Source: Deltaproteobacteria bacterium | Lineage (GTDB): Bacteria > Desulfobacterota > Binatia > UBA9968 > JAJDTQ01 | DNA: 64,000 nucleotides | Assembly: GCA_026712905.1 (NCBI GenBank) | Contig: JAPOPM010000188.1 | Span: 1-64,000 of the forward strand | Direction: 5' to 3' | In this document: piece by piece, positions 1 through 64,000 of the stretch | Position numbering within the stretch: position 1 is the stretch's first letter | Layout: each line of letters starts with the position of its first letter | The notes under the pieces: model-generated | What the model was told of the DNA's origin: nothing | What the model saw: only the letters and a program-made list of their open reading frames with translations | Database searches by the model: none | Program-made: the position numbers and the translations under genes

Positions 1-501
1 GGTGGCGGGCACCGTCATGTTGACCCAGGTGACCTTCTTGTTGTCGAACTTGTTGATGTTGGCGAAGGCCGGAAAGATGACCCGCGAGGCATTGGCCTCG
101 GGCGAGCCGATCTTCTTCCCCTCGAGGTCGGACGGCTTGGTGATCTTGTTCCCCACCAGCGTGGCCACGGTCTCCAGGGTCTTGTCGTGGATCATGCCGA
201 CCATCTTGAGCTCGGCGCCCCGCGACTTGGCTGCGATCATGTTCCCTACGGAGGCGAAGCCGAAGTCGTCGGTGCCCGAGGCGATCCGCTTCACGGTGTC
301 GCCGGAGCCGAAGCCGCGGGTCAACTGGACGTCGAGGCCCGCGTCCTTCCAGAACCCCTGGTCGATGCTGGCATAGAACATGGCGTGCTTGCCGTAGGGG
401 ATCCAGTCGAGGGCGAACTTGACCTTGTCGGCGGCGGACGCGCTGCCGGCCGCGGCCAGGGACAGCAAGAGGATTGCAAGGGCGATGGACAAGCGTTTCA
501 T
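1..501 (-). CDS. NMT1/THI5-like ABC transporter substrate-binding protein (3' end off window)
   Basis: Periplasmic binding protein of an ABC importer. The visible 167 codons start with MKRLSIALAILLLSLAAAGS, a signal peptide with a likely AxA cleavage before ADKVKF. The mature part has the family pattern: FALDWIPYGKHAMFYASIDQ, then a GLDVQL segment and the GSGDTVKRIASGTDDFGFAS stretch typical of NMT1/SsuA/TauA-like proteins. The start at 501 sits at the signal peptide. The ATPase and permease genes follow upstream in window coordinates on the same strand, so this is the first-read end of a three-gene importer reading permease, ATPase, binding protein. Substrate is unknown; the family covers pyrimidine/thiamine precursors, sulfonates and nitrate. 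The C-terminal part lies outside the window. Confidence 0.88.
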   Translation of the reverse strand, partial: MKRLSIALAILLLSLAAAGSASAADKVKFALDWIPYGKHAMFYASIDQGFWKDAGLDVQLTRGFGSGDTVKRIASGTDDFGFASVGNMIAAKSRGAELKMVGMIHDKTLETVATLVGNKITKPSDLEGKKIGSPEANASRVIFPAFANINKFDNKKVTWVNMTVPAT

Positions 502-547
502 GGCATGTACCTCCATATATTGATTGACGACTACTGTTACCACTCGT

Positions 548-1336
548 TTACAGATACTGCAGCCCGATGGTCTTTCCCACCTCTCGCACGCACTCGGTGA
601 ACTCCGCCGACAGCCGCATCTCCGGGGTCCGGGGCCGCGGCAGTCCGATGTCGATGATGTCGGTGATGCGGCCCGGCCGGGGCGTCATCACCATGACCCG
701 GTCCGCCAGGAAGACCGCTTCCGGGATGCTGTGGGTGATCAGCAGGCTGGTCTTTTTCTTTTCGCTCCAGATGCGCTGGAGCTCCATGTTCATCTCGCCC
801 CGGGTCATGGCGTCCAGGGCGCCGAAGGGCTCGTCCAGCAACAGCAGCGAGGGGTCGTGCACCAGCGCCCGGCTGATGGACGCGCGCTGCTGCATGCCGC
901 CGGACAGCTCCCGCGGGTACTTGTCCTTGAACTCCGTGAGCCCGGTCAGCTCCAGCAACTCCAGGGCCTTGGGATAGTATTCCTCCTTGGAGAGGCCGAG
1001 AATCTCCACCGGCAACAGGACGTTGTCGATGACCGTGCGCCACTGGAACAGCACCGGGGTCTGGAAGACGATGCCGGTGCTGGACTTGGGTCCGGTCACC
1101 GGAGCGCCGTTCACCAGCACCTCGCCGCGGGTCTTGTCCAGCAGACCCGCGATGATCTTCATGATGGTGGTCTTGCCGCAGCCGCTGTGACCCACGAGGG
1201 AGATGAACTCCTGGTCGTAGACCTCGAACGAGGCCTCCTCCAACGCGACGATGGGGGCATCCTTGGAAGGATACACCTTGGTGAGGTTCCTGACCTCGAT
1301 GGCTTTCCCGGTTTCCGTCATCGACTTCGGTCCCAA
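548..1336 (-). CDS. ABC transporter ATP-binding protein (NitT/TauT type)
   Basis: Cytoplasmic ATPase of the importer formed with the permease at 1388-2173 and the binding protein at 1-501. 262 residues, usual for the SsuB/TauB group. Walker A GHSGCGKTT at about 49-57, Q-loop FQTP around Q92, signature LSGGMQQR at 144-151, Walker B LLLLDEP at 164-170 with D-loop GALD, switch histidine H202 in ITHS. An internal ATG at 1321 (MTETGKAIEV) fits the family N-terminus equally well and may be the real start. It lies 51 bp after the permease stop and 46 bp before the binding-protein gene, so one operon is likely. Confidence 0.93.
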   Translation of the reverse strand: MGPKSMTETGKAIEVRNLTKVYPSKDAPIVALEEASFEVYDQEFISLVGHSGCGKTTIMKIIAGLLDKTRGEVLVNGAPVTGPKSSTGIVFQTPVLFQWRTVIDNVLLPVEILGLSKEEYYPKALELLELTGLTEFKDKYPRELSGGMQQRASISRALVHDPSLLLLDEPFGALDAMTRGEMNMELQRIWSEKKKTSLLITHSIPEAVFLADRVMVMTPRPGRITDIIDIGLPRPRTPEMRLSAEFTECVREVGKTIGLQYL

Positions 1337-1387
1337 ACTCGATACGCCGCAATCTGGCTGGATGCTTCCCGTCCGCCCGGAGCCGGC

Positions 1388-2173
1388 CTACATGCCGAAG
1401 CCCGTCATCTCCTGCTCGTCCTCGCCGATGCTCCACGGGATCAGCCAAAACTCCAGCAGCACCAAGACGCCATACAGGACGAGGCCCAGGGCCGACAGCA
1501 CGACGAGGGCCGCGAACATGAACGGCGTATTGACCTCGTAGTTGGCGACCATGACCAGATACCCGAGGCCGGTGTTGCCACCCACGAACTCGCCGATGAT
1601 TGCGCCGATGACCGCCAGCGTGATGGCGATCTTGAGGCCGCCGAAGAACTGCGGCAACGCGTTCGGCAGGCGGACCTTGGTGAAAATCTGCCAGTCCGAG
1701 GCCTGGAGCGACTTGACCAAGTCCAGCATCTCGGGCTGCACCATGCGCATGCCCTGGACCGTGGTGACGATGATGGGAAACCACGAGACCAGGAATGCGA
1801 TGAGCACCTTGGACATCTCGCCGTAACCCACCCAGATCAGCAGCAGCGGCGCGATGGCCACCTTGGGAACGATCTGGGCCACGAGGATCAGCGGGTAGAG
1901 AAGATTCTGAAGCAACCGGGAGTAGACGATCATGATGGCCGAGACCACCCCCAGCACGAGCCCCATGAGGAACCCGTAGATGGTTTCCCGGAAGGTCACG
2001 AGGCAGTTCTGCATGAGAGGAAGGAACTTTTCGTGGATGGTCAGGGCCACCACCGACGGCGCCGGCAGCAGGAACTCGGAGACCGACAACAACCTCACCG
2101 ACACCTCCCAAAGCAGCGTGAAGAGGATGAGGCTGAAAGTGATGGTGCCGAGTTCCTTGAAACGTTCGACCAT
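1388..2173 (-). CDS. ABC transporter permease (NitT/TauT type)
   Basis: Inner-membrane permease, 261 residues with about six hydrophobic segments (roughly 12-30, 66-84, 93-118, 122-142, 182-200, 219-245). The binding-protein-dependent transport loop that docks on the ATPase is at about 149-180 (DLVKSLQASDWQIFTKVRLP followed by NALPQFFGG). An open frame extends upstream to 2260, but the added residues are polar and unlike the family, so the ATG at 2173 (MVERFKEL) is chosen. First gene of the minus-strand importer operon. Substrate cannot be told from sequence. Confidence 0.9.
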   Translation of the reverse strand: MVERFKELGTITFSLILFTLLWEVSVRLLSVSEFLLPAPSVVALTIHEKFLPLMQNCLVTFRETIYGFLMGLVLGVVSAIMIVYSRLLQNLLYPLILVAQIVPKVAIAPLLLIWVGYGEMSKVLIAFLVSWFPIIVTTVQGMRMVQPEMLDLVKSLQASDWQIFTKVRLPNALPQFFGGLKIAITLAVIGAIIGEFVGGNTGLGYLVMVANYEVNTPFMFAALVVLSALGLVLYGVLVLLEFWLIPWSIGEDEQEMTGFGM

Positions 2174-2248
2174 GCGTTCCCTCGCGTGACCGTCGTCCGG
2201 CGATAGCGGTCGTCCGGCGGCGGCGGTCCAGCACGCTTCATAGCACAA

Positions 2249-2290
2249 GTTCCCGTTCAAATAACCCCCGCCGACGGGTTTTTCGGGAAC
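2249..2290. other. Hairpin in the leader of the ABC operon
   Basis: Outer arms GTTCCCG (2249-2255) and CGGGAAC (2284-2290) are perfect complements. Inside, AACCC (2263-2267) can pair with GGGTT (2276-2280), followed by T residues on the plus strand. It lies 76 bp upstream of the permease start and about 100 bp before the selenoprotein-like gene. It may be a 5' leader structure of the importer or a weak terminator facing the plus strand. No TPP-riboswitch sequence was seen. Confidence 0.35.
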
Positions 2291-2386
2291 AAACCGCGCG
2301 CCGGAAAGCCCGTGCCATTGCCATCGGCGTCTTTAACGGTTAGCCGTGTAGCAAGGGGCTGGCATCCCCGTCGGAAAGGACCAGAC

Positions 2387-2602
2387 ATGGCGGACAAGAT
2401 ACTGATCTTCGGACACGACTTCTGACACTACACGTCGAGTGCCCGTGCGGACTACTCGGACCGAAACTTCACCGTCGAATACGTCAACGTCCTGGAAGAC
2501 GAGGACGGCCTTCAGCGCATGCTCGCCCTGAACGACGGCAACCGTGACATCCCGGTGATTGTGGAGGATGGCAGGGTCACCGTCGGGTTCGGCGGGAGCT
2601 GA
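2387..2602 (+). CDS. Putative selenocysteine glutaredoxin-like protein (Uxx-star type), in-frame UGA at codon 13
   Basis: Seventy-one codons read as MADKILIFGHDF-U-HYTSSARADYSDRN and on to a C-terminus of VIVEDGRVTVGFGGS, if the TGA at 2423-2425 is read as selenocysteine. The layout is that of short glutaredoxin-like proteins: a beta strand, then the redox residue where glutaredoxins have CxxC (here UxxT), an alanine-arginine helix, a second strand (FTVEYVNV), the cis-proline IPVIV turn and the GFGG ending. I recall a described bacterial family of short glutaredoxin-like selenoproteins (Uxx-star) with this pattern. An AAAGGA ribosome site at 2375-2380 lies 6 bases before the ATG. The frame stays open for 58 codons after the UGA, and the only homologous reading passes through it. 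The alternative is a nonsense mutation of a Cys codon in a decaying gene, but the intact remainder and a second such gene at 57995 argue against that. Confidence 0.78.
2434..2461 (+). promoter_or_regulatory. Candidate bacterial SECIS hairpin after UGA 2423
   Basis: GTCGAGT (2434-2440) pairs with ACTCGGAC (2454-2461) with one bulged G, leaving a 13-base loop in which CC can further pair with GG. The stem begins 8 bases after the UGA and the loop lies about 15-28 bases downstream, the spacing known for bacterial SECIS elements inside coding sequence. Pairing was judged by eye and not folded by program. Confidence 0.5.
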
Positions 2603-2612
2603 GCCGTTTAGC

Positions 2613-2628
2613 GGCCGCGGTCGCGGCC
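2613..2628. other. GC-rich hairpin between selenoprotein-like gene and tamA
   Basis: GGCCGCG (2613-2619) and CGCGGCC (2622-2628) are perfect complements around GT. There is no T-run after it, so a classical terminator is unlikely. Confidence 0.3.
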
Positions 2629-2737
2629 CCGGAAACCACCAACCCGGAACACCTCCACGTTCTTCACGACCCACACCCGTGCAACGATCCCGATGAACCC
2701 CTTCGAGTCGCGTTGGCGAAACCGCCTGCATAGACGA

Positions 2738-4546
2738 ATGCGCACGCTGCTCCACGCCGTCTGCTGCTTGGCGGTCGCCGCCTGCACGGTCACGGAGACG
2801 CCCGCGCCGGCCACCGCGCCGGCGCCCGAACCGGCGCTAGCCTATGACGTCGTCCTCGAAGGATCGCCGTCGAAGAAAGTCCTGGAGCTTGCCGGCCACA
2901 CGCTGCTGACCTACCGGCTCAAGGCCGACGGCGCCCCCAGCGAACACTTCCTCCTGCGCCGGGCGCGGGAGGACGAGGCCAGGCTGGTGACCATCCTGCG
3001 CTCACTCGGCCATCATGCGGCCTCGGCTTCGGCGCGCGTGGAGGCTGCGGCAGGCAGGCCAACCGTGACCTTTTCCATCGACGCCGGGCCGTCGTTCACC
3101 CTGTCGGAGCACGTTTTCCTGCTCGAAGGCGACGGCACGCGCAAGCCTCCCCCGCTGGATGCACGGGGGCTGGGCTCGCCGGTGGGCGGCCGAGCGCTGT
3201 CGGCTCCGATCATGGACGCGGAGCGGGCAGCCGTGGAAGCGCTCCGTCGCCAAGGGTTCCCCTACGCGGCCTTCGTCAAGCGATCCGGCTCCGCGGATGC
3301 GCAAGCGGCCACGCTGACGGTCGCCAGCACCATCGCCACGGGGCCGGCTTGCGAGTACGGGCGCGTTGTCTTCGCCGGCCTGGAGACGGTCGCGGAGGAT
3401 TACCTCCTCACCTACTTGCCGTGGGAAGCCGGACAACCCGTCGACACCGAGGCGCTCGCGGAGTACCAGCGCCGCTTGGCGTCCACCGACCTCTTCAAGT
3501 CGGTGTCGGTGCGCATTCCGGAAACCGCGCCACGCGACGGGGAGCCATCCGCCTTGCCGGTACACGTGACCCTCGAAGAAGGACCGCGGCGGCGCATCGC
3601 CAGCGGTTTGCGCTACGACACCGACACCGGACCGTCCGCGCGCGCCAGCTTCCGCCACCGGAACCTTCTCGGGGCCAACGAACTCCTGCTCCTTTCCGCC
3701 GAGGGGGGGCGCGTGGAACAGAGCCTGGGAGTGGAACTGCGCAAGCCCCAGTACCGCCGTCCGGGCCAGGAGCTGCGCACAAGCCTGAACGTGGAGCAGA
3801 AGGAGGAAGAGGCCTTCGAGGCACTCACCGGCACCGGTTTCGTGGGACTGTCGCGGCGCCTGGACCGCGAGTGGGAGGTGGGCGCCGGCGCCGAGGTGGA
3901 GCTGGGCACGGTGCGCGACGGCGGCACCGAAGCGGAGACCCGGCTTGCTGCCGCGCCGGCCTTCGCGGCCTACGATGGTACCGGTGACCTGCTCGATCCC
4001 AAAAGAGGCGCCCGCTTCCGGCTGGATGCCGTGCCGCACGCGGGGCTCTTCCACAAGTCGGGAACCGTTTTTCTCACCCTCGACGCCACCGGGTCCGTCT
4101 ACTCCCGCCTCGACGAGAACGCCCGCTACGTGGCGGCCGCACGCGGGCGCGGCGCCATGATTGTTTCCGAGCACCTCGACTCGGTACCGGCGAACCGGCG
4201 GCTCTATGCCGGTGGCGGCGAGTCGATCCGGGGCTACGGGCGCTACGCCATCGGCCCGCTCGACGCCGACAACAAGCCCGTGGGGGGGCGGCTGGCGCTG
4301 GAAGCCGAAGGCGAGCTGCGCGTGCGCTTCAACGACAGCCTCGGCGCCGTCGGGTTCGTCGCCGGGGGCGCGGTTTCCCGGAACATCGACGGCCATGTCT
4401 TCGACGGTGTCCTGTGGGCCGCCGGCCTCGGGCTCCGCTACTTCTCCGCCGCCGGACCGATTCGGGTGGATGTCGCCGTCCCTCTGAACCCGCGCGCCGT
4501 GGACGACGACTTCCATCTCTACCTTTCCATGGGACAGGCCTTCTGA
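2738..4546 (+). CDS. tamA: TamA-like Omp85 family outer-membrane protein
   Basis: Outer-membrane beta-barrel of the TamA-TamB translocation/assembly system. About 602 residues: N-terminal signal with a possible lipobox (VAAC, then TVTETPAPA), POTRA-like repeats to about residue 270 (for example YLLTYLPWEAGQPVDTEALA and EYQRRLASTDLFKSVSVRIP), then the Omp85 barrel. The conserved loop-6 motif appears as SIRGYG near residue 495 and the protein ends in phenylalanine (LSMGQAF), the usual outer-membrane C-terminal signal. The frame is open to an ATG at 2693; the ATG at 2738 gives a tidier signal peptide. The stop overlaps the tamB start by one base (TGATG), which indicates translational coupling. 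Confidence 0.88.
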   Translation: MRTLLHAVCCLAVAACTVTETPAPATAPAPEPALAYDVVLEGSPSKKVLELAGHTLLTYRLKADGAPSEHFLLRRAREDEARLVTILRSLGHHAASASARVEAAAGRPTVTFSIDAGPSFTLSEHVFLLEGDGTRKPPPLDARGLGSPVGGRALSAPIMDAERAAVEALRRQGFPYAAFVKRSGSADAQAATLTVASTIATGPACEYGRVVFAGLETVAEDYLLTYLPWEAGQPVDTEALAEYQRRLASTDLFKSVSVRIPETAPRDGEPSALPVHVTLEEGPRRRIASGLRYDTDTGPSARASFRHRNLLGANELLLLSAEGGRVEQSLGVELRKPQYRRPGQELRTSLNVEQKEEEAFEALTGTGFVGLSRRLDREWEVGAGAEVELGTVRDGGTEAETRLAAAPAFAAYDGTGDLLDPKRGARFRLDAVPHAGLFHKSGTVFLTLDATGSVYSRLDENARYVAAARGRGAMIVSEHLDSVPANRRLYAGGGESIRGYGRYAIGPLDADNKPVGGRLALEAEGELRVRFNDSLGAVGFVAGGAVSRNIDGHVFDGVLWAAGLGLRYFSAAGPIRVDVAVPLNPRAVDDDFHLYLSMGQAF

Positions 4547-7128
4547 TGCGCCGCGTGGTGCGGATCGCCGTTTTCCTGGCCGTCCTCCTGCCGTTGTGCG
4601 GCGGCGTGCAGGCGCAGGTCGAGTTCGCCGCCATCCGCAACAAGCTCATCCGGCTTGCGCTCGACCAGATCAGCTCGCCCGGCTCGTTCGAGATCCAGGT
4701 GCGTGCCATCGAGGACGGCGACGACGGCCTGACCAGTCTGGTGGGCGTGGAGGTTTCGGACGGTACGGGCGTGTGGATGGAGGTCGAGCGAGTGGGCTTC
4801 GCCTGGGAGCCGCAACGGCTCCTCGACGGCGAGCTGGCCATCCGGCGCCTGGAGTTCTTCGGCGTCACCGTGACGCGCAAGCCGTCCGCGAACGCCGAGC
4901 TGCCGCGGTTGAAGCCGCAGCCACCATGGAGGCGCGGCCCGTTCGACTGGCCGCGATCGCCCATCGCCCTCTCCCTCGAAGGAGTCCGGCTGCAACGCGT
5001 TTCCATCGCCGAAGGCGTGCTGCCGCGGTCGATCCGCTTCGACGCGGAGGGACGCGCGTCCGACAAGGATGACCTCCAGGAGATCGTGCTGCGCCTGCGC
5101 CGCACCGACGCCGTCGAGGGGCGCATTTCCCTGCAACTCCGGCGCGACTTTGCCGCGGGCACGGCACGTCTCGAAGCCGTCGCCGAAGAGGCCGCCGGCG
5201 GCATGGTCGCGGCGCTGGCAGGCTTCCCGGATGACGCACCCGTCCGGCTCCAGCTCAACGCGGACGGGCCGCCCGAGGACTGGCGCCTCTCCTTCGACGC
5301 CGCGGTAGAGGGGGCATTCGACGCGAAAGGACGCGCCACGGTTTCACATACGGGCGGAGAGGAGGTTCGGGTGGTCGTGGATTCGGCCCAGGCCCGGTTC
5401 GCGTCCGAGAGCGTCCGTCTCGGGAAGCCGCTGCACGCGCGCGTCGGCATCGACGGCTTCGAAGTCGCCGGATTCGACCTGAGACTCGCGTCCGGCGGCA
5501 ACATCACCGGAGACCTCAACGGGACGGCGGCGGGGCTGCACGGCGGCCTCACGGCGCAAGCCCTGTCCCTGGCCGCCATGAGCCGCCTGGCGGGCACGCC
5601 TGTCATCACCGGCTCCCTGGACCTGGACGCCGCATTCGACACGCGGCCGCCCAAGCCCCACGCGCGCCTCAAGGCCCGTGGCCGCGACCTCGTCTTCGCG
5701 GGGTTCGACGACGGCGGCGTGGTCGACGTGGATCTGGATGGGGAATGGAACGGCGCGCGGCTGGTGACACGGTCGGAGATCAGGGGAAGCTTCGACACAC
5801 CGGTGCGCGCGCGCCTCGCCATGGCGGCCGGCGCGGACGAGAACGGTTTGCCCACCTTTTCCAGGAACGCGGAACTGGAGGGTTCCCTCGCCTGGAACGG
5901 GCGCCTCGAACGGATATGGGCGATGGTTCCGACAACACGGCACCAACTCGACGGCGACGTGGACATCGACGTCCGTGTGGCCGGTTCCCCGGCGAAGCCG
6001 CGGCTCTCGGGACACGGGAGCGTGACCGGCGGCGAATACCGCAGCGTCGACGCGGGTACGGTGCTCACGGACCTCGCGATTCAGGCCCAGCTCGCGGGCA
6101 ACGACCGGATCGGTCTCACGGCCACGGCGTCGGACCAGGACCAGGGCAAGCTCAAGGCCGCCGGAGCGATCCGACTGGGGCACAGCGTGAACGTGGACCT
6201 GCGCATCGACGATGCCACACTGATCCGGCGTGACGACATCACCGCGCGCCTGAGCGGCGCCGCGACGCTCGACGGCACGTTCGAGCACCTGGCGCTTCGC
6301 GGCGACCTGCGGGTGAACCGGGCCGAGTACCGCCTCGAGGACGCGCCGCCCCCGGAGGTGGTGGCGCTCGAAGGCATCCGCATCGAGGGAGCGCCCGAGG
6401 ACCGGCGAGAAGACGGACCGGCGCTCCTGTCTCTCGACCTCACGGTGCGGTCCGAGCGCGGCGTGTTCATACGGGGACGCGGCGTCGATTCCGAATGGAA
6501 CACGGACCTGAGGGTCACGGGAGCGCCCACGGCTCCGGTGCTCACGGGCACGCTCCAGAGCGTCCGCGGGGGGCTCGACTTGCTCGGCAAACCGTTTGAC
6601 CTGACGCAGGGCCGGATCGTGTTCGACGGCAGCCCCGAACCGGAACCACGCATCGACGTGAGACTGGAACGGACCACGGACACGCATCAGGGCGGACTGC
6701 ACCTGAACGGCCGCGCGACGAATCCAAGGATACGGTTCGTCTCACAATCGGGACTGCCCGAGGAGGAAGTGCTGCCGCGGCTCCTCTTCGGGGCCTCCCG
6801 GCAGTCGCTCACCGTGGCGCAGGCGATCCAGCTTTCCGTGGCCCTCGCCCAACTGTTCGGCGAGGGGACCGGCTTCGGGCTGCAGGAGCGCCTGCGCACG
6901 GCGGCACGGCTGGACGACCTGCAACTGTCCGGCACCGACGCCGATTCCGTGTCCGTGACCGTGGGCAAGAACCTCGGGGACGTCTTCGTCGGCGCCAGAC
7001 AGAGCCTGCTGGGCAGACGCTCGTCCATCGTGGTCGAGTTGAACCTGTCCGACAACCTGATGGTGGACAGCGAGCTCACCAACGAACGGGGCTCGAACAT
7101 CGGCGTCCGCTGGCACATGGACTTCTGA
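4546..7128 (+). CDS. tamB: TamB-like translocation/assembly module protein
   Basis: Inner-membrane-anchored periplasmic partner of TamA, thought to bridge the two membranes and to take part in outer-membrane protein and phospholipid transport. 860 residues with an N-terminal anchor (RIAVFLAVLLPLCGGV), a long region of repeated beta strands (AsmA/TamB-like), and a C-terminal TamB/DUF490 region with LTGTLQSVRGGLDLLGKPFD, LTQGRIVFDG and a final VELNLSDNLMVDSELTNERG before GVRWHMDF. Shorter than the E. coli protein (about 1,260 residues), as is common outside Enterobacteria. The ATG overlaps the tamA stop. An open frame continues 44 codons upstream inside tamA and was not used. Confidence 0.9.
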   Translation: MRRVVRIAVFLAVLLPLCGGVQAQVEFAAIRNKLIRLALDQISSPGSFEIQVRAIEDGDDGLTSLVGVEVSDGTGVWMEVERVGFAWEPQRLLDGELAIRRLEFFGVTVTRKPSANAELPRLKPQPPWRRGPFDWPRSPIALSLEGVRLQRVSIAEGVLPRSIRFDAEGRASDKDDLQEIVLRLRRTDAVEGRISLQLRRDFAAGTARLEAVAEEAAGGMVAALAGFPDDAPVRLQLNADGPPEDWRLSFDAAVEGAFDAKGRATVSHTGGEEVRVVVDSAQARFASESVRLGKPLHARVGIDGFEVAGFDLRLASGGNITGDLNGTAAGLHGGLTAQALSLAAMSRLAGTPVITGSLDLDAAFDTRPPKPHARLKARGRDLVFAGFDDGGVVDVDLDGEWNGARLVTRSEIRGSFDTPVRARLAMAAGADENGLPTFSRNAELEGSLAWNGRLERIWAMVPTTRHQLDGDVDIDVRVAGSPAKPRLSGHGSVTGGEYRSVDAGTVLTDLAIQAQLAGNDRIGLTATASDQDQGKLKAAGAIRLGHSVNVDLRIDDATLIRRDDITARLSGAATLDGTFEHLALRGDLRVNRAEYRLEDAPPPEVVALEGIRIEGAPEDRREDGPALLSLDLTVRSERGVFIRGRGVDSEWNTDLRVTGAPTAPVLTGTLQSVRGGLDLLGKPFDLTQGRIVFDGSPEPEPRIDVRLERTTDTHQGGLHLNGRATNPRIRFVSQSGLPEEEVLPRLLFGASRQSLTVAQAIQLSVALAQLFGEGTGFGLQERLRTAARLDDLQLSGTDADSVSVTVGKNLGDVFVGARQSLLGRRSSIVVELNLSDNLMVDSELTNERGSNIGVRWHMDF

Positions 7129-7182
7129 TTTGCGCCCACGGATAAAATTGACTTGTGCCGTGGGTCTCGGATATTGTCTATT

Positions 7183-7347
7183 CTAGTGTCCTGCGTCACA
7201 AATAGCTTGATGAATCCGCGGGTCCTTTTCGCCGTCGGCTGCGTTGCTCTTCCTCGCGTGGTAACGGCCACTGCTCGTCATCGCGCCTTGCCGACGACAA
7301 AAATGCCCTCGCGGATTCATCAAGCTATTTGTGACGCAGGACACTAG
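7183..7347. mobile_element. MITE-like element with 38-bp perfect terminal inverted repeats
   Basis: A 165-bp palindromic element. The left end 7183-7220 begins CTAGTGTCCTGCGTCACAAA; the right end 7310-7347 is its exact reverse complement over 38 bases. The interior is also partly symmetrical (TTTTCGCCGTCGGC at 7226-7239 against GCCGACGACAAAAA at 7290-7303), so one strand can fold almost end to end. The outermost CTAG on both sides could be the target duplication. No transposase is encoded; the short open frames on both strands come from the inverted repeat and are not genes. It lies between tamB and the next gene, just upstream of that gene's ribosome site. Confidence 0.75.
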
Positions 7348-7375
7348 TTTTCCACGAGCCCATCCGGAGGCGCCG

Positions 7376-8338
7376 ATGATCAAGCACGTCGTTCTCATCA
7401 AGCTAAAGCCCGAGGCATCCCCCGATCAGATCGACCGCATGATCGCGGGCTACAACTCCATGAAGGAATCCATCCCGGACCTGCTGAGCTGGTCCATGGG
7501 ACCCAACCTGCGCCGCGACGGCGACTACGACTACGCCATGGTCGCCGTGTGCGAAGACGCGGAGAGCCTTCAGCGCTACGTCGACCACCCGATGCACCGG
7601 AAAGTGGCGCAGGAGCTGGGACGGCCCCTCTTCGAGTCGCGCGAGATCGCGGACTTCGAGTTCGACCCGGAAGAGGAGATGTGGGAGCCCCAGGTGCAGG
7701 AGGTGTGGACCGAGCTGTCGGACACGGTGGAGCCCGCGCACACGGCGCTGGTGGTGATCGACGTGCAGAACGACTTCTGCGCTCCCGGGGGCGCGCGCAT
7801 GAAGGGCGACCTGAGCTTCGTCGAAGCCATGCGCGAGCCCCTGAAAATCATGGTGGAAGCGGCGCGGGCCGCGGGCGTGCCGGTGATCTACACGCAGACC
7901 TCGAACGACGAGGTGCACGACAACGGCCCGATCCTGGCGCGGCGCGCGCGGGTGGGATTGGCCAACGCCAAGTATACCGTTCCGGGAACCCCGGGGTGGG
8001 ACGTCTGTGACTTCGTCGCGCCCGCTCCCGGCGACGTCAGGGTGAAGAAGTGGCACCACAGCGGCTTCACCAACCCCAAGATGGACGCCACGCTGGGCCG
8101 CTTGGGCATCAAGACCCTGGTGTTCACCGGCGCCGCCACCAACGGCTGCGTCGAGGCCACGGTGCGGGACGCCTTCGCCCGGGGCTACTACAACGTGGTG
8201 CTGGAGGACTGCGTGGCCGCCTACGACGCCGACCTGCAGCGCTACTCGCTCAAGAACATGGCCACGCATTTCGCCCTCGTAAGCACGAGCCGGGAGGTGC
8301 AGCGCGTGTGGGCGGAACAGGGCGTGCTGGCGGGCTAG
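7376..8338 (+). CDS. Dabb-domain / isochorismatase-family hydrolase fusion
   Basis: 320 residues with two domains. Residues 1 to about 95 (MIKHVVLIKLKPEASPDQID, ending at REIADFEFD) form a stress-responsive A/B barrel (Dabb). Residues about 120-320 form a cysteine hydrolase of the isochorismatase family with the triad visible: D129 in VVIDVQNDF, K224 or K225 in VRVKKWHHSG and C258 in TGAATNGCVEATVRDA. Such enzymes hydrolyse C-N bonds in ureides, biuret/triuret or nicotinamide, or cleave isochorismate; the substrate here is not readable. The ATG at 7376 is chosen because CCGGAGG precedes it by 5 bases; the open frame upstream runs into the MITE. Confidence 0.87.
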   Translation: MIKHVVLIKLKPEASPDQIDRMIAGYNSMKESIPDLLSWSMGPNLRRDGDYDYAMVAVCEDAESLQRYVDHPMHRKVAQELGRPLFESREIADFEFDPEEEMWEPQVQEVWTELSDTVEPAHTALVVIDVQNDFCAPGGARMKGDLSFVEAMREPLKIMVEAARAAGVPVIYTQTSNDEVHDNGPILARRARVGLANAKYTVPGTPGWDVCDFVAPAPGDVRVKKWHHSGFTNPKMDATLGRLGIKTLVFTGAATNGCVEATVRDAFARGYYNVVLEDCVAAYDADLQRYSLKNMATHFALVSTSREVQRVWAEQGVLAG

Positions 8339-8357
8339 TGTCAATGGCAACGATGGT

Positions 8358-8380
8358 AGGGGCGACCCGCGGTCGCCCTT
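8358..8380. repeat. REP-like hairpin, GGGGCGACC family
   Basis: AGGGGCGACC (8358-8367) faces GGTCGCCCTT (8371-8380) around CGC. A second, longer copy of the same palindrome lies at 15874-15901, so this is a dispersed intergenic repeat. Confidence 0.6.
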
Positions 8381-8414
8381 GCGGGTGTTCACCGGAATCC
8401 CAAAGGAGATGAAA

Positions 8415-9236
8415 ATGGCCACAGCCGCAGCCGAGAACCTCGAAGACATGGTCGAAACGAGCTTCAACTACATGGTTCACAGGGGCCCCCGGCCCATCAC
8501 GACGTTCGAGAAACCCAGCCTCGGCTACCCGCACAAGGACCGGGAGTACGAGACCCATACGGCGCTGGTCCGTAACGGGCGCCAGCACCCCGAGCTCTGC
8601 ATCGAGCGCAACGGCTTCGCCCTGAGACCCCAGCCCACGAAGGTGACCGACTTCTTCGACGAGGACCAGGTCCGCGCGGTGTACTATCCCGAGATGGAAG
8701 CGCTGATCAAGGAGCACACCGGTGCCTGCCGGGTGCTGATCTTCGACCACACCCTGCGCTCCGGCTACGAGGAAAAAGGCGCCAAGGGACCGGTGCAGAA
8801 CGTGCACAACGACTACACCGAGTGGTCCGGCCCCGAGCGCGTGCGCGACCTCCTGCCCGACGAGGCGGAGGAGTTGCTCAAGAAACGGTTCGCGGTGGTC
8901 CAGGTGTGGCGCGGCATGCTCAACCCGGTGCTGCGCTCGCCGCTGGCCATGTGCGACGCCCAGAGCATCGCCACCGAGGACCTGATCCCGACGGTACGGC
9001 CGCATCCCAACCGGCTCGGCGAGACCTACCACCTGACCTACAACCCGGCGCACCGCTTCTACTACTTCCCGGACATGCAGCCGGACGAGGCCATCGTCTT
9101 CAAGTGTTACGACTCGAAGACGGACGGCCGGGCGCGCTTCTCCGCGCACTCCGCCTTCGAGCATCCCAACACACCGGCGGACGCGCCGCCGCGGGAGAGC
9201 ATCGAGATCCGCACCCTGGCGTTCTTCGACGAATAG
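8415..9236 (+). CDS. CmcJ/NvfI-type (2-oxoglutarate/Fe-like) oxygenase family protein
   Basis: 273 residues. The protein follows the CmcJ/NvfI family (cephamycin 7-methoxylation protein CmcJ and fungal relatives): RNGFALRPQPTKVTDFFDED near 65-84, a metal-site-like HND at H131/D133 in QNVHNDYTEWSGP, VVQVWRGMLNPVLRSPLAMC and ATEDLIP near 161-192, and a distal histidine in RFSAHSAFEHP (H245, H250). The HxD...H spacing suggests an Fe(II) site. ATGs exist at 8409 and 8415; the latter is 6 bases after GGAG (8405-8408), which favours it. Located 76 bp after the isochorismatase gene, same strand. The substrate is unknown. Confidence 0.78.
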   Translation: MATAAAENLEDMVETSFNYMVHRGPRPITTFEKPSLGYPHKDREYETHTALVRNGRQHPELCIERNGFALRPQPTKVTDFFDEDQVRAVYYPEMEALIKEHTGACRVLIFDHTLRSGYEEKGAKGPVQNVHNDYTEWSGPERVRDLLPDEAEELLKKRFAVVQVWRGMLNPVLRSPLAMCDAQSIATEDLIPTVRPHPNRLGETYHLTYNPAHRFYYFPDMQPDEAIVFKCYDSKTDGRARFSAHSAFEHPNTPADAPPRESIEIRTLAFFDE

Positions 9237-9285
9237 CGACACGGAAACGTCGCCCCGAAGGGAACCGCGGCCGAGGAGCATCCCT

Positions 9286-10359
9286 ATGCCTCCGTTTCCC
9301 GAATCTCGCCTGACACGCCGCCGCTTCCTCGGGGGAGCGGTGGCGGCGGCAGCCCTCTCGATCCTGCCACGGGACAGCTTCGCCGGGGAGGAGCCCAAGC
9401 TCAATTTCTACAATTGGGACGACTATATCGGCGAGACCACCCTGGCGGACTTCAAGGGCCGAACCGGCATCACGGTCCGCCTGGACCTCTTTGTGGACAA
9501 TGGCGAGCTGTTTGCGAGGCTGAAGGCGGGCAATCCCGGTTACGACGTGATCGTGCCCACCAACGATTTCCTCGAGCGCATGATCGCACACGACATGCTG
9601 ATGCCCCTGGACCATGCGGCCATCCCGAACATGGCCAATATCGAGCCCGCCTTCCGGGATGCCGCCTTCGACCCCGGCCGCCGCCACTCCGTTCCCTACC
9701 TGTGGGGAACGATGGGCATCGGTTACCGCAAGTCCCGTTGCGACGGGATACCCGACAGTTGGCGCTGGCTCTACCAGTCCGACCGCTACAGCGGCCGCGG
9801 CGCGCTTCTGAGCGACGCGGGCTCGGTGCTGGGCGCTGCCTTCAAGTACCTGGGGCATCCGCTCAATACGGCGGACCCGAGGATCATCAAGATGGCGGAG
9901 GACTTGATTATCGCGCAGAAGCCGCACCTCAAGCGGTTCGCGCCGGACACCGGGCAGGACCTGCTGCTCTCGGGCGAGGTGGACATCGTCATGGAGTGGA
10001 ACGGGGACATCCTCCAGGCGATGGAGGAGGACGACGACATCGCCTACGTCGTGCCCCGCGAGGGGTCGGCGGTGTGGGAGGATGTACTGGCCATCCCGCG
10101 CGGCGCGCCGCATCCCGGGAACGCGCACGCCTTCATGAACTTCATCCTGGAAGCCCACGTTGGCGCCGCGATCGCGGACGCCGTGCGCTATGCGACGCCC
10201 AATGCCGCGGCCAAGGCGTTGCTACCGCCAAGCTACCGGGAGGATCCCGTGATCTTCCCGAGCGAGGCGACGCTCAAGACCTGCGAGCCAGGCCGCTATG
10301 CGGGACCGGAGACGGCGCGGCTCTACGACGCGGCCTGGACCCGGATCCAGGCGGCCTGA
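9286..10359 (+). CDS. PotD/PotF-like polyamine-type ABC substrate-binding protein with Tat signal
   Basis: Periplasmic solute-binding protein, 357 residues. The N-terminus has a twin-arginine motif (LTRRRFLGG) followed by a hydrophobic stretch and an FAG cleavage region. The mature part starts LNFYNWDDYIGETTLADF, the hallmark of spermidine/putrescine-binding proteins, with GYDVIVPTNDFLERMI and SVPYLWGTMGIGY further on. No potABC transporter genes lie nearby, so its membrane partner must be elsewhere. Start chosen at the ATG before the Tat motif. Confidence 0.86.
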   Translation: MPPFPESRLTRRRFLGGAVAAAALSILPRDSFAGEEPKLNFYNWDDYIGETTLADFKGRTGITVRLDLFVDNGELFARLKAGNPGYDVIVPTNDFLERMIAHDMLMPLDHAAIPNMANIEPAFRDAAFDPGRRHSVPYLWGTMGIGYRKSRCDGIPDSWRWLYQSDRYSGRGALLSDAGSVLGAAFKYLGHPLNTADPRIIKMAEDLIIAQKPHLKRFAPDTGQDLLLSGEVDIVMEWNGDILQAMEEDDDIAYVVPREGSAVWEDVLAIPRGAPHPGNAHAFMNFILEAHVGAAIADAVRYATPNAAAKALLPPSYREDPVIFPSEATLKTCEPGRYAGPETARLYDAAWTRIQAA

Positions 10360-10383
10360 GAGCGGGCATTTACGTAACGGAAA

Positions 10384-10417
10384 GTCATTGCCGCGGAACA
10401 GGCTGCGTCAATACTCG
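10384..10417 (+). repeat. Dispersed 34-bp module (copy 1)
   Basis: Contains GCCGCGGAACAGGCTGCGTC followed by AATACTC. A copy on the other strand at 29136-29169 matches about 29 of 34 bases, and both copies stand next to the same REP hairpin. Found by eye, so other copies cannot be excluded. Confidence 0.5.
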
Positions 10418-10440
10418 TGAAGCTGGGACCCTACGGATCG

Positions 10441-10488
10441 TCATTCCCGCGGAAGCGGGAAGGTGGATTCCCGCTTCCGCGGGAATGA
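10441..10488. repeat. REP-like inverted repeat (TCATTCCCGC family), copy 1
   Basis: TCATTCCCGCGGAAGCGGGA (10441-10460) is mirrored at 10468-10488. Each arm is itself a small palindrome. Related copies lie at 18761-18860 and 29074-29101. It sits between convergent genes, where such elements often stabilise transcripts or end transcription. Confidence 0.75.
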
Positions 10489-10526
10489 CGGTAAGGGGCG
10501 TCGGTGCATAGCCGGACACCCCCGCA

Positions 10527-10916
10527 TCAGGCCTCGTCGTCGAAGCCGCGCTTGAAACGGCGGCGCCAGTAGGCGTCCAGCGCTTCGTACAGGCCCGGGT
10601 CGGCCTTCTTGTTCTTGACGAACCAGTCGCCCAGGATGTCGATGCTGTGGTCCACGTCCACCGCCGGGTTGGACGCGAACAGCACCATCTGGGACAGCGC
10701 CTTGCGGCTGGCGTTCTTCTCCAGCGCGTTTCCCAGCCCGACGAGGAACACCTCCCGCCGATGGTCTTGCAAGCGGTTGTAGAGGCTCCACAGCACGGAG
10801 GCGGCGCCGTAGCGCTCCACGTCATCGGCCGTGTCGGGGTCGAGCCCCAGGGTGATGCGGACGATGAGGCGCTCGTAGCCTCTTATGTCGTAGTAGTCAT
10901 ACGGCATTACCGTCAA
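10527..10916 (-). CDS. Small conserved-looking hypothetical protein
   Basis: Up to 129 residues; an ATG at 10907 (MPYDYYDIRGYERLIVRITL) is the more likely start. Soluble, mainly helical in appearance, acidic in the first half and basic near the C-terminus (DAYWRRRFKRGFDDEA). Not recognised. It begins 34 bp after the stop of the TPP enzyme on the same strand, so it is probably the last gene of that operon. A subunit or accessory role is possible but not shown. Confidence 0.6.
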   Translation of the reverse strand: MTVMPYDYYDIRGYERLIVRITLGLDPDTADDVERYGAASVLWSLYNRLQDHRREVFLVGLGNALEKNASRKALSQMVLFASNPAVDVDHSIDILGDWFVKNKKADPGLYEALDAYWRRRFKRGFDDEA

Positions 10917-10949
10917 AGCAGCCCGGCAATGCCGGAATCCGCGATCCGT

Positions 10950-12734
10950 TCAGCGTCGCTGGGTCACCGTGTCCACCAGCGCCGGCTTCCCCTGCTTGAC
11001 CTGCGCGATGGCGCGGTCCAGGGCCGGCCGGAGATCGGCGGCGTCCTCGATGGGCCCCTCACCGTACCAGCCCATGGAACGGGCCATGGTGGCGAAGTCG
11101 GGGTCCGGTCCGCACAGGTCCATGCCGATGTGGGCTCGGTCCGGGTCGGTGCCGCGGTTGCGCGCCATGACGATCTGGTGGTTCCAGTCGTTGTAGTAGG
11201 CGCGGTTGTTGTACATGACGATGAGCATCGGGATCTGGTACTTGGCGGCGATCCACAGGCTGCCGGCGTCGAACATCAGGTCGCCGTCGGGCTGGAGGTC
11301 CACCACCAGCCTTCCCTTGCCCCGGTGAGCCAGGGCCACCCCCAGGGAGATACCGATCTGCGTGCCGGTGCCCAGCTCGCGGCCGCCGTGGCGGTAGGGT
11401 TGGTCGAAGTTCCACAGCCGCCGCGCCCAGTCGTGGAGCGTGCCGGAGGTCAGCACCCAGTCCTCGTCCTTGATGGCGTCCCACACCTCCAGCGCCAGCC
11501 GCGGTACGGTCATGGGCACCGCGTCCCAGCGGTCCTCCTTCGCCTGCTTGAGCCATTCAGCTCGGATCTCGGCGTGGCGCTTGCCGACCTCTTCGGTCCT
11601 CTTGGCGATCTGCCCGGCCCGGCCCGGGGTGGCGGCGATGCGCTCCTTCAGGAGCTTCGTAAGGGCCGGCGCCGCGGTCACCGGGTCCGCGGTCATGCGC
11701 TGGTGCGCGTAGAACGGCCGCGCGTAGGTCATGGCCCACTTGCTGATCTCCGTGTCGGTATAGCCGATGTCGATCCAGGTGGCGTCTTCCGGCACCATGC
11801 TCACCACCGTGCGGGTGGCGATGTCGCGCACGTGGGTGGGCTTCTCGAAGTCCGCGATGTCCAGCGTCAGGACCACGTCCGCGTCCTTGTAGCAGCCCTC
11901 GCTGTCCATGCTCAGGTTGAGCGGATGCTCGCTGGGGAAGTTGAGGCGCGAGTCGCAGTCCCACACCGCCGCGCCCAGGGTCTCCGCCAGCTCCACCACG
12001 TGGTCCCAGCCGTGGGGCGGGCGGGCGGCGAAGTCCGCCACGATGACCGGGCGTTTGGCCGCGGCCAGCGTGTCCGCCGCCTTCTCCAACGCGGTGGGGT
12101 CCGCCATGGCCTGCGCCGGCACCTGCACGTTGTCCTCCGGCGGCATGGTCACGTCGTGGTCGAGCGCCGCTTCCTGGAGACCGGCGTCATAGCACATGTA
12201 GATGGGCCCCTGCTTGCCGCTCATCATCACCGCATAGGCGCGCGCGAACGCGCCGGGGACGGCGTCGATGGTGGTGGGCTGGGAGTCCCACTTGACGTAG
12301 TGGCGGATGGCCTCGCCCTGAACGCTGGCCGAATGGATCCAGTCGATAAACGGCCGCCGCTTGGGCTCTTCCATGGGGCCGGTGGCGCCCATGATGAAGA
12401 TCGGCGCCCGGTCCAGGTAGGCGTAGTAGATCCCCATGGGCGCGTGCAGCAGCCCCACGAGGTTATGGACGATGGCGATCATCGGCTTGCCGCTGGCGCG
12501 GGCGTAGCCGTGGGCGATCTGCACCGCGATTTTCTCGTGGTTGCACAGCATCATCGGCGGGTCGTTCTCGCCGTAGTTCACCAGCGAGTCGTGTAGCCCC
12601 CGGTAGCTGGCCCCGGGATTGAGCGCGATGTACTCGAACCCGTAGCGCTTGACCATGTCCACGATGACGTCCGACTGCCACTTGCGGTCCGACTTCTTGA
12701 TCTCGGGCGCCTCGATCTTTTCCGCCTTGCTCAT
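10950..12734 (-). CDS. Thiamine-pyrophosphate-dependent enzyme (acetolactate synthase/decarboxylase superfamily), paralog 2
   Basis: 594 residues with the three-domain plan of TPP enzymes. N-terminal PYR domain with ALNPGASYRGLHDSLVNYGE and the TPP-activating glutamate in LCNHEKIAVQIAHGYARASG (near residue 66); a central domain; C-terminal PP domain with the TPP/Mg motif QPDGDLMFD, followed by VMYNNRAYYNDWNHQ. The GDG of classical enzymes appears as PDGD. Starts 19 bp after the stop of a close paralog (12754-14520) on the same strand. The reaction is unknown; relatives decarboxylate or ligate 2-oxo acids. Confidence 0.88.
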   Translation of the reverse strand: MSKAEKIEAPEIKKSDRKWQSDVIVDMVKRYGFEYIALNPGASYRGLHDSLVNYGENDPPMMLCNHEKIAVQIAHGYARASGKPMIAIVHNLVGLLHAPMGIYYAYLDRAPIFIMGATGPMEEPKRRPFIDWIHSASVQGEAIRHYVKWDSQPTTIDAVPGAFARAYAVMMSGKQGPIYMCYDAGLQEAALDHDVTMPPEDNVQVPAQAMADPTALEKAADTLAAAKRPVIVADFAARPPHGWDHVVELAETLGAAVWDCDSRLNFPSEHPLNLSMDSEGCYKDADVVLTLDIADFEKPTHVRDIATRTVVSMVPEDATWIDIGYTDTEISKWAMTYARPFYAHQRMTADPVTAAPALTKLLKERIAATPGRAGQIAKRTEEVGKRHAEIRAEWLKQAKEDRWDAVPMTVPRLALEVWDAIKDEDWVLTSGTLHDWARRLWNFDQPYRHGGRELGTGTQIGISLGVALAHRGKGRLVVDLQPDGDLMFDAGSLWIAAKYQIPMLIVMYNNRAYYNDWNHQIVMARNRGTDPDRAHIGMDLCGPDPDFATMARSMGWYGEGPIEDAADLRPALDRAIAQVKQGKPALVDTVTQRR

Positions 12735-12753
12735 TTCCGATTCCTCTCTTGGC

Positions 12754-14520
12754 TCAGGTGTTGATGTCCCGGCGCCAGACGATGGGGTCTACCAGCGCGG
12801 GCTTGCCGGCCTTGACCTGCTCGATGGCCCGGCGCACCGCCGGCACCACCTCGGCGGGGTCCTCGATGGGGCCTTCGGCGTACCAGCCCATGCCCCTTGC
12901 GATGTGGGCGAAGTCGGGCGGAGGCGCCTCCAGGTCCATGCCGATGTAAGCCCGGTCGGGGTCGGTGCCGCGCTGGTGGGCCATGTGGATCTGGTGCGCC
13001 CAGTCGTTGTAGTAGGCACGGTTGTTGTACATGATCACCAGCATGGGGATGTCGTACTTGATGGGCATCCACAGCGCGCCCAGGTCGAACATCAGGTCGC
13101 CGTCGGGCTGGAGGTCCACCACCAGCCTGCCCTGCCCCTTGTGGGCCAGCGCCACGCCGATGGACATGCCGATCTGGGTGCCGGTGCCCAGCTCACGGCC
13201 CGGGTGCCGGTAGGGCTTGTCGAAGTCCCAGATCTTCTGGACCCAGTCCTTCAGAGTCCCCGCGGTCAGCACCCAGTCCTCGTCCTTGATCGCCTGCCAC
13301 ACCTCGTAGGCGAGCCGGGATTCCGTCATGGGCCGCTGGTCCATTTCCTTCTCGACCTGCTGCTGCCACTTGGCCCACTGGGTTTCGTGCTTGTCCGCCA
13401 GCGCTTTCTTGCGCTCCTCGACGCGCCCCTTCAGCGCCGCGTCGGCGTCGATGAGGGCGCCGCAGGCCTGGGTGAGCGCCGGGATGGTGATGGAGGTGTC
13501 CCCCATGACCCGCAGGTCCCAGTTGTTGTGCTTGTTGTAGTCGGTGGCCCACTTGCTGATCTCGATGTCGGCGAAGCCGGCGTCGACCCATTTGCAGTCC
13601 GGCGTCGTCACCACCGTGACCTCGCGGGTCTGGGTGTTGAGCTTGTGAGAGCCGCGGGTCCAGTCCACCACGTCCAGCGCCAACACCAGGTCCACGCCCG
13701 CGAACGCGTCGGGGTTGAAGCTCATGCTGAGAGGATGGCGGTTGGGGAAACCCAGCCGCTTGCACACATCGAAGACCGACGCCCCTACCGTCTCCGCCAG
13801 CGCCACCGTGGGCTCATAGCCCACCGGCATGTGCGCGGCGTACTCGGTGAGCAGCAACGGGTTGTCCGCCTTCACCAGCATCTCCGCGGCCTCGGCCACC
13901 ACCGCCTGCTCCGGCGCGATGCGCGACGGCACCTTGACCGCGGACGCGGACGGGATCGTGATGTCGTCGGTGAGCGGGGTCTCCTGCAGCGCCGAGTCGT
14001 AGCACATGTAGATGGGCCCCTGGGGCTCGCTCATCATGATCGAGTAGGCCCGGGCGAAGGAGTCCGGCACGCCGTGGATGCTGCCGGGCTGATAGTCCCA
14101 CTTGGTGAAGTTCCGCACGGCGTCACCCTGGGCGAAGGCCGTGTGGATCCAGTCGATGAACGGACGCCGGTATTTCTCGTCCATGGGGCCGGTGGCGCCG
14201 ATGACGAACACCGGGCAGCGGTCGATGTAGGCGTAGTAGACGCCCATGGGCGCGTGCAGCAGCCCCACCACGTCGTGCACGATGGCGATCATGGGTTTCC
14301 CCGAGGCCTTGGCGTAGCCGTGGGCGATCTGCACCGCGATCTTTTCGTGGTTGCACAACAGCATCTCGGGATCGTTCTCGCCGTAGTTCACCATGGAGTC
14401 GTGGAGCCCCCGATAGCTCGCCCCCGGGTTGAGGGCGACATAGGGGATGTCGTAGAGCTTCATGAGGTCGACGATGACGTCCGACTGCCAGCGCTGGTCC
14501 GATTTCTTGATTTCCGACAT
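12754..14520 (-). CDS. Thiamine-pyrophosphate-dependent enzyme, paralog 1
   Basis: 588 residues, clearly paralogous over its full length to the gene at 10950-12734: the first 100 residues share VALNPGASYRGLHDSMVNYG, LCNHEKIAVQIAHGYAKASG and HAPMGVYYAYIDR. TPP site QPDGDLMFDLGALW and VIMYNNRAYYNDWAHQ are intact, as is the PYR-domain glutamate. First gene of a three-gene minus-strand unit. Two intact tandem copies suggest two specificities or a heteromeric enzyme. A sigma-70-like promoter lies about 110-135 bp upstream of the start. The biochemical substrate cannot be read from the sequence. Confidence 0.88.
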   Translation of the reverse strand: MSEIKKSDQRWQSDVIVDLMKLYDIPYVALNPGASYRGLHDSMVNYGENDPEMLLCNHEKIAVQIAHGYAKASGKPMIAIVHDVVGLLHAPMGVYYAYIDRCPVFVIGATGPMDEKYRRPFIDWIHTAFAQGDAVRNFTKWDYQPGSIHGVPDSFARAYSIMMSEPQGPIYMCYDSALQETPLTDDITIPSASAVKVPSRIAPEQAVVAEAAEMLVKADNPLLLTEYAAHMPVGYEPTVALAETVGASVFDVCKRLGFPNRHPLSMSFNPDAFAGVDLVLALDVVDWTRGSHKLNTQTREVTVVTTPDCKWVDAGFADIEISKWATDYNKHNNWDLRVMGDTSITIPALTQACGALIDADAALKGRVEERKKALADKHETQWAKWQQQVEKEMDQRPMTESRLAYEVWQAIKDEDWVLTAGTLKDWVQKIWDFDKPYRHPGRELGTGTQIGMSIGVALAHKGQGRLVVDLQPDGDLMFDLGALWMPIKYDIPMLVIMYNNRAYYNDWAHQIHMAHQRGTDPDRAYIGMDLEAPPPDFAHIARGMGWYAEGPIEDPAEVVPAVRRAIEQVKAGKPALVDPIVWRRDINT

Positions 14521-14627
14521 GGATATGCCTTTCCCTGACCCGGTGTTCCGAGTCTGTCAATCTTGATTCGCGACTATCGAGTGACGGTGATTCGAACGTC
14601 AGGATTCAACAATGCAAAGTCCTGCGA

Positions 14628-14662
14628 AGCCTAGGCGATGAAACATGGTAAGTCAATTTGAC
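14628..14662 (-). promoter_or_regulatory. Candidate promoter and overlapping palindrome for the TPP-enzyme operon
   Basis: On the minus strand, TTGACT (14656-14651) and TAGGCT (14633-14628) are separated by 17 bases. The -35 overlaps a perfect 5+1+5 palindrome GTCAATTTGAC (14652-14662), which could be an operator. The -10 match is weak. Confidence 0.4.
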
Positions 14663-14699
14663 CGAGCAACTTTGAGAGCGCTGAACCGAAGCAACCCGA

Positions 14700-15032
14700 C
14701 TAGCCGGCGGCGCGCTCCAGCACTTCTTCGGCCCATTGGTTGAGACTCTTTCCGGACAGTTCAGCGGCAAGCGCGGCCTTGCGGTGAACCTCGGGGCTCA
14801 CACGGAACATCACTTGCCCGGAGAACGCCTTTTGCGGTTTCTTTCCGATCCTGGCGCAGGTCTCGATGTAGTCCTCGACGGCCTCACGAAAAGCCTTTCG
14901 CAGGCCCCTGACCGTATCCGCGTGGAAGCCTACGCCATCGCGAATGCCGGCGACCCTGCCGAAGAAGATTTCGTCGCCGTCGTCATATTCGATTCGGGCC
15001 GAATAGCCCTTGTAGGTCATCGTATTGTTCAT
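14700..15032 (-). CDS. hicB: HicB-family antitoxin
   Basis: 110 residues. The N-terminal half (YSARIEYDDGDEIFFGRVAG) is the partly degraded RNase-H-like HicB fold; the C-terminus (VMFRVSPEVHRKAALAAELS then GKSLNQWAEEVLERA) is a ribbon-helix-helix DNA-binding domain. It neutralises the HicA toxin and should repress the operon. It overlaps the end of hicA by 4 bases, so the two are translationally coupled with the toxin gene first. A second ATG 12 bases in is an alternative start. Confidence 0.9.
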   Translation of the reverse strand: MNNTMTYKGYSARIEYDDGDEIFFGRVAGIRDGVGFHADTVRGLRKAFREAVEDYIETCARIGKKPQKAFSGQVMFRVSPEVHRKAALAAELSGKSLNQWAEEVLERAAG

Positions 15033-15283
15033 GGAGTTACTCCAATCCGTTCCAGAAACGCGCGGGCCGCTAGGACCTGGTAGCGTTTCGCTTCCTTCGC
15101 AGGATGCGGGCGGTGAAACGTCTCGACCTCACCATCCTTCTCGAATCGAACCCGTGACCCTCGTCCTTCAATCAACCGTGCACCAGCAGCGAGAAGCACG
15201 GCCTCAATCGCTGCCCATTCGATGGTCTCCGATACCGGCTCGGTGAAGACCGCGGCAAGGGTCTTGCGGTGCCTGCTATTCAT
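15029..15283 (-). CDS. hicA: HicA-family mRNA interferase toxin
   Basis: 84 residues, double-stranded-RNA-binding-like HicA fold. Seen: IEAVLLAAGARLIEGRGSRV, then RFEKDGEVETFHRPHPAKEA, the catalytic histidine lying in the FHRPHP segment as in this subgroup, and YQVLAARAFLERIGV at the end. The open frame extends far upstream, but the ATG at 15283 (MNSRHRKTLA) gives the normal family length and places the promoter palindrome at 15296-15324 just before it. Confidence 0.88.
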   Translation of the reverse strand: MNSRHRKTLAAVFTEPVSETIEWAAIEAVLLAAGARLIEGRGSRVRFEKDGEVETFHRPHPAKEAKRYQVLAARAFLERIGVTP

Positions 15284-15295
15284 GGGCCGACGTAA

Positions 15296-15324
15296 CATCT
15301 GCTTGCATTGTTTGCAAGCAGATG
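15296..15324. promoter_or_regulatory. Perfect 12-bp inverted repeat before hicA, probable HicB operator
   Basis: CATCTGCTTGCA (15296-15307) and TGCAAGCAGATG (15313-15324) are exact complements around TTGTT. It lies 12 bp upstream of the hicA ATG, where autorepressed toxin-antitoxin operons carry their operator, and HicB has a ribbon-helix-helix domain that binds such sites. Confidence 0.65.
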
Positions 15325-15440
15325 GAACTGGCTTGCCGTCCGCGAGGACCCGCGAGCGGCAGCCGCACGGGGACCTGAGCTTGTGAAGCGTACCAAGGGT
15401 TGATACGGTCGGCGTCACTTCAGCGGAAAGGAGTTTCAAT

Positions 15441-15863
15441 ATGAACAGACCGGGAATCTGGCAACTTTTCGCCGCGGTATTGCTGGGCTTTCTGGCATTC
15501 GCCGGCAATGCGGCGGCACAAGAGCAGCGGGCGTTTTTCATCGAGCCGAAGGACGGGGCGGAAGTCCGGAGCCCGGTGAAGGTCGTGATGGGCGTGGAGG
15601 GCATGACCATCAAGGCTTCCGGCGGGGTGGTGGCGGGCACCGGGCATCACCACATCCTCATCAACCAGGGCCCCATGCGCGGGGGAAAGATCATTCCCAC
15701 GGACAAGACCCACGTGCATTTCGGCAAGGGGCAGACGGAAGCCAGCCTTGAGCTCGCTCCCGGGGACTACACGCTGACCATGCAGTTCGCCGACGGCCTC
15801 CATCGCTCCTTCGGCAAGAAGATGGCGCACACGATCAAGATCAAGGTGCTGCCCGCCAAGTGA
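15441..15863 (+). CDS. Secreted DUF4399-domain protein
   Basis: 140 residues. Signal peptide MNRPGIWQLFAAVLLGFLAF then AGNAAAQ with cleavage probably after the last alanines. The mature part matches the DUF4399 pattern: AFFIEPKDGAEVRSPVKVVM, the GTGHHHILINQ histidine cluster, and GKGQTEASLELAPGDYTLTM with a final HTIKIKVL. The histidines suggest a metal-binding role, but the function is unknown. AAAGGAG lies 7 bases before the ATG. Stands alone, divergent from hicAB. Confidence 0.85.
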   Translation: MNRPGIWQLFAAVLLGFLAFAGNAAAQEQRAFFIEPKDGAEVRSPVKVVMGVEGMTIKASGGVVAGTGHHHILINQGPMRGGKIIPTDKTHVHFGKGQTEASLELAPGDYTLTMQFADGLHRSFGKKMAHTIKIKVLPAK

Positions 15864-15873
15864 CCGCAGAGGT

Positions 15874-15901
15874 GCAGGGGCGACCGGCCGGTCGCCCCTG
15901 C
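15874..15901. repeat. REP-like palindrome, GGGGCGACC family, copy 2
   Basis: GCAGGGGCGACCGG (15874-15887) directly abuts its exact complement (15888-15901). Same family as 8358-8380. It follows the DUF4399 gene by 10 bp and could act as a transcript-stabilising or terminating hairpin, though no T-run follows. Confidence 0.65.
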
Positions 15902-15973
15902 CGGAGATCGTCTCAACAACCCTCCGCCTGCCGGGTTTGACCCCGAGGCGGGCGTCTGACCACACTGCCCCTG

Positions 15974-16852
15974 GTGGAAACCGGGATCATCTACGCCATC
16001 GCCGGGGGCCTCGTGTGGGGTTTCGTGCCGCCGCTGGTGAAGCGCGGACTGGTCCACTCCGACGTCGACGCCGCCGTCACCGTCCAGCAACTCGCCATGG
16101 TGGCGTTCCTGTTGGTGGTCTGGGTGGTCGGCTGGGGCGCCGGCGGACTGCCGATTCCGCTTCCCGCCCTTGTCACCTTCGTCATTCTGGGGGCCATAGG
16201 CGCCTTCTTCGGCCGCGTCTTCCTGCTGAGAGCCATCGACCAGATCGGCGCCTCCCGAGCCCAGTCCATCAAGAACGCCTCGCCGCTGCTCACCGCCGTG
16301 ATCGGCGTCACGTTCCTCGGCGAAAGCGCCACGCTGGGGACGTTCGGCGGCGTCATCGTGATCGTTGCCGGCATCCTCCTCATCACCCACACCAAGGGAT
16401 CCGAGACCGAACCCGGGGCGCCCCTGGTAGGGTTCGGCAACGCCGCCCTGTCCTTCCTCTTCTACAGCCTGGGCCCGATCCTGAAGCGGCTCGGGGTGCT
16501 GCAGGGCGGCGACCCCATCGTCGGCGCGGTGATCACCCAGGTCACCGGCCTGATGTTCATCGGCCTGCTGGGCAAGACGGTTCGCATCCGCATCGTCTGG
16601 CGCGGCGTGCCGCTGGCTCCAGCCGTCTACTTCGCCGCCTCCGGCGTCGTCCACGCCATCGGCACCATCCTCACCTTCCTGGCCGTGGTCCACGCCCCGG
16701 CGGTGATCGTGGGCCCCATCTGGAACATCCAGCCCCTGGTCACCTTCGCGCTGGCGCACTTCACCCTGAAGGGAATCGAGGTGGTGAGGGTGCAGGACGG
16801 CGTGGGCGCGGCGCTGATCGTGGGCGGGGTGTTTGTGCTGGCGTGGGTGTGA
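15974..16852 (+). CDS. EamA/DMT-superfamily transporter
   Basis: 292 residues, ten predicted membrane segments in two EamA repeats. Repeat 1: IIYAIAGGLVWGFVPPLVKR through RVFLLRAIDQIGASRAQSIK; repeat 2 starts near residue 150 and ends VGAALIVGGVFVLAWV. No ATG fits; the GTG at 15974 is used, with a CTG just before it as alternative. The related transporter at 58846 likewise lacks an ATG. Substrate unknown; the family exports amino acids and metabolites. Confidence 0.82.
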   Translation: METGIIYAIAGGLVWGFVPPLVKRGLVHSDVDAAVTVQQLAMVAFLLVVWVVGWGAGGLPIPLPALVTFVILGAIGAFFGRVFLLRAIDQIGASRAQSIKNASPLLTAVIGVTFLGESATLGTFGGVIVIVAGILLITHTKGSETEPGAPLVGFGNAALSFLFYSLGPILKRLGVLQGGDPIVGAVITQVTGLMFIGLLGKTVRIRIVWRGVPLAPAVYFAASGVVHAIGTILTFLAVVHAPAVIVGPIWNIQPLVTFALAHFTLKGIEVVRVQDGVGAALIVGGVFVLAWV

Positions 16853-16907
16853 CCGCTGGTTCGAGTCACACTAGAGACATAGGTTGCCCACAACTTCTCA
16901 AGCGACG

Positions 16908-17129
16908 CTACGCGGCACCCTCTGCAAGCCGTCGCGTCTGCTCATCCAGCGTGTGGATCGTGTCCTGGATGGTGTCGACCTCTCGCTCGTCGAAATAGGG
17001 TTCGCCACACTGGCTGCACACCCACGCCGGTACCGCATCGAGCGCCAAATGATAGCCGCTACGCTCGATATGAAGGGACGCCGTCGAGCGTGTCATCGAT
17101 CCTTTGCAGTGAAGGCAGCTCATGGTCAT
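16908..17129 (-). CDS. YgiT-type zinc-finger protein (orphan antitoxin-like)
   Basis: 73 residues; start may be the ATG at 17123. Two CxxC knuckles, CLHC and CSQCGEPYF, form the zinc site of YgiT/MqsA-type N-terminal domains, with a helical tail (DTIQDTIHTLDEQTRRLAEG). In other genomes such proteins follow a DUF4258 or MqsR toxin; none is present here, as gltD lies immediately upstream. Convergent with the DMT gene. Probably a solitary or remnant antitoxin. Confidence 0.75.
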   Translation of the reverse strand: MTMSCLHCKGSMTRSTASLHIERSGYHLALDAVPAWVCSQCGEPYFDEREVDTIQDTIHTLDEQTRRLAEGAA

Positions 17130-17149
17130 CCGAGCGAAGTCAAGAGGCC

Positions 17150-18646
<1,497 letters not shown>

Positions 18647-18760
18647 TTTGACCCAGGGACGTTGCTGCACTGCTAAGCGCAAACGTCCTTACACGTTGTA
18701 GCCGCGATTCTCTTTGTCCGTCATTCCATCGAGCTTTGGTTCGTCATTCCGGCCCTCTTC

Positions 18761-18860
18761 CGTCCTTCCGCGGAAGCGGGAATCCAGGCGGGGTGGAGCG
18801 GGGAACATGCCCGTTTGGCCCCTCCCCACCCCTGGATTCCCGCTTTCGCGGGAATGACGG
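18761..18860. repeat. REP-like inverted pair (TCATTCCCGC family), copy 2, between gltB and gltD
   Basis: The left arm (18761-18788, CCGCGGAAGCGGGAATCCAG) and right arm (18831-18860, CTGGATTCCCGCTTTCGCGG) are near-perfect complements around about 42 bases. On the gltB-gltD transcript this would fold into a long hairpin in the intercistronic gap and may tune the ratio of the two subunits. Confidence 0.75.
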
Positions 18861-18934
18861 AAGAAGGACGGGTATGACGGAAGGGGCCGCTAATATGACG
18901 ATCTGGAAGGCCGGCGTATTTGCGTAGCGTCGGC

Positions 18935-21900
18935 TCAGGCCGAAGCCGCCGTCCCTTCCCGGCTTTCGGCCTCGGCCAGCCGCGCCTGACGGGCGGCCAT
19001 CTCCTGCAAGGCACGGCGGTAGTCCACCGGCATGACCTTGACGAACGACCCCAGAAGCTCCGTCCAGTGGTCCAGCACGTATTCGGCGCGGTCGCTGCCG
19101 GTGAAACGCACGTGGGACTCGACCAGGCGGCGCACGTGGGCGATGTCCTCTTCATCCTCCAGCGGCTCCAGATCCACCATGTCCTGGTTGCACAGCCCGG
19201 GGAAGACGCCCTGCTCGTCGAGCACGTAGGCGACACCGCCGCTCATGCCGGCGGCGAAGTTGCGCCCCACCGGCCCGATGACCACCACGCGCCCGCCGGT
19301 CATGTACTCGCAGCCGTGGTCGCCCACGCCCTCGATGACGGTCTCGGCGCCGCTGTTGCGCACGGCGAAACGCTCGCCCGCGCGCCCTCGGAAAAAGGCC
19401 TGCCCGGCGGTGGCGCCGTACAGCGCGACGTTGCCGATGATGATGTTCTCCGTGGGATCGAACGCGGCGTTCTCGGGCGGGTACACCGCCATGAGGCCGC
19501 CCGACAACCCTTTCCCCGTGTAGTCGTTGGACTCGCCCTCGAGAAGGACCGAAACACCCGGCGCCAGGAATGCCCCGAAGCTCTGCCCCGCCGAGCCGAA
19601 GAGATTGATGTGGATCGTGTCCGGGGGCAATCCGTCCTCGCCGTAGCGGCGCGACACCTCGGCGCTGAGCATGGTGCCGGCGGTACGGTCGATGTTGTGG
19701 ATCTCGTGGCGAATCGCGACCGGCTTGCCCTCTTCCAAGGCGTCCCGGGCCGCCTCGATGAGGCGTTGGTCGAGCTTCTTGTCGAGGCCGTGGTCCTGCG
19801 CCTCGCAGCAGTAGCGCGCCACCGAGGACGGCGCCTCCACCAAAGTCAGCAGCTTCGAGAAATCCAGCCCCTTCGCCTTCCAGTGTTCGACGGCACTCCG
19901 GGTGTCGAGGCAGTCCGCGCGCCCCACCATCTCGTCCACGGTGCGGAATCCCAGTTCCGCCATGATCTCGCGCATCTGTTCAGCGATGAACATCATGAAG
20001 GTGACCACGTGCTCGGGCTTGCCGGTGAACTTCTTGCGCAGTTCCTCGTCCTGGGTGGCCACGCCCACGGAGCAGGTGTTGAGGTGGCATTTGCGCAGCA
20101 TGATGCAGCCGCTCACCACCAGCGCGGTGGTGGCGAAGCCGTACTCCTCGGCTCCCAGCATGCACGCGATGGCCACGTCCCGGCCGGTCTTGAGCTGGCC
20201 GTCGGTCTGCACCACGATGCGGCCGCGCAGGTCGTTCTGCACCAGCACCTGCTGCGTTTCGGCCACGCCCAGTTCCCAGGGGATGCCGGCGTGCTTCATG
20301 GACGACTCCGGCGAGGCGCCGGTGCCGCCGTCGTAGCCGCTGATGAGCACCACGTCGGCCTTGCCCTTGGAGACGCCGGCCGCCACCGTGCCCACACCCA
20401 CCTCGGCCACCAGCTTGACGTGGATGCGCGCGCGGTCGTTGGCGCACTTGAGGTCGTGGATGAGCTGGGCCAGGTCCTCGATGGAGTAGATGTCGTGGTG
20501 CGGCGGCGGCGAGATGAGCCCTACCCCAGGGGTGGACTTGCGCACCTTCGCGATGGGCTCGAACACCTTGTGGCCGGGCAACTGCCCGCCCTCGCCGGGC
20601 TTGGCCCCCTGGGCCATCTTGATCTGCAGGTCGGTGCAGTTCACCAGGTAGTTGCTCGTCACGCCGAAGCGGCCGGAAGCCACCTGCTTGATGGCACTGT
20701 TGCGCCAGTCGCCGTTGTCGTCCGGGTAGTAGCGGTCCGGGTCTTCGCCGCCCTCGCCCGAGTTGCTGCGCCCGCCGATGCGGTTCATGGCGATGGCCAG
20801 GTTCTCGTGCGCCTCCTTGCTGATGGAGCCGTAGGACATGGCCCCGGTGGAGAAGCGCCTGACGATCTCCTCCGCCGGCTCTACCTCCTCGATGGGTACG
20901 GGCGGCTGCATGGGACGGAACTCGAACAGGCCCCGCAACGTGCCCAGGAGCCGGCTCTGGTCGTCGATCTGCTTCGCGTACTCCCGGAAGAGATCGTAGT
21001 CCGCCGTGCGCGTGGAGTTCTGCAACAACGCGATGCTGTGCGGGTTGAACAGGTGGTGCTCGCCGTCCTTGCGCCACTGGTAGTAGCCGCCCACGTCCAA
21101 GGTGCCGTCGCTCGCCGGCGCGCGCTCGGGATAGCCGTGGTGGTGGTGGCGGCGGTACTCCTGCTCGATCTCGTCGAGACCCACGCCCTCGATGCGCGAG
21201 GCCGTCCAGGTGAAGTACTTGTCGATGACCGACTGCCGGAGGCCGATGGCCTCGAAGATCTGCGCGCCGTGGTACGACTTGATGGTGGAGATGCCCATCT
21301 TGGACATGGTCTTGAGCACGCCCTTGCACAGCGCCTTGATGAGGTTGGCGCGGGCCTTGTCGCCGGGAATGTCCGTATCGCCGAGCATGCCGTCGCGGCA
21401 CATCCACTCCACCGTCTCCAGCGTCAGGTACGGGTTCACCGCGTTGGCGCCGTAGCCGATGAGCAGGCAGCAGTGCATCACCTCCCGCGCCTCGCCCGAT
21501 TCCACTACCAGGGCGGCGCTGGTGCGCAGGCCTTCGCGGATGAGGTAGTGGTGCACCGCCGCGGTGGCCAGCAGAGTGGGGATCTGAACCGAGTCCGGTC
21601 CCACGTTCCGGTCGGAGAGGATCAGCACGGTGGCGCCGCGCTCCTTGATGGCCCGGCCGGCTTCCACGCACAGCGCGTCCACCGCCGCCTCCAACGCGCC
21701 CACCGAAGCGGACCGCGGGAACACGGCCGGCAGCGTCTCCGCCTTGAGTCCGGGCCGGTCCAGCGCCTTGATCCGGGCCAGATCACGGTTGGAGACGATC
21801 GGCCGGTCGAGCTGGAGCTGGCGGCAATGCTCCGCGGTCTCGGCGAAGAGGTCCTGCTCCGAACCGACGGACGTCCGAAGGGCCGTCACCAACTCCTCGC

Positions 21901-23497
21901 GGAGGGCGTCCAGCGGCGGATTGGTCACCTGAGCGAAGAGCTGTTTGAAGTAGTGGAACAGCAACTGCGGCTTGTCGGACAGCACCGCGAGAGGGGCGTC
22001 GTTGCCCATGGAGCCCACGGGCTCCTCGCCGCGCTCCGCCATGGGGCCGATGAGGATCTTCAACTCCTCGCTGGTGTAGCCGAAGGCCCGCTGCCGTTCC
22101 GCGAGCGTGTCCGCGTCGTACCCCGGCGCTTCCCCGGGCTCGGGCAGGTCGTCCAGCGTCACCATCTCCCGGTCGAGCCACTGGCGGTAGGGCCGGCGGG
22201 TGCTGATCTCGTGCTTGATCTCGTCGTCGGCGATGATGCGCCCTTCCAGTGTGTCGACGAGAAGCAACCGTCCCGGCTGCAGCCGTCCGCGCATCAGGAT
22301 GCGCTCCGGCGGAAGGTCCAGCACGCCGGCCTCGGAGGCGCCGACGATGAAGTCGTCATCGGTGACCACGTAGCGGAAAGGCCGCAACCCGTTCCGGTCC
22401 AGGGTGGTGCACACGCGGTCGCCGTCGCACGCGGCGATCAGCGCCGGACCGTCCCACGGCTCCATGAGGCAGGCATGGTAGGCGTAGAAGGCCTTCTTCT
22501 CGTCGGACATGGTCTCGTGGTTTTCCCACGCCTCGGGGATCATCATCATGAGGGCGTGAGGCAGCGAGCGGCCGGTGGACACCAGCAGCTCCAGCGCGTT
22601 GTCGAACCCCGCGGTGTCGCTGGCGCCTTCGCGGATGATGGGACTCAGCTTGCCCATGTCGTCGCCGAACAGCGGCGACGAGAACAGCGCCTCGCGCGCA
22701 CGCATCCAGTTCTGGTTGCCCCGGATCGTGTTGATCTCGCCGTTGTGGCACAGCATGCGGTAGGGATGGGCGAGCCGCCACGACCCCAGTGTGTTGGTGC
22801 TGTAGCGCGAGTGCACCAGGGCCAGGGCCGAAATCATGGAGTCGTCGGACAGGTCCCGATAAAAGGAATCCAGTTGATCGGCGCGCAAGAGCCCCTTGTA
22901 GACCACGGTCTTGCTGGACAGGCTGGAGATGTAGAAGTCGTCCCGGACCTCCGGGACGAGTCCCGCGTCCACCGCGTTCTCGATGACCTTGCGGACGACG
23001 TAGAGCTTGCGCTCGAACTGGTCCTGGGTGGCGATCTCCGGGCCGGCCCCGATGAAGAACTGCCGGATCAGCGGCGCCACCTGAGCGGCCAACTCGCCGC
23101 ACTGGGTGAAGTCCGCGGGCACGTCGCGCCAGCCCAGGAACTCCTGGCCCTCGTCCCGGACGGTCTTCTCCACCACCTGCTCGCACCAGCCATGGTGTTC
23201 CGTCTCCCGCGGCAGGAAGGCCATGCCGACGCCGTACCGGCCCGGATCCGGCAGAGAGATGCCCATGGGCCGGCAATGCCGCTGGAAGAAGGCGTGGGGA
23301 ATCTGGAACAGGATGCCGGCGCCGTCGCCGGTTTGCGGGTCGCAGCCGCACGCGCCCCGGTGCTCCAGGTTGATCAGGACCTCGACGGCGTGGCGGATGA
23401 TGTCGTGGGACTTGTGGCCGTTCAGGTTGGCAACGATACCCACGCCGCAGGCGTCGTGGTCGTACGCGGGGTCATAGAGTCCTTGATGCTTCTTCAT
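18935..23497 (-). CDS. gltB: Glutamate synthase large subunit
   Basis: 1,520 residues, normal length. Order of domains: class-II glutamine amidotransferase with nucleophile C17 ([15 protein letters not shown]; a short propeptide is removed), central domain, FMN-binding synthase domain ([40 protein letters not shown]), 3Fe-4S cysteines in [15 protein letters not shown], and the C-terminal GXGXG beta-helix ([20 protein letters not shown]). The ATG at 23497 ([10 protein letters not shown]) is the family start; 15 upstream codons were rejected. First gene of a gltBD unit whose promoter should lie in the 321-bp divergent gap. Confidence 0.97.
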
Positions 23498-23818
23498 GTC
23501 GAACAGACCTCTGCAAGACGGTTCGCCCCGTCCTGCCGGCACTCGAAACTATCGCGAATACCACAAAACAGACCGGAATTCAGCAGCTACCGCATTTTGG
23601 CGAAGGACGCGCTACGGGGTCCGCCGGGGGCGGCCCGTCACCGCGGAGATTCCCTGAACGCTGGTGCCGAGGCGGGCGGTCGGCTGGATTCGCCGATGTC
23701 GCTCTCCCAGTCTATCAATGTAGGGCGGTTTCCGCCATTCCCTCGGAATGAGGAGGCCGTTTCCGAAACCCCCGCAGGTTCGTTATAGAGGTACCAACCC
23801 AACTCTGGAGCTTTATCG
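23498..23818. other. Divergent intergenic region between gltB and the molybdenum hydroxylase
   Basis: No gene or RNA is recognised. It should hold the gltB promoter on the minus strand and that of the gene at 23819 on the plus strand. A small perfect hairpin CATTCC-CTC-GGAATG lies at 23736-23750. No sigma-54 consensus was seen. Confidence 0.5.
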
Positions 23819-26098
23819 ATGAAATACGTCGGCCGATCGGTCCGCAGTCTGGACGCGGACGAAAAGGTCACCGGGAGCGCCGTCTACACGGCGGACCTCA
23901 CGGTGCCGGGAATGAAGTTCGCCAGGCTCGTCTCGAGCCCCCACGCCCACGCGCGCATCGACGGGTTCGAACTCGAAGCCGCGCGCGCGGTTCCCGGAGT
24001 CCACACCATCATCACCTACGACAGTCTGGACATCGGGCGGCTCGGGTGCATTCGCGCCCTCAAGCCCTACGGGCAGTCGGTGAAGGACCGGCCGGTGCTG
24101 GCCCACGAGAAGGCCCGCTTCCAGGGTGAGCCGGTGGCCATCGTGGTGGCGGACAACGAAACCGCCGCGGTGGAGGCGGCGGCGCGGGTGGAGGTGCGCT
24201 ACACGCCGCTGCCGCAGGTGGCGGAGATGCGGTCGGCGATCCAGGGCGGCACGCTGGTGCACGACGCCGACGCCGTCTACGACACCGAGGGCGCCGACGA
24301 CTTCGAGTACGACTACGCCCACAACCACTGCGGCGGCACCCACTTCACCGCGGGCGACCCGGAAGGGGCCTTCCGCGAGGCCGCCCACGTCATCGAGGAC
24401 CGCTTCACCTTCCCGTCGCTGTTCCACTACCCCATGGAGCCCCACTGCGCCGTGGCCATGGTCGACGACCAGTCCGTCACCGTTCACACTTCCTCCCAGG
24501 CGCCCTTTCCGGTGCGCGACGAGCTGGCGCGCATGTTCGGACTGGAGCCCGGACAGGTCACGGTGAAGGTCCCCTACGTGGGCGGGGGCTTCGGCTCCAA
24601 GGGGCACGTGAGCATGGAGCACCTCGCGGTGCTGGCGGCGGCCGCCACCGGGACGCCGGTGCAGCTTCGCCTGTCCATGGAGGAGACCGCGTTCACGGCG
24701 CGGCGCCATCCGGCCGACATCGAGATCCGCACCGGGCTGCGCGCGGACGGCACGCTGTTGTGCCGCGAGGCGAAGATCTATCTCGACACCGGCGCCTACG
24801 CCGACTTCGGCATCCAGGTCACGCGGAAATCCGCGTTCCGCGCCGTGGGCCCCTACCGCATGGAGCACGCGCGCGCGGACTGCTACTCGGTCTACACCAA
24901 CAGGGTCCCCGCCGGAGCCTTCCGCGGCATCGGCAGCGTGCAGCTCGGCTGGGCGTGCGAAGCGCACACCGACCGCATCTGCACCGAGCTGGGCTACGAC
25001 CCCATCGAGTTCCGCCGCAAGAACCTGCTGCGTTCCGGCGAACGGTACGTGCTCGGCGGGCCGCCCCTGGACGGCGATCCGCTGGCCACGTTCCAGGTGT
25101 GCCTGGAACGGTTCGAGGCGACCCAACGGGAACACGCTCCGGAATCCCTTGCCCGGCCCGGCGAGAAGATCGGCACCGGCATCGCCTGCGCCATCAAGGA
25201 CCTGTCCACCACCCAATACAACGCCCGCATCGTGTTCAACGACGACGCCACCTTCTCGGTGCACGCCAACGCCCCGGAGATCGGCGGCGGCGCCAAGACG
25301 GTACTGGCCCAGACCGCCGCGGAGGTGCTCGGCGTCGGCATCGAGCGGATCATCATCGCCCCCTACGACACCAGCACCACCCCCGGCGCATCCGGCGTCT
25401 ACGGGAGCCGCATCACCGTGCTCATGGGCAACGCCGTGAAGCGCGCATCCGAGGAGTTGCGGGAGCTGCTGTTGCAACAGGCCGGGGCCCTCACCGACCG
25501 GGACGCCCGGAACCTGTCCCTGGACGACGGCGTATTCTCGAGCGACGGCGATCCGGTGCTGAGCCTTGAGGAGCTGGCCGGGCGCACCACCGGCACGCTG
25601 GTGGGCCGGGGCATGGACAAGGCCCTCACCCGTGACCGCATCGACATCCGTACCTGGGAGATCAACGCCGGTATCGCGGTGATGGCGGTGGATGCGGAAA
25701 CCGGCAAGGCGCGCTGCCTGAGCTACGTTTCCTCGGCGGACATCGGCCAGGCCATGCACCCGCTCCGGTGCGAGGGCCAGGAGCAGGGCTCGGTCATGTT
25801 CGGCATGGGCAACTCCCTCACCGAGGAGCAGGTATTCGACGGCGCGCTGCTGCTCAACCCCAGCGCCATCGACTACGCGCTGCCGCGTTTCAAGGACCTG
25901 CCCGCGGTGTTCGACTCCGTCCTCATCGAGAACGGCGACGGGCCCGGCCCCTTCGGCAGCAAGGGCATGGCCGAGGGCGGCCTCGCCCCGGTGGCGCCGG
26001 CCATCGCCGCGGCCCTGCGCAACGCCGTGGGCATAGTCGTCCGCGATCTGCCCATGAGCCCCGAGCGGGTGTACCGGCTGATGGAGAGCGGGAGCTGA
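23819..26098 (+). CDS. Xanthine dehydrogenase-family molybdopterin-binding subunit (orphan)
   Basis: 759 residues, the molybdenum-cofactor subunit of a molybdenum hydroxylase. Seen: MKYVGRSVRSLDADEKVTGS at the start, VPYVGGGFGSKGHVSMEHLA, the cofactor loop around AGAFRGIGSVQLGWACEAHT, GASGVYGSRITVLMGN, and the active-site glutamate in FGSKGMAEGGLAP near the C-terminus. Genes for the 2Fe-2S and FAD subunits, normally adjacent, are missing here; the nearest set is at 29224-32950. Followed 10 bp later by a YbaK-type gene. The substrate, probably an aldehyde or heterocycle, cannot be read. Confidence 0.87.
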   Translation: MKYVGRSVRSLDADEKVTGSAVYTADLTVPGMKFARLVSSPHAHARIDGFELEAARAVPGVHTIITYDSLDIGRLGCIRALKPYGQSVKDRPVLAHEKARFQGEPVAIVVADNETAAVEAAARVEVRYTPLPQVAEMRSAIQGGTLVHDADAVYDTEGADDFEYDYAHNHCGGTHFTAGDPEGAFREAAHVIEDRFTFPSLFHYPMEPHCAVAMVDDQSVTVHTSSQAPFPVRDELARMFGLEPGQVTVKVPYVGGGFGSKGHVSMEHLAVLAAAATGTPVQLRLSMEETAFTARRHPADIEIRTGLRADGTLLCREAKIYLDTGAYADFGIQVTRKSAFRAVGPYRMEHARADCYSVYTNRVPAGAFRGIGSVQLGWACEAHTDRICTELGYDPIEFRRKNLLRSGERYVLGGPPLDGDPLATFQVCLERFEATQREHAPESLARPGEKIGTGIACAIKDLSTTQYNARIVFNDDATFSVHANAPEIGGGAKTVLAQTAAEVLGVGIERIIIAPYDTSTTPGASGVYGSRITVLMGNAVKRASEELRELLLQQAGALTDRDARNLSLDDGVFSSDGDPVLSLEELAGRTTGTLVGRGMDKALTRDRIDIRTWEINAGIAVMAVDAETGKARCLSYVSSADIGQAMHPLRCEGQEQGSVMFGMGNSLTEEQVFDGALLLNPSAIDYALPRFKDLPAVFDSVLIENGDGPGPFGSKGMAEGGLAPVAPAIAAALRNAVGIVVRDLPMSPERVYRLMESGS

Positions 26099-26108
26099 GG
26101 CGCACCGC

Positions 26109-26612
26109 ATGACACCGACCGGACACGCTCCCACGGACGTCGAGACGAAGGTCACCGCCGCCCTCGAGGAACTCGGAGTCCCCTGCGAAATCGTGCAAAT
26201 CGACCCGGACTTCGCCGACACCGCGGCGTTCTGCGAGAAGTACGGCTACCCGCTGGAGACCAGCGGGAATACCATCATCGTGGCGTCCAAGCGCGGCGAG
26301 AAAAAGTACTGCGCGTGCATCGTGCAGGCATCCGCACGGCTGGACGTGAACAAGACGGTCAAACGGTTGATGGGAGTGTCGAGGGCCTCGTTCGCCTCCG
26401 CCGAAGAGACCGGAAAGTTGACCGGCATGATGATCGGCGGCGTCACTGCGTTCGCGCTGCCGGCGGGCCTGCCGGTGTACGTCGACCCGAACCTGTTGTC
26501 GCAAGAATACGTGATCCTCGGCTCCGGGAGCCGTTCCTCCAAGCTCAAGATGGCCCCGAAAGACCTCGACAAGATACCCGGCGCGCAGTTCATCGACGGG
26601 CTGACGATGTAG
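26109..26612 (+). CDS. YbaK/ProX-type aminoacyl-tRNA deacylase domain protein
   Basis: 167 residues. YbaK/EbsC fold: ALEELGVPCEIVQIDPDFAD at the start, the YbaK-type lysine in TVKRLMGVSR, SAEETGKLTGMMIGGVTAFA in the editing site region, and YVILGSGSRSSKLKMAP at the end. The family removes mischarged amino acids from tRNA-Pro or tRNA-Cys. The overlap-free 10-bp gap after the hydroxylase gene suggests cotranscription, but no functional link is evident. Confidence 0.85.
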   Translation: MTPTGHAPTDVETKVTAALEELGVPCEIVQIDPDFADTAAFCEKYGYPLETSGNTIIVASKRGEKKYCACIVQASARLDVNKTVKRLMGVSRASFASAEETGKLTGMMIGGVTAFALPAGLPVYVDPNLLSQEYVILGSGSRSSKLKMAPKDLDKIPGAQFIDGLTM

Positions 26613-26694
26613 CGCCACCGAACCGGTCGGTTCGTGTGGGCCCCGAATCCGTCACCCATTTGGCGTTCGCGGCGAGAAACGCTAAACTGTGCGA

Positions 26695-26886
26695 ATGGCC
26701 CAACCACGAACTACTTTTGCCAAGCGGCAACGGGAACGCGCGAAGCAGGAGAAGAAGGAGGAAAAGGCCAGGCGGCGCGCCGAACGCAAGGAAGCCCGGG
26801 AAGACCGGCCGGAACGCGGCGATGATATCGATCCCGACATCGCGGATATCGTCCCCGGTCCGCAACCTCGCATAGAGGACCTCTAA
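26695..26886 (+). CDS. Small highly charged conserved-type protein
   Basis: 63 residues, MAQPRTTFAKRQRERAKQEK at the start, then a long arginine/lysine/glutamate helix and an acidic end (DIDPDIADIV). Similar short proteins with a TTFAKRxRE start occur in many bacteria; their function is unknown, perhaps nucleic-acid or ribosome associated. Start is the ATG at 26695. A 7-bp hairpin (CTACCGG 26935-26941 / CCGGTAG 26950-26956) lies 48 bp after the stop. Confidence 0.65.
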   Translation: MAQPRTTFAKRQRERAKQEKKEEKARRRAERKEAREDRPERGDDIDPDIADIVPGPQPRIEDL

Positions 26887-26995
26887 TCCCGAGTCGGCCA
26901 TTCAGTCGTCTGCCAAACTCTCCTTTTCGGTTCACTACCGGTATCGACGCCGGTAGCGGCGCGGCGGGTAGTTGCGACCGAGGGGTCCGCGCTCG

Positions 26996-27024
26996 TTGAC
27001 ACAGACGCCGGATGCGGCTACACT
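26996..27024 (+). promoter_or_regulatory. Sigma-70-like promoter of the RRM-protein gene
   Basis: TTGACA at 26996-27001, 17-bp spacer, TACACT at 27019-27024. Transcription should start near 27031 and leave a leader of about 157 bases before the ATG at 27188. Such long leaders are typical of cold-regulated RNA-binding protein genes. Confidence 0.65.
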
Positions 27025-27187
27025 CCCTCCTTAATCAAGCTGTGTTCCAGCCTAGTCTTCCCGTCGAAGCTCTAGTCCAAAAGCAAAAACTCACCACGTG
27101 CAGTGAAAGACGCATGTTCTTGCCCACGGCGGCGATCCCAGGGTCGAACAGACTGGTTTTCTTTTGTCTCAACAATTGGAGAGAAAC
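27025..27187 (+). other. Long 5' leader of the RRM-protein mRNA
   Basis: About 157 bases without an open frame of interest, more A/T-rich than the surroundings (CAAAAGCAAAAACTC, GGTTTTCTTTTGTCTCAAC), ending in the GGAGAG ribosome site. A cold-responsive or autoregulatory leader is inferred from the type of gene. Confidence 0.45.
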
Positions 27188-27529
27188 ATGAGTCAGAAAT
27201 TATATGTGGGCGGTTTGCCCTATTCCGTGACAGATGGCCAGCTCGAGGAGATCTTCACCGAGCACGGGACGGTGGAGTCCGCCACGGTCATCGCGGACAA
27301 GTTCACCGGCCAGTCGCGTGGCTTCGGCTTCGTGGAAATGGGCTCGAGCGACGAATGCCAGAAGGCCATCGACGCGCTCAATGGAACGGAGCTTCAGGGC
27401 CGTACGCTGACCGTGAACGAGGCACGTCCGCAGGAGCGCAGGTCCGGCGGCTTCGGCAACGCCGGGGGCGGGGGCGGCGGTGGCGGCGGCAACAGACGCT
27501 CGGGCGGAGGCAGGCCCGGCCGCTGGTAA
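27188..27529 (+). CDS. RRM-domain RNA-binding protein with glycine-rich tail
   Basis: 113 residues. One RNA recognition motif with RNP2 (KLYVGGLPYSV) and RNP1 (RGFGFVEM), then a Gly/Arg-rich tail (GGGGGGGGGNRRSGGGRPGRW). This layout matches the cyanobacterial/proteobacterial Rbp proteins, many cold-induced. The start at 27188 (MSQKLYV) follows GGAGAG; 8 upstream codons were rejected. It has its own promoter and a terminator hairpin, and is followed by a DEAD-box helicase, a common partner in cold adaptation. Confidence 0.92.
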   Translation: MSQKLYVGGLPYSVTDGQLEEIFTEHGTVESATVIADKFTGQSRGFGFVEMGSSDECQKAIDALNGTELQGRTLTVNEARPQERRSGGFGNAGGGGGGGGGNRRSGGGRPGRW

Positions 27530-27565
27530 GGTAACGCGAGTTATATTCCACGCATCAACCCATTC

Positions 27566-27610
27566 AGCTTGGCGGTCCCGTGACGGGACGGTGACCGCCA
27601 AGCTTTCAAA
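27566..27610 (+). terminator. Rho-independent-type terminator after the RRM gene
   Basis: AGCTTGGCGGTC (27566-27577) pairs perfectly with GACCGCCAAGCT (27593-27604), and the loop holds a further CCG/CGG pair. Only a short T stretch follows, so termination may be partial and allow read-through to the helicase. Confidence 0.7.
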
Positions 27611-27689
27611 ACCGAAACCCCGTCTGACGAGTGTGCACCTCAACCGTCAGCCATTCTCCCGAGACCGACTTCCGCGCAAAGAAACATTT

Positions 27690-28991
27690 ATGTCAAACTC
27701 AGATTCCGCATCGTTCGACACATTCGGTCTGTCCGATCCACTGCTCAGAGACCTCGCCAGGATCGGTTTCACTTCCCCCACTCCCATACAGGCAAAGGCT
27801 CTGCCCCCGGCCCTTGAAGGCCGCGACGTCCTCGGCTGCGCACAGACCGGCACCGGCAAGACCGCGGCGTTCGTGATCCCCATGGTGGAGCGGCTCGCGG
27901 GCTCGCCGGCCGGACCGCCGCGCGGCTTGATCCTGGCGCCGACGCGTGAGCTGGCGTTCCAGATCCAGGAGACCATCGACGACATCGGACGCTCGCTGCG
28001 GGTCTACGCCACCACGGTAGTGGGCGGCGCCGACATGCACGCGCAGATCCGCGGCCTCGGACGTCACCCCGAGATCATCGTAGCCACGCCGGGCCGGCTG
28101 CTGGACCTCATGTGGGACGGCCACCTGGACCTGAGAGACGTGGAAGTGGTGGTTTTGGACGAGGCCGACCGCATGCTCGACATGGGCTTCGCCGATCAAC
28201 TGAACCAGGTCATCGACGCGCTCCCGCCCGAGCGCCAGAGCTTCCTCTACTCCGCCACCCTGCCCACGGACCTGCGGGAGCTGGTGCGCATGTCGTTGCG
28301 GGACCCGTTCAAGGCGGTGGTCGCCAAGCCCGCCACCCCCGCGGACGGCGTCACCCACACGCTCCACGACACCACGCCGGGGGCCAAGACATCGCTCCTG
28401 CTGTCCCTCCTCAAGGACAACGACGAAGCCGTGCTGGTATTCACCCGCACCAAGAGCCGCGCCGACCTCATCGCCGAGACCCTGCGCCGCAGCGGCCATC
28501 GCGCCGCCGAGATCCACGGCAACCTGTCGCTCGAGCGCCGCCGCGGCGCCCTGGAAGGGTTCCGCCGGGGCCGCCACCGCATCCTCGTGGCCACCGACAT
28601 CGCCGCCCGCGGCCTCGACATCGACAACATCGCCCACGTCATCAACTACGACCTCCCCTACACGCCGGAAGACTACGTGCACCGCATCGGCCGCACCGCG
28701 CGCATGGCCGCCGTCGGCCGGGCCACGAGCTTCGCCACCGCCGCCGACAGCAAGTCCGTGGTGGCCATCGAGAAGATCCTCGGCCAGTCCATCCCGAGGC
28801 CGTCGGAAGGACAGCCGGACAAGAAGCGCCGGAGCCGCACGGCAAGCCCGGAAGCCGTGGAGGCCAAGCGCGCACGTCCGGCCGGCAAACGCCGCCGGCC
28901 GCGCAAGCGCTCCGGCCAGTCGGGCGCACGCCCCGAGCCTCACGCGGAAGCCGCCGCCCTGCAGGCCGCGCCGGTCACGGAACAACCGTAA
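27690..28991 (+). CDS. DEAD-box RNA helicase (RhlE/DeaD-like)
   Basis: 433 residues. Q motif (GFTSPTPIQ), motif I AQTGTGKTA at 51-59, motif Ia PTRELAFQI, motif II VLDEADRMLDMGF, motif III YSATLP, motif V VATDIAARGLDIDN and motif VI HRIGRTARM. The C-terminal 70 residues are basic and probably bind RNA (KKRRSRTASPEA, GKRRRPRKRSGQ). The start at 27690 (MSNSDSASFD) is the family-like one; an upstream open frame crosses the terminator. Helps unwind RNA, likely with the RRM protein at low temperature. Confidence 0.94.
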   Translation: MSNSDSASFDTFGLSDPLLRDLARIGFTSPTPIQAKALPPALEGRDVLGCAQTGTGKTAAFVIPMVERLAGSPAGPPRGLILAPTRELAFQIQETIDDIGRSLRVYATTVVGGADMHAQIRGLGRHPEIIVATPGRLLDLMWDGHLDLRDVEVVVLDEADRMLDMGFADQLNQVIDALPPERQSFLYSATLPTDLRELVRMSLRDPFKAVVAKPATPADGVTHTLHDTTPGAKTSLLLSLLKDNDEAVLVFTRTKSRADLIAETLRRSGHRAAEIHGNLSLERRRGALEGFRRGRHRILVATDIAARGLDIDNIAHVINYDLPYTPEDYVHRIGRTARMAAVGRATSFATAADSKSVVAIEKILGQSIPRPSEGQPDKKRRSRTASPEAVEAKRARPAGKRRRPRKRSGQSGARPEPHAEAAALQAAPVTEQP

Positions 28992-29073
28992 CCAGCCGGC
29001 GTCAGGCCCCTTGACGGAGGGGCGCGGGAGTGCTTGAAGTCGGTTGGCGGACCGCTGCAGGGCAACCCTAACA

Positions 29074-29101
29074 CGTCATTCCCGCGGAAGCGGGAATGAC
29101 G
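29074..29101. repeat. REP-like hairpin (TCATTCCCGC family), copy 3
   Basis: CGTCATTCCCGC (29074-29085) and GCGGGAATGACG (29090-29101) are exact complements around GGAA. Same family as 10441-10488 and 18761-18860. Confidence 0.75.
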
Positions 29102-29135
29102 ACTCGGGGCGTTGGTGGCAATTCTCATCCGAGCG

Positions 29136-29169
29136 GAGTTTTGACACAGCCTGTTTCGCGGCTATGACG
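29136..29169 (-). repeat. Dispersed 34-bp module (copy 2)
   Basis: Read on the minus strand it contains GCCGCGAAACAGGCTGTGTC then AAAACTC, about 29 of 34 matches with 10384-10417. In both places the module lies 23-35 bp from a REP hairpin and is oriented with its 3' end towards it. It lies in the leader of the coxS-type gene. Confidence 0.5.
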
Positions 29170-29223
29170 TGCTTTGCACGACGTGAACCTGCCGGAGGAT
29201 TGAGCGACCCTGAAGAGGACTCC

Positions 29224-29700
29224 ATGGAACACCCCGCAAGAACCATCAACGTTACCGTGAACGGCACGGCGCGCGCGGCCGAGGTGGAACCGCGGCTGCT
29301 GCTGGTGCACTTCCTGCGCGAAAACCTGGGGCTCACCGGCACCCACGTAGGCTGCGACACGAGCCAGTGCGGCGCGTGTACCGTCCACCTGAACGGCGCC
29401 GCGGTGAAGTCCTGCACGGTCCTGGCGGTCCAGGCCGACGGCGCCGAGGTCACCACCATCGAGGGCTTGGCCGACGGCGCCACCCTGCACCCTGTCCAGG
29501 CGGCCTTTCAGGAAGAACACGGCCTCCAGTGCGGCTTTTGCACGCCGGGCATGGTGATGACCGCCGCGCACCTGCTGGAGACCCAGCCGGACGCGGACGA
29601 CGACGCCATCAAGCACGCCCTGGAAGGCAACCTGTGCCGCTGCACGGGCTACGTGAACATCGTCAAGGCCATCCGCACGGCGGCCCAGCAACCGAGGTAA
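29224..29700 (+). CDS. CoxS-type 2Fe-2S subunit of a molybdenum hydroxylase
   Basis: 158 residues with two 2Fe-2S domains. Plant-ferredoxin-like cluster: C44, C49, C52 in [18 protein letters not shown] and C64 in KSCTVL. Helical cluster: C103, C106 in [10 protein letters not shown] and C138, C140 in GNLCRCTGY. It passes electrons from the molybdenum site to the FAD subunit. The start is the ATG at 29224; the open frame upstream crosses repeats. First gene of a small-medium-large set, with 4 bp before the next. Confidence 0.94.
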
Positions 29701-29704
29701 CAGC

Positions 29705-30568
29705 ATGCATCCAGCCAGCTTCGGATACGAGGCGCCGGGCTCCCTGGCGGAAGCCTTCGGCCTTCTGCGGCAACACGGGGAGGACGCCAAGCTCCTGGCC
29801 GGAGGGCACAGCCTGCTGCCGGCCATGAAGCTCCGCCTGACCCAGCCCGAGGTGCTCATCGACCTGAGCCGGATCCCCGGCCTGAGCGGCATCCGGCAAG
29901 ACGGCGACACCCTGGTCATCGGCGCCCTGACCACCCACACCGAGGTGTCCACGTCGGAGACGGTGCGGAACCTCCTGCCGGGGCTGGCGGACACCGCTTC
30001 GGTCATCGGCGACCTGCAGGTGCGCAACCGCGGCACCATGGGCGGCAGCGTCGCCCACGCCGATCCCGGCGCCGATCTTCCGGTGACCCTCACGGCGCTG
30101 GACGCGTCGTTCGTGCTGACCTCGGCCGAGGGCGAGCGCACGGTGGCGGCGGAAGACTTCTTCGAGGACTTCTTCACCACCGCGCTGGAGCCCAACGAGA
30201 TCCTCACGTCGATCCGGATCCCGCTGCCGGCCGCGCCCGCGCGGACGAGCTACGCCAAGCTGCCGCATCCGGCCTCGGGCTACGTGGTGGTGAGCGCGGC
30301 GGCGGCGCTGACGGTGGACGGTTCAGGCGCGTGCACCGGCGCGCGTGTGGTGCTGGGGGGCGTGGACGGAATCCCGCACCGGGCCACGGGCACCGAAGCC
30401 GCCCTGGAAGGACAAGCGCTCACGCCGGAAGTGATCGCCGCGGCGGCGGAGCGGGCCGCGGACGGCATCGATCCACACGCGGATTCCTACGCCGACGAAG
30501 AGTACAAACGCCACATGGCGGCGGTCTACGCGCGGCGCGCCATCGAAGCGGCGGCGGCGCGAGCATAG
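29705..30568 (+). CDS. CoxM-type FAD-binding subunit of a molybdenum hydroxylase
   Basis: 287 residues. FAD-binding motifs AGGHSLLPAMKLRLTQPEVL near 38-57 and TASVIGDLQVRNRGTMGGSV near 97-116 are those of CoxM/XdhB proteins; the C-terminal domain follows from about 170. Lies 4 bp after the 2Fe-2S subunit gene. It hands electrons from the iron-sulfur subunit to an acceptor. Confidence 0.93.
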   Translation: MHPASFGYEAPGSLAEAFGLLRQHGEDAKLLAGGHSLLPAMKLRLTQPEVLIDLSRIPGLSGIRQDGDTLVIGALTTHTEVSTSETVRNLLPGLADTASVIGDLQVRNRGTMGGSVAHADPGADLPVTLTALDASFVLTSAEGERTVAAEDFFEDFFTTALEPNEILTSIRIPLPAAPARTSYAKLPHPASGYVVVSAAAALTVDGSGACTGARVVLGGVDGIPHRATGTEAALEGQALTPEVIAAAAERAADGIDPHADSYADEEYKRHMAAVYARRAIEAAAARA

Positions 30569-30631
30569 ACCTGTCCGCGCAAACTGCTCCAAGCACGACG
30601 CGCCCCACACCCAAGACTTCAAGGACTACCC

Positions 30632-32950
30632 ATGAGCACAGAGCAAAGCAGTCCCAACAGCCTGATCGGCGCTTCCATCCGCCGGGTCGAGGACCCGCCC
30701 CTGCTCACCGGCCAGGGATGCTACGTGGACGACGTGAACCTGCCGGGGATCCTGCACGTGGCGATCCACCGGAGCACCCACCCCCACGCCCGCATCCTGT
30801 CCATCGACACCGCCGAGGCCGCGGCCATGCCCGGCGTCGTGTGCGTGCTCACGGGCGACGACACCGGCGATTTGGCGTTGCGGGCGCCCATGCTCACGCC
30901 GGACATGAACATGCCGGAACATCCGGTGCTGGCTCGGGGCGCGGTGCACGCGGTGGGCGCCCCCATCGCGGCGGTGGTGGCCGAGAGCCGCGCCCTTGCG
31001 GAAGACGCCGCGGCGGCCATCGGCGTGACCTACGACCCCCTGCCCGTGGTCACGGACGCCGAGGCCGCGCTGGAGCCGGGCGCGCCCCTGGCTCACGAGG
31101 AGCTGGACACCAACCACTGCTACACCATGAGGAAGGAGAACGGCGACGTCGACAAGGCGTTCGCCGAAGCCGACCACATCTCCCGTCTCCACATGAAGAG
31201 TCCGCGGCTCGTGGCCATGTCCATGGAGGCGCGGGGGGTGCTGGCGTACCCCGACCCCATCCGCAACGAACTGACGGTATGGATGTCCACCCAGGGACCG
31301 CACCGGTCCCGGACCGACCTGGCCAACTCCCTGGGCTTCCCCGAGAACCGCATCCACGTCATCGCGCCGGACGTGGGCGGCGGCTTCGGCAGCAAGGGCT
31401 GCGTCTACCGCGAGGACGTGCTGGTGTGCCACGTGGCCCAGAAGCTGAACCGCCCCGTCAAGTGGATGGCCACCCGCAGCGAGGACTTCCTCACCACCTG
31501 CCAGGGACGCGACCAGGCCATGACCTCGGAGCTGGCCCTGAGCAAGGACGGAAAGATGCTGGGCCTCAAGGTGCGGGTGGTGGCGAACCTGGGCGCGTAC
31601 CTGCACTCCGCCACCGCCGGACCGCCCCAGCGCATGCTGGTGATGGCTCCCGGCTGCTACCAGATCCAGGACGTGCGGGTAGAGATCGTCTCCGCCTTCA
31701 CCAACACCGTGCCCACGGGGCCGTACCGCGGCGCCGGCCGGCCGGAGGCGGTTCTCAACATCGAGCGGCTGGCGGACAAGGCCGCGCGCGACTTGGGCAT
31801 GGACCCCCTGGAGATCCGCCGCAAGAACTACATCCAGCCGGACCAGTTCCCTTACCGCACCGGCGTGGGCGTAGAATACGACTCGGGAGACTACGAAAAG
31901 TCGCTGGACGAGGCGCTGAGGCTGTCGGACTACGACCAGCTCATCCGCATGCGCGACGAGGCGCGGGCGCGGGGCGAGTTGGTGGGCGTCGGCGTCTCCA
32001 CCTTCGTGGAGCCCAGCGGCGGCGCCGGGTTCGAGAGCGGCGCCGTGCGGGTGGACCGCACCGGCGCGGTCACGGTGCTGACCGGTTCCAGCTCCCACGG
32101 ACAGGGACACGAGACCGTGTGGGCCCAGGTGGCCGCGGACAAGCTCATGGTCTCCATGGACGACGTCGTGGTGCGCCACGGCGACACGACCGCCATCCAA
32201 CAGGGCACCGGCACCTTCGGCAGCCGCAGCGCGGTCATGGGCGGCGGCGCCCTGGCAATCGCCGCCGAACGCGTGGTCGCCAAGGCCAAGGCCATCGCCG
32301 GCAACCTCATGGAGGCGTCGGCGGACGACGTGGTCCAGGTGGAGGGCGGTTTCGCCGTGGCCGGCGTGCCGGAACGGAGCGTGACTTGGCGCCAGGTGGC
32401 CGGCGCGGCCCACGCCAAGGGCACGCCGGCGGGAATGGATCCCGGTCTTCACGAGATCGCCTTCTTCGATCCCAACCGCGAGGCCTGGGGCTTCGGTGCC
32501 CACGTGGCCCTCGTGCGCATCGACGCCGACACCGGCGAGCTGACCATCGAGAAGCTCGTGCTGGTGGACGACATCGGCGTGGTCCTGAACCCCATGGTCG
32601 TCGAGGCCCAGGTCCACGGCGGCCTTGCCCAAGGCCTCGGCGAGGCCCTGTGCGAGGAAATGGTCTTCGACGAGGAAGGCCAGCCCCGCACCGGCACCCT
32701 CATGGACTACGCCGTCCCCCGCGCCAGCACCATGCCGCCCCTCATCATCGGCGAAACGGAAACCCCCAACCCCTTCAACCCCCTGGGCGTCAAGGGCGTC
32801 GGCGAAGCCGGCACCAACGGCGCACCGCCGGCGGTGGCCAATGCCGTGATGGACGCGTTGTCGCCGCTGGGCATCGACCACATCGACATGCCGTACACGG
32901 CGCCGAAGCTGTGGCGGGCGGTCCGGGAGGCGCGGAAGGCCAGCGGCTAG
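30632..32950 (+). CDS. CoxL-type molybdopterin subunit (form II-like, substrate unknown)
   Basis: 772 residues, catalytic subunit. Seen: SIRRVEDPPLLTGQGCYVDD, APDVGGGFGSKGCVYREDVL, the active-site loop as GPYRGAGRPEA near residue 363, TGSSSHGQGHETVWAQVAAD, and the catalytic glutamate in GVKGVGEAGTNGAPP near 724. True form I CO dehydrogenase has AYRCSFR at the loop; PYRGAGR here places the enzyme with form II-like hydroxylases whose substrate is not settled. It forms one operon with the two preceding genes. Confidence 0.92.
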   Translation: MSTEQSSPNSLIGASIRRVEDPPLLTGQGCYVDDVNLPGILHVAIHRSTHPHARILSIDTAEAAAMPGVVCVLTGDDTGDLALRAPMLTPDMNMPEHPVLARGAVHAVGAPIAAVVAESRALAEDAAAAIGVTYDPLPVVTDAEAALEPGAPLAHEELDTNHCYTMRKENGDVDKAFAEADHISRLHMKSPRLVAMSMEARGVLAYPDPIRNELTVWMSTQGPHRSRTDLANSLGFPENRIHVIAPDVGGGFGSKGCVYREDVLVCHVAQKLNRPVKWMATRSEDFLTTCQGRDQAMTSELALSKDGKMLGLKVRVVANLGAYLHSATAGPPQRMLVMAPGCYQIQDVRVEIVSAFTNTVPTGPYRGAGRPEAVLNIERLADKAARDLGMDPLEIRRKNYIQPDQFPYRTGVGVEYDSGDYEKSLDEALRLSDYDQLIRMRDEARARGELVGVGVSTFVEPSGGAGFESGAVRVDRTGAVTVLTGSSSHGQGHETVWAQVAADKLMVSMDDVVVRHGDTTAIQQGTGTFGSRSAVMGGGALAIAAERVVAKAKAIAGNLMEASADDVVQVEGGFAVAGVPERSVTWRQVAGAAHAKGTPAGMDPGLHEIAFFDPNREAWGFGAHVALVRIDADTGELTIEKLVLVDDIGVVLNPMVVEAQVHGGLAQGLGEALCEEMVFDEEGQPRTGTLMDYAVPRASTMPPLIIGETETPNPFNPLGVKGVGEAGTNGAPPAVANAVMDALSPLGIDHIDMPYTAPKLWRAVREARKASG

Positions 32951-32970
32951 GCTACCGCACTGACCGCGAC

Positions 32971-33042
32971 ATTAGGCTCAATCATCTCCAAGTATCGAAG
33001 TGTGACGTGGACGCTTCCGTCGCGTTCTATGATCGCGGGTAA
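32971..33042 (+). pseudogene. Glyoxalase/VOC-family N-terminal remnant
   Basis: The frame reads IRLNHLQVSKCDVDASVAFYDRG and a stop, which matches the first strand and helix of vicinal-oxygen-chelate proteins (LNHLxLxVxDVDASVAFYER). Only about 23 codons remain and no start codon is present. It lies 20 bp after the CoxL-type gene. Confidence 0.55.
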
Positions 33043-33085
33043 GGGAACCGCGTCGAGGTGGGCTGCTGGTATCCGGGTTGAAGCC

Positions 33086-34111
33086 TCAAACCCCTCCAAA
33101 CCCCTGATCCTGCGCCTCGCTCACCAGCCACGGATCGTTGATCTCCGTTGTCGGGGGCTCGCCCTGTAGCACCCGCACGACTTCCCTGGCGGCGTGGGTT
33201 TGGCAGTCCACGTACGACTCGTTGGAGTTGGCGGCGGTGTGGCACGTGACGATGACGTTGGGGAGGGTGAGGATCGGGTGGTCGGCGGGCATGGGTTCGG
33301 GGTCGGTGACGTCGAGGGCGGCGCCGGCGATCTCGTTGGTGGTGAGGGCCTCGTAGAGGGCGTCGGTGTCCACCAGGCCGCCGCGGGCGCAGTTGAGGAT
33401 GTAGGCCGACTTCTTCATGGCGGTGAACTGGGCCTTGCCGAACATCTTGCGGGTGGCGGACACGAGCGGAGCGTGCAGGCTGATCACGTCCGAAGTGCGC
33501 ACCAGCTCGTCCAGGGACACCAGCTTCACGCCCATGGCCTCGGCGAGTTCCGGAGCCACGTACGGGTCCACCGCCTGGACGTTCATCTTCATGCCCTGGG
33601 CCCGAGGCGCCACCTGGCGCCCCACGTTGCCCAGGCCCACGATTCCCAGGGTCTGCCCGGCGATACGTGACACCGGGCCGCGGTAGGAGTGCAGCTCGGC
33701 GGTGTGGCGGCGCCAGCGACCCTCGCGCACGTACTGGTTCATGCGCACGAGCTTGCGAGAGATGGCGATCATGAGGCCGATCATCTGCTCCGACACTTCG
33801 ATGGAGTTGCAGCCGGCGGCGTTGCACACGGTGACGCCGTGCTCCTTGGCCGCGGCCAAGTCCAGCCGGTCCACGCCCACGCCGGTGCGGCACACCACCT
33901 TGCAGCGGTTGAGCTTGGAGATGATCTCGCGGGTGAGCGGCAAGGCCCCATGAAAGATCATGCCGTCGGCGTCGCGCCCGGCCTCGGCCAACTCCTCGTC
34001 GTTGGTCGGCCGGGCGATCACCATCTCCGCATCCGCCTCGCGCAGGATGGGCTCGATCAGGTCGACGGGAATATCGTTGCTGCCACAGTAAACGACCCGG
34101 TATTTCGCCAT
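33086..34111 (-). CDS. D-2-hydroxyacid dehydrogenase family protein
   Basis: 341 residues, NAD(P)-dependent reductase of 2-oxo acids or phosphoglycerate dehydrogenase-like. NAD-binding fold GIVGLGNVGRQVAPRAQGMK near 150; catalytic arginine in NCARGGLVDTDALYEAL, glutamate in DVTDPEPMP and histidine in IVTCHTAANSNES. The start at 34111 (MAKYRVVYCGSNDIPVDLIE) was chosen over an upstream arginine-rich extension. Transcribed after the amidohydrolase at 34126, with 14 bp between them. Confidence 0.92.
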   Translation of the reverse strand: MAKYRVVYCGSNDIPVDLIEPILREADAEMVIARPTNDEELAEAGRDADGMIFHGALPLTREIISKLNRCKVVCRTGVGVDRLDLAAAKEHGVTVCNAAGCNSIEVSEQMIGLMIAISRKLVRMNQYVREGRWRRHTAELHSYRGPVSRIAGQTLGIVGLGNVGRQVAPRAQGMKMNVQAVDPYVAPELAEAMGVKLVSLDELVRTSDVISLHAPLVSATRKMFGKAQFTAMKKSAYILNCARGGLVDTDALYEALTTNEIAGAALDVTDPEPMPADHPILTLPNVIVTCHTAANSNESYVDCQTHAAREVVRVLQGEPPTTEINDPWLVSEAQDQGFGGV

Positions 34112-34125
34112 CGTTCGTATCCCGC

Positions 34126-35259
34126 CTACATCCCCAGCCCGAACATCTGCACCGGGTTGTCCCACAGGATCTTGCGGCGCGTCTCCTCCGACAGCTTGTC
34201 GTTGGCGCTCAGGGCGCCCACGGTGAGATCCGGCCACTTGTCGATGCAGTCACTGTGGGGATAGTCCGTGGCCATGGTCAGGCGATCGTTGCCGACGTGC
34301 TCGACGAAGCTCGGCACCAACTCCTCGCCGGCCTCGCAACTCACCCAGCACTGGCGGTGGAAGTAGAAACTCGGCTTCTCCGGCGTGGTCTTGGCGGAAC
34401 CGTGAGACTCGTGCTCCCAGTGCTCATCCATGCGCTCCAGCCAGAACGGCACCCAACCGCAACCGGACTCCAGGTAGGCGACCTTCAACGCGGGGAACTT
34501 CTCCAGGACGCCGTCGCCGCAGAAGCTCAGGCAGGCGAGCATCTGCTCCATGGGATGACAGGCCACGTGGCGGCCGAACTCACTGTAGCGGTCGCCGCCC
34601 GCCTGCTCCAGGACCGTGCGCGCGCCCTCGTGGACGCACACGGTCACGCCCAGGTCCTGGGCCGCCTCGTAGATCGGATAGTAGTCCGGGCTCGCCAGCG
34701 TGCGCCCGCAGAGCTTGTTGGGGCGCCAGAAGATCCCCACCAGGCCGAGCTTCTCGCGCGCGTGGCGCAGCTCCTCGACGGCGCGGGCGGGATCCTGCAA
34801 CGGCAGCAGCATGACGCCGCGCAACCGCGACTCATCGTGGCCGCAGTACTCGGCCAGCCAGGTGTTGTAGGCACGGCAGATGGCCTGGCTCAGTTCGGGG
34901 TCGATGTCCGAGCTCCACATGACGTAGAGGCCCATGGTCGGGAACAGCACGCTCAGGTCGATGCCTTCCTTGTCCATGTCGCGCAGGTTGGACACGGGGT
35001 CGAAACCGGTGGCGATGGCCTCGGCGAAGGTCTCGCGCCAGGACTCGTTGCTGGCGAAGATGTAGCCGTAGTCGGTGACCTCCCGGTCCGGCCGCCGGTT
35101 GGAGTCGGACACGGGCTTGCCGTCGACGAGGCGGTTGGACTGGTTCGGTCCGGTGATCTTTACCCGCCCGTGGAACTTCTTCGGCATGTACCGGTCATAC
35201 ATGTCCGAAGGCTCCATGATGTGCCGATCCGAATCGATTACTCGAAATCCGTCCTTCAT
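34126..35259 (-). CDS. Amidohydrolase-2 family metal-dependent hydrolase/decarboxylase
   Basis: 377 residues. Starts with the family pattern RVIDSDRHIMEPSDMYDRYM, with metal-site-like DxH, then SVLFPTMGLYVMWSSDIDPE, DESRLRGVMLLPLQDPARAV, an HEGAR segment, and the C-terminal metal aspartate in ATDYPHSDCIDKWPD. Relatives include ACMSD and gamma-resorcylate decarboxylases and hydrolases of aromatic ring fragments. It leads a two-gene unit with the 2-hydroxyacid dehydrogenase. Two other members lie at 56717 and 62174; they are not close copies. Confidence 0.87.
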   Translation of the reverse strand: MKDGFRVIDSDRHIMEPSDMYDRYMPKKFHGRVKITGPNQSNRLVDGKPVSDSNRRPDREVTDYGYIFASNESWRETFAEAIATGFDPVSNLRDMDKEGIDLSVLFPTMGLYVMWSSDIDPELSQAICRAYNTWLAEYCGHDESRLRGVMLLPLQDPARAVEELRHAREKLGLVGIFWRPNKLCGRTLASPDYYPIYEAAQDLGVTVCVHEGARTVLEQAGGDRYSEFGRHVACHPMEQMLACLSFCGDGVLEKFPALKVAYLESGCGWVPFWLERMDEHWEHESHGSAKTTPEKPSFYFHRQCWVSCEAGEELVPSFVEHVGNDRLTMATDYPHSDCIDKWPDLTVGALSANDKLSEETRRKILWDNPVQMFGLGM

Positions 35260-35514
35260 GGCTCAACTCCTTCCTCGGAAAGGCGGGGACCGCCCCGTTG
35301 GCTGTTGCGTTGTCGCTCGATTGGAAACGCCCGGCCGATGGCGACCGAAGCAGTGCCACTATAAATCAAAGGCCTTACCCTATCAAACGACGAAACCCGT
35401 GAATCCACGCGGAGAATTAACCCACCCGGACCCGTGCGGCCAGGCGCTTGACCCTTCCTGGGGCCGCCGCTAACATCCTCCCTGACAGCCACCTGGAAGA
35501 CCAAGGAGGACATC

Positions 35515-36756
35515 ATGGGAGTGGAGCCCGGCGCGGAACTTTTCGATTTCAACGAGCCCTCGGCCACGGGCAAGGCCGGTTTCGGCACGTGGCAGAACCC
35601 GAAATCACCCTACGACCGTTTCATGGAGGACCAGGGCATCTCCATCCACCGGGACATCGGCGTGCACAAGGTCCAGGACCTGCCGCTCAAGCCCTGGAGC
35701 CGCCTGGGCGGGCGCGGCATCGGCATCCAGCTCCTGGGCACCGAGCACCTCTGGGGCATGTACGTGGTGGAGGTCCCCGGCGCGGGCTCGCTCAACGCCG
35801 AGCGCCATCTCTACGAGGAGACCTACTACGTGGTCGAGGGGCGCGGCACCACCGAGGTGTGGCACGAGAGCGAGAGCAGGAAGCTCACCTTCGAGTGGGG
35901 TCCGGGCTCGCTCTTCGGCATCCCGCTCAACGCCTGGCACCGGGTGGTCAACGCCACCTCCGCCCCGGCCATGCTCCTCGCCGCCACCACCGCGCCCAAC
36001 ATCCTGAACCTGACCCGCGACGCCGAGTTCGTGATGAACTGCCCCTACGAATTCAGCAAACGGTTCTCCGGCGATGACGACTACTTCAAGCCCGTGGAAG
36101 AAGTACGCGCCGACCCGGTGCGCGGCCTGGCCATGCGCCTCACCAACGTCATCCCGGACATCGTCACCTGCGAGCTGCCGCGGGACAACCGACGCTCCTT
36201 CAGCTACCGGCGGGTGGAGCCGCACATGGCCGGGGCCAACTTCTACATGAAGATCGCCCAGTACGAGACCGGCCAATACTCCAAGGCGCACAAGCACAGC
36301 TCCGGCGCCATCCTGGTGTGCATCAAGGGCAAGGGTTTCAGCTGCACGTGGCCGGACACCCTGGGCATGCGGCCGTGGGAGGCAGGACGCGGGGACGACG
36401 TCAAGCAGCAGACCTACGAGCCGGTGGGCATGATCAGCGCCGCGCCCATGCGCGGCGACTGGTTCCATCAGCACTTCGGCACCGATCCGGAGGGGCTCAG
36501 GCTGCTGATCTTCGACGGCCCCTACGGACCGGCCTTCCGGCGCGGCGGCGCCCCCGGCGCCCAGGCCAAGGACGTAGGCGCGGTGGACACCCGCGACGGC
36601 GGCAACGCCATCTCCTACATGGACGAGGACCCGCAGATCCGAAAGACCTACGAGGCCGAGCTGGCCGCCAACGGCATGGAGAGCCACATGCCCGAGTGGG
36701 CTTACGAGACGCGCACGCCGCCGGAAGGGGCGCTGGAGCCGGCGGCAGGGTTCTGA
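35515..36756 (+). CDS. Bicupin protein
   Basis: 413 residues with two cupin folds. Domain 1 near 90-165: AERHLYEETYYVVEGRGTTE, then PGSLFGIPLNAWHRVVN. Domain 2 near 245-325: YSKAHKHSSGAILVCIKGKG, then MRGDWFHQHFG. Histidines and glutamate at metal-ligand places in both. The layout recalls gentisate-dioxygenase-like and ethanolamine-utilisation-like bicupins, but there is no specific match. It is divergent from the amidohydrolase gene with a 255-bp gap. Possible ring-cleavage or binding role, not proven. Confidence 0.8.
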   Translation: MGVEPGAELFDFNEPSATGKAGFGTWQNPKSPYDRFMEDQGISIHRDIGVHKVQDLPLKPWSRLGGRGIGIQLLGTEHLWGMYVVEVPGAGSLNAERHLYEETYYVVEGRGTTEVWHESESRKLTFEWGPGSLFGIPLNAWHRVVNATSAPAMLLAATTAPNILNLTRDAEFVMNCPYEFSKRFSGDDDYFKPVEEVRADPVRGLAMRLTNVIPDIVTCELPRDNRRSFSYRRVEPHMAGANFYMKIAQYETGQYSKAHKHSSGAILVCIKGKGFSCTWPDTLGMRPWEAGRGDDVKQQTYEPVGMISAAPMRGDWFHQHFGTDPEGLRLLIFDGPYGPAFRRGGAPGAQAKDVGAVDTRDGGNAISYMDEDPQIRKTYEAELAANGMESHMPEWAYETRTPPEGALEPAAGF

Positions 36757-36784
36757 ACGGCGGATCGCGTCGAAGTCGCGCTTC

Positions 36785-37705
36785 TCACCCCTCCCACAAA
36801 GCGCTGAACCGGACCGCCGCCACCTGCTCGTAGGGTACCGGCCCCGGCAGGTGGCCGACGGACTGGGCGAACGCGTTCAGCTTCGTGACCGCCTCCTCGG
36901 AAATGGCGGGCTCGTAGAACGGCACGTCCCGCTCCACGATGCCGGTGATGAGCTCGGCCGCGTCCTTCGGGAAGAGCCGCTCCCCCACCAGCGCGGCCTT
37001 GGAGGGATCCGCGCGCAGCGCCTTCTGCGCCTTGACGATGGCCCGCACCGCGGCCGCGGCCTGTTCCGGCTCCCGTTCGATGAAGGCGTCGGTCGTTCCC
37101 ACCCCTGCGAAGGTGCAGTAGCGGACTTCCGCGGGGTCGTCGCCCCGCCGCACGTCCACGTGGACCTTGCCGACCCCGAGCGAAACCGCTGTGGCGCTGC
37201 CCATGGCGTTGGACCAGAAGCCGTCGATTTGCCCGGACTCCAGCCCGCGCGCGGCGTAGACGCCAAATGAAACGTCCCGGCCCTCGGAGCCCGGCAGATG
37301 CACGATGCTCACGTCACGTTCGGGATCCAGGCCCCCGGCGGCCAGCAGCGTCTTGAACACCAGGTCCGGCCCTTCCGCCGCGGTCAGGCGCAAGCCCTTC
37401 AGCCCGCCGATGTCCCCCCGCTCCGCCGCGAGGTCCGCGCGCACCGTCAGGAGCCAGGGCGTCCCCTGAGACAGCGCCACCAACAACTTGGCCCCCCTCC
37501 AGCCGGGAAACTCCCGCAACAGGTCGTGCACCGACCCCGCGATCATGGCGTCCGCGTGCCCCTCCCGGAGCGCGCGCGTGGCGCCGATCTGCGAGACCAG
37601 CTCGATCTCCACGTCCGCGCCCTCTTCTTGGTAGAAACCCAGCTCCTGGGCGGCCAGGGCCGGAAAACAGGTGTTGCTGACAAGGTCTACGGCTGCGATG
37701 CGCAT
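36785..37705 (-). CDS. NMT1-like ABC substrate-binding-type protein lacking a signal peptide
   Basis: 306 residues. MRIAAVDLVSNTCFPALAAQ, then ELGFYQEEGADVEIELVSQI, and GLESGQIDGFWSNAMGSATA follow the NMT1/SsuA pattern. No export signal precedes the domain, and no permease or ATPase gene lies beside it, so a cytoplasmic or enzyme-like role is possible. Start at 37705; 11 upstream codons (MTCNRPWRTTD) were rejected. Convergent with the bicupin gene. Confidence 0.78.
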   Translation of the reverse strand: MRIAAVDLVSNTCFPALAAQELGFYQEEGADVEIELVSQIGATRALREGHADAMIAGSVHDLLREFPGWRGAKLLVALSQGTPWLLTVRADLAAERGDIGGLKGLRLTAAEGPDLVFKTLLAAGGLDPERDVSIVHLPGSEGRDVSFGVYAARGLESGQIDGFWSNAMGSATAVSLGVGKVHVDVRRGDDPAEVRYCTFAGVGTTDAFIEREPEQAAAAVRAIVKAQKALRADPSKAALVGERLFPKDAAELITGIVERDVPFYEPAISEEAVTKLNAFAQSVGHLPGPVPYEQVAAVRFSALWEG

Positions 37706-37881
37706 ATCAGTCGTTCTCCAGGGCCTGTTGCAAGTCATCCGTGCCTGCGAAGCTCACTCCGTTATAGATCACCGTCCTGGCAAACCGCCAGCTTGAAAGA
37801 CACCACGGCTCTTGATCCGAGCCCCGCATGTGCTTAGCTTAGGCTTCCCTTCGACCGCAGCGACGCCTTGGAGGATACCTG

Positions 37882-39327
37882 ATGACGGAACAGGACTTGA
37901 CCGAGCTGACCCTGGCGGATGCATCCGCGAAGATCAGGAGCGGGGTCTTATCCCCGATAGAGCTTGCTGAGCTTGTGCTCGCTCGGATCGAGCGTTTGAA
38001 CCCGGAACTGGTCGCATACGTCACGGTATCCCGGGACGAGGCGCTGGCGGACGCGCGGGCGGCGGAGACGGAGATACGCGAAGGCAAGTATCGTGGGCCG
38101 CTGCACGGCATTCCCTTGTCCATCAAGGACAACATCGCGACACGTGGCATCCGCACGACAGCGGGGTCCAAGGTGCTGGAGGACTGCGTTCCGGATTACG
38201 ACGCCACTGTGGTGGCGCGGTTGAGGGACGCGGGCGCGGTGATCCTGGGCAAGACCAACATGCACGAGTGGGCCAACGGCGGCACCACCATCAATCCGTT
38301 CTACGGCACCACCCGTAACCCCTGGGATACGGAGCGGATCGCCGGGGGCTCCAGCGGCGGGTCGGCGGCGGGAGTGGCCGCGAGCCTGGGCCTCGGCTCT
38401 TTGGGCACGGACAACGGCGGCTCGGTGCGGAACCCGGCATCGCTGTGCGGCATCGTGGGGTTGAAACCCACCTATGGCCGCGTCAGCCGCTTCGGGCACG
38501 TGCCCGGCGACGGCGGCTTCAGTACCAACCACGTGGGCGTGTTCAGCAAGACGGTGCGGGACTGCGCCCTGATCCTGCGGGCCATCGCGGGAATAGACCC
38601 GAAGGACCCCAACAGCGCGGACGAGCCGGTGCCGGACTACGAGGACGGCCTCGACGCCGGTATCAAGGGCCTCCGCGTGGGAGTCGTCAAGGACTACTTC
38701 GACCGCTACACGACGCGGTCGGTGCGGGAAGCCTTCGTGGAGGCCCAGCGGCAACTGGAATCCCTCGGTGCCACGCTGGTGGAGGTGGAGGTGCCGCACA
38801 TCGACACGACGAGGTTCGTGTGGCCGTGCATCACGCGGCCGGAGAACGTCGTGGAGAACCTGCCTTACCTGACGGCGCGGCCGCGGGACTACAGTCCGCG
38901 CCTGCTGCTTCAGAACGTCGGCGCCATGCTGATTCCCGCTGAAGCCTACGTGACCGCGCAACGCATCCGCCGGATGTTGTGCCGGGAGTTCGACGAAGCC
39001 TTCGAGCAGGTGGACCTCATCGCCGCGCCCACGGCGGCGGTGCCAGCACCCACCATCGAGGAATCCAAGCGGGCGGTGATGGAAGTGGACGGAGAGAAGA
39101 TCAGCCTCGAAGGCACGGGCGTGAACTTCCGCTCGCTCTTTACCACGCCCTTCAACCTTACCGGCCTGCCGGCCCTGAGCGTCAACTGCGGGTTCACGGA
39201 CGGCGGCCTGCCCATCGGGCTCCAGGTCGTGGGGCCGCGTTTCCGCGAAGAACGGGTGCTGCGGGCCGCCCACGCCTACGAGCAGGCGGCCGGCTGGCAC
39301 CGGCGCAAGCCGACGGTTGGCGGGTGA
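37882..39327 (+). CDS. Amidase (amidase-signature family)
   Basis: 481 residues. Ser-cisSer-Lys triad seen: K82 in GIPLSIKDN, cis-Ser at S157/S158 in AGGSSGGSAAG and nucleophile S181 in TDNGGSVRNPAS. Hydrolyses amides; GatA-like in size, but no gatB/gatC genes are present, so a catabolic amidase is likely. GGAGG lies 6 bases before the ATG. Beside hydantoinase and dienelactone hydrolase genes. Confidence 0.93.
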   Translation: MTEQDLTELTLADASAKIRSGVLSPIELAELVLARIERLNPELVAYVTVSRDEALADARAAETEIREGKYRGPLHGIPLSIKDNIATRGIRTTAGSKVLEDCVPDYDATVVARLRDAGAVILGKTNMHEWANGGTTINPFYGTTRNPWDTERIAGGSSGGSAAGVAASLGLGSLGTDNGGSVRNPASLCGIVGLKPTYGRVSRFGHVPGDGGFSTNHVGVFSKTVRDCALILRAIAGIDPKDPNSADEPVPDYEDGLDAGIKGLRVGVVKDYFDRYTTRSVREAFVEAQRQLESLGATLVEVEVPHIDTTRFVWPCITRPENVVENLPYLTARPRDYSPRLLLQNVGAMLIPAEAYVTAQRIRRMLCREFDEAFEQVDLIAAPTAAVPAPTIEESKRAVMEVDGEKISLEGTGVNFRSLFTTPFNLTGLPALSVNCGFTDGGLPIGLQVVGPRFREERVLRAAHAYEQAAGWHRRKPTVGG

Positions 39328-39333
39328 TCCGCC

Positions 39334-40074
39334 TCAGGCCACCGAACGCACGGCGGCGGCCGCGGGTGCGGCTCCCAGCACACGGTCGAGAAAGTTCACG
39401 GTCAGCGGCCAGGTGAGCTTGGCCAGGGCCGGGGCGTAGGCGTCGCCGTCGGCCAGGGCGAAGCCGTGGCCCGCCTCGGGAAAGAAATGCCACTCGACCT
39501 CAGGGGTGCCCTCCAGGAAGCACGCGCGCAACTTCTCCTGCACCGGCACGGGCGCGACCCGGTCGTGGCCGCCGAAGAACGTCAACGACGGGCAGTGGAT
39601 CTCCCGAGCGGCCTCGTTGGGATGGCGCGGCCTGAGCTTGCTGGGACCCTCCTCCCGCACCGAGGGATAGTAACCCACGAACGCGGCGGCCTGGGGCGTG
39701 GCGGCGGCGAAGTGGATACCGATGCGCCCGCCCATGCACAGGCCCATGACGGCCACGTGCTTGTCGTCCACGTCGTCACGCCCGCAGAGGTAGCGCCAGC
39801 CCTGGCCGATGACCTCGACGAAGCGCCCGTCCGTGGTCTGCTTCTGCACGTCGTGGAAATCGGAGAAGCCCAGGATGTCGTAGAGCGCGGGCACCATGGC
39901 GGTGTAGCCGGCCTCGGCGAACTCGCAGGCCATGTGCTTGATATGGCCGGTGACGCCGTAGTGGTGATGGACGATGAGAAGCGCCGGGCCAGGCGCCGAC
40001 CGCTCCGGCGTGGCGATGAAGCCGGGTACGCCGTCCTGCTCCTGCGTGAGCGCGCGCGTGATGATCTTCGACAT
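39334..40074 (-). CDS. Dienelactone hydrolase family protein
   Basis: 246 residues, alpha/beta hydrolase. Cysteine nucleophile C113 in GLCMGGRIG, D171 in FFGGHDRVAP and H203 in EAGHGFAL make the dienelactone-hydrolase triad. The family opens lactones from chlorocatechol or related ring cleavage. Converges on the amidase gene with 6 bp between stops. May act with the neighbouring hydantoinase genes in degrading a cyclic compound. Confidence 0.9.
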   Translation of the reverse strand: MSKIITRALTQEQDGVPGFIATPERSAPGPALLIVHHHYGVTGHIKHMACEFAEAGYTAMVPALYDILGFSDFHDVQKQTTDGRFVEVIGQGWRYLCGRDDVDDKHVAVMGLCMGGRIGIHFAAATPQAAAFVGYYPSVREEGPSKLRPRHPNEAAREIHCPSLTFFGGHDRVAPVPVQEKLRACFLEGTPEVEWHFFPEAGHGFALADGDAYAPALAKLTWPLTVNFLDRVLGAAPAAAAVRSVA

Positions 40075-40168
40075 GATCCCCTCCTGCTAACCCTTCCTTC
40101 ACGTCTTCTTGATGCGGCCGTTCGTGCGCGACCATTATGCCTCTTTACCGGGTATGCCGGTCAAGCGA

Positions 40169-41932
40169 TCAAGAGCCCAGGGCTTCGCGCGCCGAGCGGC
40201 GCCCTTCCCGCAACCTTCGGGTCGCCTCCAGATCCGCGACTCCCGTAACCGCGTCCACCACCACACCGTACTGCAAACGTGCGTTCGCGGGTGACAGCAG
40301 CCCGTCGGCCACGTCGTCCAGAACGGCCTCCACGGGTCGCTCGTAGGGGTCGCCGTAGCCTCCACCGCCGGCGGAACGGATTTCGGCGACGTCGCCGGCG
40401 TGCGGGTGGTGCATGGCGGCCCGGTGGAACTCCACCTCCCGGCCATCCTGTCCCCGCACGCACACTGTCCCGGCCGCCGCGGTGCCGCCGCCGTCCAGCC
40501 CGAACGGCGCCGTCTCCTCGGCGCCGCTACCGATCTGCACGGACAGCGCGGTGCCCTCTTCGTTGAAGCGCAGGGCGAACAGCGCGCCGTACCCGCCTCG
40601 CCACTTGCCCGCGCCGGCGCTGTCCGGGCGGTACTCGTACTGGAGGATGCGGTGCGGGAAGGTCAGCTCGTAGAGCTCCGGGTCCGGTACCCGGCTGCCG
40701 CCCATGGACGACACCGGACTGATGTGGCTCCAACCGTCGAAGCCGTGGGTGGCGCCCCCGCCGCCCTTGGCGAAATGGAGGATGAAGGCCCCGGGCCGGC
40801 CGGTGCGGCGGTTGAGGGCGGTACCCGCGCCGGCGTTGGTGCGCGCCCAGGCGGCCTGCGCCCGCTCCGGCATGGCCTCGGACAGGGCCATCCACACCGC
40901 CTCCACGATGGTGGCACAGGTGGCCACGGTGCACTGGGTGGTGGGGGCGCCCTCGCGCGGATTCACCAGCGTCCCCTCCGGCGCCGTCACCGACACCGGG
41001 CGCATGGCGCCCTCGTTTACGCCCACGTCCGGCGCGATGGTGGAGAAGAGCCCGATGTAGCAGGACGATACGGTATTGGCGTAGGAGCTGTTGTAATAGA
41101 CCGGGATCTGGGGGTCGGAGCCGGTGAAGTCCACGTGCAGCCGCTCGCCTTCCACGTCTACCCGGAGCCGTATCGCCGGACGCCGAGCGGCGCCGCCGTC
41201 CTCCAGCACGTGGTCAAGCTGTCGCGACGCGTGGTAGACGCCGTCGGGCACCGCGGCGATGCGCTCCCGCATCTGCGCCTCACTCCGGTCCAGCACCTCG
41301 TCGATGGCGCGGTCCACGCTGTCGCGGCCGTACCGTTCGAGCATCTGTTGGAGCGCCCGCTCCCCCACGTTGCACGCACCCACCTGGCACTGGAGGTCGC
41401 CCTCTACCAGGGCGCGCAGGCGCACGTTCAGCAGGATGATCTCCCACACGTCCCGGTTGTACACGCCGCCCCGGTAGAGCCTCGCCGGCGGTATCCGCAG
41501 CCCTTCCTCCCACGCGGTGGCGGCGTGGGGGTTGCGGCCGGCCGCGCCGCCACCGCCGATGTCCGCGTGGTGGCCCCGGCTGAGCACCCAGAACCGGAGC
41601 CGCCCCTGGAAGAACACCGGCTTCAGCACCGAGATGTCCGGCGCGTGGTTGTTGCCGTGGTAGGGATCGTTGAGGATCATCACGTCGCCGGGTTCCACGT
41701 CGTCGCCGAAGTGGTCGCTGACCGCCTTCACCGCGAAGGGGCTCGCTCCCATGAGCACGGGGATGTACGCGGTCTGCGCCACCAGCCTGAGTTGCCGGTC
41801 GAACACCGCGGTGACGAAATCCTTGTTCTCGGCGAAGATGGGCGAGCGCGAGCTGCGCAGCATGCCCGCGCCCATCTCGCGGGTCACGCCCTCGAGACGG
41901 TTGGTGATGACGGTGAGGAGGATGGGGTCCAT
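40169..41932 (-). CDS. hyuB: Hydantoinase B / oxoprolinase-type subunit
   Basis: 587 residues. Family sequences: MDPILLTVITNRLEGVTREM, FVTAVFDRQLRLVAQTAYIP, DVMILNDPYHGNNHAPDISV and RSAGGGGYGDPYERPVEAVL near the C-terminus. It partners HyuA in ATP-dependent opening of hydantoin, 5-oxoproline or related rings. It starts 15 bp after the hyuA stop. Confidence 0.92.
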   Translation of the reverse strand: MDPILLTVITNRLEGVTREMGAGMLRSSRSPIFAENKDFVTAVFDRQLRLVAQTAYIPVLMGASPFAVKAVSDHFGDDVEPGDVMILNDPYHGNNHAPDISVLKPVFFQGRLRFWVLSRGHHADIGGGGAAGRNPHAATAWEEGLRIPPARLYRGGVYNRDVWEIILLNVRLRALVEGDLQCQVGACNVGERALQQMLERYGRDSVDRAIDEVLDRSEAQMRERIAAVPDGVYHASRQLDHVLEDGGAARRPAIRLRVDVEGERLHVDFTGSDPQIPVYYNSSYANTVSSCYIGLFSTIAPDVGVNEGAMRPVSVTAPEGTLVNPREGAPTTQCTVATCATIVEAVWMALSEAMPERAQAAWARTNAGAGTALNRRTGRPGAFILHFAKGGGGATHGFDGWSHISPVSSMGGSRVPDPELYELTFPHRILQYEYRPDSAGAGKWRGGYGALFALRFNEEGTALSVQIGSGAEETAPFGLDGGGTAAAGTVCVRGQDGREVEFHRAAMHHPHAGDVAEIRSAGGGGYGDPYERPVEAVLDDVADGLLSPANARLQYGVVVDAVTGVADLEATRRLREGRRSAREALGS

Positions 41933-41947
41933 GGTTCCGCGGTGGGT

Positions 41948-44065
41948 TCACTGGGCGCTTGCGTCACGCCGGCACCGTTCCAGGCTCTCCTCCAGGCTGT
42001 GCGTGCTCGGGTGCACGAGATAGTTGCCGTAGACGTCGCAGGTGAGCTGGAACCCGGGCGGCAGCACCACCGTCGTGGTCTCCTGCTCGACGATGGCGGG
42101 GCCGCGCACGTTCGCGCCGGCAGCGAGCCGGTGCCCATCGTGGACCGGCACCTCGCGGAATCCGTCGTCGAAGAACGCGTTCCTGCGACCGGTCAAGGAA
42201 GCACGGCCGCCGGCGCTCCGGGCAGGCGTCGGCTCCGAGTCGGCAAGCCCCCTTCCCACCACCCGCAGGTTCACGATCTCGGCCGCCGCCTCGGGCATGC
42301 CGTAGCCGTTGAGCGACTCGTGAATCCGGTGAAAATCCCGCGCCAGATCGGCCACGGCGTCCTCCGTCAGCGCGGTTCCCGCCACGGGAACCTCCACCTC
42401 GCTGAACTGTCCCACGTAGCGCACGTCCGCGGCGCAGCATAGCGCGATTCGATCCCGCGGCACACCCTCGGCGAGCAGCGCTTCCTCGGCCGCGCGGCGC
42501 AGATCCCGGTAGTGCGCCTCCACCGCGTGCCGGTCGAGCCGCTCCAGCGACATGACGCAGCTCTTCACGAAATCGTGGCGCAGGTCCGACAGAAGCTGGC
42601 CGGCGGCGCACATCACCGATGCCTCCCGCGGCACCATGATCAGGCCGATGTCCAGCTCCCGGGCGATGGCGCACGCGTGGATGGGACCGGCTCCCCCCGC
42701 GGCCACCAGCACGAACCGGCGCGGGTCGTGGCCGCGCCGCACCGACACCTCGCGGATGGCGTCCACCATGTTGGCGTTGACCACCTGATGGGCGCCGTAG
42801 GCGGCGCGCACGACGTCCATGCCCAAGGGCTCGGCCACCTGCCGGCGAAACGCTTCCCGGGCACCGTCCTCGTCGAGGCGGAGACGCCCGCCCCAGAACC
42901 GTTCGGCTCCCAGGTAACCGATCAAGAGATCCGCGTCGGTCACCGTGGGCCGGGTACCGCCCCGGCCGTAGCACACAGGACCTGGAGTGGCGCCCGCGCT
43001 CTCGGGCCCCACGCGCAGCAGGCCGCGGCCGTCCACGGTCACGATGCTGCCGCCGCCGGCGCCGATGGTGTGCACCGCCACCATGGGCAGGGCGATGCGG
43101 TGCCCGGCGATCTCCATCTCCTTGGTCACCTCCACCTCGCCCCGATTGACCAGGCAGACGTCGAAGCTCGTGCCGCCCATGTCCGTGGTGATGGCGTCGG
43201 CCATGCCGTGGAGGCCAGCGTACCAAAGGCCCGCCACCGGCCCGGCGGCGGGCCCCGACAGAATGCTCCGCACCCCGAAGCGGGCGGCCGGTTCCAGGCC
43301 CATGACCCCGCCGCTCGACTGCATGACCAGCAACCGGCCGCGGAACCCGTTCTCCGCCAGCCCCCGTTCGAGGGAATCGAGGTGGGCCGCCAGCACCGGG
43401 GTCACGTAGGCGTTGACCGCGGTGGTGCTGAGGCGCTCGTAGAGCCGGACCTCCGGCAGCACCTCGCTGGAGAGCGAGACGTGCACTTCCGGCAGAGTCT
43501 CCCGGAGCCGCACGCCCACCGCGCGTTCGTGCGCATCGTTGGCAAAGGAGAACAGGAACCCCACGGCGACGCTCTCCACCCCGGCCTGCCGGACCACCGC
43601 CACGGCCCGCTCGACCGACTCCTCGCCCACCGCCTCCAACACCGCGCCGTCGCCGTCCACGCGCTCGGCGATGGGATGAATCCGCTGCCTGGGAATGAGC
43701 GGATCGGGCGGCGCCTGCTTGGGGTCGTACAGGTCCGAGCGCACCCCGCGCCGCATGTTGAGCACGTCCCGGAAGCCGGCGGTGGTCAGCAGCGCGGTGC
43801 GCGCGCCGCCGCGCGTCAGCAGTGCATTGGTGGCGATGGTGCTGCCGTGGATGATCCTGTCGGTGTGCTCCAGGAATTCCCGCAAGGACAGGCCCAGTTC
43901 CTCGGCCACGAGTTCGAGGCCGGCGAGCAGCGCGCCCGCGCGGTCGTTGGGATCGGACAGGGTCTTGCGGAGGACGCGGCGGCCGTTGCCGGACACCAGC
44001 AGATCGACGAAGGTGCCGCCGACATCCACGCCGACCATGTATCCACCCGGACGTTTTTCCATCAT
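41948..44065 (-). CDS. hyuA: Hydantoinase A / oxoprolinase-type subunit
   Basis: 705 residues. ASKHA-type N-terminus YMVGVDVGGTFVDLLVSGNG, IIHGSTIATNALLTRGGART, a second phosphate motif TDMGGTSFDVCLVNRGEVEV, and the GGAGPIHACAIAREL pattern. Binds ATP and works with HyuB. ATGs at 44065 and 44062 are both possible; an upstream open frame of 12 codons was rejected. First gene of hyuAB, with a purine-rich gap and an IS21-like end upstream. Confidence 0.92.
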   Translation of the reverse strand: MMEKRPGGYMVGVDVGGTFVDLLVSGNGRRVLRKTLSDPNDRAGALLAGLELVAEELGLSLREFLEHTDRIIHGSTIATNALLTRGGARTALLTTAGFRDVLNMRRGVRSDLYDPKQAPPDPLIPRQRIHPIAERVDGDGAVLEAVGEESVERAVAVVRQAGVESVAVGFLFSFANDAHERAVGVRLRETLPEVHVSLSSEVLPEVRLYERLSTTAVNAYVTPVLAAHLDSLERGLAENGFRGRLLVMQSSGGVMGLEPAARFGVRSILSGPAAGPVAGLWYAGLHGMADAITTDMGGTSFDVCLVNRGEVEVTKEMEIAGHRIALPMVAVHTIGAGGGSIVTVDGRGLLRVGPESAGATPGPVCYGRGGTRPTVTDADLLIGYLGAERFWGGRLRLDEDGAREAFRRQVAEPLGMDVVRAAYGAHQVVNANMVDAIREVSVRRGHDPRRFVLVAAGGAGPIHACAIARELDIGLIMVPREASVMCAAGQLLSDLRHDFVKSCVMSLERLDRHAVEAHYRDLRRAAEEALLAEGVPRDRIALCCAADVRYVGQFSEVEVPVAGTALTEDAVADLARDFHRIHESLNGYGMPEAAAEIVNLRVVGRGLADSEPTPARSAGGRASLTGRRNAFFDDGFREVPVHDGHRLAAGANVRGPAIVEQETTTVVLPPGFQLTCDVYGNYLVHPSTHSLEESLERCRRDASAQ

Positions 44066-44098
44066 AAGACCCTGGAGTCTGCGCCGTAGAACAGGCAG

Positions 44099-44153
44099 CA
44101 AGGGAGAGCGTAGAGAGTATAGAGAGAGTGGGGAGAAGACAAGGAGAGAGACC
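44099..44153. other. Purine-rich tract before hyuA
   Basis: About 50 bases are almost all A and G on the plus strand (for example AAGGGAGAGCGTAGAGAGTA and GGGGAGAAGACAAGGAGAGA), so the hyuA leader is nearly all pyrimidine. It lies between hyuA and the IS21-like end. Its function is unknown. Confidence 0.5.
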
Positions 44154-44214
44154 TACGATCGGCAGTCCGAAGAGTCGACTATGGCGGCCTGACTCACACC
44201 GATTCCCTCCTCAA

Positions 44215-44268
44215 TAGTGGGACATTTTCGATTGCCACAAACGGGACATTTTCGGCTGCCATTGACAC
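44215..44268 (+). mobile_element. Solo IS21-family-like terminal region
   Basis: GGGACATTTTCG occurs twice, at 44219-44230 and 44243-44254, each followed by a TGCCA segment (TTGCCACAAAC, CTGCCATTGACAC). This spaced double repeat ending in TTGACA is the form of IS21-family ends as I recall them. No istA/istB genes follow; the barrel gene starts 44 bp later. The outward TTGACA (44262-44267) could serve as a -35 for that gene, but no good -10 is seen. Confidence 0.55.
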
Positions 44269-44311
44269 TGTATTTCGAATTCGCGCAAAACATTGGAAGG
44301 GGGATACGCCG

Positions 44312-45661
44312 TTGACATTGACAAAGACTCTTGACCACATTTCACGTTTCTCAACACTTGTGTTGGTTCTCGGTTTCGGCGTCCCGTTTGCCGAGGCCGA
44401 GGAATCGACCGTGTGGCAAGCGTTCGATCGTCCCGGTGTTTCTTTGCTATCAGGACTTCAAGGTTGTGCACCTGCCCTTCGCGACGGCACATCAGAAGGC
44501 TCGCGGTGCTTGGCAGGCTGGTCGGTCAATGATCTCCTCCTCGATGCAATAACCCGTTTGGCAACCGAGAGGGGCCAAGGGATCTTTGGGAAGCATTTCC
44601 GAGTCGTCAACAACCTGAGCTACTCCCCGGTCGGAAGCGGCCTGAGGGGCGGGCTTGACGTGGTGCTGCCCTTTGGGTCGTCGACCTCTCCGGGCACCGC
44701 ACGGCACGAGTCAAGCGCTTTCTTCCTGCAGAATGGCGTGACGCGGTGGGTAGACGACCGTGGATCCAGCCGGAATGACTATCGCGTCGGGGCCGTTCGT
44801 CGCTTCGGCCTGTCCGGCCAGGGTGCCGTGTCCGGTATCCTTGGCGTATCCGCATTCGTCCAACAGAGCCGTGAGTACCAGCATACGCGCATGGTCGCCG
44901 GGGCAGATTACCGCGGCAAGTGGGGACAGGGAACGATCAATATGTTCGTGCCCACGACCGGCTGGCGTCCCACCTATACAGGGCACAAAGAGCGCGCGCT
45001 TGCGGGGGGCGAACTTGCTTTGCAGTTCAACGTCACTACCACGCTGTCCATGAAGACGGCGTTGGCCCGTTGGGCAGACGACGACGGTCTTGGGGGCTGG
45101 TCGACAAAGGGGCGGGTGGCTGTCGAGTGGCGTCCGCATCGCTGGTTCAACATGGGCGCTGCATGGAACGGGGTTGGCACAGATGACGATGCCCATGAGT
45201 TTCGTCTGGCCTTCTCCATGCCCTTGGGAGACATGCGCAAGCCGCCACAGTGGGAGGGCGTCGGCGTTGTCGGTGGCGGTCCGACACCGTCTTCAACCGA
45301 CCCTTGGAGTCCGGTCGAGAATGTTGGCGCAATCCAAGTGGCCACACGTGAAAGCACCGGCGATGATCTCGCCTCGCAGGCGACGGTCCGGTTTCTTCAC
45401 GACAGCGCGATGACCGGCGACCGAGTAGGCCTCGAAGTCCGCCTCCCCGCCGCTACATCCAGCGACCTGAATCTGATCGTAACTCTCGCACCCGGCAAGG
45501 GTCCCAATCCTGCCGTGCCGGGCGTGGACTATGTAGACGAGCCCATCCCGGTCACGATTGCTGCAGGAACCTCCAGCGCCACGGTTACCATCCAACTCCC
45601 ACTGAATGCGGACCTGAACGAAGCCCGGTCTCTCATGGCTACGGTCACCGCGGCATCCTGA
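44312..45661 (+). CDS. Inverse-autotransporter-like (intimin/invasin-type) outer-membrane barrel with Calx-beta-like C-terminus
   Basis: 449 residues, TTG start with GGAAGGGGG 8 bases before it. Signal peptide up to about AEAEE (residue 30). The barrel from about 70 to 300 shows alternating strands: VNNLSYSPVGSGLRGGLDVV, FFLQNGVTRWVDDRGSSRND, FVQQSREYQHTRMVAGADYR, MFVPTTGWRPTYTGHKERAL, EWRPHRWFNMGAAWNGVG, as in inverse-autotransporter beta domains. The end (DYVDEPIPVTIAAGTSSATV) looks like one Calx-beta-like domain. There is no long passenger; the next gene encodes a large repeat lipoprotein, so the two may form a split surface system. Confidence 0.72.
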   Translation: MTLTKTLDHISRFSTLVLVLGFGVPFAEAEESTVWQAFDRPGVSLLSGLQGCAPALRDGTSEGSRCLAGWSVNDLLLDAITRLATERGQGIFGKHFRVVNNLSYSPVGSGLRGGLDVVLPFGSSTSPGTARHESSAFFLQNGVTRWVDDRGSSRNDYRVGAVRRFGLSGQGAVSGILGVSAFVQQSREYQHTRMVAGADYRGKWGQGTINMFVPTTGWRPTYTGHKERALAGGELALQFNVTTTLSMKTALARWADDDGLGGWSTKGRVAVEWRPHRWFNMGAAWNGVGTDDDAHEFRLAFSMPLGDMRKPPQWEGVGVVGGGPTPSSTDPWSPVENVGAIQVATRESTGDDLASQATVRFLHDSAMTGDRVGLEVRLPAATSSDLNLIVTLAPGKGPNPAVPGVDYVDEPIPVTIAAGTSSATVTIQLPLNADLNEARSLMATVTAAS

Positions 45662-45704
45662 CAGGACCGTGCCCTTGGATCGCGAAGCAATGGAACCTGA
45701 GCAA

Positions 45705-48700
45705 ATGAGTACTTCACACAGCTTGAAGATGATCGCTTCCATCGCAATCATTGCGATGATCTACACACTCCTTGCGAGTTGTGGTGGTGGTTCTGGTTCG
45801 GTTTCCAGAAGCGGCGAAAGCGACCAGCTCACTATCGAACCGCGCCCCCCGCAAGACCGTCCGGACCTGGCGGTGGCGTCGCCCTCGGTGAGCAACGGCA
45901 ACCCGGCCCCTGGGGCGGGCTTTACGTTGTCCGCGATGGTCAACAACACAGGCAGCGGACAGGCGGCAGCTACGACGTTGCGCTACTATCGCTCCACCGA
46001 CGCCACCATCACCTCTTCGGACACGGAACTGGGCACCAACGCCGTGCCCGGGCTTGCGCCGTCCGGGAGCGACAGCCAGTCCATGGATCTGACCGCCCCC
46101 TCCGCCCCCGGAACATACTACTACGGAGTGTGCGTGGACGCGGTGGCGGGAGAGTCCAATACGTCCAACAACTGCTCCGCGGCCATCGAAATCACCGTGC
46201 CGGAGCCGGACCATCCGGAGCTGGCGGTGGTCTCGCCCTCGGTTAGCACCCCGTTCCCGGCCATCGCATCTCGGTTCACTCTGTCGGCAGCGGTACGGAA
46301 CGGCGGCAAGGGGCAATCGGGGGCGACGACGTTGCGATACTACCGGTCCACCGACGCCACCATCACCTCTTCGGATACGGAAGTTGGCACCGCTGCCGTG
46401 GCTGCGCTTGCACCGTCGGGAAGCGACAACCAGTCGGTGGATCTGACCGCCCCCTCCACGCCCGGAACATACTACTATGGGGCGTGTGTCGATGCCCTCG
46501 CCGACGAGTCCAATACGGCCAACAACTGCTCCACAGCCGTTGAGATCACTGTACTGGCGACCCAGCAGCAGGTACAGGGCCATCCGGACCTGGAGGTGAG
46601 GACACCCACGGTGAGTGACGCGAGCCCGGAGACGGGCGCGACGTTCAATTTGTCAGCGACCGTGAGCAACACCGGTGACGCGGAGTCACCCGCGACGACG
46701 CTGCGCTACTACCGCTCGACGGACCCGACGATCACGACATCGGACACCGCGGTGGGGACGGACGACGTGGGCGTGCTGGCAGCCCCAGGAACGAGCTCGG
46801 AGTCCATCTCGTTGGCGGCGCCGGTAACCGCCGGCGCGTACTACTACGGGGCGTGTGTGGACTCGGTGACCGACGAGTCCGACTCAACGGACAACTGCTC
46901 CGCGTCGGTGAAGGTAGACGTCGAGGAGCCGAAGCATCCGGACCTGGAGGTTGGGACGCCTTCGGTGAGCGACGCAAGCCCGGAGACGGCTGCGAGCTTC
47001 ACCCTGTCGGCGACGGTGAGCAACACCGGCGACGCGGAGTCGCCCGCGACGACGTTGCGCTACTACCGCTCGACGGACCCGACGATCACGACATCGGACA
47101 CCGCGGTGGGGACGGACGACGTGGGCGTGCTGGCGGCCCCAGGAACGAGCTCGGAGTCCATCTCGTTGGCGGCGCCGGTAACCGCCGGCGCGTACTACTA
47201 CGGGGCGTGTGTGGACTCGGTGACCGACGAGTTTGACTCAACGGACAACTGCTCCGCGTCGGTGAAGGTAGACGTCGAGGAGCCGAAGCATCCGGACCTG
47301 GAGGTTGGGACGCCTTCGGTGGACGACGCGAGCCCGGAGACGGGTGCGGGCTTCACCCTGTCGGCGACGGTGAGCAACACGGGCGACGGCGAGTCGCCCG
47401 CGACGACGTTGCGCTACTACCGCTCGACGGACCCGACGATCACGACGTCGGACACGGCGGTGGGGACGGACGACGTGGGCGTGCTGGCGGCCTCAGGAAC
47501 GAGCTCGGAGTCCATCTCGTTGACGGCGCCGGCGACGGCCGGTGCGTACTACTACGGTGCGTGCGTGGACTCGGTGACCGATGAGTCCGACACCACCAAC
47601 AACTGCTCGGCGCCGGTGAAGGTGGAGGCGGTACAGCCGAGTGAGTTGAGCGTGGAGGTGACCGCGCCGCAGGAGTGGGCACCCGTAGGGGAGACCGTGA
47701 ACTACAAAGCGAAGGTGGTGGACAGCGAGGGAACGGAGATGTCCGGGTACACCTTCGCATGGAAGTCGAATGACACCTCGAAGGCGACCGTCAATTCAAG
47801 CGGCGTGGTGACGGCCGTCGCGGTAGGCGACGCGACCATTACCGCCACAGCAAGTACGACTGGCTCGACCACCGTGAAGGCGCGTCCCCTTGCGCGGTCT
47901 TCCGGTGACGCGGGCACGAAGCTCCAGTCAACACTCTCGGGTTCGCTCAAGATGAACGTGGTCAAGCCAGTGGACAGAATTGAGTTTTCTCCGAGCTCGC
48001 TGAGCTTCGACGCGGTGGGTGAATTGAAGACCGTCACGGCGACCCTCTACGACGCGGACAACAACGAAATGCGCCCAACCCATTGGGGCTGGGGCTCGGC
48101 GAATGAGACAGTGGCCGAGGTGTACTCACGGTACTCTAGTTCCAGTGTGCCGGCCAGTGTGCAGTCCATCGGCGAGGGGACCACCACGGTGAGCCTAAGC
48201 GCCAACGGGACCAAGGCGTCCATGAACGTGACGGTGACACTGCCGACGGCACGAGTGGATATCAATCCGCGCTCGTTGACGTTTGAGGCGCTGGGAGACA
48301 CCAAGTCGGTGACCATCCGGGTCCTGGACGAGAACGGTGACGAGGACGAGGACGCGACTTGGTTGGCATTCGGTTTTTTCAGTCCGTGCTGCGTTCCTGA
48401 CGCTCGCAACTACCGGGGTGGAGTCGCCTTCGAGAGAGTGGGCGATGGCCTGGAAATTACGTCGAAAGGACCGGGAACCGGCCAGATCACGATCAGTTCG
48501 ACGGACGTGGCATCGGCTATCCTGGGCGTCACCGTTCGCATGAAGCCGGCGACGCTGGAGGTTTCACCGAGTTCACCCAGCTTGGCGGTCAACGGGACGA
48601 CCACGCTGAGCGCGACGATCAAGGACGCCAACGGCAACTCCATACAGGTGAGCGGGAACGACGGCCAGGGCGGTCTCGTTGTCTATTGGGAAACGAACGA

Positions 48701-48857
48701 CGACACCGTGGCGACAGTTGTGGGCGGGACGGCCAGGGAGGAACACAATACCGGAGCCACTGCCACGGTGACGGCGGTGGGGGCCGGCACGGCGACGATC
48801 ACCGGCACGTGGGCTAGCAGAGTCAGAGGCACCGCCACGGTAACCGTGACGGAGTGA
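45705..48857 (+). CDS. Large surface lipoprotein with five CARDB-like and about four Big-like domains
   Basis: 1,050 residues from the ATG at 45705; a GTG at 45669 and an ATG at 45690 are alternatives. Lipoprotein signal MSTSHSLKMIASIAIIAMIY then TLLASC, lipobox cysteine C26. Five repeats of about 118 residues follow (45858-47643), each with LRYYRSTDxTIT, then YYYGxCVD and a second cysteine in NNCS/DNCS, so one disulfide per repeat is likely. The C-terminal third carries Big-type Ig-like domains (for example ATVNSSGVVTAVAVGDATIT, VSLSANGTKASMNVTV). It starts 43 bp after the barrel gene, same strand. Probably an exposed adhesin-like protein. Confidence 0.75.
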   Translation: MSTSHSLKMIASIAIIAMIYTLLASCGGGSGSVSRSGESDQLTIEPRPPQDRPDLAVASPSVSNGNPAPGAGFTLSAMVNNTGSGQAAATTLRYYRSTDATITSSDTELGTNAVPGLAPSGSDSQSMDLTAPSAPGTYYYGVCVDAVAGESNTSNNCSAAIEITVPEPDHPELAVVSPSVSTPFPAIASRFTLSAAVRNGGKGQSGATTLRYYRSTDATITSSDTEVGTAAVAALAPSGSDNQSVDLTAPSTPGTYYYGACVDALADESNTANNCSTAVEITVLATQQQVQGHPDLEVRTPTVSDASPETGATFNLSATVSNTGDAESPATTLRYYRSTDPTITTSDTAVGTDDVGVLAAPGTSSESISLAAPVTAGAYYYGACVDSVTDESDSTDNCSASVKVDVEEPKHPDLEVGTPSVSDASPETAASFTLSATVSNTGDAESPATTLRYYRSTDPTITTSDTAVGTDDVGVLAAPGTSSESISLAAPVTAGAYYYGACVDSVTDEFDSTDNCSASVKVDVEEPKHPDLEVGTPSVDDASPETGAGFTLSATVSNTGDGESPATTLRYYRSTDPTITTSDTAVGTDDVGVLAASGTSSESISLTAPATAGAYYYGACVDSVTDESDTTNNCSAPVKVEAVQPSELSVEVTAPQEWAPVGETVNYKAKVVDSEGTEMSGYTFAWKSNDTSKATVNSSGVVTAVAVGDATITATASTTGSTTVKARPLARSSGDAGTKLQSTLSGSLKMNVVKPVDRIEFSPSSLSFDAVGELKTVTATLYDADNNEMRPTHWGWGSANETVAEVYSRYSSSSVPASVQSIGEGTTTVSLSANGTKASMNVTVTLPTARVDINPRSLTFEALGDTKSVTIRVLDENGDEDEDATWLAFGFFSPCCVPDARNYRGGVAFERVGDGLEITSKGPGTGQITISSTDVASAILGVTVRMKPATLEVSPSSPSLAVNGTTTLSATIKDANGNSIQVSGNDGQGGLVVYWETNDDTVATVVGGTAREEHNTGATATVTAVGAGTATITGTWASRVRGTATVTVTE
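45858..47643 (+). repeat. Five tandem CARDB-encoding repeats, 354-bp period
   Basis: Copies start at 45858, 46212, 46581, 46935 and 47289; the spacing is 354 bp apart from 369 bp between copies 2 and 3 (a 5-codon linker insertion). Copies 3 and 4 are almost identical in DNA, and copy 5 differs by few bases, which points to recent duplication or gene conversion. Copies 1 and 2 are more diverged. Confidence 0.85.
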
Positions 48858-48863
48858 TACTCA

Positions 48864-48967
48864 GACCGGCTGTTCCTGGAGTGCCCCTTCTACGGCAGCC
48901 GCCAGATGGTCTGTCATCTGTGGCGGGAGGGCGTCTGTGTGGGGCGTCACCGGGTGCGCCGTCTATT
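48864..48967 (+). pseudogene. IS3-family transposase (OrfB) remnant
   Basis: The plus strand reads DRLFLECPFYGSRQMVCHLW then REGVCVGRHRVRRL, the conserved HTH_21-type segment of IS3-family OrfB. The frame is open but the rest of the transposase is gone; further downstream it becomes unrelated. The remnant lies just after the lipoprotein gene, and another IS trace (44215) lies just before the pair. Confidence 0.75.
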
Positions 48968-49102
48968 CAATCGAGACTTCGCGTGGGTCCACCTTTCGAC
49001 CGCCCTGTTCATAACTTGACCAGCCCGAGAAACGCACCGACACACCAGCTTCGGATAGTGTACTCTTGACGTACATCGTCTAACTTGTCATCTTGGCAGG
49101 GG

Positions 49103-49390
49103 ATGATCCTCGGTTATCGAGACAGAAAGACGCGAGCGTTTGCCGAAGGGCGGTCAGTCAAGGCGTTCCGGAGCTTCGAAACCCAAGCAGCAAAACGGCT
49201 GGCCATCCTGAACGCCGCGCCTTCGCTCGACACCCTGCGTTCCTTACCGGGAAACCATCTTGAAGCCCTCCGGGGTGAGAGGAAGGGCCAGTACTCCATT
49301 CGCATCAACCGGCAGTGGAGACTGTGTTTCGAGTGGCCGGACGGGCATGCAGGACCGGACAACGTTGAGATCGTCGACTACCACGGATGA
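49103..49390 (+). CDS. higB: HigB-type (RelE/ParE superfamily) toxin
   Basis: 95 residues. MILGYRDRKTRAFAEGRSVK at the start, then FETQAAKRLAILNAAPSLDT, LEALRGERKGQYSIRINRQW and LCFEWPDG, the pattern of plasmid-maintenance killer proteins. Ribosome-dependent mRNA cleavage is the family activity. A GCAGGGG site precedes the ATG. An in-frame TTG at 49085 is an alternative start. Toxin first, antitoxin second, with 16 bp between. Confidence 0.92.
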   Translation: MILGYRDRKTRAFAEGRSVKAFRSFETQAAKRLAILNAAPSLDTLRSLPGNHLEALRGERKGQYSIRINRQWRLCFEWPDGHAGPDNVEIVDYHG

Positions 49391-49406
49391 GAAGGAGGAG
49401 AACGGT

Positions 49407-49724
49407 ATGTTCATGAGAGCTGTCCATCCCGGTGAGATCCTGAAGGGCGAGTTGGAAGAACTGGGTATCACACCGACGGAGTTGGCGCGGCAGATCGAGG
49501 TGCCCGCTAACCGGGTGAGCCAGATCATCGCCGGCAAGCGTTCAGTCACCGGCGACACCGCGCTACGCTTGGGCCACTGGTTCGGTGTCGATCCTCAATT
49601 TTGGCTTAACCTTCAGGCACAGTACGACTTGGTTCAGGCCAACAGGGAAACGGGTGCCCAGATCCGCCATCTGCCGACTAGGCCGGGTGTTTTGGGAAAG
49701 GGCGCCGCTCCGGGGTTTGCATGA
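49407..49724 (+). CDS. higA: HigA-type XRE antitoxin
   Basis: 105 residues, helix-turn-helix antitoxin: MFMRAVHPGEILKGELEELG, then ITPTELARQIEVPANRVSQI, then GKRSVTGDTALRLGHWFGVD and PQFWLNLQAQYDLVQA. GAAGGAGGAG precedes the ATG. The C-terminal extension after about residue 85 is longer than in many homologs. It should repress the higBA promoter in complex with HigB. Confidence 0.92.
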   Translation: MFMRAVHPGEILKGELEELGITPTELARQIEVPANRVSQIIAGKRSVTGDTALRLGHWFGVDPQFWLNLQAQYDLVQANRETGAQIRHLPTRPGVLGKGAAPGFA

Positions 49725-49793
49725 CCAGAGAAGGAGCAAGGACGCCACTCGGCCGAAACCGACCGGTATTTCGGATGAAACGATCCCGTTTAG

Positions 49794-50398
49794 CGACCGT
49801 CCGCAAGGCATTCGAAAGGGTCCGGGAGGCTGAACGGTGAGCGATGGCAGGCCGTTTCAGGGGAGCCTCTTGCCGAGGATTTCCTTCGCGAGTCCATCGT
49901 CGAGCTTCCTGATTGGCAGGATCTCGACGAATTGATGCTCGACGGCGTCGAGTCCGCCTTACAGGATATATTCGCCCGCTTCCCGGCAGACCGGTCACCC
50001 ACTGAGAGTCAGACGGAGGACGATCTGATCTGGTCCGTTTTCGGCCAGCTCGGGTGGACAGCGAACTTGCGCCAGCAGAACCTGTCAGCCCATAGTCGCG
50101 AGGCCGTACCCGACGGTCTGTTGTTCGCGCACAATGCAGCGAAGGAACGGGCCAACGACTTCGCGGAGGAGTGGAAGCGTTATCAACATGGCCTCGCCAT
50201 CGTGGAATCGAAACACTGGCTACGTCCCCTCGACCGGCGGTCGGGACGACGCGGCGAGGAGACAGCACCCTCCACGCAAATGCTGCGCTACTTGCGGCGG
50301 GTCGATGATCTGACAACCGGAAGGCTCCGCTGGGGATACTGATCAACGGGGCGAGATGGCGCCTCTATTGGCAGCGCGCTCTATCCGTCTCGGAACTC
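49794..50398 (+). pseudogene. Eco57I-like/type II restriction enzyme N-terminal fragment, frameshifted
   Basis: From about 49900 the plus strand encodes the N-terminal domain common to Eco57I-type restriction-modification enzymes: FARFPADRSPTESQTEDDLI, the GQLGWTANLRQQNL segment, AKERANDFAEEWKRYQHGLA and VESKHWLRPLDRRSG. The reading frame breaks at 50334-50336: a missing base changes the expected RWGILINGARWRLYW into RLRWGY and a stop. The restored frame runs to about 50398, where a HicB remnant begins on the other strand. No methylase or helicase part remains. Confidence 0.65.
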
Positions 50399-50678
50399 AC
50401 GCAGCCTCACCGACGGTCACGCTGACACGCTTCCCCAACCGGCGCAGGGCCCGGTCGATGGTGGCTGCCTTGGTGACATGATCCGGATTCAGCATGCGCC
50501 GCACCTCGCTCTCCGCGACGTCGAGGTCGCGCGCGAGACGGCGTTTCGACACGCCGGCCTTGCGGAACGCCTCGTAGAGGGCCGCCTTCAGCGCAATCGG
50601 CACCGGAGGAACGACGATCGGCCGGCGTCGGGTCGCGCGCGACGGCTCCGGCAGGTCCTTGCAGAGTGGACGCCGTGA
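50397..50678 (-). pseudogene. HicB-type antitoxin C-terminal fragment (XRE HTH)
   Basis: The frame gives DLPEPSRATRRRPIVVPPVP then IALKAALYEAFRKAGVSKRR and LARDLDVAESEVRRMLNPDH, ending VTVGEAA. This is the linker and XRE-like DNA-binding domain found at the C-terminus of one HicB type. The N-terminal half is absent, the phytochelatin synthase stop lying at 50680. A GTG at 50603 could start a 68-residue solo HTH protein, so some function is possible. Confidence 0.6.
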
Positions 50679-50679
50679 A

Positions 50680-51453
50680 CTATCGTCCCTCGGCGATCAA
50701 CAGGTAGCCGCGGTTCTCCACGGTATCGAAGGTGCGCATGGCCTTGATCAGGTGGGCTGCGCTGACCCAGACCCACGGGGCCCGGTTCGGGTTCACGTCC
50801 ATGATCAGAAAGGAATCGCTCGCCTCATCATAGGCTCCGAGGGGGGAAATGTGCCCGCCGCCCTTCTGGCCCAGTGTCTTGCGGTGGTAGTTCACGAGCA
50901 CGTAGTCACCTGGGGCAGCCAGGTTCTTCGCGATCTCGCGCTTGATCACCTCGTCGTTCATCTCCTCATCGACCACGCGGATCCTCACATCGAGATCGTG
51001 GGCACTCAGGGCTTGAGCCAGTTGTCGGAGCTGCAGGCCGAAGTCCTTTTTCATGGCACCCTGGATCGCGATGGGCTTGCCAAGCACCTCGATCTTGGTC
51101 TTGGTCTGGCCGGTGAGGACGTTGTTCGGAGTGTATTTCCCGAAGAAGGGGTTGAAGCCCGTGGGGAGCCATGCGCGTTCATCCTCCGCGATGGAGTAGG
51201 TGTCCTGAGGAAGCCCCTTTTTCTTGCCAAGCCTCAGCGCGTCCAAGACGATGGCCGAGGAGACCGGCCCACAGAAGATCTTGTTGTCCTGGCTGATGAA
51301 GTGGTTGCTGAGCCGGAAGAAGTCCGCCTTGTGGGTGGAGCGCGACAGGCGCCGGGAACTCTCTTCGGACTCCCACTCTACCAGGCCGCTCGCGGCGCCG
51401 GCCTGGCACAGGACAACGCCCGCCAGGAGCAACACCGTCAGAACGTGTTTCAT
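50680..51453 (-). CDS. Exported prokaryotic phytochelatin synthase (glutathione gamma-glutamylcysteinyltransferase-like)
   Basis: 257 residues, papain-like peptidase C83 family. Signal peptide MKHVLTVLLLAGVVLCQAGA, so probably periplasmic. NHFISQDNKIFCGPVSSAIV holds the catalytic cysteine C61, H201 is in GGGHISPLGAYDE and D219 in LIMDVNPNR: the full triad. Prokaryotic members often cleave glutathione to gamma-Glu-Cys rather than make phytochelatins. Start at 51453, just after the GGAGG site on the minus strand; 14 upstream codons rejected. No adjoining metal-resistance genes. Confidence 0.9.
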   Translation of the reverse strand: MKHVLTVLLLAGVVLCQAGAASGLVEWESEESSRRLSRSTHKADFFRLSNHFISQDNKIFCGPVSSAIVLDALRLGKKKGLPQDTYSIAEDERAWLPTGFNPFFGKYTPNNVLTGQTKTKIEVLGKPIAIQGAMKKDFGLQLRQLAQALSAHDLDVRIRVVDEEMNDEVIKREIAKNLAAPGDYVLVNYHRKTLGQKGGGHISPLGAYDEASDSFLIMDVNPNRAPWVWVSAAHLIKAMRTFDTVENRGYLLIAEGR

Positions 51454-51636
51454 GGGACCTCCTTGTTTCGGATCATCCGCGAACTCAACACACACCCTTC
51501 GCGCATTCTTGGACGCACGTGGTATGGTCCTCTTCCGTTAAAGATTAACCTCTAGGTGAGGACATTCAAGGGGATTCGACCGGGCGGGCGTGAGTCTCAT
51601 CGGCAAGCGATGGGGGCGCTACAAGGAGGCCAAGTC

Positions 51637-52140
51637 GTGAAAGGAAGAATTCTGGCGTTCGCGGGGATACTGTTGTTGATGAGCCCGGCCTACGCCCAAG
51701 GGGGCAGCTTCACCCTGCTGTTGACCGGAACCCACGCTTACACGACCATCGAGCATTCCACGGGCAGGATGTTCGCCGGCGGGGTAGATGGAGTGGCCAC
51801 CGTGACGGAGAGCACAGGCGAGCCCTTCGCCAAGGGCATGAGCTTCTACATGACCTGTGTGGCGAACGGCACAAGGTCGGACGCGGGTCTGCAGCTCGAA
51901 ACGTCTTGTGTCGGGACTGACACGGCCGACGACCGTGCCCGCCTCTACATGTCCGGGGGCCGCGGAAAGGGCACCACGAAAGCGGGCGGCGGCGGTGCGG
52001 GCATGATCGAGATCGTGGGCGGGGCGGGCAGGTTTGCCGAGCTCAAGGGGAGTTGCCCCTACGACACGGCCTACCTGAAGGGCGACCGAGTCGTGACTTC
52101 CGCCAAATGCACTTGGGAGAAGGCTTCCGCCGGGGGCTGA
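51637..52140 (+). CDS. Secreted hypothetical protein
   Basis: 167 residues from a GTG at 51637, preceded by AAGGAGG with 8 bases spacing. Signal peptide VKGRILAFAGILLLMSPAYA, cleaved before QGGSF. The mature protein is beta-rich and has four cysteines (YMTCVANG, LETSCVGTD, LKGSCPYD, SAKCTWE) that may form two disulfides. Not recognised as a named family. An open frame continues upstream to 51556 but has no signal character. Followed 17 bp later by an MFS transporter. Confidence 0.7.
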   Translation: MKGRILAFAGILLLMSPAYAQGGSFTLLLTGTHAYTTIEHSTGRMFAGGVDGVATVTESTGEPFAKGMSFYMTCVANGTRSDAGLQLETSCVGTDTADDRARLYMSGGRGKGTTKAGGGGAGMIEIVGGAGRFAELKGSCPYDTAYLKGDRVVTSAKCTWEKASAGG

Positions 52141-52157
52141 CGCGGAAGCCACCGCCA

Positions 52158-53387
52158 ATGGCGCGACCCGCCCTTCGTTCCGGCGAGTTCGTTTCCCTCG
52201 TCGCCCTCTTGATATCGCTCGTCGCGCTCTCGACCGATGCGATGCTTCCGGCGCTTCCCGCCATCGGTCACGACCTCGGGACGCCGCGTCCTAACGACGT
52301 CCAGTTCGTCATCACCTCTCTGTTCGTGGGGCTCGGCCTGGGCCAGATCGTCTTCGGCCCGCTCTCGGACAGTATCGGACGCAAGCCCGCCATCCATACC
52401 GGCCTTGTCCTGTACATGACCGGATGCCTCATGAGCATCCTTTCACCCACGTTCGCGGTGATGATCGCGGGCCGTGTACTGCAGGGCTTCGGCGTCGCGG
52501 GGCCACGCGTCGTGACCGTGGCTCTGGTGCGCGATCAGTACGAAGGACGCCAGATGGCTCGTCTCATGTCGTTCGCCATCTCCGTGTTCATCCTCGTTCC
52601 CACCGTCGCACCGGCCCTCGGGCAGGGGATCCTGTGGCTGGGAGGCTGGCGGGCGATTTTCACCACCTTCTTCGCCATCGCCGCGTTCGCTTTCGCATGG
52701 GTAGCGCTTCGTCAGCCGGAGACCCTTCCGGCTTCTCGCCGGAGGCCCCTCTCCCCGCGAGCCATTGGCGGAGCCGTCCTGGAGGTCCTGCGGATTCGGC
52801 CCGCTCTCGGGTATACCCTCGCCAGCGGATGCGCGTTGGCGCCGTTCGTCGGCTACCTGAGCTCTGCCCAGCAGATCTTCCAGGACGCTTACGGAACCGG
52901 CGCCCTGTTCCCCGTCTATTTCGGAGTGCTGGCGCTTGCCATCGGAGTGGCCTCGCTCGTGAACGGCCGCCTCGTGCTGAAGCACGGGATGCGCCCGCTC
53001 GTCACGACGGCGACGGTGGCCATCACGCTGGTCTCGATCGTTGGCTGGACACTGGCCTTCCGCTTCGATGGGCTTCCCCCGTTGTGGCTGTTCATGGCCT
53101 ACCTGCTGGTGGTCTTCTTCTTCTTTGGACTCGTCTTCGGAAATCTCAACGCTCTCGCCATGGGGCCCCTCGGGCACATCGCCGGAGTGGGCGCGGCCGT
53201 GGTCGCCGCGCTCTCCACCTTCATCGCGTTGCCGCTCGGAGCCTTCGTGGGTCAAAACTTCGATGGCACCATGTACGCACAGATCGCCGCCTTCGCGATC
53301 TTCGGCACCGGGGCCTTCGCCGCAATAAGATGGGCCGAGGCCAAGCCAAGCGTTGGACCCGGTCATGATGCCATCGACCGGTCGTGA
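52158..53387 (+). CDS. MFS transporter, Bcr/CflA drug-efflux type
   Basis: 409 residues, 12 membrane segments. The Bcr/CflA signatures are present: LSTDAMLPALPAIGHDLG near the start, GQIVFGPLSDSIGRKPAI (MFS motif A, about residues 70-87), and GRVLQGFGVAGPRVVTVALV. Likely exports drugs or small metabolites by proton antiport. Start ATG at 52158; 35 upstream codons overlap the previous gene and were rejected. Confidence 0.92.
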   Translation: MARPALRSGEFVSLVALLISLVALSTDAMLPALPAIGHDLGTPRPNDVQFVITSLFVGLGLGQIVFGPLSDSIGRKPAIHTGLVLYMTGCLMSILSPTFAVMIAGRVLQGFGVAGPRVVTVALVRDQYEGRQMARLMSFAISVFILVPTVAPALGQGILWLGGWRAIFTTFFAIAAFAFAWVALRQPETLPASRRRPLSPRAIGGAVLEVLRIRPALGYTLASGCALAPFVGYLSSAQQIFQDAYGTGALFPVYFGVLALAIGVASLVNGRLVLKHGMRPLVTTATVAITLVSIVGWTLAFRFDGLPPLWLFMAYLLVVFFFFGLVFGNLNALAMGPLGHIAGVGAAVVAALSTFIALPLGAFVGQNFDGTMYAQIAAFAIFGTGAFAAIRWAEAKPSVGPGHDAIDRS

Positions 53388-53462
53388 GGCTAGTGTGGTG
53401 TCTGGGAAGCCGGTTCTCTTGGGGAGGACAGCTTCGGTGTCTGCCGCGCGGAAGGAACGGGT

Positions 53463-54425
53463 CTACTCGACACGCTGCCGGTTCGCGCCGAAAGAACCCA
53501 CGAGCTCGCTGCGTTCGAAAACGCCCACGACGCCGGCGTGGTCCTCTCCAATGAAACGGCCCTGGATGTAGTCGCCGCTACCAACCGGCTTTGCCCCGAA
53601 TGCGCCGCCGTCGAGCGGCATGTTCTGCCAGGGCGGGATGCTCCCGCCGTCGAGCTTCGTGCCGGTTTCCAGATCATGGAGATTGTCGAAGACGACATCG
53701 ACGTCCGGATTGGCGAGGTCGTCGATGTCGAGGGTGGCGTCACCTCGCACAAACTGGCCGCGGGTCACGCGATCACTGACATCCATGCCGGTCATCATCC
53801 CGGTCCAAGTCGCGGACATGCCCGGCGCGGCCGTCGGCGCCGTGGCGCTGGGCACGCCCAGGGCGCTGGAATCGAAGACGGTGCCCAGGCCGACGGGCTG
53901 GCCCCGCTCGTCCCTGACCGTCAGGATGGTGCGGTTGACGAAGAAGGCGCCGTCATCAAGCCAACCGCCGTAGAACTCTGCCCTGAACGCCCGTCCAACG
54001 GTACGTAAGCCAAACCCTTCCACGACCGGGACACCGCGGACCGTTTCGGTCCGCGGCTTGAGCGTCAGGGAATCCTTCAGGCGCTCCGCGAAGTGTTTGC
54101 TTCCAAAGTCCAACCGGGGGTCGCCGAGGGCAAGCTGCAGCGCGGCTTCCAATTCCTCGGCGGTTCGACTGACACCACAGACCGTGCCGTCGCACTTGGA
54201 AAATGTGCGATACGACGCCCCATCGAATCGGAACACATGCTGATCGCTTGCAAGCGTCATGGTAGCGGATTCCACTCTCCCGATCGTGCCTGACGTGACC
54301 TGTTCCGCCGTCAGAGCGGTACCGGGTCCGGTCTCCATCGACACCATTTTCTCCTGACTCCCACCACTGCATCCGGAAAGGAGAACTGTCGCAACGATGG
54401 CAATCAATGTGGCTATGGTGCGCAT
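53463..54425 (-). CDS. Surface lipoprotein with TbpB-like C-terminal barrel
   Basis: About 320 residues. Signal MRTIATLIAIVATVLLSGCS with lipobox LSGC. The C-terminal region, GDYIQGRFIGEDHAGVVGVF then ERSELVGSFGANRQ, is the closing motif of transferrin-binding-protein-B-like beta-barrel domains (Slam-type surface lipoproteins). An ATG at 54446 is an alternative start. No TonB receptor or Slam gene lies adjacent, so a role in metal or haem capture is only inferred. The MFS gene at 54463 lies just upstream on the same strand. Confidence 0.75.
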   Translation of the reverse strand: MRTIATLIAIVATVLLSGCSGGSQEKMVSMETGPGTALTAEQVTSGTIGRVESATMTLASDQHVFRFDGASYRTFSKCDGTVCGVSRTAEELEAALQLALGDPRLDFGSKHFAERLKDSLTLKPRTETVRGVPVVEGFGLRTVGRAFRAEFYGGWLDDGAFFVNRTILTVRDERGQPVGLGTVFDSSALGVPSATAPTAAPGMSATWTGMMTGMDVSDRVTRGQFVRGDATLDIDDLANPDVDVVFDNLHDLETGTKLDGGSIPPWQNMPLDGGAFGAKPVGSGDYIQGRFIGEDHAGVVGVFERSELVGSFGANRQRVE

Positions 54426-54462
54426 AGTCCTCTTCAAGCTTACCATTTCCGTGACATCTCCT

Positions 54463-55683
54463 TCACGCGGTAGCGGGTTGAGCGACGACCACGCCGGCGC
54501 GCGGCAGCATCAGGGCGGCGGCAAGGACGCCTCCCCCGGCCACGGCCATCACCACGAACAGGGCGCCGAAGCCCCAGCCCGCATGGATGCCGGCGACCAC
54601 GGGCAGGGTGGAGGCCATGACGGAGAAGGTCACGATGTAGCGCAGGGCGAAGACGCGACTGCGCCATTCGCTCTTGGTGATGCGGCCGATGAGCACGTCG
54701 TTGATGGGGATCTGGCCGAAGACGACGAGCATGAAGGCGACGGAGACCACCAGCGCGGCGACGCCGGTGAGTTGGTACATGAGCGCGAAGAACAGCGCCT
54801 GCAGGCCGCCGACGAAGGCGAACACCGTGCGCACGGAGCGGCGGTCGACGAGATAGCCCACCACGAGCTGGGCCATGGCCGCGATGGCGAAGACCAGGAA
54901 CGCGTAGCCGCCCACGGCGGTGGCGGAGCCGGCGAGGTCGCCGAGCCGCTCGTCGAAGATCTTCGGCAGCGCGAAGGTGGTGCTCTGGAACACCAGGCCG
55001 CCGATGGCGGTGGTGAACACGATGATGCAGAGGACGCGGACGAAGGTCGAACGTGCGATGGACGGCGCGTCCACGGTGGGCTTCCCGGCACCCGCGTCGC
55101 CCGCACTGTCCGCGGCGGCGGCCCCGCTCCCTTGCCGCGCCCATACAAGCACCGCGTAGGCGGCGCCCAAGACGATGGCGATCGCGCCGGGCACCACGAA
55201 CGCGTTGCGCCAGCCGCCGGTGTCGATGAGGTAACCCGTGAGCAGCGCGGCGGCGGCGACCCCGAGGTTGCCGAAGACGCCGTTGACGGCGATGGGGATG
55301 CCGGTCTTCCGGCGTCCCTGTATGACCATGGCGATGCCGACGGGATGGTAGATGGCGGCGAAGACGCCGACGGCCAGCAGCCCCAGCGCGATCTCGAACG
55401 GCGAATCGGCCAGGGCGGTGAGGATCGAGCTCACGCCGATGCCGAAGAAGAAGATGGTGATCATGCCGGGCCGGCTCCACTTGTCCCCGAGCCACCCGGC
55501 CACAATGGCGCCGACCCCGAAAGCCACGAACCCGGGCGTGGCATAGGGGATCAACGCCGCGTAGCTCATGTCCCACTCGTGGGCGAGACGCAACGCGGCC
55601 ACCGTCGCGAAGATCAGCATGAACAGATGATCGAGGAAGTGCGCGGCGGCGAGGAAACCCAGGTTCAGACGGTCGCCCGACAT
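54463..55683 (-). CDS. MFS transporter
   Basis: 406 residues, 12 membrane segments. LNLGFLAAAHFLDHLFMLIF at the start, the GWLGDKWSRPGMITIFFFGI motif A loop near residue 63, and a central basic/alanine loop near 190-210. Not close to the Bcr/CflA type at 52158; similar to small-molecule MFS proteins found beside catabolic genes. Transcribed after the LLM oxidoreductase in the same direction, with 19 bp between them. Confidence 0.87.
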   Translation of the reverse strand: MSGDRLNLGFLAAAHFLDHLFMLIFATVAALRLAHEWDMSYAALIPYATPGFVAFGVGAIVAGWLGDKWSRPGMITIFFFGIGVSSILTALADSPFEIALGLLAVGVFAAIYHPVGIAMVIQGRRKTGIPIAVNGVFGNLGVAAAALLTGYLIDTGGWRNAFVVPGAIAIVLGAAYAVLVWARQGSGAAAADSAGDAGAGKPTVDAPSIARSTFVRVLCIIVFTTAIGGLVFQSTTFALPKIFDERLGDLAGSATAVGGYAFLVFAIAAMAQLVVGYLVDRRSVRTVFAFVGGLQALFFALMYQLTGVAALVVSVAFMLVVFGQIPINDVLIGRITKSEWRSRVFALRYIVTFSVMASTLPVVAGIHAGWGFGALFVVMAVAGGGVLAAALMLPRAGVVVAQPATA

Positions 55684-55702
55684 GTCGCCCCCTGGTCGTG
55701 AG

Positions 55703-56713
55703 TCATCGGCCCCCGCGCAGCATGGGCTGCATCACCTGTTCGGCGAAGGCGCGGATCATGCTGGCCCGGGGCCGTCCGTCCACCGCGTAGGGACGGATGG
55801 TGATCTGGTCGATGCCGTTGTCGAACATGCGCCGGGCGGTTTCGATGCAGCGGGCGGGGGTGCCGGCCAGGGCGAACTCGGGCACCACCTCGTCGGGCAC
55901 GGAGTCGGCGTGGGCGGCGTTGGGGTTGAGGTGCTGGTAGTTGTCGTAGCGGCCGGTCATCCGTTCCGCCGCCGCGGCGGCCGCCGGGCTCAGCCCCCAG
56001 AACGGCTTGAGGATCGACTGGGCCACGTGCGGCCGCACCACCGACACCGCCTTGGACCCGTCCTCGTCCACCGCCGCGGAGACCGAGAGGAACGTCCGGA
56101 ACGGCTCCGCCTCTCGACCGCCCTCCCGCCGGCCGTCGTTCACGCACGCCATCATCCGGTCCAGCATGTCCCCTTCCATGGCTACCCGGGCCAGGATCAC
56201 CCCGTCGCCGATGCGCCCGGCGAGGCGCAGCATCCTGGGTCCGCTGGCCGCCAGCGCGATGGGCGGGCACTTCTCCGGGCCCGCGAACATGAGGCGCATG
56301 TCCTCGGCGCCGGCGGGCACGCGCGCGCCGCGGCACAGCGCGCGGACCTCGTCGACGCAGGCTTCCAGCCGTGCGCGCGTGGCGGGACGTTTGCCCATGG
56401 TGTTGACCGAGGTGAAGCCGCTGCCGATGCCCAGCGTGAGGCGTCCGCCGGACAGCTCCTGCAGCGTCGCCGCGGCGCTGGCGGTAACCGCGGAGACCCG
56501 GGTGACGGGATTGGTGACGCCGCTTCCCAAGAGGATCCGCGAGGTGGCCTGGGCCGCGGCGCCCAGGATCACGTACATCTCGCGCCAGATGAGTTGGGAA
56601 TCGCCCACCCACACCTGGTCGTAGCCGAGTTCCTCGGCGAGCGTGATCTCCCGCATCAGTTCGGGCACGTCGTAGTAGGGATGGATCTCGACGCCGAAGG
56701 AGACTCTCGCCAT
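55703..56713 (-). CDS. LLM-class flavin-dependent oxidoreductase
   Basis: 336 residues, F420- or FMN-using TIM-barrel. VSFGVEIHPYYDVPELMREI, TLAEELGYDQVWVGDSQLIW, GVTNPVTRVSAVTASAAATL, LSGGRLTLGIGSGFTSVNTM and GTPARCIETARRMFDNGIDQ are typical luciferase-like monooxygenase/reductase segments. Starts 3 bp after the amidohydrolase stop, so one operon: amidohydrolase, LLM, MFS. The cofactor cannot be assigned by eye. Confidence 0.92.
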   Translation of the reverse strand: MARVSFGVEIHPYYDVPELMREITLAEELGYDQVWVGDSQLIWREMYVILGAAAQATSRILLGSGVTNPVTRVSAVTASAAATLQELSGGRLTLGIGSGFTSVNTMGKRPATRARLEACVDEVRALCRGARVPAGAEDMRLMFAGPEKCPPIALAASGPRMLRLAGRIGDGVILARVAMEGDMLDRMMACVNDGRREGGREAEPFRTFLSVSAAVDEDGSKAVSVVRPHVAQSILKPFWGLSPAAAAAAERMTGRYDNYQHLNPNAAHADSVPDEVVPEFALAGTPARCIETARRMFDNGIDQITIRPYAVDGRPRASMIRAFAEQVMQPMLRGGR

Positions 56714-56716
56714 ACG

Positions 56717-57793
56717 TCAATCCTGCAGGCCGTACAGCCGCGCCGGATTTTCGCTCAGGATCTTGTCTGCCACGCCGCCGGCGAGCACGCCGTCCGTGGA
56801 CAGCTTGGCGATGGCTTCCATGTCGTTGGAGTAGTCCGCGTGCCCGTAGTCGGTGCCGACGATGATGTTGTCCTCTCCGGCGTACTCCAGCACGTACGAC
56901 AAATCGTCCGTGGTCTGGCAGGCCACATAGATGCGGTTGTCCTTGAGCAGGTTCTTGTGGGCCAGCTCTCGCGGCGCGCCGCGCACCGCCGCCAGCGGAG
57001 TGTCCGCGTGTTGCCGCCGGAACGCCAGCTCCGCCTGGGTGCGGATCATCAGGTCGTTGAGCGCGTAGGGCACCCACTGGGAAGTGGCCTCCACGAAGCA
57101 CCAGCGCAGGTCCGGGAACTTGTCCGGGACACCCTTGTAGATGAGATTGTTGAACGCGCCCACCGTGGACAGCTTGAAGCGCGAGAACGTGTCCTGGAGG
57201 AACAGGTCGTAGTGGTCGAAGCTGCCGCCGCCGGCGTGCACGCACATGGGGATGCCGAGATCGCTGGCCTCCCGGTAGATGGGGAACAGCGTGTCGTCGG
57301 AGAGCAGCCGCCCGCCTTCGACGCCGTGCATGAACACGCCGCAGGCGCCGTTCTCCTTGCCGAAGTGGATCTCCTCGATGGCCCGGTCCATGGACCGCAG
57401 CGGCGCCAGCACCACCCAGCGCAGGCGGCCGCCGCCCTGCTTCCAGATCTCCGCGAGCCAACGGTTGTAGCCCCGGCAGAGCGCCCGCTCCACCTCGGGC
57501 CGCACGGTCAACGGCCGGAGGAACATCGTCGGGTAGAGCACCTGGATGTCCACGGACAGTTCGTCCATGTGGGCGATGCGCGCGTCCACGTTGGTCAGCT
57601 CGCGCGATTCCGCGGTGGCGTTGAGGCCGATGTTGGTGTTGGGCACCACCCGCTCGTCGATGCGCCAGTAGCGCAGGCCCGTGTTTTTGGACACCAGCAG
57701 GTCGGGCGCGAGGTGGCGGTCCTCCTCCGCCATGAACTCCCACGTATGCTCGTTCTCGATGAGATGCGCGTCGGCGTCTATGAACAAGGGCAT
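56717..57793 (-). CDS. Amidohydrolase-2 family metal-dependent hydrolase/decarboxylase
   Basis: 358 residues. Starts MPLFIDADAHLIENEHTWEF with the DxH metal motif, then DELSVDIQVLYPTMFL, MCVHAGGGSF, CFVEATSQWVPYALNDLMIR and the metal aspartate in VGTDYGHADYSNDMEA. GGAGG lies 8 bases before the ATG at 57793; the open frame upstream was rejected. It shares the DxDAHxIExEHTW start with the protein at 62174 and is much closer to it than to the one at 34126. Leads the LLM-MFS unit. Confidence 0.89.
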   Translation of the reverse strand: MPLFIDADAHLIENEHTWEFMAEEDRHLAPDLLVSKNTGLRYWRIDERVVPNTNIGLNATAESRELTNVDARIAHMDELSVDIQVLYPTMFLRPLTVRPEVERALCRGYNRWLAEIWKQGGGRLRWVVLAPLRSMDRAIEEIHFGKENGACGVFMHGVEGGRLLSDDTLFPIYREASDLGIPMCVHAGGGSFDHYDLFLQDTFSRFKLSTVGAFNNLIYKGVPDKFPDLRWCFVEATSQWVPYALNDLMIRTQAELAFRRQHADTPLAAVRGAPRELAHKNLLKDNRIYVACQTTDDLSYVLEYAGEDNIIVGTDYGHADYSNDMEAIAKLSTDGVLAGGVADKILSENPARLYGLQD

Positions 57794-57994
57794 GTCGTTA
57801 CCTCCGGCGGATTTATTGGGCTCGGCTAGCCGCCCCGAATCGTCATTCTCGCCCAGGAAGCCGTGGCAGTTCAACCCGAGCGGCCCTCGCGCGTTGTCTT
57901 TTCATTTGGTACAGATTCGACACGTCGGTCCGGCTACCGCGCGACTCCTTGCATGAGTCGATGCGCCGGAACCGCCAGAATGGGAGGTAAGTTC

Positions 57995-58843
57995 ATGGCA
58001 CAAGCTGGCTACGCCCGCCCGGAGCTTCTCACGGAGACCGACTGGCTGGAGCAGCACCTCGACGACCCGAACATCCGCATCGTCGACTGCGACCCCTACG
58101 ACGTCTACCGCCGGGCGCACATCAAGGGCGCGGTGGGCATCCGCGTACACCACTACATCAAGCATCCGGAATACTCGACGGACCCGCGCAAGTACCCGCT
58201 GGTGGCGCCGCCCGACACGGCCAAGGAGCTCATGGAGAGCCTGGGCATCGGCGACGAGACGCACGTCGTCGCCTACGACAGCAACGGCTCGCTGTGGGCG
58301 GCGCGCCTGTGGTGGGTGCTGAACTACTACGGCCACACCAAGGTGACGGTGCTCAACGGCGGTTGGCAAAAATGGTTCGACGAAGGGCGTCCGGCGGCCC
58401 TGGACGTGCCCAAGCCCGCGACCGCGTCCTTCAACCCCAAGGCCGAGCCGGATCTGGTGTGCACCGTGGACTACGGCACGGCCAGTGTCGGCAACCCGGA
58501 CGTGGTGTTCCTCGACGTCCGCTCGGACGGTGAGTGGACCGGGGCCAACAGCCGCGGCAACAAGCGCGCCGGCCGCATACCCGGGGCCGTGCACCTGGAG
58601 TGGCTCAACTTCGTCCATGACAAGCCCTACCGGACCTTCAAGGAGGCCGGCGAACTGCGCGGCCTGCTGGTGCAGGCGGGAGTGCCACCCGATCGTGAAG
58701 TGGTCACGTATTGACAGGGAGGCATCCGTGCGGCGCACGGAGTCTTCGTCCTGACACTGCTGGGCTACGAACGGGCACGCAACTACGACGGTTCCATGGC
58801 CGAGTGGGCCAACCGCGACGACACGCCGCTCGTGCTGGAGTAA
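57995..58843 (+). CDS. Two-domain rhodanese (thiosulfate/mercaptopyruvate sulfurtransferase) with selenocysteine at the active site (UGA codon 240)
   Basis: 282 residues if the TGA at 58712-58714 is read as selenocysteine; otherwise translation stops 43 codons early. Domain 1 (about 10-140) is the inactive rhodanese repeat: LLTETDWLEQHLDDPNIRIV, ETHVVAYDSNGSLWAARLWW. Domain 2 has FLDVRSDGEWTGANSRGNKR, AGRIPGAVHLEWLNF and then the active loop VVTY-U-QGGIRAAH, where homologs have CQGGIR. The frame after UGA keeps the conserved end: GVFVLTLLGYERARNYDGSM, then AEWANRDDTPLVLE and TAA. GGGAGG precedes the ATG at 57995. Without the second part the enzyme would lose its catalytic residue. The first-choice reading is a Sec enzyme; a nonsense mutation or sequencing error is the alternative. 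Confidence 0.82.
58715..58753 (+). promoter_or_regulatory. Candidate SECIS hairpin after UGA 58712
   Basis: TCCGTGC (58725-58731) and GCACGGA (58735-58741) pair perfectly around GGC, 10 bases after the UGA. Outside an internal loop, CAGG (58715-58718) can pair with CCTG (58750-58753), making one long hairpin that starts right behind the UGA, as bacterial SECIS elements do. Judged by eye. Confidence 0.55.
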
Positions 58844-58845
58844 CT

Positions 58846-59706
58846 CTGGGCGCCGAGCTTCTAGCCCTGAGCGCGGCGGTGGCCTGGGGGTCCGAGGCGA
58901 TCCTGGTGCGCCGGGGCGCGCGCTACGCCAGCGTCGTGCTCGCCGCGCTCATGGGCTTCGTACTGAGCACGGTGGTGCTGTGGAGCGCCATCTGGCTCTT
59001 CATTCCACTGAGTCTGCTCTACACCCGCGGCACTTGGTACTTCATCATCAGCGGGCTGATCCAGCCGGCCATCGTCCGCTTTCTCCACTACACCGGCATC
59101 GTTCGCCTGGGCGCGTCGCGCGCCGGCCCGGTGCGCAGCGTGACGCCGCTGTTCGCCATCGCCATCGCCTTCAGCTTCCTCGGCGAACGGCCCGACGCCG
59201 GCGTCTACCTCGGCTCGTTCCTGAGCGTCATCGGGGTCTGGCTGACATCGAGCCGGCGCGAGGGAGAGAGCGAGTGGAAGGCGATTCACCTGGCGTATCC
59301 GCTGGGCGCGGCCTTCCTCACGGCCATCTCGCAGAACTTCCGCAAGACCGGCCTCCTGATCATGCCCAACCCCTATGTCGCCACCGCGGTCACCATCACC
59401 ACGTCGCTGGTGGTGTTCTCGTTGAGCCTAGTGGTGACGGGCCAGTTGCGCACTCTCCAGGGCGACCGGAAATGCCTGCCGTTCTACGGCACCGCCGCCG
59501 TGGTCTCGGCCACCGCGCAACTGCTGGGCTACATCGCCCTGGCCAAGGGTGACGTGTCCGTGGTGGTGCCGCTCATCAACACGAACCCGCTCTTCATCGT
59601 CCTGTTCAGCGCGCTGTTCCTTCGGGACCTGGAGACCATCAACGCCCGCGTCGCCGCCGGCGCCGTCCTTATCGTCACGGGCATCGCGCTCATCACGTAC
59701 CGCTGA
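58846..59706 (+). CDS. EamA/DMT-superfamily transporter
   Basis: About 286 residues, ten membrane segments, two EamA repeats: LGAELLALSAAVAWGSEAIL, VRLGASRAGPVRSVTPLFAI, and LIVTGIALITYR at the end. No ATG fits; the N-terminus aligns with a CTG at 58846, 3 bases after the rhodanese TAA, with GGAG at the end of the rhodanese gene as ribosome site. Translation may therefore depend on ribosomes that pass the upstream UGA. Start uncertain. Substrate unknown. Confidence 0.78.
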   Translation: MGAELLALSAAVAWGSEAILVRRGARYASVVLAALMGFVLSTVVLWSAIWLFIPLSLLYTRGTWYFIISGLIQPAIVRFLHYTGIVRLGASRAGPVRSVTPLFAIAIAFSFLGERPDAGVYLGSFLSVIGVWLTSSRREGESEWKAIHLAYPLGAAFLTAISQNFRKTGLLIMPNPYVATAVTITTSLVVFSLSLVVTGQLRTLQGDRKCLPFYGTAAVVSATAQLLGYIALAKGDVSVVVPLINTNPLFIVLFSALFLRDLETINARVAAGAVLIVTGIALITYR

Positions 59707-59785
59707 TCCGTCGGCCGTCTGTTGAAGCCGTCACCCGTCTCCGATATGTGACTACATGCACCACCACACGGGTGGAGCGGAACCC

Positions 59786-60667
59786 ATGACACTCGCAGGA
59801 AGGGAAATCGTCGTACGCCGGACGCGCGACCATCGCCGCGCCGAGGAGTGGGCGCTGGTGCTGGAGGCGGAGGGTCTGGCGCCGCGGCTGCTGCACACGT
59901 CCAGCGGTTGGATCATCTCGGTGCCGTCCCAGCACCTGGAGCGGGCGGCCACGGAGTTGTGGGCGTACGAGAGCGAGAAACTAGCCACGGAGACGGAAGA
60001 AGACCGCCCGTGGGCCGGTCGCGCTCCGTTCTACACGGGCGTCGGCGTCGCGGCGGGACTCCTGGCGTTCTTTTTCCTCGTTGCCTGGACTCAGGAATCC
60101 GTGCGCTGGATCGAGCACGGCAACGCGTCGACCGACTGGATCCTGCGCGGCCAACTGTGGCGCACGGTCACCGCCCTCACCCTGCACGGCGATTTCCCCC
60201 ACGTGGCGTCCAACGCCGTGGCCCTGGTGTTCTTCCTGACCGCGGTGTGCCGTTCTCTGGGGCCCGGGTTCGGCGCGGCGATGGTGCTGGGGGTGGGCGC
60301 GCTGGGCAACCTCTTCAACGCCTGGTTTCACGGCTTCGACCACAACTCCGTGGGTGCGTCCACCGCGGTGTTCGGCGCCCTGGGCCTGCTCGGCGCCATC
60401 GGCGTCGTCGAACGCCAGCGGCTGGGGATCCAGGGACGCCGCGCCTGGATACCGCTGGCCGCGGGGGTCGCGATCCTCGCCATGCTCGGCACCGGCGGAC
60501 CGCGCGTGGACCTGTGGGCGCACTTCTGGGGCTTCGGCGCCGGTGCCGGCGCCGGGATCTGCGCGGCCCTCTTCGTGGAGCGGCCGGAGACCGCGGCGGT
60601 TCAACTCAGGATCGGCGTGGCGGCAGCCGCGGCTGTGGTGCTGTGCTGGATCGTGGCGCTGGCGTAG
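59786..60667 (+). CDS. Rhomboid-family intramembrane serine protease
   Basis: 293 residues. N-terminal cytosolic region of about 80 residues, then six or more membrane segments. Catalytic dyad visible: S192 in NSVGASTAVFGALG and H246 in VDLWAHFWGFGAGAG; the LHGDFPHVASNAVALVFF segment matches the family HxxxHxxxN pattern with changes. The ATG at 59786 has GGAGCGG before it; an ATG at 59756 lacks a ribosome site. Cleaves membrane proteins within the bilayer; targets unknown. Confidence 0.87.
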   Translation: MTLAGREIVVRRTRDHRRAEEWALVLEAEGLAPRLLHTSSGWIISVPSQHLERAATELWAYESEKLATETEEDRPWAGRAPFYTGVGVAAGLLAFFFLVAWTQESVRWIEHGNASTDWILRGQLWRTVTALTLHGDFPHVASNAVALVFFLTAVCRSLGPGFGAAMVLGVGALGNLFNAWFHGFDHNSVGASTAVFGALGLLGAIGVVERQRLGIQGRRAWIPLAAGVAILAMLGTGGPRVDLWAHFWGFGAGAGAGICAALFVERPETAAVQLRIGVAAAAAVVLCWIVALA

Positions 60668-60703
60668 TGTCCGGTCCACTCCATTCGGGTGAATGATGCG
60701 GCC

Positions 60704-60735
60704 GTTCGCCCTGAGCGCAGCGGAGTCGAAGGGCG
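60704..60735. repeat. Dispersed-type intergenic repeat (CGTTCGCCCTGAGC)
   Basis: CGTTCGCCCTGAGCGCAGCG followed by GAGTCGAAGGGC can form an imperfect hairpin and resembles a repeat seen between genes in many high-GC bacteria. It is the only copy recognised in the window, between convergent genes. Confidence 0.4.
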
Positions 60736-60744
60736 GCAACTTCG

Positions 60745-61200
60745 TCAGGGAATCCCGGAACCGCGCGCCCAGGCGCGGTGCTCCACCATCAGACAGCGGT
60801 CCTGCACCACCTTGATGCCGGCGCGGGCCAGCGCCTCCGCCACCGCGTCGTGGCGGATACCCGACTGGAGCCAGACCGCGGCGGGCCGGGCCGCCAGCAT
60901 GTCGTCGAAGTGGGCTTCGACGTCGCTCGGGCGCCGGAACACGTTGACCAGGTCCACCGGACCGGGAACGTCCGCCAGCCGGCGGTACACCGGTTCCCCG
61001 AGGATCTCCGTCACTTCCGGGTAGTACACCGGCACGGGGACCACCTCGAAACCCGCCGAGTGCATGTACCGCGGCACGTAGAACGCCGGCTGGGAAGCCT
61101 GCTGCTCCGTCTTGATGCCAAGGACGGCGATGCGCCGGGTGGCGGCGATCAGGTCCCGGATGTCCTCGGTTCGTTCCAACAGGTTCGCGCGATAGTCCAT
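60745..61200 (-). CDS. CoA-binding domain protein
   Basis: 151 residues, CoA_binding_2 Rossmann-like fold: RIAVLGIKTEQQASQPAFYV, GFEVVPVPVYYPEVTEILGE, DLVNVFRRPSDVEAHFDDML, AVWLQSGIRHDAVAEALARA and KVVQDRCLMVEHRAW. The ATG at 61200 gives the family length; a much longer open frame upstream is antisense to the SDR gene. Its biological role is unknown. Confidence 0.87.
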   Translation of the reverse strand: MDYRANLLERTEDIRDLIAATRRIAVLGIKTEQQASQPAFYVPRYMHSAGFEVVPVPVYYPEVTEILGEPVYRRLADVPGPVDLVNVFRRPSDVEAHFDDMLAARPAAVWLQSGIRHDAVAEALARAGIKVVQDRCLMVEHRAWARGSGIP

Positions 61201-61281
61201 TTCGAGACGAACCTTGACAACGATCCCCGTTGGTTGCAACCTGCCGCAAACAACGCGCAGCCGGGAAAGAGAGGGTCGATC

Positions 61282-62046
61282 ATGGGTCTGTTGGATCAAA
61301 AGGTAGTGATCGTGACGGGCGGTGGCAACGGCATCGGCCGGGCCTATTGCCAGGGCATCGCCCGCGAGGGCGGGATACCCGTGGCCGCGGACATCGACGG
61401 AGAGGCGGCCCAAGCCGTGTGCCGCGAGATCGCCGGAAGCGGCGGCCAGGCCCTCGGCGTGCGCACGGACGTGGCGGACCTCGCGAGCTGCCAGGCCATG
61501 GCCCAAGCGACCCTGGAACAGTTCGGGCGGATCGACGGGCTCGTCAACAACGCCGCGGTGTTCATGAGCGTGCCGGTGACGCGTTCGGGTTTCCAGGATA
61601 TCCGCGAGGAGGAATGGGACCGAGTGATGGCCGTGAACGTCAAGGGACTGTGGCTGTGCAGCCGCGCGGTGGTGCCCGCCATGCAGGAGCGCCGCCAGGG
61701 CAGCATCGTCAACGTCGCGTCCAACATGGCCTACAACGGCGGCGCCGGCATGATGCACTACGTCGTCTCCAAGGCCGCCGTGGTGGGCTTCACCCGGGTG
61801 CTGGCGCGCGAGCTGGGACCCGACGACATTCGCGTGAACACGCTGGCGCCGGGCTCCACGGCCAGCGAGCCCGAACCCACGGAAGCCGCCCTCGAGGACT
61901 ACGAGCGCTCCGCGTCCAAGCGCTTTCTGCAACGCATCGAGAAACCGGAAGACGTGGTGGGCACCGCGCTCTACCTCTTGTCCGACCTGAGCGCCTTCGT
62001 CACCGGCCAGGCCATTCTGGTGAACGGCGGCGCCAACCTGCACTGA
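61282..62046 (+). CDS. SDR-family NAD(P)-dependent oxidoreductase
   Basis: 254 residues, classical short-chain dehydrogenase. Cofactor motif TGGGNGIG at about 12-19, NNAA at 89-92, catalytic S147, Y160 and K164 (YVVSK), and the C-terminal GQAILVNGGANLH. Oxidises or reduces an alcohol/ketone of unknown nature. Divergent from the CoA-binding gene, upstream of the amidohydrolase gene. Confidence 0.94.
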   Translation: MGLLDQKVVIVTGGGNGIGRAYCQGIAREGGIPVAADIDGEAAQAVCREIAGSGGQALGVRTDVADLASCQAMAQATLEQFGRIDGLVNNAAVFMSVPVTRSGFQDIREEEWDRVMAVNVKGLWLCSRAVVPAMQERRQGSIVNVASNMAYNGGAGMMHYVVSKAAVVGFTRVLARELGPDDIRVNTLAPGSTASEPEPTEAALEDYERSASKRFLQRIEKPEDVVGTALYLLSDLSAFVTGQAILVNGGANLH

Positions 62047-62173
62047 TCGCGCGGCGGTTGACAAACGCCCGATCTTGGTCGAACTTTACGGTTGAACACC
62101 GGCCGCCGCGGGGCGCCGGGCACCAACCCTGCCGGCCCGGGACCCTCCGGGCCGCGTATCAAGGAGACACGCC

Positions 62174-63262
62174 ATGTCCAGCCAGGAGAGTCTTCCGGTT
62201 ATCGATGCGGACGCCCACGTGATCGAGACGGAACACACGTGGGACTATCTGGAGCCGTCGGAGGAAAAGTACCGCCCAACGCTATTCTCCTCGCCGCAGG
62301 AGCCCACGCTCCAGTACTGGGTCATCGACGAGAAGATCCGCGGGTTCCGTTTCCCCACTTACAGCGAGCAGCAACTGCGGGACCTGTCGGACCAGTTCGG
62401 GCGGAACGTGGAGTCACCCCAGGCCGCGCGCGAGCTGGACGACGTGCAGCTTCGGGTCGACCACATGGAGAAGCTCGGGGTCGACGTCCAGGTGCTGCAC
62501 AACACCTTCTGGATCGAACAGATCACCACCAAGCCGGACGTGGAAGTCGCGCTGTGCCGGAGCTGGAACCGCTGGCTCGGCGACATCTACCGGCAGAGCA
62601 AGGGCCGGCTGCGCTGGTCCTGCGTGGTGCCGGTGCTGGCCCTGGACGAAGCGGTAGCACAGATCAAGCAGGCCAAGGAAGACGGCGCCGTGGCGGTGTG
62701 CATGAGGCCGCTGGAGGGAGATCGGGACATGTGCGACCCGTACTTCTACCCCGTCTACCAGGTGGCCAGCGACCTGGACATACCCATCGCCGTACACATC
62801 GCCAACGGCAATCCCGGCAACTGCGACACCTACCGTCCGACCACGGCCGGGCGCTTCGCCATGTTCCGGGCACCCACGGTCACGTCGTGCCTGGGCCTCG
62901 TCATGAGCGAGATTCCCCAGTTGTTTCCGAAACTTCGGTGGGGCTTCATCGAAGCCTCCTCCCAGTGGGTCCCGTGGATCTACCTGGAGAGCGAGAACCG
63001 TTACCAGGCCGCCCAGCGCGAGTTCCCGAAGGACCTCTTCGCAGAGTACGGCATCTACGTCACCTGCCAGACCAACGACGACATCCCCTACGTCCTCAAG
63101 TACTCGGGCGAAGGCAACCTCGTCATCGGCACCGACTACGGCCATACCGACCCGTCCAGCGAGATGGACGCCATCCTCGACCTGAAGAAGATGGACGACA
63201 TCAGCCAGGAGCGGAAGGACAACATCCTGTATCACAATCCCAAGGCCCTATACGGGCTCTAG
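62174..63262 (+). CDS. Amidohydrolase-2 family metal-dependent hydrolase/decarboxylase
   Basis: 362 residues. LPVIDADAHVIETEHTWDYL with the DxH motif, then DDVQLRVDHMEKLGVDVQVL, PIAVHIANGNPG, FIEASSQWVPW and the metal aspartate in VIGTDYGHTDPSSEMDA. Resembles the protein at 56717 along its length. A TTGACA box at 62058-62063 with AACTTT 18 bases later may be its promoter, but the -10 is poor. Confidence 0.88.
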   Translation: MSSQESLPVIDADAHVIETEHTWDYLEPSEEKYRPTLFSSPQEPTLQYWVIDEKIRGFRFPTYSEQQLRDLSDQFGRNVESPQAARELDDVQLRVDHMEKLGVDVQVLHNTFWIEQITTKPDVEVALCRSWNRWLGDIYRQSKGRLRWSCVVPVLALDEAVAQIKQAKEDGAVAVCMRPLEGDRDMCDPYFYPVYQVASDLDIPIAVHIANGNPGNCDTYRPTTAGRFAMFRAPTVTSCLGLVMSEIPQLFPKLRWGFIEASSQWVPWIYLESENRYQAAQREFPKDLFAEYGIYVTCQTNDDIPYVLKYSGEGNLVIGTDYGHTDPSSEMDAILDLKKMDDISQERKDNILYHNPKALYGL

Positions 63263-63301
63263 GAACTCGTGTGGTGTCTGGTTCATTCGCATAGTAAACG
63301 C

Positions 63302-64000
63302 ATGGCCACTCGACGGCGATACAACGCGGCTGTACAACGGGTGAAGGGCATGCTCGAGTTGGCCTCGGGGCTTTACGAGACCTCCCTCTCGCACCAGACC
63401 CGCCGGGCGGCGGAAGGCGTCCTCCAGACCGACGCCCGGCTCGGCTACTATCTCCAGTTGTCGCTGCTGCCGCGGGGCAACCAGGACGACTGCGTCGCGC
63501 TTTCGTTCGCCGCCGACAGCTTCCGCGAGCTCAAGATGCTCGCCGACGGCAAGATCTCCATGGCGTGGATCAACCCGTCGGCGTCGGTCACCTTGGCGTA
63601 CAAGGGCAAGGGGCCCCTCGAAGGGCGCATGCCGCTGCGCACCATCGCGGTGTTCCCGTCCTGGGACGCCATGGGCTTCGCCGTGCACGAGTCCACGGGC
63701 ATCACCTCGCTGAAACAGATCGTCAGGGAACGCATCCCGCTGCGCCTCTCCACCGGCCCCACCGGCAAGCGCAGCCTGGTGGACACGCCGGTGGCGTACA
63801 CCGTGGCGTCGGTGCTCCAGGCCGCGGGCATGAGCATCGCCGACATCCGCAAGTGGGGCGGCAGGATCCAGTCGGTGACGCGTCCGAGCCACCCGGACCG
63901 GCGCGCCGCCATCGAGAACGGCAAGGTCAACGCCGTCTTCGACGAAGGCATCAAGAGCTGGGGGCAGACCGCCGTGGACAACGGCTTCCGTTACCTCTCC
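63302..64000 (+). CDS. TAXI-family TRAP-type solute-binding protein (3' end off window)
   Basis: The visible 233 codons start MATRRRYNAAVQRVKGMLEL and continue LLPRGNQDDCVALSFAADSF, KISMAWINPSASVTLAYKGK, LRTIAVFPSWDAMGFAVHES and RLSTGPTGKRSLVDTPVAYT. This matches TAXI-type TRAP substrate-binding proteins in the domain core. No clear signal peptide is seen at the start, as for the NMT1-like protein at 36785. Ligand unknown. It lies 39 bp after the amidohydrolase gene. Confidence 0.75.
   Translation, partial: MATRRRYNAAVQRVKGMLELASGLYETSLSHQTRRAAEGVLQTDARLGYYLQLSLLPRGNQDDCVALSFAADSFRELKMLADGKISMAWINPSASVTLAYKGKGPLEGRMPLRTIAVFPSWDAMGFAVHESTGITSLKQIVRERIPLRLSTGPTGKRSLVDTPVAYTVASVLQAAGMSIADIRKWGGRIQSVTRPSHPDRRAAIENGKVNAVFDEGIKSWGQTAVDNGFRYLS

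Follow-up and report, generated by a model that had tools for sequence, protein, structure and literature searches.

The analysed DNA (the window, 64,000 nucleotides) encodes a rhodanese whose reading frame is interrupted once, by an in-frame TGA (Table 1). From the ATG at 57995, 239 sense codons lead to the TGA and 42 more separate it from a TAA at 58841-58843, resulting in a frame of 282 residues with no other stop when the TGA is read through. Two PF00581 rhodanese domains were recognized in the protein (Pfam, 1.3e-37), the N-terminal one being complete without the 3' part. The preliminary description had proposed that the TGA is the sole break in a two-domain rhodanese and that it stands at the sulfur-accepting Cys of the CxxxxR loop. 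Both points were borne out, as the frame is otherwise open and complete and residue 240, encoded by the UGA, matches the Cys in the catalytic loop of rhodaneses of known structure. In this loop, the UGA occupies the invariant Cys column 240 and an R is found at +5; the protein thus has the catalytic CxxxxR signature only if selenocysteine (Sec) is counted as a Cys equivalent. Annotation pipelines would cut this rhodanese short right before its active site. Directly behind the gene, on the same strand, lies an EamA-type transporter frame (58711-59706, + strand), which is followed by an ORF with a rhomboid domain (59756-60667).

Table 1. Features of the rhodanese locus, with positions in the window and the basis of each assignment.
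Feature	Position	Strand	Basis
Tandem-domain rhodanese selenoprotein gene (predicted), 282 aa with Sec240	57995..58843	+	Frame, Pfam, structure alignment, AlphaFold model
Shine-Dalgarno-like GGGAGG, 5' of the start codon	57982..57987	+	Read from sequence
UGA codon, predicted to be read as selenocysteine, at the catalytic-Cys position	58712..58714	+	TGA in 37 retrieved loci
Post-UGA sense stretch of 42 codons (catalytic loop QGGIRAAH and C-terminus)	58715..58840	+	Strong purifying selection
Predicted bacterial SECIS hairpin core, CGUGC-GGC-GCACG	58727..58739	+	Invariant in 29 distinct UGA genes; fits bSECIS model

The assignment of the catalytic position was supported by structural comparison. 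An AlphaFold model, built from relatives with Cys replacing Sec, reached a pLDDT of 95.3. Its nearest solved fold was the Thermus rhodanese 1uar (TM 0.87), and the fold matches to 1uar, 1e0c and the mycobacterial CysA/SseA rhodaneses ranged from TM 0.86 to 0.88. In the alignment with 1uar, which covers residues 5-279 of the window protein, the UGA residue coincided with the C-terminal domain's catalytic Cys ('vyCriaeRssH'). It also aligned with the catalytic Cys of Mycobacterium tuberculosis SseA (3hzu).

To determine how the UGA is distributed, we compared 80 homologous loci retrieved by scanning a single genome for each species, plus additional loci from 148 genomes of the same class. The codon in the catalytic column was TGA in 37 of the 109 aligned loci, which collapse to 29 distinct sequences and one further locus from Chloroflexota (L039); another TGA locus (L124) contains only part of the gene. 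Wherever the codon was read out in the other loci it was TGC or TGT, and all aligned non-UGA homologs had Cys in this column and none had Trp. More distant homologs nearly all carried Cys at the UGA position. Within the genus, the TGA was present in all eight genomes that have the gene, including a single-contig chromosome (G115), and one further genome, 88% complete, gave no match to the rhodanese gene. The TGA was also found in a second family of the class, designated f4 (15 complete genes and a partial one), as well as in SAR202/Dehalococcoidia Chloroflexota and in L039. Most f4 genomes contained an additional, separate match without a stop. In every TGA gene, the matched frame contained just one TGA, followed 42-44 codons later by a normal stop, and protein-level conservation past the UGA persisted down to about 53% overall identity. 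For same-genus pairs, dN in the post-UGA region was about 0.02 and dS 0.10-0.17, with dN/dS well below 1. Since synonymous divergence within the genus drops to this level from 0.56-0.74 before the UGA, and dN is so low, this stretch seems to be constrained at the protein as well as the RNA level.

These data allowed us to weigh two explanations other than recoding. The UGA could be a genuine stop yielding a functional 239-residue protein that ends before the catalytic residue and has another role. Ordinary gene calling would give exactly this product, with its N-terminal domain complete, but the downstream codons are conserved as protein in distant relatives, all of them with a proper stop, and the genome has Sec machinery (see below), making such a truncation very improbable. 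The TGA could also stem from pseudogene formation, a point mutation or a sequencing error, being either a true stop or a misread TGC/TGT. Although a TGC-to-TGA error would indeed produce a single TGA as sole interruption, the same TGA recurs in independently assembled genomes of the genus, the single-contig chromosome among them, and in the second family and Chloroflexota, and thus is not a misread. Furthermore, stops scattered through the 3' part were seen in no relative, and this part shows strong purifying selection as well as extra synonymous constraint. The conservation data refute this explanation, to which we give practically no credence.

A hairpin had previously been noticed right behind the UGA at 58725-58741, with a possible extension to 58715-58753. 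The hairpin itself, with 7 bp and a GGC loop, was confirmed by folding: the region 58718-58748 reached -19.3 kcal/mol (z -4.7), and none of 200 shuffled sequences was equally good. The extension also folds in the window, but it is unsupported as a conserved feature because, across relatives, conservation is limited to the five upper pairs (58727-58731 with 58735-58739). The published bSECIS model calls for a loop of 3-9 nt, a stem of 4-16 bp, a G in the first two loop positions and a distance of 16-37 nt from the UGA (PMC13188914). The window hairpin agrees with it, having a GGC loop (58732-58734) with G at its first position, a stem of 5-7 bp and a spacing of 17 nt. In an alignment of the 29 distinct UGA genes, a choice of codon exists at 81 columns with a conserved amino acid. 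A single codon was used in four of them, which are contiguous (+5 to +8, CGT GCG GCG CAC), and in none of the other 77. In the UGA genes, CGT represents 13% of the Arg codons and GCG 34% of the Ala codons. Because the TGA and the hairpin core were both present in 29/29 distinct UGA relatives, their combination is not due to chance. The stem being invariant, there were no informative or compensatory changes among the UGA relatives, and the structure is therefore supported by synonymous constraint and folding energy rather than by covariation. An Rfam scan of the window gave no match above threshold. In a near Cys relative (L125), the corresponding codons are CGC GCG GCT CAT and the stem is lost. 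Another Cys-encoding relative (L032:3664-3703) has kept the 5' half and the loop of the SECIS (CCGTGCGGCG) and not the 3' half, possibly a fossil of a Sec-to-Cys change, or a chance resemblance.

We also searched for the machinery of Sec incorporation, and all four genes (selA, selB, selC and selD) were present in the genome containing the window. The tRNA-Sec scored 73 bits and was called by Aragorn as tRNA-SeC with anticodon TCA, while SelA (578 bits), SelB (381 bits) and SelD (370 bits) were well over the curated cut-offs. The selA, selB and selD genes are adjacent, and selD (L018, G000:C102:16403-17329, - strand), beside selB and selA, has its own in-frame UGA (AAGUAAKLGP); the Sec system therefore serves more than one gene. 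Among the homolog genomes searched, tRNA-Sec was found in 13/13 and SelA in 12/12. Of 13 UGA-carrier genomes searched for SelB, 11 had a match above cut-off; the two others, a 1.2-Mb single-cell genome (L029) and a MAG (L039), gave none but have SelA and tRNA-Sec. Some genomes of Cys-type relatives likewise contain Sec machinery, so that its presence alone is no proof of recoding at this locus; it is permissive, not diagnostic. Read-through by a near-cognate tRNA, or a change of the code to Trp, would likewise maintain selection on the 3' part, but a different amino acid at the UGA is hardly conceivable given that the aligned non-UGA homologs have Cys and never Trp, that tRNA-Sec, SelA, SelB and SelD exist, and that the constrained hairpin is a requirement of SelB-dependent decoding.

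The same genome encodes, outside the window, a second rhodanese with a UGA (L143, G000:C199:72364-72801, - strand), which has a single domain and a signal-peptide-like start. In this type of rhodanese (L141/L143), the UGA is at the apparent catalytic position (LYUQCPRH). The matched frame contains a single TGA in 23/23 genomes of the class in which the gene was found, and all seven loci with the motif read out had TGA at this position.

The evolution of the UGA was examined with a tree of 64 proteins, which indicated at least three changes between UGA and Cys. The window genus clustered with UGA genes from SAR202/Dehalococcoidia (99/98) and not with those of f4, which belongs to its own class. 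A constraint uniting both UGA groups of the class was rejected (AU p 0.006). This supports a horizontal transfer between phyla in which the rhodanese gene moved together with its SECIS. Conversely, a constraint uniting all UGA genes except L039 was not rejected (AU p 0.089), which leaves a replacement of Sec by Cys in the nested Cys clade as a suggestion only. The lone UGA rhodanese within the Chloroflexota Cys clade (L039:3001-3813) is 85% identical to a Cys protein (L040). Given this placement and a hairpin behind its UGA that differs from that of the other UGA genes, it looks like an independent or repeated Cys-to-Sec switch, a possibility based on one MAG. The rhodanese neighbours were arylsulfotransferase-like in SAR202, enoyl-CoA hydratase in f4 and others in other lineages, with none common to the UGA-rhodanese lineages compared. 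As the neighbours differ, the gene neighbourhood was discarded as a substrate clue, and no substrate can be inferred from it.

Taken together, the window gene almost certainly codes for a selenoprotein, a two-domain rhodanese of the thiosulfate/3-mercaptopyruvate sulfurtransferase superfamily (COG2897/SseA-like) with a catalytic Sec whose UGA would be decoded in a SelB-dependent manner via the SECIS. The preliminary description had proposed such a Sec-sulfurtransferase. The conserved TGA, the sel genes and the constrained hairpin agree with it, and none of the three contrary outcomes (missing sel genes, a misread codon, scattered stops) occurred. Sequence evidence gives strong support to the site of recoding, the SECIS, the Sec machinery and the position of the catalytic residue. 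In the proposed mechanism, tRNA-Sec delivered by SelB would decode the UGA, with SelB recognising the small hairpin downstream as the bacterial SECIS. We infer that the selenoprotein is produced and that it performs sulfur-transfer chemistry on its substrate. By analogy with the family, the catalytic domain probably loads sulfane sulfur onto the Sec240 selenol as a Se-S intermediate, and the bound sulfur would then be handed to a thiol acceptor. An unusual selenenylsulfide chemistry at Sec240, as suggested earlier, may result. According to work cited in PMC10298544, a protein selenopersulfide can arise on a Cys rhodanese. Sec240 could even change the reaction, giving a selenenylsulfide-based reductase or peroxidase, or delivery of selenium instead of sulfur, and the catalytic residue could have passed from Cys to Sec, back to Cys and again to Sec with a new SECIS (L039 within Chloroflexota); we regard these two proposals, taken jointly, as rather unlikely.

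Cys-type rhodaneses, namely 1uar, 3hzu (SseA) and CysA2/CysA3 (3hwi, 3aay), resemble the window protein in fold (TM 0.86-0.88, 30-37% identity) and in the position of the catalytic residue. They differ by having Cys where the window protein would have Sec, and the loop reads CRIxER in 1uar and 3hzu compared with UQGGIR in the window protein. A known Sec-containing family, NF041203 'LYCAU', likewise carries Sec in the active loop of a rhodanese domain. However, it is short and single-domain with Sec at another position, and the window protein scores only 38.6 against its cut-off of 115. The L141/L143-type rhodanese scores 47.8 against the same cut-off. It is similar to LYCAU, except that the order of Sec and Cys is apparently reversed (UxC as opposed to CxU).

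The closest counterparts are Sec rhodaneses that are already in print, contrary to the novelty implied in the preliminary description. The 2005 study of the Sargasso Sea selenoproteome reported 'Rhodanese-related sulfurtransferase, COG2897' (SseA), with three sequences and the SECIS shown (PMC1088965). The Global Ocean Sampling paper listed eight Sec rhodanese sequences under cd01449 and one under COG2897 (PMC2398784). The family also appears in a 2022 review and, as 'rhodanese-like form 4' with the motif UxxG, in a 2026 review (PMC13188914). A limited literature search found no biochemical study of such a Sec rhodanese. Like the window protein, which we place in COG2897 from its SseA/3-mercaptopyruvate sulfurtransferase matches, the published COG2897 form has two domains, Sec replacing the active-site Cys, and a SECIS-like stem-loop right past the UGA. 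Since the window protein has UQGG, matching the UxxG motif, and the family is published, we counted it in this known selenoprotein family. The kinship with the 2005 family is drawn from domain class, Sec position and motif; published sequences of the Sec form are AACY01016424, MQG53192.1 and MCY3690685.1. The published form came from marine metagenome fragments, whereas the window member belongs to a class with relatives named Candidatus Binatia. New here are the occurrence in this class, the supported transfer between phyla, the isolated UGA in a Cys clade and the second UGA rhodanese. Whole genomes, in place of metagenome fragments, now support a rhodanese family with catalytic selenocysteine, and the family provides a clear example of nucleotide-level SECIS conservation across phyla.
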